Virus record (IMG/VR): IMGVR_UViG_3300048919_000112
Span: 1 to 29,881 of that record
Strand: one strand, 5' to 3'
Length of the DNA stretch: 29,881 nucleotides
Origin: a virus
Below the pieces are notes generated by a model. That model did no database searches. It was given only the letters and a program-made list of their open reading frames with translations, and had not been told where the DNA came from. Shown in pieces: positions 1 to 29,881 of the stretch; within the stretch, counting starts at the first letter, position 1, and every line of letters begins with the position of its first letter. A program made the translations under genes and the position numbers.

Positions 1-2
1 TA

Positions 3-1106
3 TGGCGTAACGACAACATGCTGGTGCCGATCAACCAGTTGAACCTGATCGTCGGCTACCGCAAGTACAGCCTCACCGAAGCCTTCAACAAAGCTTCGCG
101 TGACCTGAAGACTCGTGGTTTGCCGGGTGAACGTAACTGGGCTGAGCAACTGTTCGTGATGATGACCGAAGCGGTGTTCGGAGAGAAAGCTGCACTGCGT
201 GTCGGTCAGGCTGAGGACATGATGCAAGAGCTGGTCAAGGAAGCCAAAGACATCCTCGTGGTGAAGAACATCACTACTCTTGTGGGCAACATGATGTCCA
301 ACATCAGCTTGCTGCTGGTGGAAGGCGTGTCCATCAAGGACATCATTTCCTCCCACGCTGTAGCGATCAAAGGTGCAATGGATTACCGCAAAGACGCCAA
401 ACGCGTCCAGCAGCTCCGTCAAGCACTGGAGATCGGTTATGTATCGAACAGTGCTGCCATGCAGAATGAACTGGTACAGGCTCAAGACCGGATGGCTCGA
501 AACCCGATCAAACCATTGATCGATGCTGGCTTGATGCCAACTATCGTGGAAGACGTGGAGGCTGATGACAGCCAGTACAGCTACAAGTCACGCTTGCAGA
601 AGAGTGTTGAGAAATACACTGTACGTGTGCCTAAGTCGCTGCGTGAACTGGGTAAACAGGTATACATGACGCATGACACCAGCGTGTACAAGTTCCTCAG
701 CCAGACAACTCAGTTGTCCGACTTGGTGGCTCGTTACGCTCTGCATCAACATTTGATCAATCGTAAACGTGATCCATTGAGCAATGCTGACGCACTGGCT
801 CAGGCAGAAGAAGCATTCGTAAACTACGACTTGCCTTCTCACCGCTCGATCCAGTTCATGAATGACATGGGTCTGGTGATGTTCACCAAGTACTACATGC
901 GCATTCAAAAAGTGATTGCACGACTGGTCAAACAGAAACCAGCTCGGGTACTGGGCATGGTTGCTGCCAGTCACTTCATCGAGGGTCTGGAATCGATTGT
1001 GGATTCCACTTGGATCAACCGGATTGGTAATAACCCGTTCCAGTGGGGTGCGCTCAACTACCCCGGCACTCTGGACGAGCTGCCAGTGGTGAAGCTGCTC
1101 CAATAA
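3..1106 (+). CDS. C-terminal part of giant virion protein, probably virion RNA polymerase (N4 gp50 type), 5'-truncated by window
   Basis: The reading frame is open to the left edge (W-R-N-D-N before the first ATG at 18), so this is the last 367 residues of a longer protein. It is rich in helix-forming segments with no signal peptide, no obvious membrane segment and no recognisable catalytic motif. A notable conserved-looking block is FVNYDLPSHRSIQFMNDMG followed by LVMFTKYYMRIQ near residues 280-305. In N4-like phages the very long virion RNA polymerase gene converges on the replication genes exactly as here, and its C-terminal domain is needed for packaging the enzyme into the virion rather than for catalysis. 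Position, orientation and open frame support that identity; the sequence alone does not prove it. It could be another large internal virion protein. The stop codon lies just before a tRNA-like element on the other strand. Confidence 0.6.
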   Translation, partial: WRNDNMLVPINQLNLIVGYRKYSLTEAFNKASRDLKTRGLPGERNWAEQLFVMMTEAVFGEKAALRVGQAEDMMQELVKEAKDILVVKNITTLVGNMMSNISLLLVEGVSIKDIISSHAVAIKGAMDYRKDAKRVQQLRQALEIGYVSNSAAMQNELVQAQDRMARNPIKPLIDAGLMPTIVEDVEADDSQYSYKSRLQKSVEKYTVRVPKSLRELGKQVYMTHDTSVYKFLSQTTQLSDLVARYALHQHLINRKRDPLSNADALAQAEEAFVNYDLPSHRSIQFMNDMGLVMFTKYYMRIQKVIARLVKQKPARVLGMVAASHFIEGLESIVDSTWINRIGNNPFQWGALNYPGTLDELPVVKLLQ

Positions 1107-1111
1107 ATAGG

Positions 1112-1188
1112 TGGGAGGGGAGAAGGATTCGAACCTCCATCACTTAAGACGCTTTGGGCGCTTGCCTTACCAGTCAGCCATCCCCTCC
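1112..1188 (-). tRNA. tRNA-like element with odd anticodon arm
   Basis: On the minus strand there is a clear T-arm: GGAGG, a TTCGAAT loop, then CCTTC. A 7-bp acceptor-like helix (GAGGGGA with TCCCCTC) is present, as is a short D-arm containing CTGG. The expected anticodon arm is irregular: AAGCG pairs with CGTCTT only if one U is bulged, and the 7-nt loop CCCAAAG lacks the conserved U33. Read at the normal place the triplet is CAA (Leu). The acceptor helix can extend one pair further (G-1 with the base after the helix), and the CCA-like end begins without a separate discriminator base. It is therefore either a degenerate tRNA, a tRNA with an unusual anticodon arm, or a tRNA mimic. It sits just after a terminator on the same strand. 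Confidence 0.55.
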
Positions 1189-1202
1189 AATGAGTGTTGA
1201 AT

Positions 1203-1234
1203 AAAAAAAGCCCCCAATTGGGGGCTTTTTCTTT
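1203..1234. terminator. Bidirectional Rho-independent terminator
   Basis: A GC stem GCCCCC / GGGGGC at 1210-1225 with an AATT loop is flanked by A-runs on the left (1203-1209) and a T-rich tract on the right (1226-1234). It therefore works as a terminator in both directions, for the plus-strand virion gene and for the minus-strand small-gene operon with its structured 3' RNA. Confidence 0.9.
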
Positions 1235-1373
1235 TGGTCACAATAGACACTGGATGGATATTCGAATGCCACGCTTGGCAACGACGACTCACGCGACTTC
1301 CCGGATGGCTTCCACACACGTTTATAGGGTGCTACTCCGATCACCGAATACCCACCAGTGCCTACTGTGACCA
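1235..1373 (-). ncRNA. Structured RNA closed by a 29-bp helix, 3' end of minus-strand operon
   Basis: Bases 1235-1264 and 1345-1373 are almost perfectly complementary, giving 29 base pairs with a single bulged base. Three pairs are G-U when read on the minus strand but A-C mismatches on the plus strand, which argues that the functional RNA is minus-sense. The roughly 80-nt apical part (1265-1344) contains smaller stems, for example GCCA-AGCG-TGGC. The helix starts about five bases after the stop of the upstream 68-residue gene and ends just before the terminator at 1210-1225, so it could be a 3' UTR element or a processed sRNA of about 170 nt. No known RNA family is recognised. A 6S-like, antisense or RNase-resistant 3' element are all possible. 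Confidence 0.6.
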
Positions 1374-1377
1374 GCAG

Positions 1378-1584
1378 TCAGATCACACCGACTGCTTCGG
1401 CCAGGCGGTTCTTGACGGTCTGGTACGACTCGACCACAACGGCTTGGGAGCCGTTCTTGAACGAGAGGATCACACCGTCTTTGGCGTCGATAACGCCAGA
1501 GATGTCGGAAGACAGAGCGAGCAGTTTGCACTGCCCGCCTTCTGCTTCCTTGTCTTTCAGTTTGAGCTGAATGAACAAGTTCAC
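1378..1584 (-). CDS. Small hypothetical protein, GTG start
   Basis: 68 residues, no recognised family. The sequence alternates short hydrophobic beta-like segments (VILSFKNGSQAVVVESYQTV), which suggests a small beta-rich domain. The start is a GTG at 1584 that overlaps the upstream stop as GTGA, with an AAAGG upstream serving as a plausible ribosome binding site. No ATG is available nearby. It is the last gene of a four-gene minus-strand run and is followed directly by the long-helix RNA and terminator. Confidence 0.6.
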   Translation of the reverse strand: MNLFIQLKLKDKEAEGGQCKLLALSSDISGVIDAKDGVILSFKNGSQAVVVESYQTVKNRLAEAVGVI

Positions 1585-1802
1585 TTACCTTTGCTGTTTT
1601 TGCGTTTACGGATTGGCTCTACCACACACTCGATCCACCAACTCCAAAGGACGTAGACAAAGAAGCCTCCTACACCAAATAAAGCCAGCAAGAAGCCGAC
1701 TATTCGAATGCCTATGGAGAAGGCAAAGATAAGTGTCAGGATTGCTAAAGACGCTCCCAGTAGGAACGCAATCCAGCCAAGCACCTTTAAAGCTTCTTTC
1801 AT
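1581..1802 (-). CDS. Small two-helix membrane protein
   Basis: 73 residues from the ATG at 1802, which is preceded by AAGGGAAACCA. A longer frame back to 1838 exists, but it would run into the upstream gene. Two hydrophobic segments (about residues 6-27 and 32-53) are separated by a short turn, and the C-terminus ends in a basic tail (RKRKNSKGK). This is typical of a small inner-membrane protein with both ends in the cytoplasm. The function is not recognisable. It overlaps the next gene by four bases, so the two are probably translationally coupled. Confidence 0.65.
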   Translation of the reverse strand: MKEALKVLGWIAFLLGASLAILTLIFAFSIGIRIVGFLLALFGVGGFFVYVLWSWWIECVVEPIRKRKNSKGK

Positions 1803-1821
1803 TGGTTTCCCTTGTGGGGGA

Positions 1822-2142
1822 TTAAAGCTTGATGCCACTTGCCTGCATTACAGCAGGTGCCACCGCCATGGCATGGGCAGCATCTTCAGCCACGGTTACC
1901 CGTGCCATCAGAAATTGCCCCGTCACTTCAGACGGTTGGCTGCCGAGATCCCAGCTACTGTGAGTGGCTTTACCACTGCACAATACGCTGAGAACCGGGA
2001 TGCCTGCTTCTTTGCACAGACTGTGGAGATTGGTCAGAGCCTCTTCCACAGCCGGTGGCAAATCAGCCGGCAAAGCGGATGGCTGCTTTACAGCAGCAAT
2101 CCAGTCCTGAATGGTGAACTGGTCACCAACCAGCATGGTCAT
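1822..2142 (-). CDS. Hypothetical protein
   Basis: 106 residues. Its ATG at 2142 overlaps the previous gene's TAA as TAATG, and a second ATG lies two codons further in. The sequence is mostly helical and Ala-rich, with two cysteines in the middle (LCKEAG and VLCSGK) that do not form a recognisable metal site. There is no membrane segment or signal peptide. The family is not recognised. Tight coupling with the upstream gene suggests a shared function. Confidence 0.65.
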   Translation of the reverse strand: MTMLVGDQFTIQDWIAAVKQPSALPADLPPAVEEALTNLHSLCKEAGIPVLSVLCSGKATHSSWDLGSQPSEVTGQFLMARVTVAEDAAHAMAVAPAVMQASGIKL

Positions 2143-2735
2143 TACAGACGACCGACTTTTTCTTTCAGTGCATCGGCCATCAGGCCTGCTACCAGACCTT
2201 GAATGCCGTCCATCTTCGGTGCCAGACCGGCAGCAACCAGACGCTTGTGAGCCTCGATGCTGGCGAGTCTGAACTCGCCGAAACGCTTGGTGAACACTTG
2301 GAGATCAGGCAGGCTGCCAGCTTCCACGCGCTTTTGCAGGGATTCGGACACGTCCAGCATGATGCTCGACAGTTCCTGAATCGAAGACGCTTCGCCGATG
2401 CCGTACACGAAGTCTTCATCGCTTACGACGAAATGCTCGCCATTGACGATGGCCGACACGATGTAGCAGTGCGGGCATTCGTTACCAATGGCTTCGGTGA
2501 CGATTTCAGCCAGCGACTTTTCAGGGTTTTCTTTGATACCAGCGTCACCCACGGCAGCTTCACTGATATAAGTCTGCTTGGCACCAACCACGAATGGTGG
2601 TTGTTTCTTGTCAGCTTGCAGGCTGTTCAACACTTCCTGCTTCAGCGCCTTGATCAGTTCGCTGTCGTTCAGGCTGTTGGCATTCATCATGGCTTCCGTC
2701 AGAGTACGGATGGCCAGTGCTTTTTCATGTTTCAT
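2142..2735 (-). CDS. Hypothetical protein, first gene of the left small-gene operon
   Basis: 197 residues starting at MKHEKALAIRTL. This start is chosen because GGAG lies six bases upstream. The frame stays open to an ATG at 2846, adding 37 Ser/Thr/Pro-rich residues after a weaker AGGT, so the longer form cannot be excluded. The protein has a single CPHC pair at about residues 107-110 with no second pair visible, so a complete zinc finger is not shown. The C-terminal half is helical. No family is recognised. It is the first gene after the 1.35-kb gene-free RNA-like region. Confidence 0.7.
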   Translation of the reverse strand: MKHEKALAIRTLTEAMMNANSLNDSELIKALKQEVLNSLQADKKQPPFVVGAKQTYISEAAVGDAGIKENPEKSLAEIVTEAIGNECPHCYIVSAIVNGEHFVVSDEDFVYGIGEASSIQELSSIMLDVSESLQKRVEAGSLPDLQVFTKRFGEFRLASIEAHKRLVAAGLAPKMDGIQGLVAGLMADALKEKVGRL

Positions 2736-2912
2736 GTCTAGCTCCAGTTCATTGGTTTGTATTACACGGGTTGAAGTTGCATTAGAGGTGGGTTCTACCA
2801 CGTCGGTAACCAGTCCGACACTTGACTCACCGGGATTTTCCGGCATCGGTAGCGTACCTGAAATAGCTGTTATTTATTGAATCCCGTCTTTCTACGTTCT
2901 CGGCTACGGCCC
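2736..2912. other. Leader of the left small-gene operon
   Basis: Intergenic unless the longer start at 2846 is used. I see no clear minus-strand sigma70-like promoter here. On the plus strand a TATAAA at 2913-2918 has no good -35 at the normal spacing. Confidence 0.3.
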
Positions 2913-3025
2913 TATAAAAAGGTACATTTACGCGCATGGATACTAGTGTGCAAGGTACATCCACATAGTGATCAGTCTTGTTCAGGAATTGCAGAATCAA
3001 GCAGGGTACTAAGTAGAAACCACCC

Positions 3026-3138
3026 TAATACAACCTCAGGTGTGAACCTCCAAGTTAATGGTCAGCCCACAGAAGTTGTATCAGTTGAAGCGTCACTTCA
3101 AATGGTTTTATGACTTCTTCCCATTAGCACTGAGAAGT
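3026..3138 (+). other. 5' hairpin cluster of the structured RNA locus
   Basis: Several short helices follow each other. ATACAAC pairs with GTTGTAT and encloses AGGT-GTGA-ACCT, a GNRA-type loop only when read on the plus strand. TTGAAG-CGTCA-CTTCAA lies at 3085-3101. ACTTCT (3113-3118) pairs with AGAAGT (3133-3138). Upstream, around 2934-2954, GCGCAT pairs with GTGTGC using two G-U pairs on the plus strand only. Confidence 0.4.
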
Positions 3139-3141
3139 AGT

Positions 3142-3172
3142 GTTACTTACTCGTAACCAATTCTTTTACATC
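3142..3172. repeat. Hairpin-plus-box repeat, copy 1
   Basis: Stem GTTAC / GTAAC with loop TTACTC, followed directly by the 15-nt box CAATTCTTTTACATC. The second copy lies 87 bases downstream with the same loop and box but a different stem sequence that still pairs perfectly. That is a compensatory pattern expected for an RNA element. Confidence 0.6.
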
Positions 3173-3174
3173 TG

Positions 3175-3204
3175 TTGTGAATGGCGTATCACCCCCATTC
3201 ACAA
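3175..3204. other. 10-bp perfect hairpin
   Basis: TTGTGAATGG at 3175-3184 pairs perfectly with CCATTCACAA at 3195-3204 across a 10-nt loop. It lies between the two hairpin-plus-box repeats. Confidence 0.55.
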
Positions 3205-3228
3205 TCGGATCTCCAATTTCTCGGAGGC

Positions 3229-3259
3229 TCTGCTTACTCGCAGACAATTCTTTTACATC
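3229..3259. repeat. Hairpin-plus-box repeat, copy 2
   Basis: Stem TCTGC / GCAGA with the same TTACTC loop as copy 1, then the identical 15-nt box CAATTCTTTTACATC. Stem bases differ from copy 1 at most positions while pairing is kept. Confidence 0.6.
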
Positions 3260-3282
3260 AGTGAAACCACATTTTTTCCAAA

Positions 3283-3298
3283 CGTATTTTTCAATACG
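3283..3298. other. 6-bp hairpin
   Basis: CGTATT and AATACG enclose four bases, TTTC on plus and GAAA (a GNRA loop) on minus. This one detail favours the minus strand, against the wobble evidence of the longer helices. Confidence 0.4.
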
Positions 3299-3400
3299 AG
3301 TACTGCACTATCCAACTGTCACCCTCAGTAGTCTTCTGCTTACAACGGTAGTTAACAAACTGGGGTTCTTGATGATTAGTTTTTGATATCTCACATGAGA

Positions 3401-3504
3401 CATCGGGGGTAAAACTCTGACTAACAGCACTGCCCGTTCTGCACTGTCAGCCCTACGTACAAGAGGCTAGAACAAATGGACATAGTTGAGTTTTACCTCC
3501 GATG
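3401..3504 (+). other. Structured module A, closed by a 17-bp helix
   Basis: Bases 3401-3417 pair with 3488-3504 over 17 positions. The only non-Watson-Crick pair is G3407 with U3498, a wobble on the plus strand. The 70-nt interior can form TGAC/GTCA (3418-3421 with 3446-3449) and GCC/GGC (3450-3452 with 3465-3467) arms, giving a branched fold of about 104 nt. Confidence 0.55.
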
Positions 3505-3533
3505 CGTCATGGCAAGGCACAATCGGGTTTGTT

Positions 3534-3553
3534 AAACCAGTTGTCTCTGGTTT
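3534..3553. other. 7-bp hairpin between modules
   Basis: AAACCAG-TTGTCT-CTGGTTT, perfect pairing, followed by a GC-rich stretch (CGCGGCGGGGCGGCAGC). There is no T-run, so it is not a terminator. Confidence 0.5.
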
Positions 3554-3578
3554 CGCGGCGGGGCGGCAGCAAATAAGA

Positions 3579-3663
3579 GGAAGTCTGTCAGATTGTCCCA
3601 ATGGGCCACACTCTGAAACGCTGCGGATGCAATCGGAGTAACATCCTCATCAGCCAGACTTCC
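3579..3663. other. Structured module B, three-way junction
   Basis: A 9-bp closing helix (3579-3587 with 3655-3663) encloses two arms. One is CAGA/TCTG (3589-3592 with 3612-3615) capped by CCC-AAT-GGG. The other is GCTG/CAGC (3620-3623 with 3651-3654) continued by GGATG/CATCC (3625-3629 with 3642-3646). The second arm abuts the closing helix and could stack on it. The total of 85 nt is close to tRNA size. Confidence 0.5.
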
Positions 3664-3672
3664 AAACTAAGA

Positions 3673-3728
3673 GGAAGTTCATACACCGGCGCGAATCCAC
3701 GACGATGAGGTTAGGCATATGAACTTCC
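3673..3728. other. Structured module C, closed by an 11-bp helix
   Basis: GGAAGTTCATA at 3673-3683 pairs perfectly with TATGAACTTCC at 3718-3728. The first six bases of the 5' arm (GGAAGT) repeat those of module B's closing helix, so alternative pairings between modules B and C are possible. Confidence 0.5.
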
Positions 3729-3736
3729 AATATGGC

Positions 3737-3812
3737 GGTGCCTAGTACAAATGCTGCCCGTGACGTCACATCACAGCAACCACGTCTGTACAAACGTGTC
3801 ACATAAAGCACC
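3737..3812. other. Structured module D, weaker three-way junction
   Basis: GGTGC (3737-3741) pairs with GCACC (3808-3812). Inside, TGCTG (3752-3756) pairs with CAGCA (3774-3778) and CACGT (3781-3785) pairs with ACGTG (3794-3798). The helices are only 5 bp each, so this module is less certain than its neighbours. Confidence 0.35.
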
Positions 3813-3820
3813 ATGTAGGG

Positions 3821-3907
3821 TGTGGGTCTGTTGCAGTGTCTGCTCACACTGCAAAATGCTACGGAATAACGCTAGGCAAGAATTATTCAATATCAAGCAG
3901 ACCCACA
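3821..3907 (+). other. Structured module E, clean three-way junction
   Basis: TGTGGGTCTG (3821-3830) pairs perfectly with CAGACCCACA (3898-3907) and extends outward by two G-U pairs (3819-3820 with 3908-3909) on the plus strand only. Directly stacked inside is TTGCAGTGT-CTGCTC-ACACTGCAA (3831-3854, 9 bp). A second arm GAATAA / TTATTC spans 3864-3888 with a 13-nt loop. This is the most convincing single module. Confidence 0.55.
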
Positions 3908-3916
3908 TTAAAAGGG

Positions 3917-4020
3917 TGGGTTCTCTACTACGACTACTTACGCTGCACTTAGGCCTGCGTGTTTGTCTTCCTCTTAATTGCGGTAGCTAGCCTAAGCTTT
4001 CGGAGTTAGTAGAGATCCCA
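3917..4020 (+). other. Structured module F, closed by a 14-position helix
   Basis: Bases 3917-3930 pair with 4007-4020 with one U-U mismatch, and a further G3916-U4021 wobble is available on the plus strand. Inside, CTTAGGC (3948-3954) pairs with GCCTAAG (3990-3996). Confidence 0.5.
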
Positions 4021-4027
4021 TAAAGAG

Positions 4028-4111
4028 TGGAACTACGACAGGGGTCGAACCTGTACATATGTCGTTGTCGCGATGACTGACACTGCTCTACCAATTGAGC
4101 TACGTTGTCCC
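4028..4111 (-). tRNA. tRNA-like element, possible CAT anticodon
   Basis: On the minus strand it has a classic D-arm (GCTC, AATTGGTA, GAGC) and T-arm (ACAGG, loop TTCGACC, CCTGT), so tRNA ancestry is strong. The anticodon arm can be drawn as TGTCA / CGACA with an A-C mismatch and loop GTCATCG, giving U33 and anticodon CAT (Met or, if modified, Ile), but with C at 37. The variable region is about 11 nt. The acceptor has an A-A mismatch and extends to about 9 bp with GGG and CC, and a CCA-like end follows without a normal discriminator. At about 83 nt it is long for a class I tRNA. It may be degenerate or an atypical functional tRNA. Confidence 0.6.
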
Positions 4112-4117
4112 ATAAAA

Positions 4118-4215
4118 CTGTTATTCAACTGAGGCCTGCTTAATGAGGTGTTTGGCGCACCAGCTTCAGAACCTAAATTGGGGGGAGAGGTATTCAAGCC
4201 TCATGTGAATAACAG
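4118..4215. other. Structured module H, closed by 16 of 18 pairs
   Basis: Bases 4118-4135 and 4198-4215 pair over 18 positions with a central 2x2 internal loop (10 bp, two mismatches, then 6 bp). The 62-nt interior contains GGTG / CACC and ACCT / AGGT short stems. It starts six bases beyond the tRNA-like element. Confidence 0.5.
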
Positions 4216-4222
4216 ATTAAGC

Positions 4223-4244
4223 AATGGGGCATTACTGCCCCATT
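4223..4244 (-). terminator. Hairpin terminator at the end of the minus-strand operon
   Basis: A 9-bp perfect stem AATGGGGCA / TGCCCCATT with a 4-nt loop begins three bases after the TAA of the 68-residue membrane protein gene. The following minus-strand sequence (GCTTAAT) has only a poor U-tract, so termination may be partial, with read-through into the structured region. Confidence 0.6.
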
Positions 4245-4246
4245 GT

Positions 4247-4453
4247 TTACTGCACGGTACGCAACTCGCCACGAGGCACCCATCCGTTGGCAGTTTTCAC
4301 TGTACAACCGATGAATGGCCGGTATTGAGTATCACGTTCCAGAGAGTAGCCGTAATACCAGCACTGGGTGCGATTTACTGCTGAATTCAGCAGAAAACCA
4401 ATCAGTACGGTAACTACGACACCGAACACGACATGACGCGCTTTAAGCTTCAA
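4247..4453 (-). CDS. Small membrane-anchored protein, TTG start
   Basis: 68 residues. One hydrophobic segment (about residues 8-26) near the N-terminus is followed by a polar domain with two cysteines (QCWYYGYSLERDTQYRPFIGC) and a conserved-looking NGWVPRGELR stretch. This suggests a type II or signal-anchored protein whose C-terminal domain lies in the periplasm. No ATG exists in the frame before the hydrophobic segment. The TTG at 4453 overlaps the upstream gene's end by 11 bases and is the likely start, though no strong ribosome binding site is visible. It is followed immediately by a hairpin terminator. Function unknown. Confidence 0.65.
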   Translation of the reverse strand: MKLKARHVVFGVVVTVLIGFLLNSAVNRTQCWYYGYSLERDTQYRPFIGCTVKTANGWVPRGELRTVQ

Positions 4454-4880
4454 TGCCGTAATCGCTCAGACGCTGGCCGAGTTCACGAGCCAGAGTTTGC
4501 AGCACCACCAGTTCTTCTGGTTCGATCTCGCCGTCGGCTTTCGCGATGGCAATGACGTTGACCATGACTTCTTCCTCATCATTGGCGTTGTTCGCCACAT
4601 CGCGAATTTCGCGCAGGATCTTCATCTTGCCTACGCCGAAGTCGGCGTCGAGCAGACCGGAGAACTTGGTGATGGTTTTGCTGATCTCGTTACCGAAGTG
4701 AGCGAGGTTGTCGTTCGAACGAATCAGTTGATCCAGCTTTTGCTGTTCTTCTTTTTCGAGCGAACCATCAGCGTACGCAACCAGAAGGCCGCCACCTACG
4801 ATGGCTTCCATCAGATCACGGTTTTCAACTTTCTTGGCTTTGCCCAAAAGGCTGCCAAAAGCTTTACCAATACCGAACAT
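4443..4880 (-). CDS. TerB-like protein
   Basis: 145 residues, all-helical. Two paired acidic segments, AYADGSLEKEE (about residues 35-45) and AKADGEIEPEEL (about 111-122), match the repeated pattern of TerB/DjlA-type domains, which are found in tellurite-resistance proteins and some phage proteins and are proposed to bind divalent metal. The N-terminal MFGIGKAFGSLLGKAKK is amphipathic and could touch membrane, but it is not a signal peptide. The family's role in phages is not established. Phage resistance or membrane stress functions are speculative. The start ATG at 4880 comes just after the upstream stop at 4883. Confidence 0.65.
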   Translation of the reverse strand: MFGIGKAFGSLLGKAKKVENRDLMEAIVGGGLLVAYADGSLEKEEQQKLDQLIRSNDNLAHFGNEISKTITKFSGLLDADFGVGKMKILREIRDVANNANDEEEVMVNVIAIAKADGEIEPEELVVLQTLARELGQRLSDYGIEA

Positions 4881-4882
4881 GG

Positions 4883-5395
4883 TTATTCCTGCTTGGATTG
4901 AACTTGCTTGGCTGGCTTTACCAACCGTTCAGCAGGCTCATTGGTTGGAGTAGGAGCGACTTGCGTTGGAGGAGTTTGATGCTCCGCCTGCGCACGCCGC
5001 ACTTCTGCGAAACCAGCTTGCCATTCAGCAGAATTAGCTGCTTCACGGGCATCACCAGAAACCACGTTGTACGGGTTTACTGGTTGAGGTTCAGATGGGC
5101 CAAGTGGCTTGGCAGCGGCTGCCATCCCTTTACGGAAGGCTTCGCTGACAGTAGTAGGCTCATCAATGTCTGGTTTACCGTTAACGCCGTTCTCCGACAT
5201 CCAGCCAAGATAGCTGATGGATAACAGCACAGAGGCTGATGGTACGCCGTATGCGTCCTTCAAAGCATTAAGCTTTGGAATGGACAACTCTTGCGTGTCA
5301 GACCCTACCACGGTGCTGTGAGGCACCCACATACCGGGTTGCTGCACCATAAAGGACAGCAGATACCAGTATTTGTATGGAACCGGAGTTGCCAT
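4883..5395 (-). CDS. Hypothetical protein with Pro/Ala-rich tail
   Basis: 170 residues. The first 90 or so look folded and aromatic-rich (YKYWYLLSFMVQQPGMWVPH). The last 80 are rich in Pro, Ala, Glu and Gln and probably disordered. There is no signal peptide and no recognised family. The ATG at 5395 is preceded by GGAG at good spacing. A C-UCC-G hairpin lies in the gap between it and the upstream gene. Confidence 0.65.
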   Translation of the reverse strand: MATPVPYKYWYLLSFMVQQPGMWVPHSTVVGSDTQELSIPKLNALKDAYGVPSASVLLSISYLGWMSENGVNGKPDIDEPTTVSEAFRKGMAAAAKPLGPSEPQPVNPYNVVSGDAREAANSAEWQAGFAEVRRAQAEHQTPPTQVAPTPTNEPAERLVKPAKQVQSKQE

Positions 5396-5420
5396 GCTTG
5401 CTCCTTACAGAGCCGAAAGA

Positions 5421-5435
5421 GCGCACGGAGTGCGC
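5421..5435 (-). repeat. C-UCC-G apex hairpin, copy 1
   Basis: GCGCAC-TCC-GTGCGC on the minus strand, in the gap between two genes and followed by CTCTTT. It is one of five hairpins in the window with this same triloop and different stems. Confidence 0.6.
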
Positions 5436-5451
5436 CCTAACGGCAAACCGA

Positions 5452-5856
5452 TTACGAGAACAGGCTGGTGGTGCCAGTAGCTTCAGCAGTAACAGCTTGT
5501 TCAATCGGTGCATCGACCTGAGCTTCAGCAGGTTCTGGTTCAACCGGAGCCGGATCGGCCAGTTGTTCTTGAACCAGTGCAGGCTTGGCTTCAGGTTCAG
5601 AAGTGGTTTGCGCAGCAGTAGCAGTGCCCACTTCGCCAGCTTCTTTCGGTGCAGTGGTCTTCCGAGGATCAGCTTTAACTGGTTCCTTCGGATCAGCACC
5701 TTCGATGGTTTCGACCAGACGGGCTACGACACCCTTGTTCTTACGACCGATGGTGTACTCGATCTTGACGCTGGCAGGATCGAGGTTGAAGCCACGGCTG
5801 TTCAGGTAGGTGACCACACCGGCAGTGATTTCTTTTTCGGTAATGCTTACTTCCAC
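5452..5856 (-). CDS. Hypothetical protein with acidic linker and SSB-like SLFS tail
   Basis: 134 residues from a GTG at 5856, chosen because AGG lies upstream and the frame beyond it (to 5940) runs into the upstream gene. Residues 1-50 form a compact domain (VEVSITEKEITAGVVTYLNS and DPASVKIEYTIGRK). Residues 55-128 are a Pro/Ala/Glu-rich linker. The last five residues are TSLFS. The phage SSB encoded three genes upstream in the same operon ends in SSLFS, so the two proteins share a C-terminal peptide after a flexible linker. This suggests a common binding partner, but that is inference. No family recognised. Confidence 0.65.
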   Translation of the reverse strand: MEVSITEKEITAGVVTYLNSRGFNLDPASVKIEYTIGRKNKGVVARLVETIEGADPKEPVKADPRKTTAPKEAGEVGTATAAQTTSEPEAKPALVQEQLADPAPVEPEPAEAQVDAPIEQAVTAEATGTTSLFS

Positions 5857-5867
5857 TTGGGAATACC

Positions 5868-6431
5868 TCAGAGTTGTTGCATTGCTGCAAGAAGTTGTTT
5901 GAATTCGTTGCCGTTTAAACCAGCAGCGAGTGCCCCACATGCGTCAGCCATGTGCTCAGCAGCGTTTGCTGTTACTTCACCATTGCTTTTGCGAGGCCAA
6001 TTGGCTTGTGGATGCTCACGCAAACCATAGTCAATCATTTGTGCTTTGGTGGCGTTCTTGTCGCCAGTCGCAGCCAGCTTGACTTCAGTAGGGGTTACCT
6101 CAAACAAGGTATACCCCAAAGCGCGAAGACATCCCAGTATGCCAACACATAATCCGTAGGAGACAGCTGCACGAGCGTTTTGGCTGTTCACTGGTACTTC
6201 TACGAATATCAATGGTTTTTCTGCGAGATACGGAGATAAACCTTCCATAGCTCGCTTGGCTGTAGCGAGGTCTTTTGAGTTCTGGCGTGTACGCTTCGTA
6301 TCATCTTTGATGCTCTTGATGACATTCACGTGTTTCACCAGAAGCTCGCCAGTTACAATGTTGTAGGTGCCAGCCGCAATCCCCCAATTGTTCATTGAGG
6401 GATCGAGGCCCAGCACTTTCAACAAAGCCAT
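5868..6431 (-). CDS. RuvC-like (RNase H fold) nuclease, probable Holliday junction resolvase
   Basis: 187 residues. Expected RuvC-type acidic residues are present: D10 in VLGLDPSMNNWGIA (first beta strand), E78 in LIFVEVPV, and a C-terminal AEHMADACGAL with H160 and D163. Length matches RuvC (about 170-190). Such enzymes cut four-way junctions and branched replication intermediates before packaging. It sits in the replication and recombination operon, and its ATG overlaps the upstream gene's stop as TAATG. A bacteriophage RuvC-fold nuclease with another branched substrate is possible. Confidence 0.75.
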   Translation of the reverse strand: MALLKVLGLDPSMNNWGIAAGTYNIVTGELLVKHVNVIKSIKDDTKRTRQNSKDLATAKRAMEGLSPYLAEKPLIFVEVPVNSQNARAAVSYGLCVGILGCLRALGYTLFEVTPTEVKLAATGDKNATKAQMIDYGLREHPQANWPRKSNGEVTANAAEHMADACGALAAGLNGNEFKQLLAAMQQL

Positions 6432-6994
6432 TACAGACCGGCGCGCTTAAGGCGTTTTTGCAGAACGTCGCGATACTGCGCCATGGTTACGAGCTGATCG
6501 CGAAGAAGGGTTACTTCTTCCTGATCGACGCCCATATCCAGCAGTCGTTGTGGTTCTGCCACCAGCGGATCAAGCACTTCGATACGTCCCGCTACCTGAT
6601 GCAGTTCCACAATCACACGTTGTACGTGTGGATCGAGCTTCTGCTGCTCTTCAGTCAGAGGCATACGGAAGTTGTGCAGGTCGTTGGCCAGAATTGCACT
6701 AGCAATAGGCCATACCTTGTTACGGGCGTTCCGGTAGCTGACTTCTTCGGCGATCTTCGGATCGAAGTTCTCCTTGGAAACCGTACTGGATTCGCCAGTC
6801 ACATGGAAACGACCGCCGAACAAAACCAGTTTGCAGATGGTGTGGGTTTCGGTCAGTTCGTAATACACGACGCTTTCGATCATGGCATCAACCATGGCCG
6901 GCGTTACGCGTGGTGCATTCAGCCCGAGGGCCTGAAGCTGCGCTTCAAGCGTAGCCTCATCCTTGTCGGGTTGGGGCAGGGTTTTATCAGTCAT
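6431..6994 (-). CDS. Gp49-family phage protein
   Basis: 187 residues. The segment from about residue 30 to 105 (VTPAMVDAMIESVVYYEL, then THTICKLVLFGGRFHVTGES, FDPKIAEEVSYRNARNKVWP) matches the pattern of the Phage gp49/gp66 family: a Thr/Cys strand pair, GFxVxGES-like turn and AxNKxWP motif. The family is common next to recombination and ssDNA-binding genes, but its biochemical role is not established. The C-terminal 80 residues are helical, possibly coiled-coil. GGAG lies eight bases before the ATG. Neighbours are SSB upstream and the RuvC-like nuclease downstream. Confidence 0.7.
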   Translation of the reverse strand: MTDKTLPQPDKDEATLEAQLQALGLNAPRVTPAMVDAMIESVVYYELTETHTICKLVLFGGRFHVTGESSTVSKENFDPKIAEEVSYRNARNKVWPIASAILANDLHNFRMPLTEEQQKLDPHVQRVIVELHQVAGRIEVLDPLVAEPQRLLDMGVDQEEVTLLRDQLVTMAQYRDVLQKRLKRAGL

Positions 6995-7003
6995 ACCTGC
7001 TCC

Positions 7004-7741
7004 TTAGCTGAACAGAGAGCTGGTTGGCTTGTCACCGGTCGGAGTGTTCTGTCCCGGTGCACCGGCTGCTGGAGCGCCTTCGACTTTCTTGAAGCGGTTA
7101 CGAGGCTCTTTGTTTGCTTCGATCCACTTATCGACGAATTCGCCTTTCTCGGCCTTCGCCAGCGCTTCTTGCAGGGTACGGCGAGTACCGACCTGAAACA
7201 CCTTGTCCACTTCGTTGACTTCACGGGTTTCGTTGGTCTTGACGTACTTGTCGCCAACCTTGGTTTCTTTGTTCACGATCTGCTTCTGGATAGCGATCAG
7301 AACCTTTTTGCCAATCAGCTCAACGGCCATTGGCACTTCGGTGTTGATTTCAGCACCGGCAGCTTTGCTGTACTTCTTGATGACCTTGGTTTCCCAAGTC
7401 AGCGCACCGAGTTCTTTTTCGGTAGTCAGCAGCGCAATGGCGTTCGCACGGTTGTAACCCGGCAGGTATTGCGCTTCGCCTTTGTCGTTCACGGTGAACG
7501 ACTTGCCACCTTTGGCAGTGCCAGCGGTGACCCATTCAGTCCAGGTGTAATCGGTGCCGTCTTCCATCTTGGAGACGAAGGTCACGCTGTTGGCACCAGA
7601 GTCGGATTTGCCAGCGTACACGGCATTCAGGGTGACTTCGTACACACCGGAATCGTGTACACGGAAACCGCCGAGGCTGTCTTTTTCACCGGCAACTTGT
7701 TGGCCGGATGTGTTGAGGGAATCACCAAATGGATTCGACAT
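7004..7741 (-). CDS. Single-stranded DNA-binding protein (N4 gp45 type)
   Basis: 245 residues. The N-terminal 150 residues are beta-rich (SGVYEVTLNAVYAGKSDSG, TDYTWTEWVTAG), consistent with an OB-like core. The C-terminus is a Gly/Pro/Ala-rich linker ending SSLFS. Length and position next to the Sak4-like ATPase match the N4 SSB, which coats ssDNA in replication and recombination and also activates host sigma70 RNA polymerase at N4 late promoters. The tail lacks the usual run of acidic residues of bacterial SSB tips. GGAG precedes the ATG by 11 bases. The hairpin at 7786-7800 separates it from the ATPase gene. Confidence 0.75.
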   Translation of the reverse strand: MSNPFGDSLNTSGQQVAGEKDSLGGFRVHDSGVYEVTLNAVYAGKSDSGANSVTFVSKMEDGTDYTWTEWVTAGTAKGGKSFTVNDKGEAQYLPGYNRANAIALLTTEKELGALTWETKVIKKYSKAAGAEINTEVPMAVELIGKKVLIAIQKQIVNKETKVGDKYVKTNETREVNEVDKVFQVGTRRTLQEALAKAEKGEFVDKWIEANKEPRNRFKKVEGAPAAGAPGQNTPTGDKPTSSLFS

Positions 7742-7785
7742 AAAGCTAGGTACTCCTTAAAACGGGTAAAGATGATTGCAAAGCA

Positions 7786-7800
7786 GGCCACGGAGTGGCC
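7786..7800 (-). repeat. C-UCC-G apex hairpin, copy 2
   Basis: GGCCAC-TCC-GTGGCC on the minus strand, six bases after the stop of the Sak4-like gene and followed by TGCTTTG. It may stabilise or end the upstream message. Confidence 0.6.
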
Positions 7801-7806
7801 CGCAGG

Positions 7807-8529
7807 TTAGCTACCGTAGTATTCAATGAAACGGTTTTGAACGTGCATCACATCGTTGTCGATGTAGATCTCGTTGTCGTCCCACATGCCCATTGGCCCA
7901 CGGATACGCTCGGCAAGAGTGCCGGACGTTACGTCAGTCTGGAACACGTATTTGAACCCACGTGCCTTGTCCTTCTCGGTGATCACCAGCAGGTCATTGG
8001 TTTCCGTGAGGACGTCCAGTTTGACTTTCTTGGTGTAGATCACAGTGGTGAAGTACGCTTCGATGCCGTTGTTCTTCAGTGCGCCTTGAACCGGTACGGA
8101 CGTCTCGATGACGTGTTCCGATTCGTTCAGCTTGTCAGCCGTGTGGGCAGTGAAGATAACGGTCTTGGTGGACTTGGCCACCTTCTCCTGCATCAGGCGC
8201 TTGAAGTACTGCTGGAAGTTACCCCATGCAGCACGACCGTCTTCCGAGCCGTTCACGTACAACGAGACGTACATTTCCAGCAGGAAAGTCAGACTGTCGA
8301 TAACGATGAACTTGCACTCTGGGTGCAGCTCCGCAACGTCGAAGGCTTCGAACAGTTGCAGCGGATCGGTTACGGTCAGATCCCACTTGAACTGGCCACG
8401 AAACGGGCGTTTCTTGCCAGCTTCCGTGTTCAGGTACATCGTGGCATCAAGCGGCAAGTTACGCAGGGCTGCGGACTTACCAGTTGCGGACTTGCCGCAA
8501 ATTAACAACAGGTGGTCGTTGGATTGCAT
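7807..8529 (-). CDS. Sak4-like RecA-fold ATPase (N4 gp44 type)
   Basis: 240 residues. Walker A GKSATGKSA at residues 12-20, Walker B FIVIDS at about 74-79, and a downstream TVIFTAHTAD (about 123-132) that fits the third beta strand with a polar sensor. Length and order match Sak4 proteins, short RecA-core ATPases that promote single-strand annealing with a phage SSB, and here the SSB gene is next downstream. The ATG at 8529 has GGA upstream and sits just after the C-UCC-G hairpin that follows the primase gene. Confidence 0.75.
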   Translation of the reverse strand: MQSNDHLLLICGKSATGKSAALRNLPLDATMYLNTEAGKKRPFRGQFKWDLTVTDPLQLFEAFDVAELHPECKFIVIDSLTFLLEMYVSLYVNGSEDGRAAWGNFQQYFKRLMQEKVAKSTKTVIFTAHTADKLNESEHVIETSVPVQGALKNNGIEAYFTTVIYTKKVKLDVLTETNDLLVITEKDKARGFKYVFQTDVTSGTLAERIRGPMGMWDDNEIYIDNDVMHVQNRFIEYYGS

Positions 8530-8554
8530 CTTGGTTTCCTGTTTAGATCACAGC

Positions 8555-8571
8555 AGCCCCCGGAGGGGGCT
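8555..8571 (-). repeat. C-UCC-G apex hairpin, copy 3
   Basis: AGCCCCC-TCC-GGGGGCT on the minus strand, starting at the last base of the primase stop codon. It is not followed by a T-run, so it is not a classic terminator. Confidence 0.65.
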
Positions 8572-10727
8572 TAAGCGGCAGTTAGAGCTTTGGACACTGA
8601 AACCATAATGGTCGTGACCAGCTCCTGTTCTTCCAGCTTGTCAGGCATCTTGTTGTTCAGGTCTTTGACCTTTTCGAGGATCTGCTCCAGCTTGAAACCA
8701 CTGTCCACGAGGGACATGGCATAGCGGTGCAGCATCACATTACGGTTACCGTCACCCGAATTGTTGAGAATCCAACGTTCCCAGTTATCCAAGCTGGCTT
8801 GATCCTGAAGACGCTTCTGGCGTTCTTCGTTCTTCTGGGTCTTCGGAATGTACGGCAGTACGTCGAACAACTCCCCGTCGGTAGCTTCGATGTGCCCGTT
8901 GTGAGACAGCCACTTCTTACACCGGTGGGAACACGATTCGTCCACGACGAACGGCAATGATGCCATTACGTTCTTCATGAACTCCTTGTACTCCTTGGCA
9001 TCCATCTTCAAGGTGAAGTTGGTTGGCAAGACGATACGGAAACGATTGATTTCGTCCGTATGGCTTTTGGTCGTGTAGTAGATAGCCTTGTAATCCTTCA
9101 ACAGCGATTTCGCTGTCTTCAGGGACATTGTGCCGTCGATGTCCAACACGATCATGTTGAATGCCGGAATCGCATTCTCTTCGTTCCGGTAGCCGCCATG
9201 CACATGGTGGTTAAGCCAGTGAAAGCCGGATGCATTGAGAAGCTTCGGTAGCTGCTCCCATGCTGCGTGGTCGTTGACATAACCAGAGGTCATATCGTGG
9301 TTTTTTGTGTAGCTAACCACAAGCTTGGTCAGGTCAGTGGGCTTTAGAGCTTCGCCACTGAGGAACTCGACACCATCAGTAAAGGACTTCTTCACGATGA
9401 TGTTGTTCTTGTAGCCCCATGCAATTGCGTTCACGATCATTTCGTTACGCTGTGAGGCTGAGCCTTTGTAGAAGGCTAGGTCTTCCATCAGGTCTGGGTG
9501 GGTACATTCAGTCCCTACGTTGGCCAGATATTTCGCCAACTTCACGTAGTTACGGTCACGGCTGAGCAACATTTGAAAGGCGTCACCACTGGCTTCAGCC
9601 AGCATGATTCCGTATTCCAGATGTTTCATGGTCAACTCGTCGGAGTCATCCACGAAGGCGTATGCACCGGCCACTTTCAATGCTTTGAAGTAACGGTGCG
9701 ACAGTTCAGCTTTACGCTGTTCTTCATGCTCAGGCATGTCCTGTGCCTTACGGTCACAGTTCAGTTTGTACTCAAGCAGACCTACAGCCGTGTCCTTGTC
9801 CATGGTCAACACTTTGTGCATGTTGGACATGTCAGATAGCAGGCCGAGTTTCTGGCTGTACTGCTGCAAAAAGCCGGAAGTGGTTTTACTGGTCATGAGG
9901 TCATACAGCTCGGAAGCTGTCATGTTCAGGTCTTTCTTCTGCTCCTTGGAGTAGCTGAAGAAACACCGACGGGCATAGCCAGTCTCCAGCATCGAGTTCA
10001 GCTCTTCCTCGATCTTGCCACCGTCCAGCAGTTTTGCTGGTGTACCGAATAACATCACGTTGGTCGGAGTCCGACCGATGATCTCTTCGATACGCACGTT
10101 TTCAGCGGTGTTCTTGATCAGCTTTTCCCGCACTGCACCAACGTCGTACAGTTCAAGACAAGTGGTCAATACCTCTTGGTTTCCCAGTAGGTTGGAGCCA
10201 ATTTCGTCGATGATAAGGTTCATCGCACCGGCTTTACTCATCAGCAGCTTCTGTCGCATCTGCTTGAGTGCTGGCGATGTACCCGAGTCGAAGCTGTAGA
10301 TATATTTCCCCAGCATCTCGTACTCTTTGTACACCTGCGCCTTGATGGTTTCAGGGTCTTTGTCCGGGTCACGGGCTTGACGCTTGAAAACAATCTTTTC
10401 GATTTCCACCTCTGCAATGGTGTCGAAGTTGTCTAGAAAGTTCGTACGGAAGTGATGAGTTACCTCATTCTCCAGAATGTTCGTCGAGAACCCCTTACCC
10501 GCACCGGAGGTAGCAAGGTTTAAGGCGTACATGTTGACCGGGATATCCCCTCGGTCGTGCGTGCGGATCATTACCCGCATCTGTGAAGCCATCATCGAGA
10601 AATGAAAACTCGTCAACACCCGAAAGAACAACCGATGGTTGCTCTGTGTCTTTTCACACAGGATGTCTACGATTTTCTCCATGTCTGGATGAAAGCTCAT
10701 CTCCTCGATAGGACGAAGATGACTCAT
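8571..10727 (-). CDS. AEP-type primase fused to P-loop ATPase (N4 gp42 type)
   Basis: 718 residues, close to the N4 primase length. The N-terminal half holds a P-loop (ATSGAGKG, residues 72-79) and Walker B LIIDE (about 171-175). The C-terminal half has archaeo-eukaryotic primase hallmarks: VLDIDG at about 527-532 (metal-binding DxD), KSHT at about 554-557 and RFRIVLP at about 562-568. A helical PriCT-like tail follows. The expected role is synthesis of primers at the fork. The ATPase half may act in helicase or loader function, though in N4 a separate Dda-like helicase exists. GAGAGG precedes the ATG. The nuclease gene lies directly upstream at 10737. Confidence 0.8.
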   Translation of the reverse strand: MSHLRPIEEMSFHPDMEKIVDILCEKTQSNHRLFFRVLTSFHFSMMASQMRVMIRTHDRGDIPVNMYALNLATSGAGKGFSTNILENEVTHHFRTNFLDNFDTIAEVEIEKIVFKRQARDPDKDPETIKAQVYKEYEMLGKYIYSFDSGTSPALKQMRQKLLMSKAGAMNLIIDEIGSNLLGNQEVLTTCLELYDVGAVREKLIKNTAENVRIEEIIGRTPTNVMLFGTPAKLLDGGKIEEELNSMLETGYARRCFFSYSKEQKKDLNMTASELYDLMTSKTTSGFLQQYSQKLGLLSDMSNMHKVLTMDKDTAVGLLEYKLNCDRKAQDMPEHEEQRKAELSHRYFKALKVAGAYAFVDDSDELTMKHLEYGIMLAEASGDAFQMLLSRDRNYVKLAKYLANVGTECTHPDLMEDLAFYKGSASQRNEMIVNAIAWGYKNNIIVKKSFTDGVEFLSGEALKPTDLTKLVVSYTKNHDMTSGYVNDHAAWEQLPKLLNASGFHWLNHHVHGGYRNEENAIPAFNMIVLDIDGTMSLKTAKSLLKDYKAIYYTTKSHTDEINRFRIVLPTNFTLKMDAKEYKEFMKNVMASLPFVVDESCSHRCKKWLSHNGHIEATDGELFDVLPYIPKTQKNEERQKRLQDQASLDNWERWILNNSGDGNRNVMLHRYAMSLVDSGFKLEQILEKVKDLNNKMPDKLEEQELVTTIMVSVSKALTAA

Positions 10728-10736
10728 TGCTACCTC

Positions 10737-11744
10737 TCAGTTGGATGAAACGATTAAATCGCCGGAGGCGATCAAAGCGTCCTTCTGTTTGCAGGCCATA
10801 AAACCTGCACAGTACAGACACGCCTTTACTTCGCCCTTCACCTCGACAACTACTCCCACGTTACTCATAGCGTTCAAATGAACCATGGCATCGTGGTAAG
10901 TCGTGAAGTTCTTGGTGGAGCGAGAACCGGGAGTGTATGCCTTATCCGGGTCTTTGTAATACTTCCAAACTGGGGCAGTACGCCAAAGATCATCATCCGT
11001 ACATGGAGGAAGCATTTCTTCTGGGGCATCCATAAGACGCACCAGATCACCCACACGTTTGTTTACATAGGCTTCAGTCTGCTCCAGTGAGAGCAAATTG
11101 AAACGCCGTGTCAGCATTCGCTTTTGTGGGTAGTTGGGGTTTGAATAGGACATGGCCTTGCTCCAGTCGGTGAACTGGAACGTTAGGTTCATGTAGTCCT
11201 TGGTGATCTTCTTTGGATCAAGCCAGCGATACATGCTGCCTTGCAGGATGTAGTCGTCGTCCTTCTTACCGGACAGGTAAGTGAACACGCTGGTGTTCTT
11301 CAGGTCTTCAACAACTCCATCAATCACAGCGTCAAACTTGCCGCTGACCGGGATGCCATGCACTAGCTTCTTGAGTCGCAGCTCAAAGTAGGCAGGGATG
11401 ATGCCACCGGCAGCAACTTCTTCTGGTGTTGGATTGACCTTCAGTTTGTTGGCTGCACCGGGTGGAATACCCAGTGAGATCAACACTTCTTTCAGTCGTG
11501 GATTGGCAGTCCATGACTTCTCGAAACCATCGTGAACAGCAGTACCTACTGAGGATGCTATGTAGTCTTCCACGTCTGGAATAACCAGACCCGGTTCAAC
11601 TCGCTTGCTCAGGATCACTTGCTTCAATGGTTTCAGCAAAGTTGTCACAGACAACCCAGCTTCTTTATGGTCGTACCAGTCTGTCGCCAAGAAGACTTGG
11701 GCATACAGGCTTAAGCCAGTACGGTTGGTGAACTTAGCTGTCAT
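10737..11744 (-). CDS. Cas4/RecB-like PD-(D/E)XK nuclease with Fe-S cysteines (N4 gp43 type)
   Basis: 335 residues from the ATG at 11744, which has GAGGA upstream. H71 in GTAVHDGFE, D138 in GKFDAVIDG, and the E-D-L-K motif at about 146-149 followed by a Q at about 168 make a complete RecB-family active site. Cysteines at about 253 and in CLYCAGFMAC (about 313-322) could bind an iron-sulphur cluster as in Cas4 and AddB. It probably resects or trims DNA ends in recombination-dependent replication. It ends with a C-UCC-G hairpin inside its last codons and overlaps the upstream small gene by 11 bases. Confidence 0.75.
   Translation of the reverse strand: MTAKFTNRTGLSLYAQVFLATDWYDHKEAGLSVTTLLKPLKQVILSKRVEPGLVIPDVEDYIASSVGTAVHDGFEKSWTANPRLKEVLISLGIPPGAANKLKVNPTPEEVAAGGIIPAYFELRLKKLVHGIPVSGKFDAVIDGVVEDLKNTSVFTYLSGKKDDDYILQGSMYRWLDPKKITKDYMNLTFQFTDWSKAMSYSNPNYPQKRMLTRRFNLLSLEQTEAYVNKRVGDLVRLMDAPEEMLPPCTDDDLWRTAPVWKYYKDPDKAYTPGSRSTKNFTTYHDAMVHLNAMSNVGVVVEVKGEVKACLYCAGFMACKQKDALIASGDLIVSSN
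10758..10772 (-). repeat. C-UCC-G apex hairpin, copy 4 (inside a coding region)
   Basis: ATCGCC-TCC-GGCGAT on the minus strand, about 20 bases before the stop codon of the nuclease gene. Confidence 0.5.
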
Positions 11745-11919
11745 TGGCCAGTTCCTCACGCAGTTCTTCTTTTATGGCTTCAACCAGCTCTTTGAGCTGT
11801 TCTTTAAGCTCGCGTTGACCCCATGATGAAATACCGCCGTGCCCGTCTGATGACGTTACAGAGCGAGCCAGTGTTTCAACAATGGTTTCGCACATGCTGT
11901 CTGATTTGCTTAGGCTCAT
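11734..11919 (-). CDS. Small acidic helical protein
   Basis: 61 residues. The C-terminal half is strongly helical and charged (LKEQLKELVEAIKEELREEL), likely a coiled coil and therefore an oligomer or a partner of another protein. The ATG at 11919 overlaps the upstream stop as ATGA and has a strong GGAGG. Family unknown. Confidence 0.65.
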   Translation of the reverse strand: MSLSKSDSMCETIVETLARSVTSSDGHGGISSWGQRELKEQLKELVEAIKEELREELANDS

Positions 11920-12206
11920 GAAACCTCCGGGTTGTCGTCAAGCCACTGCTGAAGAGTGTCCACTGCTTCTTGAACGTCTTTACGCATCGACTTACCACCA
12001 GTACGTACACCCGGCACCAGCAACTTCTTACGGGCGTGGATGATACGGCCTGATGGATCGTTTACCGGGAACAGGTGCCCGACACGGTAGGTGTCGATGA
12101 ATTGCCAGTTAAGGGGCAGTGGCTTCCAGTAAGCCGTGTATTTCTGGGCTTGGTCAGCCATTGGGTCAATAATCTTCTGCCCGTTCAGGGCGAACATTTC
12201 AGTCAT
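11916..12206 (-). CDS. Hypothetical protein
   Basis: 96 residues from the ATG at 12206, preferred over the frame's earlier ATG at 12233 because GAGG lies six bases before it. The sequence is basic and aromatic in the middle (YWKPLPLNWQFIDTYRVGH) and contains VPGVRTGGKSMRKDVQEA. That stretch is not a true P-loop, as the spacing is wrong. No family is recognised. It overlaps both neighbours, so it belongs to the primase and nuclease operon. Confidence 0.6.
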   Translation of the reverse strand: MTEMFALNGQKIIDPMADQAQKYTAYWKPLPLNWQFIDTYRVGHLFPVNDPSGRIIHARKKLLVPGVRTGGKSMRKDVQEAVDTLQQWLDDNPEVS

Positions 12207-12669
12207 GTAATTCCTCTTGAGGTTGGTGGTCACAGTTTTCTGCCCATGGATTGCCGATCAGATCTTCAATTACAATGGGGTTATCTACACCAGCACGCTT
12301 CAAGTGGAATATAGCCAGCTTAGCCGCAGCCATGTACTTGCGAGCCTGTCGCTCGGCAATGTTCATGGTTACTTTGATCAGCTCGGTACTAATACGCTTG
12401 TTGCAAGCCAGTAAGGTAAACAGTCTGGTTGCTGACAGGTTCTTGTCTGTTCCTTGATCGAGTGCAGCGATACCCGTGAGGATGTCGTCTACTGCTCGGT
12501 CTGCGTACATTGACTGTAAGCCGCTCAGGAAGCCCTGAAAGGGGTTGGGTGTCCAACGAGTACGTGGGCCACCAATACTCATCTTGTCGAGCTGGTGATT
12601 GCGAATACGGTCTGCACCAGCAGCCCCAAGGGATCGCTTGAGGGTAGGGAAATCGTCGATATTGGCCAT
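12199..12669 (-). CDS. Hypothetical basic protein, first gene of the central minus-strand operon
   Basis: 156 residues, mostly helical and net basic, with a central block ACNKRISTELIKVTMNIAER that could be a helix-turn-helix, but the pattern is not strong enough to call. There is no membrane segment. The ATG at 12669 has GAG upstream at moderate spacing. It is the first gene after the divergent intergenic region and overlaps the next gene by eight bases. A regulatory role would fit the position, but this is inference. Confidence 0.6.
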   Translation of the reverse strand: MANIDDFPTLKRSLGAAGADRIRNHQLDKMSIGGPRTRWTPNPFQGFLSGLQSMYADRAVDDILTGIAALDQGTDKNLSATRLFTLLACNKRISTELIKVTMNIAERQARKYMAAAKLAIFHLKRAGVDNPIVIEDLIGNPWAENCDHQPQEELHD

Positions 12670-12900
12670 GATGATCTCTGGTTAAAAAATGAGCAGTAAA
12701 CGGCCCCGTTATATAAGGGGACTCCCCTCCCCGTCCGGCCATAGGGCCAAACTTCCCGGAGGGAAGCCCCTCTACTCCCCACTTATCTCTAGTGGGAGTG
12801 GTAGGCCAGACACGCAGCCCTGAGCGAACGCGCAGCGTGTCGCGATAAGGGCGGGAGTGTCGCAGCCGTACCACGACCGGGAATTGAATAAAAATTAACC
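12670..12900 (-). promoter_or_regulatory. Hairpin-dense leader upstream of the central minus-strand operon
   Basis: No gene of its own. Read on the minus strand it can form, in order, GACACGC / GCGTGTC enclosing a 19-nt loop, CTCCCACT / AGTGGGGAG with one bulge, CTTCCC-TCC-GGGAAG, GGCC / GGCC and GGGG / CCCC stems. No clean sigma70 promoter is visible. It may be a structured 5' leader or a separate small RNA. Confidence 0.45.
12752..12766 (-). repeat. C-UCC-G apex hairpin, copy 5
   Basis: CTTCCC-TCC-GGGAAG on the minus strand, in the leader of the central operon. Confidence 0.55.
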
Positions 12901-12931
12901 AATAAAAAACCCCCACATTACTGTAGGGGTT
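12901..12931 (-). terminator. Minus-strand terminator in the divergent region
   Basis: Stem AACCCCTACA / TGTGGGGGTT on the minus strand with loop GTAA, then TTTTTTATT. One pair is U-G on minus and would be A-C on plus, confirming orientation. No minus-strand gene lies just upstream, so it should end a non-coding or antisense transcript. Confidence 0.75.
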
Positions 12932-12986
12932 GATGTCCGACACTTAAAGCCAAGGTCAGGTAGGTAGGTTCAGTCGGGACGGTTTG
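12903..12986 (-). ncRNA. Candidate small RNA of about 80 nt
   Basis: On the minus strand a TTGACA (13010-13015), a 17-base spacer and TACCTT (12987-12992) make a plausible sigma70 promoter with a perfect -35 and a weak -10. About 80 bases later lies a strong terminator with a U-run. The transcript would include the C-rich single-stranded stretch ACCTACCTACCTGACC, which could pair with purine-rich Shine-Dalgarno sequences. There is no open reading frame. Confidence 0.45.
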
Positions 12987-13015
12987 AAGGTAGATGAATC
13001 TTTTGTGTCTGTCAA
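12987..13015 (-). promoter_or_regulatory. Possible sigma70 promoter
   Basis: TTGACA, 17-base spacer, TACCTT on the minus strand. The -35 is perfect and the -10 keeps only TA---T. It abuts the outer arm of the 15-bp inverted repeat at 13018. Confidence 0.4.
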
Positions 13016-13017
13016 AC

Positions 13018-13098
13018 GCTAGATTACTACCGACCGGGACTTACGCTTGCGCGTGGGCTTCGCCCATGCTCGCTTGTCCCTAACGGTAGTAATCTAGC
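13018..13098. promoter_or_regulatory. Long hairpin with 15-bp perfect arms upstream of the tail/lysis operon
   Basis: GCTAGATTACTACCG at 13018-13032 pairs perfectly with its complement at 13084-13098. Inside, GGGAC (13036-13040) pairs with GTCCC (13076-13080), and TGGGC-TTC-GCCCA caps the structure. It lies 35 bases before the first tail gene. It could be an operator formed by two half-sites 51 bp apart, a 5' UTR structure, or an RNA processing site. Confidence 0.6.
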
Positions 13099-13132
13099 TT
13101 GAGTTAGTATAGGGGTATTAATAGGAGGGCTT

Positions 13133-14425
13133 ATGGCCGAACTCAATAACGTGTGTTCCATCAATGCTGATGGTACTTACACTTGTGGTACTGGTGGATG
13201 GGTTGGCCCACGTCCGGGTGACCCGTCTACTTCTGATGTGCGTATTACGGCAACACCGGCATTTGGTGGTATCGACGTCAACTGGACGTACCCACAAATC
13301 AATCCAGAAGCTGTTGCGTACACCAAGGTATTTCGTAGTCTGTTGCCTGACGTGAACAGTGCAACAGTGCGTGAAGTTGTGCAGGGTAGTTTCTTTTACG
13401 ACCGTATCAATGACCCTACCAAACCCGTCTACTACTACTGGGTGCAGATTACTTCGGTCTACGGTACTGTTTCTGAAATGATTGGCCCTGCGTGGGCTAC
13501 AGCTAAACCGCTCATTGAAGAAATGATCGAAGAGTTGACCGGACAGATTGACGCGGGCGTATTGGCACAGTCGTTAAAGCAGGAAATTGATCAGATCACC
13601 CTGAATAAGTTGGGCATTACGCAGGAAATGATTGATCGTGATGCCAACGATGATGCGCTGGGTGTGCGGATCACTGAAGTTAGTGCTCACTCAGGGGAGA
13701 CACGAGCACTGGTACAAGAAGAAGTGCTGGCACGAGTAAGTCAAGGTGAAGCTTTTGTCAGTACAGTGAACACACTGTACACAGAGCTTAACGGTAATAT
13801 TTCGGCTGTGCAGACCACAGTTACTGCATTGACTACTCAAGTGGCTTCGTTGGCACAACAAATCACCAACGTTGAATCCGATTTTGGCGATAACTTGGCG
13901 CAAGTGCAGCAAACGTTGCAAACCAACATTGACACAGTGAACGGTAAAGTAGTGTCTATTGGTGCGCTGTGGACAGCGCAGGTTAACGTCAATGGATTGA
14001 TTGGTGGTTTCGGTGTGTACAACGACGGGCAGACTGTCGAAGCAGGGTTTGACGTTGACCGTTTCTGGATCGGTCGTACAGGTGCCAACAAACGCAAACC
14101 TTTCATTATTGACAGCGGTGTGGTCTACATTGACGAAGCGGCTATCAATAAGCTCACGTTTAGTAAACTGCGCGATGAATCTGGTTCGTTCGTGGTACAG
14201 AACGGTAAAGTAAAAGCTCAGTACATCGAAGTAGACACTCTGGTTATGCGCCAAGGCCAGTCTACTAACTATGTTTGGAACCAAACTGGTTGGGCTTTCA
14301 CTGCTGACGGGCAGTTTCAAATGAATGGCAGCGGTACAGGTACAGGTGGGCGTTTAATGATGCAAAACAACGGTCTGTTCGGTTATCACCCTAATGGCGT
14401 TATCGCCTTTGCGTTGACCGTCTAA
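13133..14425 (+). CDS. Tail tip/fibre protein with lambda J-type C-terminal region (DUF1983-like)
   Basis: 430 residues. The N-terminal 120 resemble a fibronectin-III-like beta domain (GGIDVNWTYPQINPEAVAYTKVFRS and PVYYYWVQITSVYGTVSE). Residues 130-275 are helical and coiled-coil-like with repeated Thr/Gln-rich heptads. Residues about 275-320 (GALWTAQVNVNGLIGGFGVYN, then GFDVDRFWIG) match the DUF1983 pattern found at the end of lambda J-like host-specificity proteins, followed by a beta-rich C-terminus. It probably forms a trimeric tip or fibre in adsorption. AGGAGGG just before the ATG is a strong ribosome binding site. It starts a plus-strand operon facing away from the central minus-strand genes. 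Confidence 0.75.
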   Translation: MAELNNVCSINADGTYTCGTGGWVGPRPGDPSTSDVRITATPAFGGIDVNWTYPQINPEAVAYTKVFRSLLPDVNSATVREVVQGSFFYDRINDPTKPVYYYWVQITSVYGTVSEMIGPAWATAKPLIEEMIEELTGQIDAGVLAQSLKQEIDQITLNKLGITQEMIDRDANDDALGVRITEVSAHSGETRALVQEEVLARVSQGEAFVSTVNTLYTELNGNISAVQTTVTALTTQVASLAQQITNVESDFGDNLAQVQQTLQTNIDTVNGKVVSIGALWTAQVNVNGLIGGFGVYNDGQTVEAGFDVDRFWIGRTGANKRKPFIIDSGVVYIDEAAINKLTFSKLRDESGSFVVQNGKVKAQYIEVDTLVMRQGQSTNYVWNQTGWAFTADGQFQMNGSGTGTGGRLMMQNNGLFGYHPNGVIAFALTV

Positions 14426-14426
14426 C

Positions 14427-14729
14427 ATGTCCGGGCTTCAGATGTGGGACAACGGCGGTCGTTTGTTGGTTGATATGACAATGCATATCAGCCAGTTACA
14501 AGGTTATGTAGACACCGGAGCGGTTAATGGTTCTATTGCTATTCCGCCTCCGCCCAGTGGAAAGACACAATATTTCACTGTAGTGCCTCTTCAGGACTTA
14601 CAACTGGAAAAGGGCAAGAAGCCGGGGGTCACCTTATCAGGTGGTGTACTGTCATGGGCTTATTCGTACTCAACCAGCGGCTGGGGCTATTTTTCAGCTA
14701 ACTGCCGAATCTTTTATTGGTATTACTAA
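14427..14729 (+). CDS. Small tail-associated protein
   Basis: 100 residues, beta-rich, starting MSGLQMWDNGGRLLVDMTMHIS. This opening resembles small proteins encoded after J-like tip genes in siphophages. It has no signal peptide or catalytic motif, and an aromatic C-terminus (FSANCRIFYWYY). It follows the tip gene by one base, and its TAA overlaps the next ATG. A fibre-tip accessory or chaperone role is likely but unproven. Confidence 0.65.
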   Translation: MSGLQMWDNGGRLLVDMTMHISQLQGYVDTGAVNGSIAIPPPPSGKTQYFTVVPLQDLQLEKGKKPGVTLSGGVLSWAYSYSTSGWGYFSANCRIFYWYY

Positions 14730-15625
14730 TGTCTTCATTGATCGTACAAAAAGACACTACTGAGCTATTGTTTGACACCAACTTTATTGCTTATGGTTTG
14801 GTCAAGAGTGGCTACATGTCTTTGCTGGCGTATTGGACACGTAAAACCATGCCCAATACGTCACTCGACCCGAACTGGGGAGGAAATTGGACACAATCTA
14901 CTTCTTCTTCTAACCCTAATTTTGGTGATGCTGTTTATGGTTTCACTGTAGCAAATGCCATTTCACCAATTGTGTTTATCACAGGCTCTGGTTGTCTTGT
15001 CGGTTCTGCTGTGTCTGGCAGCTCGATTACGTTTTACTACACCAATGCCACCACCAGTACCAAGTTCTTCTGCTTCGATCTGATGGCTGATAACTTGCCC
15101 GGCACCACGTCTTTGAAAACATGGACGGATCAAGGCCGGATTACCTTCAATTCGTTACAACCCCCATTGAATGTAATCGGGGCTATCACAGCACCTGCAC
15201 CGGGTGCGCCTACGGCTGCGGGCGGCTATTACACTGTTTACACAGGCGGCTATAATAGACAACGGCAAGCTGGTACTGATGTACCTGGTATTTCCTATAT
15301 GCCGCAATGTGAGTCTGTTATAGACATTCCTCTAACAGCTGGCGTTGAGTACGCTGCGTACCTGCCATGGTCGCGTTCTTGCGGTATTAACGATTTGTTT
15401 AGTGGCTCGACACGGCCTTACTATCGTTACTCTGGCTCTGAAGGCGCATACGGCAATGTTGGAAGTATGTCGTTCATCATGGGCGCCACTGCTGCAACTA
15501 CCATGTCCTACCCTAATGTTGGGCCGGGTGTGGTTGTGCCTTGTTCGTTTGATAATTTGCCCATTGACCGGTTCCCTACAGCTTTGATAATCACTACAGC
15601 TACACTACTTTTCCCGTACAATTAA
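14729..15625 (+). CDS. Hypothetical tail/fibre protein
   Basis: 298 residues from the ATG at 14729, which overlaps the previous stop as TAATG. The frame has an earlier ATG at 14717 inside the upstream gene. It is Gly/Ser/Thr- and Tyr-rich and all-beta in appearance (for example GGYYTVYTGGYNRQRQAGTD), typical of extracellular phage fibres or receptor-binding heads. No enzyme motif is recognised. It is followed by a small hairpin CACGG-GCAGG-CCGTG at 15634-15648 before the large fibre gene. Confidence 0.65.
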   Translation: MSSLIVQKDTTELLFDTNFIAYGLVKSGYMSLLAYWTRKTMPNTSLDPNWGGNWTQSTSSSNPNFGDAVYGFTVANAISPIVFITGSGCLVGSAVSGSSITFYYTNATTSTKFFCFDLMADNLPGTTSLKTWTDQGRITFNSLQPPLNVIGAITAPAPGAPTAAGGYYTVYTGGYNRQRQAGTDVPGISYMPQCESVIDIPLTAGVEYAAYLPWSRSCGINDLFSGSTRPYYRYSGSEGAYGNVGSMSFIMGATAATTMSYPNVGPGVVVPCSFDNLPIDRFPTALIITTATLLFPYN

Positions 15626-15670
15626 TTGCATATCACGGGCAGGCCGTGTTAACACCAATGAGGGATGTCC

Positions 15671-18403
15671 ATGACACCTGTAAAATTCAAATTCCTGACG
15701 CCTATGGGCGACCCGATTGCTTTACAGGAATTTACCGTGTCCTTGAACAAGGCCGCGTACCACAGTGGTTCTGATGGTTTCGTTTATCCTGACGTGACCG
15801 TTGGTACTACTGACGCTCAAGGTGAAGCCACCTTGGAACTCTTTCCGGCGAACGTTCCTTACTATGTGGAAATGACACTGGAAGAGGACATTAACGACGA
15901 AACTTGCTGTGCCAAGTTGCGTTTTCGGATTGCCGTACCTAAACAAGATACTCTGGTTTGGGCGGATGATTTGGTCATCACTGACCCTATCTTTTCGCAG
16001 GCGTGGGACGCTGAAGCCATTGAAACCATTTTGCAGGCCAAAGCTGCGGCTGCGGCTTCTGCATCAGCTGCTGCCACCTCTGCGGCTGCTTCGGCAAACA
16101 GCGCTACATCGTCTGCTGGTTCAGCTACAGCATCTGCAAACAGTGCTACTGCCAGTGCCAACAGTGCAACAGCTTCCGCTGGCTCTGCTAACACGGCCAG
16201 CACCAAAGCCTCCGAATCCGCTGCTTCTGCCGCAGACTCTTTGGCTTCGCGTAACCAAGCTGAAGGTTTTAAAACTGCGGCTGAGACGGCCAGCACTAAT
16301 GCCACTGCAAGTTCGACGCTTGCACAGAAATGGGCAGCTAACCCTGAAGACAGCGTAGTTTCTGGTGGGTTGTACAGTTCGTTTCACTACAGCCGTAAAG
16401 CGGCAGCTTTTGCCACTAACGCTGCATCCGCTGCTACCTCTGCATCGAACAGTGCCACCACTGCTACCACCAAGGCAGGTGAAGCCTCTACGTCTGCATC
16501 AGCGGCTGCTGCCGACAAAGCAACGGTAGCCGCAGACAAGGCTAATGTGGCTGCGGACAAGGCCCTTGTTTTTGGTTACAAGACTGACGTGGCTGCTGAT
16601 AAAGCTGCCGTGTCTGTGTTCGCTTTACGCTACGCAGGTTCGGTGGCTGTGGCTCCAACCACACGTACTGATGGCAGTGCTTTGCAGGCCGGTGATGAAT
16701 ACTTCAACACTGGTAACCAGCTTCGTTACAACTGGTCTGGCAGTGCATGGGTACAATTGAACCAGTCAGTGGCTGGTTTGACTGCCACACTGAATGCTGC
16801 GGGTGTTGCGACCTACTGTGCGCAAATGACTGAAGCCAACATGAACAACGCCGATATTCCCAACGGTAAATATACTGTTGCTGTGTCTGGTGTGGGTAAT
16901 GCCCCTATCCAACAGAACGGTTATTTGGACGTGATGGATAACTTGTCGGCAGGTTATCAGAAGCGTACCTACACCACTGTGGTTTCCGGGCGTACCTTCA
17001 CACAGCTGCAAGTTGCAGGTGTTTTTCAGCCATGGAAAGAAGAGACACCTAACGCTGTCACTTCCATTGCTAACTTGCGCCTTATTACCAAAGGCTCCAT
17101 CAACGTTGCTCACGTATTGGGTTACTACGCTTTTGGTGACAACGGTGGTGGTTGGTACTACTACGACTCGACAGACACCACTTCTACGGACAATGGCGGT
17201 ACTATCATTGTGGGTGCAGACGGTGGTCGCTGGAAACGCAGTACCACTACAGGCCTTACCGTGTTGCACTTTGGTGGAAAAGCAGATGGCGCGTTCAATA
17301 ACACGCCTGTAGTCACTGCAATGATCGCAGCAGGTTTTCGTGATATCTGCTACGGCGCTGTAGGTACATTCCACCACACCAGTGCTATTACCATTCCACA
17401 GAACGTGAACATCAAGTTCTCTGGTATTGGTTTCCGTATGACTACATTGACGGCCAGTGCAGCCACTGGTTTTCAGTTGTTCTCTTACCAGCGTGTATCG
17501 GGTCAAGCGCCTTCGGTGGCTACCTTTGAAGACCTTGTGATGCGCTGGACTGGTACAGCCAATATCGCTAACTCTGCGGCTATCTCGTACTACGGGGCTA
17601 GCGATGCAGAAAGCGACTGCTGGTTCCGTACTGAACGCTGCTCGTTTTACGGATGGCAGTGGGCACGTTCGGCCAAATGGGCTGGACAAGTTCACAGCAC
17701 CAAGGACTTTTTCAGCAACAACACCATCGATAACAACATGCTGCGTGGCTGTTCGTTCTGGTATTACGACAGCTCGATGAGCTTTTCGCCAACCTTCATC
17801 AAGGCTACGGATACGCTGACTGACGCGTTTTCCAATGGCTTGTTCATTAACGGTTGTCATAACGTCACGGCAGCGGCTGAGTGTGTACTGATTCAAGGAT
17901 GGCAGGCAGTATTTATTGACTCCTGTGGTTTTGACCTTGGTACAGGTGGTACGGCTGCTGTTAAATTCATCAACAGCCAAGATCTGTACGTGGACAAGTG
18001 CTTTATCTCAGGTGCCAGCGTGTCTACGCGGGATGGTGTGGTATTTGATAACTCTCACACAGGTGCTGTTACCGATTGCACATTGAATAACAATGGTCGA
18101 GCAATCCGCTTCTTGAACAGCAGTTCTGCAATTTCGCAGAAGATTACTGTGCGTGGCTGCAAATTCCAAGGCAACATGTTCAACGACATCCTGCTCAGCA
18201 CCAATACTCAAGGCTGTAAGTTTGTAGAGAACCATCACCAGACAAGCATGGATCGTACAGGCACTAACTATGAAGTGTACGGTTCGCTCACTGGTGCTGG
18301 TAATAACATCTGCAAGTTCAACACCTTTGCTGGTGTTGCTTACACCCCTGATCTTGGGGCAGGCAGTATCGTTGGTGAAAACATTTTTGGCTGTAAACCA
18401 TAA
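15671..18403 (+). CDS. Large tail fibre / tailspike with Ala/Ser coiled coil and beta-helix region
   Basis: 910 residues from the ATG at 15671 (GAGGG six bases before; an ATG at 15665 has none at normal spacing). Residues 1-115 form an N-terminal beta domain, probably the virion anchor. Residues 115-315 are low-complexity Ala/Ser/Thr/Asn repeats with recurring SATASANSATAS and AADKA units, likely a trimeric coiled-coil shaft. Residues 390-460 resemble fibre knob modules (QKRTYTTVVSGRTFTQLQV). From about 465 a tailspike-like head-binding motif (YYAFGDNGGGWYYYD) leads into a right-handed beta-helix-like C-terminus with Asn/Asp-rich turns. This is the probable receptor-binding protein, possibly with polysaccharide-degrading activity. 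No catalytic residues can be assigned. Confidence 0.8.
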   Translation: MTPVKFKFLTPMGDPIALQEFTVSLNKAAYHSGSDGFVYPDVTVGTTDAQGEATLELFPANVPYYVEMTLEEDINDETCCAKLRFRIAVPKQDTLVWADDLVITDPIFSQAWDAEAIETILQAKAAAAASASAAATSAAASANSATSSAGSATASANSATASANSATASAGSANTASTKASESAASAADSLASRNQAEGFKTAAETASTNATASSTLAQKWAANPEDSVVSGGLYSSFHYSRKAAAFATNAASAATSASNSATTATTKAGEASTSASAAAADKATVAADKANVAADKALVFGYKTDVAADKAAVSVFALRYAGSVAVAPTTRTDGSALQAGDEYFNTGNQLRYNWSGSAWVQLNQSVAGLTATLNAAGVATYCAQMTEANMNNADIPNGKYTVAVSGVGNAPIQQNGYLDVMDNLSAGYQKRTYTTVVSGRTFTQLQVAGVFQPWKEETPNAVTSIANLRLITKGSINVAHVLGYYAFGDNGGGWYYYDSTDTTSTDNGGTIIVGADGGRWKRSTTTGLTVLHFGGKADGAFNNTPVVTAMIAAGFRDICYGAVGTFHHTSAITIPQNVNIKFSGIGFRMTTLTASAATGFQLFSYQRVSGQAPSVATFEDLVMRWTGTANIANSAAISYYGASDAESDCWFRTERCSFYGWQWARSAKWAGQVHSTKDFFSNNTIDNNMLRGCSFWYYDSSMSFSPTFIKATDTLTDAFSNGLFINGCHNVTAAAECVLIQGWQAVFIDSCGFDLGTGGTAAVKFINSQDLYVDKCFISGASVSTRDGVVFDNSHTGAVTDCTLNNNGRAIRFLNSSSAISQKITVRGCKFQGNMFNDILLSTNTQGCKFVENHHQTSMDRTGTNYEVYGSLTGAGNNICKFNTFAGVAYTPDLGAGSIVGENIFGCKP

Positions 18404-18412
18404 GGACTACAT

Positions 18413-18910
18413 ATGACACTGAAAGACATCCGTGACTTCGTGTTCCCCAAAGCCTTTGCTTTGTTGCCTGCTGGCATGAACACGCCCGCTGCCCAAGTAA
18501 TCCTGCTTACCATTGGTTTGCAGGAGTCTCGGTTTGAATACCGGCGACAATTGGGTAATGGCCCTGCCCGAGGCTTCTGGCAGTTTGAAGAAGGCAATTC
18601 CAAGTCGCGTGCCGGGGTCTGGGGGGTGATGAACCATCCAGCCTCCAAAGAACATATGCGCAAGCTGTGTGCACACTTTGGTTTGCCCTTCACTACCAAG
18701 GCCGTGTGGTCAGCACTGGAAACCAACGATGTTCTGGCTTGCTGTGCGGCACGACTGCTGATGTACACCGATGCAGCTAAGCTGCCTCAGGTGAACGATG
18801 CAGCTGGGGCTTGGGACATGTATGCCAAACGGGTATGGCGTCCGGGTAAACCACACCCAGAAACGTGGAACGGATTCCACGCTCAGGCTGTCAAAGAAGT
18901 TCTTAACTGA
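18413..18910 (+). CDS. Endolysin, lysozyme/lytic transglycosylase-like
   Basis: 165 residues with no signal peptide, so export would depend on the holin. The segment LTIGLQESRFEYRRQLGNGPARGFWQFE (about residues 32-59) has the catalytic-Glu pattern of lysozyme-like or SLT-type muramidases (E39-S) and the G-x-W-Q-F substrate-binding stretch. The ATG at 18413 is preceded by AAGGA. Its stop overlaps the next ATG as TGATG, coupling it to the spanin gene. Cleavage of the glycan backbone is expected; whether it is a hydrolase or a transglycosylase cannot be told here. Confidence 0.75.
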   Translation: MTLKDIRDFVFPKAFALLPAGMNTPAAQVILLTIGLQESRFEYRRQLGNGPARGFWQFEEGNSKSRAGVWGVMNHPASKEHMRKLCAHFGLPFTTKAVWSALETNDVLACCAARLLMYTDAAKLPQVNDAAGAWDMYAKRVWRPGKPHPETWNGFHAQAVKEVLN

Positions 18911-19413
18911 TGCTAAGCGCCAAGTGGAAATATATTCTTCTTGGCGTAGCCATCCTGATAGCAGGTAAACTGCTATACAACTGGGGCTACGACGATGCAG
19001 AAGTGAAACATCAACTGGCCTTCGCAAAGCATATCGAAGAGGATCAAACCAATGCGCGCATTGCCACAGAGCGTCAACGGCAAATTGAGCAAAACCGAGA
19101 ACTGGTGCGTCAAGCACAGGAACAAGATTTCAGCACTCGATTACATGATGTTACTGCTGATCGTGATCGCTTTGCTGACAGCGCTGTCAGGTTGCGCCAA
19201 ACACTCAGTGCAACCGAGTCCAAGCTACGTAGAGCCAGCCAAGATGCCAAGCTATCCGGTGTTAATGCTGGTGCAACCCAAGCCGCAATGGTGCTCTCCC
19301 AGTTGCTCGGAGAAGCAACAGAGCAACTTCGACTCGTGGCAGGAACGGCTGACGAGTGGTACTTAAACGCCAGCCAGTGCCAAGCCTTCTACGAGAAAAT
19401 CAGGAGCCAATAG
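18910..19413 (+). CDS. Inner-membrane spanin subunit (Rz type)
   Basis: 167 residues. A single N-terminal membrane anchor (about residues 8-23, ILLGVAILIAGKLLYNW) is followed by a long charged, coiled-coil periplasmic domain (residues 30-120), as in Rz-type i-spanins. The second spanin is nested inside it in another frame. Together the two subunits join the inner and outer membranes and fuse them at the last step of lysis. Its TAG stop lies inside the terminator hairpin. Confidence 0.8.
   Translation: MLSAKWKYILLGVAILIAGKLLYNWGYDDAEVKHQLAFAKHIEEDQTNARIATERQRQIEQNRELVRQAQEQDFSTRLHDVTADRDRFADSAVRLRQTLSATESKLRRASQDAKLSGVNAGATQAAMVLSQLLGEATEQLRLVAGTADEWYLNASQCQAFYEKIRSQ
19145..19366 (+). CDS. 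Outer-membrane lipoprotein spanin subunit (Rz1 type), nested
   Basis: 73 residues, wholly inside the i-spanin gene in a different frame. The N-terminus is a lipoprotein signal (MMLLLIVIALLTALSGC) with lipobox L-S-G-C at about residues 14-17, followed by a short Pro/Ser-rich mature chain. This is the classic Rz/Rz1 arrangement. Two adjacent ATG codons at 19145 and 19148 could start it. The frame is open further upstream, but that would put the signal sequence internally. Confidence 0.8.
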   Translation: MMLLLIVIALLTALSGCAKHSVQPSPSYVEPAKMPSYPVLMLVQPKPQWCSPSCSEKQQSNFDSWQERLTSGT

Positions 19414-19642
19414 GCTCCTTTTTCTTGTCTCGATGATTTAATAGCAACGCTTTGTGTTGCATGCGAATGTACGACATCAAAGCCTGGGGTGTTTTGAATA
19501 TGTGCATACAGGCCTCTGCACTTTGCACAGCGCACTCCCACAGTTTGGCTTCATCACGTTCATCAATGGCATCGCCATCTACACAGGCGATTACGCTATT
19601 TGCATTGATTTGGTCTTTATATACAACAGTCGTAAGTTTCAT
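19400..19642 (-). CDS. Small hypothetical protein between two terminators
   Basis: 80 residues with three cysteines and a basic C-terminus (HRDKKKEP). No family recognised. The ATG at 19642 has only a weak GAGAC upstream. A strong minus-strand terminator lies 19 bases before its start, so it could be expressed only by read-through. Its last codons form the plus-strand terminator hairpin and overlap the i-spanin gene by 14 bases. It may be a real lowly expressed gene or a chance frame. Confidence 0.5.
   Translation of the reverse strand: MKLTTVVYKDQINANSVIACVDGDAIDERDEAKLWECAVQSAEACMHIFKTPQALMSYIRMQHKALLLNHRDKKKEPIGS
19402..19425 (+). terminator. Rho-independent terminator of the tail/lysis operon
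   Basis: AGGAGCC-AATA-GGCTCCT followed by TTTTCTTG. The stem overlaps the spanin stop codon, so the operon ends here. Confidence 0.85.
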
Positions 19643-19651
19643 ATGAGTGTC

Positions 19652-19682
19652 TCAATAAAAAACCCCGCATTTAGCGGGGTTT
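19652..19682 (-). terminator. Strong minus-strand terminator after the holin gene
   Basis: Stem AACCCCGC / GCGGGGTT around a 5-nt loop (19661-19681). On the minus strand it is followed by TTTTTTATTG, a good U-tract. Confidence 0.85.
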
Positions 19683-19685
19683 GGT

Positions 19686-20018
19686 TTAGCTACTTGGGGT
19701 GTCCTCTGGTAAGGATAAACCCGTTCGTTTGTTAAAGAACTTCTCTGCAACAGAGAAGAGTTTCCCGCCGAAATAGGCGCCCAGACTAATGGAGATTGGT
19801 TGAGTGCACCAATTCGGCAAGTCTTCTTGGATAAGTGGATAGGCATCCGCTACCAAGTAACCGGCCAACAGCGCGCCGGACAGTTGTGAACTGAACCAGA
19901 TCCACGAGAACTTTTGTCCTGCTGCCAGTCGGTTAGCAATGGCAATTAAGCCACTTACCGCTGACAAGACAAAAACAATGACAGTTCCCCATAAGTCGGG
20001 ATTGTTCCTCCAAGGCAT
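19686..20018 (-). CDS. Holin, three-transmembrane type
   Basis: 110 residues with three hydrophobic segments at about residues 11-32, 39-60 and 73-92, the last with small residues (ISISLGAYFGGKLF), and a polar tail. Size and topology fit class I holins that form lethal membrane lesions and release the endolysin. It lies just beyond the endolysin/spanin operon but on the opposite strand, so it is under separate control. GGAG lies seven bases before the ATG. A strong terminator follows. Confidence 0.75.
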   Translation of the reverse strand: MPWRNNPDLWGTVIVFVLSAVSGLIAIANRLAAGQKFSWIWFSSQLSGALLAGYLVADAYPLIQEDLPNWCTQPISISLGAYFGGKLFSVAEKFFNKRTGLSLPEDTPSS

Positions 20019-20041
20019 GTTGTGTCTCCGTCAGTTAATGA

Positions 20042-20066
20042 CTATGAAAGCCGGTTGCCATCATAG
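20042..20066. other. Small intergenic hairpin
   Basis: CTATGA / TCATAG across 13 bases, between the triple-HTH gene and the holin. There is no U-run. Confidence 0.3.
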
Positions 20067-20077
20067 CCAATAACCTA

Positions 20078-20632
20078 TTAAGACGATATAAGCGTATCGA
20101 CATACGGTTTAACTAAGTAGTAAGCCAATGAACGACTTACTTTATAGTGTTCACCTATTTCTCGCCATGAAAGGCCCAATAGCTTGTCCTTTGCAGCTTC
20201 AAGCATATCGGCTTCACATAGTAAGTGTTGCCTTGGTTTGTGTGTCTCAATTCTTTTACAACCTGAACGCCGTTGTGCTTTACGCAGCTCAACACCAGCT
20301 TTAGTCAACACTCGCCGTACTGTACTGTGGCTGGCATGCATGATCTCACCCACTTCAAGTAACGTTTTGCGTTCCTCTACATACAGGTGAGTCATCCGTT
20401 TAATGACCTTGTTGGTATAACGGATTGGCTTGTTTGGTTTTGGTTTGCCTTTTGGTTTCGCTGCCTTACGCCGCTTAACCCCCATCTTCAGCAGTCTTCG
20501 ACGTACCACTTCAGGACAGAAGCCCATGTGCTGACCTACCACTCTTAGAGTGTGGCCAGCTTCGTACATGGACTTGATGGTCTGATCCATTTCAGGTGTG
20601 AAGACTCTGGCTTCAAACCTGTTCAGGCTCAT
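20078..20632 (-). CDS. DNA-binding protein with three helix-turn-helix units
   Basis: 184 residues, basic. Three units have the HTH pattern: HTLRVVGQHMGFCPEVVRRR (about 28-47), KTLLEVGEIMHASHSTVRRV (about 90-109) and LSWREIGEHYKVSRSLAYY (about 150-168), separated by Lys/Pro-rich linkers (KPKGKPKPNKP). This layout suggests a sequence-specific DNA binder, possibly a regulator of the adjoining holin gene or of late expression. A homing-endonuclease-like binding module without its nuclease is also possible. The ATG directly follows the upstream 159-residue frame's TGA. The stretch 20248-20260 matches the repeated box of the 3.1-3.3 kb RNA region. Confidence 0.65.
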   Translation of the reverse strand: MSLNRFEARVFTPEMDQTIKSMYEAGHTLRVVGQHMGFCPEVVRRRLLKMGVKRRKAAKPKGKPKPNKPIRYTNKVIKRMTHLYVEERKTLLEVGEIMHASHSTVRRVLTKAGVELRKAQRRSGCKRIETHKPRQHLLCEADMLEAAKDKLLGLSWREIGEHYKVSRSLAYYLVKPYVDTLISS

Positions 20633-20879
20633 TCACTTGAACCGTGAATTCCGCGTCGGTTGGCGGATCATAGCGCTCGGCTTTGACAAAACAGCGGACT
20701 TTACCTTCGGCTTCGATTCCTTGCTTGAGGAGTTCTTCGATGACGCTGGCTTGGATGGCTCCGAGCCTTTGTTTGACGATGGCCCGCGTTTTGGTGAGGA
20801 CTTCTTGTCGCTTGGTTTCGTCGAAGTCTCCTTCGCAGACGAAGACTTGGGCGACTGTAACAGTGTGGTCGAATAGCAT
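20613..20879 (-). CDS. Small hypothetical protein overlapping another frame
   Basis: 88 residues with a folded-looking composition (VTVAQVFVCEGDFDETKRQ, then helical VLTKTRAIVKQRLGAIQASVIEELLKQG, then a strand). The ATG at 20879 has GGAG six bases upstream. Third positions are strongly C-biased (gtc, gcc, ttc, gac, atc), a sign of real coding. It overlaps the C-terminal half of the 159-residue frame in another frame for 247 bases and the next gene by 20 bases. No family recognised. Confidence 0.65.
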   Translation of the reverse strand: MLFDHTVTVAQVFVCEGDFDETKRQEVLTKTRAIVKQRLGAIQASVIEELLKQGIEAEGKVRCFVKAERYDPPTDAEFTVQVNEPEQV

Positions 20880-21112
20880 TTATAACTCCTGTGCAGTTCT
20901 TTCTGCACTTTGATGTTGAGTTTCTTGGTTTCCTTACGGAAGGCCTCCCAACGTTCCAGCGACACTTGCTCCCACCCCTCGTTGACTGGGATGGGCAGCG
21001 TGTGGAAGTCGTCTACCCGCACCAAGCGACTAGCTCGGTGAATGAAGTAGTACTTTCCTTGTCGAGCTGCATGCCCGACTGTCCCTGTAGTGTGGACTTT
21101 ACGAGCAGTCAT
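20633..21112 (-). CDS. Hypothetical protein with Lys/Ser/Pro-rich tail
   Basis: 159 residues. The first 76 or so look like a small folded domain (GKYYFIHRASRLVRVDDFHTLP, then EGWEQVSLERWEAF). From about residue 85 the sequence is an extreme low-complexity Ser/Lys/Pro stretch, in the region shared with the 88-residue frame. That tail could be a true disordered nucleic-acid-binding tail, or just the by-product of reading another gene's frame while no stop is present. It ends immediately before the HTH gene's ATG. Function unknown. Confidence 0.55.
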   Translation of the reverse strand: MTARKVHTTGTVGHAARQGKYYFIHRASRLVRVDDFHTLPIPVNEGWEQVSLERWEAFRKETKKLNIKVQKELHRSYKCYSTTLLQSPKSSSAKETSTKPSDKKSSPKRGPSSNKGSEPSKPASSKNSSSKESKPKVKSAVLSKPSAMIRQPTRNSRFK

Positions 21113-21121
21113 GCAGCTCTC

Positions 21122-21331
21122 CTAATCAGTGTGAAACAGTAAAACTCGTGTACCCACAGGCAATTTGCAGCCTGTCAGCACCATTTCATCAGTGACCACT
21201 GCGATTACGGGTTCCCCTACCGTAAAGACGGTGCCAGTGTTGGAAGAACGCACCAACACTGGCAACAGGGAAGTATCACCGCTTAGCAGTTCATCAAGAT
21301 CCGTGTACAGATCAATCAGCTTGCTCGGCAT
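21122..21331 (-). CDS. Small hypothetical protein
   Basis: 69 residues. The N-terminus is helical and acidic, the C-terminal half beta-rich (GTVFTVGEPVIAVVTDEMVLTGC). The ATG at 21331 has GGAGAG upstream and lies 20 bases inside the preceding gene. No family recognised. Confidence 0.6.
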   Translation of the reverse strand: MPSKLIDLYTDLDELLSGDTSLLPVLVRSSNTGTVFTVGEPVIAVVTDEMVLTGCKLPVGTRVLLFHTD

Positions 21332-21575
21332 TGGTGTCTCTCCGAAGCTTCAAGTAATACGCAAGAATGCGCTGGTTTTCTGCTGGGTCAACCTTCTCTT
21401 GAAGGGCAGGCCATGGCAGACCCTGTGGGTCGAGCACGTCGAACTCAAGTTCTTCATACTCGGGTGGATCAGCATCACCGAAACCAGTGCCAGTGATTCG
21501 CATCGGGCACTCAGGCTGGTAATGAAGCACGTCAATGACGCACTCCTGTTCGTCGATCTTGTAACTGAACTTCAT
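21312..21575 (-). CDS. Small acidic hypothetical protein
   Basis: 87 residues from the ATG at 21575, which overlaps the previous stop as ATGA. The frame's earlier ATG at 21605 would overlap more. It is acidic with a central ITGTGFGDADPPEYEELEFDV stretch, and two cysteines near the start (QECVIDVLHYQPEC). It may bind metal, but no motif is complete. No family recognised. Confidence 0.6.
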   Translation of the reverse strand: MKFSYKIDEQECVIDVLHYQPECPMRITGTGFGDADPPEYEELEFDVLDPQGLPWPALQEKVDPAENQRILAYYLKLRRDTNAEQAD

Positions 21576-21829
21576 TGGCTTTCGGCAGGTGTGTAGATAG
21601 CCCATAAATCTGGTACTTCACCCACCTCTTGTTTATTGATAAAAGTTTTAGCTTCTTCTTCGGTATCAAATACATCGTCAGAATAACGAGCATCAATACC
21701 GTCAAAATGAAGAACGTCATAAACTTTAGTCAGTTCTACTTCACCGTGATCCTCTTGTATCAACCGTACTGCGTATGGGTTGCACGCACTTTGTAGGTCT
21801 TCCAACGTAGGTAATTCTTTAAGCAACAT
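21572..21829 (-). CDS. Small acidic hypothetical protein
   Basis: 85 residues from the ATG at 21829, which has GAGG seven bases upstream, rather than the frame's earlier ATG at 21892 inside the deaminase gene. Acidic alpha/beta composition with DDVFDTEEEAKTFINKQE. No recognised family. It is coupled by overlap to the next gene. Confidence 0.6.
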   Translation of the reverse strand: MLLKELPTLEDLQSACNPYAVRLIQEDHGEVELTKVYDVLHFDGIDARYSDDVFDTEEEAKTFINKQEVGEVPDLWAIYTPAESQ

Positions 21830-21833
21830 GTTG

Positions 21834-22277
21834 TTACCTCGGGACGATGACAACACCGGCAGCATCAAGAATGCTATGGCCAGACATGTCATCGTGGTGG
21901 CGGTCGTAATGCACTACGGCTATTCCAGCATCGACAATGAGCTGTGAACATCCGGGGCATGGCGAGACAGTTGAAAAAATGTGAGAACCGGTCAGATCAA
22001 TGCCTTGAATAAACGCCTTGTTAATGGCGTTATCTTCGGCATGTATTACTGAGGTGTCGGTCTTCAGTCGCTGAATACCGTTTTCCTCAACAGGTGTGTT
22101 CTCGCAGCAATTGGTGTGATGACCTGGAGGTTGACCGTTGTAACCGGGCAACACTACACCCGAAGGTGTCACGATCACACAACCAACCTTTTCTCGCTTG
22201 GCTTCAGTCTGCATCTGCGCAGCGTAAGCCATGTTGAAATACATTGGCCAATACTTGGCTTTCAGTGGCTGGATCAT
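21834..22277 (-). CDS. Deoxycytidylate (dCMP) deaminase
   Basis: 147 residues from the ATG at 22277, which overlaps the previous stop as ATGA. HAE at residues 79-81 (zinc ligand and catalytic Glu) and PCPGC at about 106-110 (two Cys ligands) are the complete cytidine/dCMP deaminase site. An extra Cys/His cluster (HHTNCCE, about 53-59) may bind a structural zinc as in T4-type dCMP deaminases. It converts dCMP to dUMP and so feeds dTTP synthesis during replication. It is next to the DNA polymerase operon. Confidence 0.85.
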   Translation of the reverse strand: MIQPLKAKYWPMYFNMAYAAQMQTEAKREKVGCVIVTPSGVVLPGYNGQPPGHHTNCCENTPVEENGIQRLKTDTSVIHAEDNAINKAFIQGIDLTGSHIFSTVSPCPGCSQLIVDAGIAVVHYDRHHDDMSGHSILDAAGVVIVPR

Positions 22278-22480
22278 TTGGGTCGCTCGTCTGGGTAGAT
22301 GTCGAAGGACTCTGGCTTGCAATGGTAAGGCGGATTAGGCCCGTTCCCATGGCAAGCTTCGAATCCCCCTTCGTCTATAGCTGATTGGATAGCAGCCTCC
22401 ACCATGTCGGCCACCATGTCTGTATCTACTGAGGTAGGCCAGTCAATTCTGACCAACACGTAGTGGTCTGTTCTCGTCAT
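22274..22480 (-). CDS. Small hypothetical protein
   Basis: 68 residues. The pattern is beta-alpha-like (YVLVRIDWP, DMVADMVEAAIQSAIDEGG, ending HCKPESFDIYPDERPK). ATGA overlaps join it to both the polymerase gene and the deaminase gene. No family recognised. Confidence 0.65.
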   Translation of the reverse strand: MTRTDHYVLVRIDWPTSVDTDMVADMVEAAIQSAIDEGGFEACHGNGPNPPYHCKPESFDIYPDERPK

Positions 22481-25104
22481 GCAGCTAGTTTCCTGAGATG
22501 TTCATCACATACTGCTTTCAGTTCTGCTTCACTCGCATTGTTTGGCAACGTCACGGCATTAGCCCATGACGGATAAAACAGGTCGAGATCGGCACCTAAT
22601 TTGACTTCATCGTGTTTGATATCTGGCAGATCCTGCCAGCTCATCTCTTTAACGATCCCGTCGTTGGCAAACTTTAGGCAGCCTAAGTCCTGCTTGATCA
22701 GGTAATAACCTGCGTCGTGAATCCATGCACAAGGATGGATGTCATAGCGATACTTGCTCGCATAGACGCTCTCCATGAAGGCAATACCTGCACGGTTGTT
22801 CAACAAACCATATGACTGGCCCATCGCGTTACCGGCTGTCCTGCCTTCTGCTGCGGATTCGTACGGGGTTACTTTGGTGTCGAGAATACTGCGTGCCAGC
22901 ATCGGTGTGCGTACCCGCAGACCAAATGCCACCTCGACATACCCATCGGTACACGCACGCTTGATTCGTTCGGCAATGAACTCGTCACTGACTTTGTAGA
23001 GGTCGTGGTAGCGTTCCTCAACGATCATTGACTTCTCCTTTGTCCAGCCCAACTGCTTCATCATCCCGTGGTGTGTACCACCGTAGGTGAGCAGGAAGGT
23101 AGGAGTCTTGGAGTCTTGGCGAAACTTACCGTACTTATGCCCTTTTTCTGCAATGGCGTTAACGCTTTGCACATTGTTAGGGTCGATGTCCGGCATCTCG
23201 TCTGGCCAATAAGACACTGCGCGAAGTGCGTGACCGTCGAAGCCATCGGTGTATACCTTTAGCTTGTTTGGGTCTTTGGTGATCAAAGCACTGATGCGAT
23301 CTTCCAGCGATGCGAAGTCGGCGCCGACAAATAGCCAGCCCTCTGGTGCAATGAACATTTCCTTGATGAGCTTGCCATAGGCAGACCCAGCCGGGATGTT
23401 CTGCATGTTCGGATCGCTCGACGACAACCGTCCTGAGACAGTGCCACCGAGGTTGAACGCACCGTGCAAGTAGCGCATGCCGTCAGCTTTGAGCTGACCG
23501 TTTTCAAATGCAGGCATGAACCCTTGCAGGATTTTTGCAACTGCCGACCAGTCACGAAGGCTCTGTAACAAGTCCTTGTGCGGTTCTGCCAGTGGATGAG
23601 CCATCAATTTCTTGATGATCTTCCCACCAGTGGCTGGTTGCTTGGAGTCCGTATAATCAGTCACTGGCAAGCCAATGACTTCATAGAGCAGTTTTTGAAG
23701 CTGCAACGGACTACCGGGGTTGAACACAACATCGCTGAAGTGACTCAGTGGATGTTGCTTGGTTTTCAGTTTCGCATTGGCTTTCGCCATGGCTTGACGC
23801 TGAAGTATTTCATTCAAGGCCAGCACAGTTGGATGCTTGCTGATCGCTGCAAGGTATTTCGCATGCAACGTTTCCAACTTGGCTTTGGTCTCTACCACTT
23901 TTTTCGGACACATTGGCATACCGACCAGCTCTGTGTGAATCAATAGCTTCAGTGACGGTCGAAACAATGTCTCGTAGATGTTTAGCTGCTGGTCAGCAAC
24001 CATCAGCGGGTAATACTTCTCAGCGACGTAGAACGTACAGAGTCCGTCCACGCCGTTGTAACGCAAGAGCGTATCCACTGGAATCTTTCGAATGTCGTGG
24101 ATTTCGTCCACGGCCCAGTTGCCTGCATACTCTTGCGCTAAGTATTTAAGACCTAAAGTGTTTCCTGCACACGAGTTGGTGGCCAAATAAGCCATTACCT
24201 TGGTGCAGTGCAGGTTGCGAGTCATGACGTGCAGCCCATCAACCATACCTACCCGATCTAACGGGTTGGTCATGAACAGGTTGTAAACCAGATGCTTCAC
24301 GTCAAAGATCGCACTGTGGTAGATCATTGCGCCTTCGTAAGTTTCAAAGAACTCACGAACCAGTTTACGTCGGACAGGGTTATCCACTCGTTTGGAGTAG
24401 TTCCCCTCCGCGTCTTTCTGGCTTAGCTCCTGCAAATCCACCTTGAATGCAACGAAGTTGTGTTTGTCCCAGGCAAACTGGATCGTACCGATACCGGCCT
24501 TTTCGATCCCAAGGTCAAACGCCTCAATGTCACAGGTGAGCTTGTCGAACTGCTTCAGGAATTGCAGAGCTTTGGCGATGTCTGCCGTTGTGTCTGGATA
24601 CCACTCGGAATGGATAATGCCCTCGCCCGGTGCTGTGTACTGGCCATTCATATGGTCATGCAACGCATCCAGTCCCAGATTCACCTGAGCGCGTAGCTCT
24701 GGGTCATATACCAAACGTTGGTAGCTCACACCGTAAACGATGTTGAACTCTTCGTACCCCTTGTGACAGCAAGGCATGACGTAACCCAAATAGGGTTCCG
24801 CCTTCTTCTCTCCGGTCAGGGCTTTGAAGTAAGTAGCATCACAGACATACAGGTATTTCACTTCAAGGTTTTTCAGTACCGGCAGAATCTTGGCCACGTA
24901 GGCCTTAACCGTTTTAGCCGATACCTTCTTCGGGTCATCGTACTCCAGTGACATGGCCATGGAGTCCTCTGGCTTGAGTCCTTTGTTCCACAGCGGAGCG
25001 AAGTACGTATCCCGTATGCGGTCTTTGAGGAACGTTTGTTCCTTGATTAGAACCGCTACCTTGTAGGTGTTGTTCGGGCTATGCCCGTAGATGTGGTGAT
25101 ACAT
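22477..25104 (-). CDS. Family A DNA polymerase with 3'-5' exonuclease (N4 gp39 type)
   Basis: 875 residues from the ATG at 25104. A TTG one codon earlier is not needed. The exonuclease domain has CDIEAF (Exo I, about 191-196), YHSAIFDVKHL (Exo II, about 263-273) and YNGVDGL (Exo III, about 350-356). The polymerase domain has GTVSGRLSSSDPNMQNIP (about 555-572), motif A VGADFASLEDR (about 594-604), motif B RQDSKTPTFLLTYGG (about 663-677) and motif C IHDAGYY (about 796-802). Motif C has Ala where most family A enzymes have Glu (HDE), while the catalytic Asp is kept. It is the replicative polymerase, with helicase and small partner genes directly upstream. Confidence 0.9.
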   Translation of the reverse strand: MYHHIYGHSPNNTYKVAVLIKEQTFLKDRIRDTYFAPLWNKGLKPEDSMAMSLEYDDPKKVSAKTVKAYVAKILPVLKNLEVKYLYVCDATYFKALTGEKKAEPYLGYVMPCCHKGYEEFNIVYGVSYQRLVYDPELRAQVNLGLDALHDHMNGQYTAPGEGIIHSEWYPDTTADIAKALQFLKQFDKLTCDIEAFDLGIEKAGIGTIQFAWDKHNFVAFKVDLQELSQKDAEGNYSKRVDNPVRRKLVREFFETYEGAMIYHSAIFDVKHLVYNLFMTNPLDRVGMVDGLHVMTRNLHCTKVMAYLATNSCAGNTLGLKYLAQEYAGNWAVDEIHDIRKIPVDTLLRYNGVDGLCTFYVAEKYYPLMVADQQLNIYETLFRPSLKLLIHTELVGMPMCPKKVVETKAKLETLHAKYLAAISKHPTVLALNEILQRQAMAKANAKLKTKQHPLSHFSDVVFNPGSPLQLQKLLYEVIGLPVTDYTDSKQPATGGKIIKKLMAHPLAEPHKDLLQSLRDWSAVAKILQGFMPAFENGQLKADGMRYLHGAFNLGGTVSGRLSSSDPNMQNIPAGSAYGKLIKEMFIAPEGWLFVGADFASLEDRISALITKDPNKLKVYTDGFDGHALRAVSYWPDEMPDIDPNNVQSVNAIAEKGHKYGKFRQDSKTPTFLLTYGGTHHGMMKQLGWTKEKSMIVEERYHDLYKVSDEFIAERIKRACTDGYVEVAFGLRVRTPMLARSILDTKVTPYESAAEGRTAGNAMGQSYGLLNNRAGIAFMESVYASKYRYDIHPCAWIHDAGYYLIKQDLGCLKFANDGIVKEMSWQDLPDIKHDEVKLGADLDLFYPSWANAVTLPNNASEAELKAVCDEHLRKLAA

Positions 25105-25619
25105 CAAGCACCTATCAGATTAGACATCATGCGGATGTTGAACAATCGCACAGCTTTCTCCGAGGCACCAATACGCTGCACCACTTCTTCCATAGGAAGC
25201 GCGGTAACCCGCAGTTCCGCAGCGTTTAAGATGTCCCGAACGGCATCGTGCAAAGAACCCGGCAGGAGCCGGAATATCTGCTCAACGTCATCTGTGTGAT
25301 TCAGAAGCTTCCGTAGGAAAGCCAGTACCAATGGTCGCTCTTCGAATTCGATTTGCTCCCACCAGTTGATTAACTCACTGGCTTTCTCTTCCAGAGTCTC
25401 ATGTAGGATAGGCGTTGGTTTCTTGGTGAGTGCCAGTTTCGGCCATCGCCCTCCACCATAATAGAAAGTGTCCGCTTGAATGTTTCCGTGCAGTACGTTG
25501 TTCTGGCGAACCAGTTCACGCAGGCCTTCTTCCAAGCGTTCATCTACGTGACGATACACGTAGCTTTCCAGACGCATCAGCAGCTTGTACTTCAGCGTTG
25601 CCTTGTCCTTTTGTTTCAT
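25104..25619 (-). CDS. Hypothetical protein between helicase and polymerase genes
   Basis: 171 residues, largely helical, with charged N-terminal helices (YRHVDERLEEGLRELVRQN). No motif recognised. It overlaps the helicase stop as ATGA and the polymerase start by one base. N4 also has a gene of unknown function in this place (gp38 position), so a conserved accessory of replication is plausible. Confidence 0.65.
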   Translation of the reverse strand: MKQKDKATLKYKLLMRLESYVYRHVDERLEEGLRELVRQNNVLHGNIQADTFYYGGGRWPKLALTKKPTPILHETLEEKASELINWWEQIEFEERPLVLAFLRKLLNHTDDVEQIFRLLPGSLHDAVRDILNAAELRVTALPMEEVVQRIGASEKAVRLFNIRMMSNLIGA

Positions 25620-26872
25620 CCGAGGTCACCTGTCATCACAATGCGCGAGCGACACCGACTGTTGGCCACGTAGAGATAACGAGCCAGTTGATCGGCAGTG
25701 CGCGCACCACGATAAATATCACCGAGATCAACAAATACGGTGTCGTAGGTAGAACCTTGCGACTTGTTCACCGTCTTTGCGTAGTCAGGTCGCAGATCGA
25801 CCCACTCATCCACCATTTCCTTCATGGCTTCGTAGTCGTCTACTGCTGCCATCCTTCGGTGTGCTGCATGTCCTTCAGCTCGGGAGTTGGGCATAAACCA
25901 TGCGTTACCTCCTTTGCTTTTGAGCCAGATATCCTTGCCTTCCACACCGTAACGGTTGGCTGGTTCGATAGCTGTAATCAGGACTTCTTCGTTGTTGAAC
26001 ACACGGGAACTGCCTTGTACAGCAGCCCCTGTATTGCTCACACGTTGACCGACTTGCAACTCCGTAGTCCCCAGCAGGTGCTTGGAGATTTTGTTGTTGT
26101 AGCCGATTACTGTGTCGTTGAAGAACGACAGTACCTTGGACACACCCCACTTACCTTCATTCTTGAAGGCATCGAGAGCCATGGCTTCGAAGGTGGCTGG
26201 GTCTACATGATCGATCACACCCGGTACGATTTGCAGCTTGTGCCACGTCTGGGTTTGAACGGTATCACGCAGGTTTGCCACCATTTCAGAGATGGGGCCA
26301 TCATCGAAGCGAGTAGGCTGTGTCAGCTTTACTTCGTTGTTGGTCAGCTTGAAGGCTGGCATGTAGGTACTGCCCACTGGTGTTAGCTGGTCAGGATCGC
26401 CAATCAAGACGATCTTGCAGTTCTCTGTTTGGCTGAAGATGAATTGTAGAAGCTCTTGATCGATGTAGCTTGCTTCATCGACGAAGATCAGCGCATCTCG
26501 AACCTTCTCCTTGCCATAGGCAACCAGTTTGGTTTGCCCACGCTTCTTATAGTCCTCCTGTACAACACGAAGGCTCAAAGTAGAGTGGATAGTTCCAGTT
26601 TCATGGCCACCGCCTGTGGCTTGGTACAGAGATAGAGCAGCTTGGTTGGTGGTGGCGGTCACGTAAATCTTGTAACCGTTCCACTGTGGATCAACCAACT
26701 TGCGCATTTCATCCAGCTTGGGCACTCGTTTGATCAGCAAGTCCACCAAAGTGGACTTACCGGTGCCGGAGTACCCTTTGATCACCATGACGGTTTCCAG
26801 AGGGGCCAAGTAGAACTTAGCGAACAGTTCCCACCCGTCGAGTTGGCCCTTGGTGTAAGTGAGTCCAGACAT
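25616..26872 (-). CDS. SF1 DNA helicase, Dda/RecD-like (N4 gp37 type)
   Basis: 418 residues from the ATG at 26872, which overlaps the upstream stop as TAATG. An ATG three codons earlier is also possible. Motif I GYSGTGKST (about 33-41), motif II IFVDEAS (about 129-135), motif III LIGDPDQLTPVG (about 156-167), motif V NKSQGSTYDTVFVD and motif VI YVANSRCRSR near the C-terminus are all present. The SQGSTYD / ANSR combination is typical of SF1B (5'-3') helicases such as Dda and RecD. It is probably the replication fork or origin-melting helicase of the phage. Confidence 0.85.
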   Translation of the reverse strand: MSGLTYTKGQLDGWELFAKFYLAPLETVMVIKGYSGTGKSTLVDLLIKRVPKLDEMRKLVDPQWNGYKIYVTATTNQAALSLYQATGGGHETGTIHSTLSLRVVQEDYKKRGQTKLVAYGKEKVRDALIFVDEASYIDQELLQFIFSQTENCKIVLIGDPDQLTPVGSTYMPAFKLTNNEVKLTQPTRFDDGPISEMVANLRDTVQTQTWHKLQIVPGVIDHVDPATFEAMALDAFKNEGKWGVSKVLSFFNDTVIGYNNKISKHLLGTTELQVGQRVSNTGAAVQGSSRVFNNEEVLITAIEPANRYGVEGKDIWLKSKGGNAWFMPNSRAEGHAAHRRMAAVDDYEAMKEMVDEWVDLRPDYAKTVNKSQGSTYDTVFVDLGDIYRGARTADQLARYLYVANSRCRSRIVMTGDLG

Positions 26873-27036
26873 TAACGCCATTCCCACTTCACGCAACCAG
26901 CTACGCCAGCGCGTTTAGTTTTGATGAAGGCGCGTAAAGCCTTAAACCAGCTACGACCAGCGTAAACTTCACGGTAGTAGTAGTTACCATCCTCTGGGTG
27001 TTTAACCCATTCAAGGATGTAATGGGGATATCCCAT
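26872..27036 (-). CDS. Small basic protein
   Basis: 54 residues from the ATG at 27036, where GAGGTG lies just upstream. The frame's earlier ATG at 27105 is inside the vWA gene. Rich in Tyr, Trp, Lys and Arg (YYYREVYAGRSWFKALRAF), basic, one cysteine. It could bind nucleic acid or a partner protein. No family recognised. Confidence 0.6.
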   Translation of the reverse strand: MGYPHYILEWVKHPEDGNYYYREVYAGRSWFKALRAFIKTKRAGVAGCVKWEWR

Positions 27037-27043
27037 AATCACC

Positions 27044-28279
27044 TCACACATCGAACAAAACGGTCTTACCGAAATCGCAGTGGAACCGCTCTTTACGGTG
27101 ACCATGGATCAACCACAATACCGGGCACTTGGGTTTCTCAACCGGATGGCTGTATTCGCCGTCCGTGAAGACAATCAAGGCTGTTGGCTTGTGAATCTTG
27201 GCCCACTCCATCAGGGGGTTGACGTTGGTGCCACCACGCCCCCGAAGCTCGATATTCGCCATGTCGCGAACCGATTTGATCGTGTCCACTGACTTGATGT
27301 TGGTATCGAATTGAATGAGCGTGAGCTTGTCTGGCTTCATTTGACGCATGACGCCATACAGCTCGGACATGTAACGGGTGTAGTCCTTACGGCTTACCGA
27401 CCCGGACATGTCGAATGCAAAGGCAATGTGCAGCAACTTGTGGTCACTGCGCAGCCCCGGCAGGATCATTGGAGAGAACCGACGATTCAGTTTACGCCAG
27501 CTATAGTCATCCCGGCTGATCGCCCGCATGAACTGACGCAGGTGCGTAGCCATGGGCAGCTTTGGCTTAACCAGACTGTCCAGATACGCACGGATCTGTT
27601 GAGGAATGTCGCCCGGTTTTAGGCCAGCATTGATGGCTTGTTGCTCAGCTTGGCGTAGCATCACGTCAATCTCGCAGGACAGATCAGCCATGGCTTGCTT
27701 TTGATCAATGGTTTCAGTTTGGCCTTCACCACTGTCTTGACCTTTAGGTTGCAGGATGTCGTTGCCGATGCCACCGGGTACAGCACCCCCACCCCCATCA
27801 TTCTGTTGGGGTTTTGGTGGTTGCTCCAGCAGCAGTTTGTAAATCTGCTCGGCAGTCATGTTCTTGTAGGCCGGGTCACAGTACCAATCCGGGTGAATCG
27901 GTTCGAAGCCGTCTTCCACGAGCATCAGGTTGATGACGTGATCGCAGGCTTCTTGGAACTTCTCCATCATTTCCATGGGGATGGATGCCCCACGGATCAT
28001 GTGCTTGAGAGCCACATGCAATGACTCGTGCGCCAGCAAGCCAGCACGCCGAGGTTTGGATTCCAGTGACATGAAGAACTCACGGTTGATGTAGAGGTAT
28101 TTGCCGTCTACACCAGCCGTAGGCACTTCTGGGTGATCCATCTTGTCCATGAGCAACATCAGCAGGGCTGAGTAGAATGCCCACTTGGGGTTCTGCATCA
28201 AATAGACGCGGGCCTGCGTGTAGGCAGCAAGGAAAGCCTTGTCGTCCATTTCCACAGCAGGCTGTAGTTGTTGCAACAT
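27044..28279 (-). CDS. vWA-domain protein with HExxH metallopeptidase-like N-terminus (N4 gp25 type)
   Basis: 411 residues. The N-terminal domain carries HESLH at 84-88, a zinc-peptidase-like signature (DUF2201-type layout). A Gly/Gln-rich linker spans about 155-190. The C-terminal vWA domain has a full MIDAS: DMSGSVS from D290, T351 in GRGGTNV, and FTDGEY with D373. Such proteins pair with MoxR ATPases, where the ATPase remodels targets and the vWA protein recruits them by metal-dependent binding. The MoxR gene is two genes upstream on the same strand. Protease activity is not shown, and the target in the host is unknown. Confidence 0.8.
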   Translation of the reverse strand: MLQQLQPAVEMDDKAFLAAYTQARVYLMQNPKWAFYSALLMLLMDKMDHPEVPTAGVDGKYLYINREFFMSLESKPRRAGLLAHESLHVALKHMIRGASIPMEMMEKFQEACDHVINLMLVEDGFEPIHPDWYCDPAYKNMTAEQIYKLLLEQPPKPQQNDGGGGAVPGGIGNDILQPKGQDSGEGQTETIDQKQAMADLSCEIDVMLRQAEQQAINAGLKPGDIPQQIRAYLDSLVKPKLPMATHLRQFMRAISRDDYSWRKLNRRFSPMILPGLRSDHKLLHIAFAFDMSGSVSRKDYTRYMSELYGVMRQMKPDKLTLIQFDTNIKSVDTIKSVRDMANIELRGRGGTNVNPLMEWAKIHKPTALIVFTDGEYSHPVEKPKCPVLWLIHGHRKERFHCDFGKTVLFDV

Positions 28280-28740
28280 TACAGACCTCCTATGAGCTTT
28301 CGCATGGCATGCAATCGCCCATTTTCAAGTTGGTTTTCCCATTCAAACCTCAGCAGATAGGCGTTAAACAACCGATCTTTAAGCCGTGGATCATTGGGTT
28401 CTAGGGTAATCAGCTGGTGCAGCACTTGGCGTACTTCGGTATTGCTTGGACTTCTGCCGATCAACTGGGACATATTCCCTTGATAGTCAAAGCGCACAGA
28501 TAGTGTTTTGTTAGGCCAATACTCATACTCATTAGCGTACTGAATAATGTTGTAAGCCCAGAACTTTTCACCAGCTAAGGCGATGAAACTACTGTAAATG
28601 GTCGTGGTTGAAGAACCAACACCAAGCACAACAGTTTCGCCAACTACTAGTCGGTGATACACACTAACTAGTTTCTTTTTGAGCCACGATTGCAGCTCGC
28701 TCTCGTTTTCCTTAAGCACAGCTATAACCGTATTGCTCAT
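28279..28740 (-). CDS. Hypothetical protein between MoxR and vWA genes
   Basis: 153 residues. An N-terminal helix (VLKENESELQSWLKKKLVSVYHR) is followed by a beta-rich middle (ETVVLGVGSSTTTIYSSFIAL) and a helical C-terminus. No family recognised. Its TAA overlaps the vWA gene's ATG, and GGAGG for that gene lies inside its last codons, so the three genes are coupled. Position suggests an adaptor or substrate of the MoxR/vWA pair. Confidence 0.65.
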   Translation of the reverse strand: MSNTVIAVLKENESELQSWLKKKLVSVYHRLVVGETVVLGVGSSTTTIYSSFIALAGEKFWAYNIIQYANEYEYWPNKTLSVRFDYQGNMSQLIGRSPSNTEVRQVLHQLITLEPNDPRLKDRLFNAYLLRFEWENQLENGRLHAMRKLIGGL

Positions 28741-28743
28741 GGA

Positions 28744-29811
28744 TTACCCCAGATACAGATGCATGTTGTCTGTCATCCATTGCAGAGCCGCTGGATGCGA
28801 CTTCAGTTCTTGGTGACGGTTGTTGATGTTGCGGAAAGTCACGATCTGCATGTCAGGCCGCAGGCGACTGAAGTACTTGATGAGGGCAGGCAGATTATCT
28901 GCTGTAGCCCAGTCACCGATAGCACCGGTCATCGCATACTGCGCGCCCGGATTATCCGGCAGACGGCAGCTTTCCGGGTTGGCCAGTATTTCTGCCAATG
29001 GTGGCAATTGCCCCCACGTCGCAGCGAAACCAGTCAAGGCCACGGCTGCACCTTCGCCTACAGTACCGGCGAGCAGCTTGGTACGGGACGACACAGCCAC
29101 GCCTTTTTTCTGAAAGGTGTAGATCAGCTTGGACACGAATTCCCATGTCCGCGAGGCTGCGAACGGCTGGTTCGGGTTCTCGGCATCGAAGGTGTAGTAG
29201 AAATCACCACCTTGATAATCGATGAACGAGGTAACCAGCGAATGGATACCGTTCTTGGTAGCCCAATCAAGCCATTCCGCCTGCGATGGAATCACATGGA
29301 TGTTGATCAGACGGCTGATAAGGGCCGTGGACATCTCATGCGTGATCGCATTGTCGGTGTCGAGGTTGCCTGCTGCCATCAGGTGAACCTTCGGATGCAA
29401 CTTGCGTTGACCCACCATACGGTCAAGGAACAGTTTGTAGGAAGCTGCTTGCACTGCGCCCGGAGCCGAGGTCAGTTCGTCCGCCAGCACCAGCCAGCCC
29501 GCGTATGGCTGATTGGTTTCTGGATTGATTGGCAGTTCCTGATCGTCCAGCGGGAAGGTGCCCAGTGGAAAATAGGCAGCAACGCCCTTCTCGACATCAA
29601 GATGCGGGAAGCCGTTCATGTCGGTCGGGTCATAACCGGCAAAACGTTCATCGATCAACTTCAGGTTGCGTTCTTTGGCAATAGACGCCGCCAAAGCAGA
29701 CTTACCCAACGCTGGGCTACCCCGGAGAATAGGCACCAATCCAGCGTCGAGGCAATCCTCTACATATGGTTTGGCTTGGATCAACGTGACTTGAAACTCT
29801 TGTGAAAGCAT
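28744..29811 (-). CDS. MoxR-family AAA+ ATPase (N4 gp24 type)
   Basis: 355 residues from the ATG at 29811, chosen because GGAG lies eight bases upstream; the frame is open further, to 29871. Walker A GSPALGKSA (about 31-39), Walker B LVLADE (107-112), sensor 1 Asn in AAGNLDTD (about 149) and an arginine-finger candidate in SRLINI (about 167) give a complete AAA+ module of the MoxR class. Such ATPases are hexameric chaperones acting on macromolecular complexes with vWA partners. It starts the right-hand operon of the window. Confidence 0.85.
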   Translation of the reverse strand: MLSQEFQVTLIQAKPYVEDCLDAGLVPILRGSPALGKSALAASIAKERNLKLIDERFAGYDPTDMNGFPHLDVEKGVAAYFPLGTFPLDDQELPINPETNQPYAGWLVLADELTSAPGAVQAASYKLFLDRMVGQRKLHPKVHLMAAGNLDTDNAITHEMSTALISRLINIHVIPSQAEWLDWATKNGIHSLVTSFIDYQGGDFYYTFDAENPNQPFAASRTWEFVSKLIYTFQKKGVAVSSRTKLLAGTVGEGAAVALTGFAATWGQLPPLAEILANPESCRLPDNPGAQYAMTGAIGDWATADNLPALIKYFSRLRPDMQIVTFRNINNRHQELKSHPAALQWMTDNMHLYLG

Positions 29812-29881
29812 AATAACAACTCCATAACGGACATAATGGCTAATAGCCGGTGGGTTAAGTATTGAAACCAATTGGAATCAA
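29812..29881 (-). promoter_or_regulatory. Upstream region of the MoxR gene
   Basis: 70 bases to the window edge. They contain a short hairpin GGCT-ATT-AGCC and AT-rich segments (CAATTGG, TTTCAATAC). No certain promoter is seen. N4-like phages use their own RNA polymerases with non-sigma70 promoters in this region. Confidence 0.3.

Follow-up and report, generated by a model that had tools for sequence, protein, structure and literature searches.

The non-coding stretch on the minus strand between positions 4246 and 2736 is best read as a candidate for a new class of large phage RNA, which would resemble GOLLD and ROOL in its setting and layout. Comparison with related phages showed two predicted structured parts: a conserved 3' domain, composed of motif A, the GAGUAA hairpins and S1 and present at a corresponding position in several N4-like phages, and the tRNA-linked motif B, a separate three-way junction inside the candidate RNA. 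Judging from the alignments, there is little doubt that the 3' domain and motif B are structured and conserved, and the whole 1.5 kb is put forward as one candidate RNA molecule.

Genomic setting, boundaries and strand of the locus

The analyzed stretch of DNA (29,881 nucleotides), a virus record of 29.9 kb referred to here as the window, belongs to a Schitoviridae (N4-like) phage. The C-terminal part of the virion RNA polymerase (vRNAP) is located at the start of the record on the plus strand (18-1106), with the phages 98PfluR60PP (L004) and Littlefix (L005) as nearest relatives (72% identity). The replication genes, encoding a RuvC-like resolvase, a primase, an exonuclease and a DNA polymerase, have the opposite orientation. 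The candidate RNA locus lies between vRNAP and the replication genes, and this position was always found in the relatives.

In the direction of transcription, the locus is preceded by a minus-strand gene at 4247-4453 (phrog_27356, E 1.5e-20), which has its stop at 4247. The ORF on the other side extends from 2142 to 2846, and a good ribosome-binding site (GGAG) with an ATG could be identified at 2735, which is probably the start of this gene instead of 2846. With the downstream start at 2735 and the upstream stop at 4247, the non-coding stretch runs from a 5' end at ~4246 to a 3' end at ~2736 and is ~1.5 kb long. The initial annotation had proposed a gene-free locus at 2880-4245; no credible protein gene was indeed present, but the true stretch is longer at the low end. 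ORFs within 2736-4246 gave no match better than E 0.045 in PHROG or Pfam, and conserved proteins, which had been named as an observation that would speak against an RNA, were thus not found. Translated matches to relatives were short, were distributed over several frames and both strands, and mainly covered the part with the tRNA and motif B. Such a pattern would be produced by conservation of an RNA and not of a protein. No promoter and no terminator were found on the minus strand of the locus.

The position between vRNAP and the oppositely oriented replication genes, together with the minus-strand location of the tRNA-like element, makes the minus strand the likely RNA strand. The same strand is indicated by the GAGUAA-type hairpins, which occur there only, and by the covariance-model matches. 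In the initial annotation no strand was given, and the 3' partner strand at 2776-2798 as well as the mutually exclusive helices were missed.

Folding of positions 2880-4255 resulted in a minimum free energy (MFE) of -469.8 kcal/mol for the minus strand, compared to -400.6 ± 8.8 kcal/mol for 40 dinucleotide shuffles (z -7.9), and in a z of -5.1 for the plus strand. For homologous stretches of the relatives, z values of -3.2 to -5.2 were obtained on the minus strand. Since a coding control (738 nt, same window) also reached low values (z -4.7/-4.9), folding energy alone is suggestive and not decisive, and covariation in relatives is the real evidence for an RNA.

The dense, long helices described previously could be confirmed, both by the minus-strand z and by the inverted repeats themselves. 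The arms at 3394/3488 are 24 nt long and 88% complementary, and fully complementary arms (100%) were found at 3673/3718, 3175/3195 and 3821/3898. On the minus strand, a 5' hairpin at 4115-4218 has 24-nt arms (4195-4218 and 4115-4138, 83% complementary) and no alignable relative, and a domain-closing helix at 3917-4020 with 14-nt arms (4007-4020 and 3917-3930, 93%) was observed in the window only. The hairpin at 3673-3728 (minus strand), which separates both copies of motif B, has a perfect 11-bp stem that is extended to 15 bp in the MFE structure.

Motifs A and B and the hairpins between motif A and the 5' half

Motif A, a 96-nt element of the 3' domain, is located at 3018-3113 on the minus strand. 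The model R2, derived from motif A of four other phages with the window left out, matched the window with 53.9 bits (E 8.8e-11) and the metagenomic N4-like phages L011 and L015 with E 2e-10; all of these matches lie downstream of the same replication genes. In an alignment of seven sequences (six distinct), which was fitted to the structure and of which three members were held out of R2, 95.0% of cells pair. Double changes compensated 13 of 27 pairs, compared to 5.0 ± 1.6 in shuffles and 0-4 in slid controls. The comparisons comprise 5 to 7 sequences, some of them closely related: L012 does not differ from L013 over this region, and close pairs are formed by L004/L005 and by L011/L015, so that about five independent lineages are represented.

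For motif B (3579-3663, minus strand, 85 nt; alignment A1, covariance model R1) a three-way junction is predicted. In the alignment, 94.3% of cells are paired and 12 of 25 pairs were compensated by double changes (4.8 ± 1.5 in shuffles, 0-3 in slid controls). The closing helix P2 (9 bp) is 100% paired in five sequences, and both sides are changed in six of its nine pairs. A lack of covariation in homologues had been named as grounds for abandoning the RNA; compensatory changes were found in both motifs. R1 matched motif B in 98PfluR60PP, Littlefix, L008 and the Pseudomonas alcaligenes phages CRC2 and CL (L146/L147). The window itself contains a second, derived copy (3822-3906, minus strand), which was recognized with 30.3 bits (E 0.0011 in 812 kb). 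When viral and genome contigs were searched with relaxed motif B patterns, 38 and 28 places were obtained, respectively, of which the best, besides two known records, reached an R1 E of 0.027. No new place scored as a relative, and the evidence for motif B is therefore confined to N4-like phages. A hammerhead or other ribozyme was considered for CUGAUGAG of motif B and rejected, as stem II is not followed by GAAA and none of the Rfam ribozymes gave a match.

Comparison of the window region with 50,697 phage records (INPHARED) by blastn yielded no match, and a 15-mer scan of viral contigs with this region gave chance matches only. With nhmmer, weak matches were obtained in loci fetched by polymerase, mostly at the equivalent position of the genome and without exception on one and the same strand. 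Both motifs are absent from ten phages of other Schitoviridae groups, and neither was found in LUZ7, PEV2, TEMp-D2, L010, L014, L016 and L017.

The window, L004, L005 and L008 have a common order of elements on the minus strand, consisting of an AGACAA hairpin, a AACCCGAU-type strand, S1, a hairpin, GAGUAA-type hairpins and motif A. The AGACAA-loop hairpin (motif C, 3534-3554, minus strand) has covarying stems in relatives (ACCAG/CUGGU, CUCAG/CUGAG and CAUGG/CCAUG), and the stem of the hairpin directly after strand a2 of S1 (3385-3404, minus strand) covaries as well (GUCUC/GAGAU, GCAGA/UCUGC and ACUCA/UGAGU). Two hairpins with the conserved GAGUAA loop could be identified on the minus strand at 3229-3244 and 3142-3157, the latter with a covarying stem. 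GAGUAA-type hairpins with a stem of at least 4 bp occurred 11 times on the minus strand and never on the plus strand, in six of seven RNAs, where ~0.3 are expected from mononucleotide shuffles, for a loop pattern that was picked after having been seen. When strands between motif A and the 5' half were combined within their own phage, 246 of 259 positions paired, compared to 568 of 740 for foreign phages combined; because the helices were chosen by hand, this contrast, and not the level of pairing, is the evidence.

Ordinary intergenic decay, in which dead tRNAs and genes would have left chance hairpins, is hardly credible as an explanation of these data. It would agree with the degenerate state of the tRNA and with the folding energy that is also seen to some extent in coding sequence, but compensatory changes, matches of held-out models and loops specific to one strand are opposed to it. 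Decay is refuted for motifs A and B, and parts of the 5' half may fit it.

S1 and S2, strands with two mutually exclusive partners

Comparison with the relatives showed that S1 and S2 each contain one strand for which two conserved, mutually exclusive partners are predicted: a near one upstream and a farther one downstream, the latter being able to form the longer pairing in most phages. In S1, strand b (3488-3503, minus strand), which starts with AUCGGAGG, forms the 5' strand of a long helix with strand a2 (3402-3417, minus strand; 15 of 16 pairs). This helix, which corresponds to the longest of the inverted repeats noted initially, comprises 15-21 pairs in relatives despite their different sequences, and in L011/L015 S1 and the following hairpin are kept with a different sequence and 18 of 19 pairs. 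The competing local partner a1 (3522-3527, minus strand) reads CCCGAU in the window, and the sequence pairing locally with b is CCGAU, or CCAAU in L011/L015; it is complementary to b in five of six records, and in Littlefix this local option is largely lost.

Strand b of S2 (3013-3034, minus strand) consists of GUUGUAUUAG and the extension GGUGGUUUCUAC, and its core (3034-3025) is the 3' strand in motif A. In the window it can form helix I with strand a1 (3075-3084, minus strand; 10 of 10 pairs) or helix II with strand a2 (2776-2798, minus strand), which is located upstream of the ribosome-binding site of the next gene. Helix II has 10 of 10 pairs at 2785-2776 and 11 of 12 in its extension (2798-2787), and is the one chosen in the window MFE structure. 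All seven records contain both options, with 9-10 of 10 pairs in helix I and 8-10 of 10 in helix II, and compensatory changes were observed at seven of ten positions of helix I and six of ten of helix II. For six records, the downstream sequence was shuffled 200 times, and an equally good partner turned up in no more than two of the shuffles of any record. Strand triples in general were not in excess over shuffles, and the claim is therefore limited to the orthologous S1 and S2 triples. Two further proposals for S2 were discarded: a group I or II intron for the direct repeats, for which no Rfam match was obtained, and maturation by RNase III cutting of helix II, in which strand b would be cut too.

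The gene downstream of the locus (2142-2735, minus strand) encodes a fast-evolving protein of 113-198 aa in relatives and always adjoins the RNA. Pairwise links between these proteins are weak (L004-L008 1e-12, L012-L011 5e-5, window-L005 0.002), and the genes probably constitute one fast-evolving family. This arrangement brings up the main and serious rival to a stable trans-acting RNA, namely a long cis-acting leader in which switching between helices I and II of S2 would regulate the downstream gene at the level of processing or translation, and the remaining RNA would serve as sensor. In all seven records, no more than ~60 nt separate the end of helix II from the next ribosome-binding site, the gene probably belongs to the same family throughout, and two conserved conflicting helices are what switches have; riboswitch- and attenuator-type bistable leaders likewise combine one strand, two exclusive conserved partners and a downstream gene. 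Such leaders are, however, far smaller than the locus, in which neither a terminator, nor a hidden ribosome-binding site, nor an Rfam ligand domain was seen. The ribosome-binding site lies outside the helices in both states of S2, as far as could be seen, no U-run follows helix II, 0.7-1.5 kb would be extreme for a small protein, and the downstream proteins are barely alike. A cis-acting leader is considered rather unlikely, and for action in trans as a stable RNA the chances are put at about even.

For the proposed large RNA, it is assumed that a structured non-coding transcript would be read from the minus strand along with the replication genes. During transcription the near hairpin would form first and would give way to the long-range helix as soon as synthesis has reached the end of the downstream strand, resulting in stepwise folding. 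Conserved conflicting helices of this kind would provide a natural test case for the stepwise co-transcriptional folding of a large RNA.

The tRNA-like element, the variable 5' half and the relation to known large RNAs

The tRNA-like element that had been noticed in the locus was confirmed on the minus strand at 4109-4029 as a degenerate tRNA-Met(CAT)-like sequence, both by Rfam (44.3 bits) and by ARAGORN. It contains an A.A mismatch in the acceptor stem and a 4-bp anticodon stem and ends without CCA; despite passing the Rfam score it thus lacks the regular 7-bp acceptor stem, the 5-bp anticodon stem with 7-nt loop and the CCA of a functional tRNA. L012 carries a canonical, intact tRNA-Arg(TCT) ending in CCA at this position, and in L011/L015 apparently the T arm alone is left of a tRNA. 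It seems that a tRNA entered the variable 5' half, where it then decays or became structural; the copy is intact in one relative and seems to be decaying in the window. Motif B and the tRNA are the only parts of the window's 5' half for which alignable relatives were obtained.

In the five other phages that carry it, motif B adjoins tRNA genes, and since it is found elsewhere, beside tRNAs, in all other carriers, the 5' half may constitute a unit of its own. The whole locus could be split into a tRNA island, in which the tRNA-like element, motif B and the 3' domain are cut apart and motif B would take part in tRNA processing or in binding of a tRNA-related factor. In L004, L005, L008 and CRC2, motif B indeed follows a tRNA or tRNA-like sequence after 13-115 nt and away from the 3' domain, and in the N4-type phage AlfredRasser the slot of the locus is occupied by a tRNA cluster. 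In the window, however, motif B is located 366 nt after the degenerate tRNA amid long closing helices, and several phages keep the 3' domain without an adjacent motif B or an intact tRNA. The island is regarded as distinctly improbable.

GOLLD forms a 14-mer nanocage and its expression rises during lysis. According to passages of PMC12286853, its 3' region is conserved and its 5' region less so, tRNAs are sometimes present in the linker, and a Met-tRNA is located upstream in the env-38 member; ROOL is described there as phage-encoded, several hundred nt long and often near tRNA islands. The locus resembles GOLLD, as portrayed in these passages, in its phage tRNA locus and in a conserved 3' domain combined with an unalignable 5' half that contains a tRNA or its remnant (PMC12286853). 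It differs from GOLLD in the motifs GCUGACC...GGAGGU, the GAGUAA loops and the S1/S2 strand exchange, which were derived from a separate alignment, and from ROOL in the tRNA inside it, as the same passages report this for no ROOL RNA (PMC12286853).

The Rfam search suggested earlier was performed on the window and its relatives with curated and permissive thresholds, and the tRNA was the sole credible match. Neither the GOLLD model (RF02032, gathering score 150 bits) nor the ROOL model (RF03087) gave a match at E<=10 when applied to 14 N4-like records, namely the window and 13 relatives. No positive control was matched by either model, and 299 Bacillota genomes yielded no control for GOLLD. 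Assignment of the locus to either family is therefore not supported, and, given the unmatched controls, some room is left for very divergent homology. A GOLLD so divergent that the Rfam model fails to recognize it would explain the shared layout (conserved 3' part, variable 5' part with tRNA-Met or another tRNA, phage tRNA locus), but no match was obtained at E<=10 in the 14 records, nor with permissive filters, and this reading is judged very unlikely. Of the giant phage RNA envisaged in the initial annotation, the conserved structured RNA was upheld by held-out matches and compensation, while a place in GOLLD or ROOL was not. Both a long non-coding interval and helices that covary in relatives, as in large structured phage non-coding RNAs as a kind, were found.

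The product of the locus would then be a stable RNA of the phage with a function of its own, in a role comparable to that of GOLLD or ROOL. It might assemble into a particle of RNA or a complex of RNA and protein, in which the repeated GAGUAA loops would make the tertiary contacts that hold it together. The fuller proposal, a giant-RNA class unrelated to GOLLD and ROOL with two strand exchanges, assembly by GAGUAA loops and an origin in an N4-like tRNA locus, is offered tentatively, as somewhat less than an even chance. If true, lytic N4-like phages, including the cultured Littlefix and 98PfluR60PP, would possess an independent RNA class, and it would become possible to test in cultured phages what such RNAs do during infection.

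In the related Pseudomonas N4-like phages PEV2 and LUZ7, the gp67.1 or intergenic region in the same slot folds into long hairpins as well, but differs from the locus in having no R1 or R2 match and no tRNA. In the annotation of the PEV2 record, a phage without motifs A and B, gp67.1 in this equivalent slot is described as very strongly transcribed.

Start of the downstream gene and the neighbouring helix

For the gene downstream of the candidate RNA (ORF 2142-2846, minus strand), a better start is found at position 2735, where a GGAG motif is combined with an ATG, and relatives start at the equivalent position. Therefore, the initial 37 codons of the ORF are probably not translated. In the metagenomic phages L011 (6422-6601) and L015 (11713-11892), S2 helix II, in which strand b of motif A pairs with a downstream strand, is turned into a hairpin of ∼27 pairs that ends ∼10 bases upstream of the ribosome-binding site.

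Annotated ORFs in the slot of the candidate RNA, and tRNAs

In phage PEV2, the slot equivalent to that of the candidate RNA is occupied by the ORF gp67.1 (L139 10958-11119), for which very strong transcription is stated in the PEV2 record. Long hairpins were obtained when this region was folded, and gp67.1 may be an RNA and not a protein. Littlefix gp08 (L005 10432-10548), annotated as a protein gene, lies within the candidate RNA and overlaps motif A; it is probably a false gene.

In the N4 phage AlfredRasser the same slot holds a tRNA cluster (L227 4952-5630), with two tRNAs separated by a 352-base gap. CRC2 carries a series of degenerate tRNA-like sequences (L146 7750-8080), closely followed by motif B. 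In the window, just 6 bases lie between tRNA-Leu(CAA) (1113-1187, minus strand) and the stop codon of the oppositely oriented virion RNA polymerase gene.

Other genes of the window

The closest relatives (57-59%) of the TerB/TciA-like gene (4443-4880, minus strand) were identified in P1/P7 and Lana-like phages and not in other N4-like phages; the gene was probably acquired. Two tail-fibre-like genes of 430 and 912 aa (13133-18403, plus strand) are flanked by replication genes of opposite orientation.
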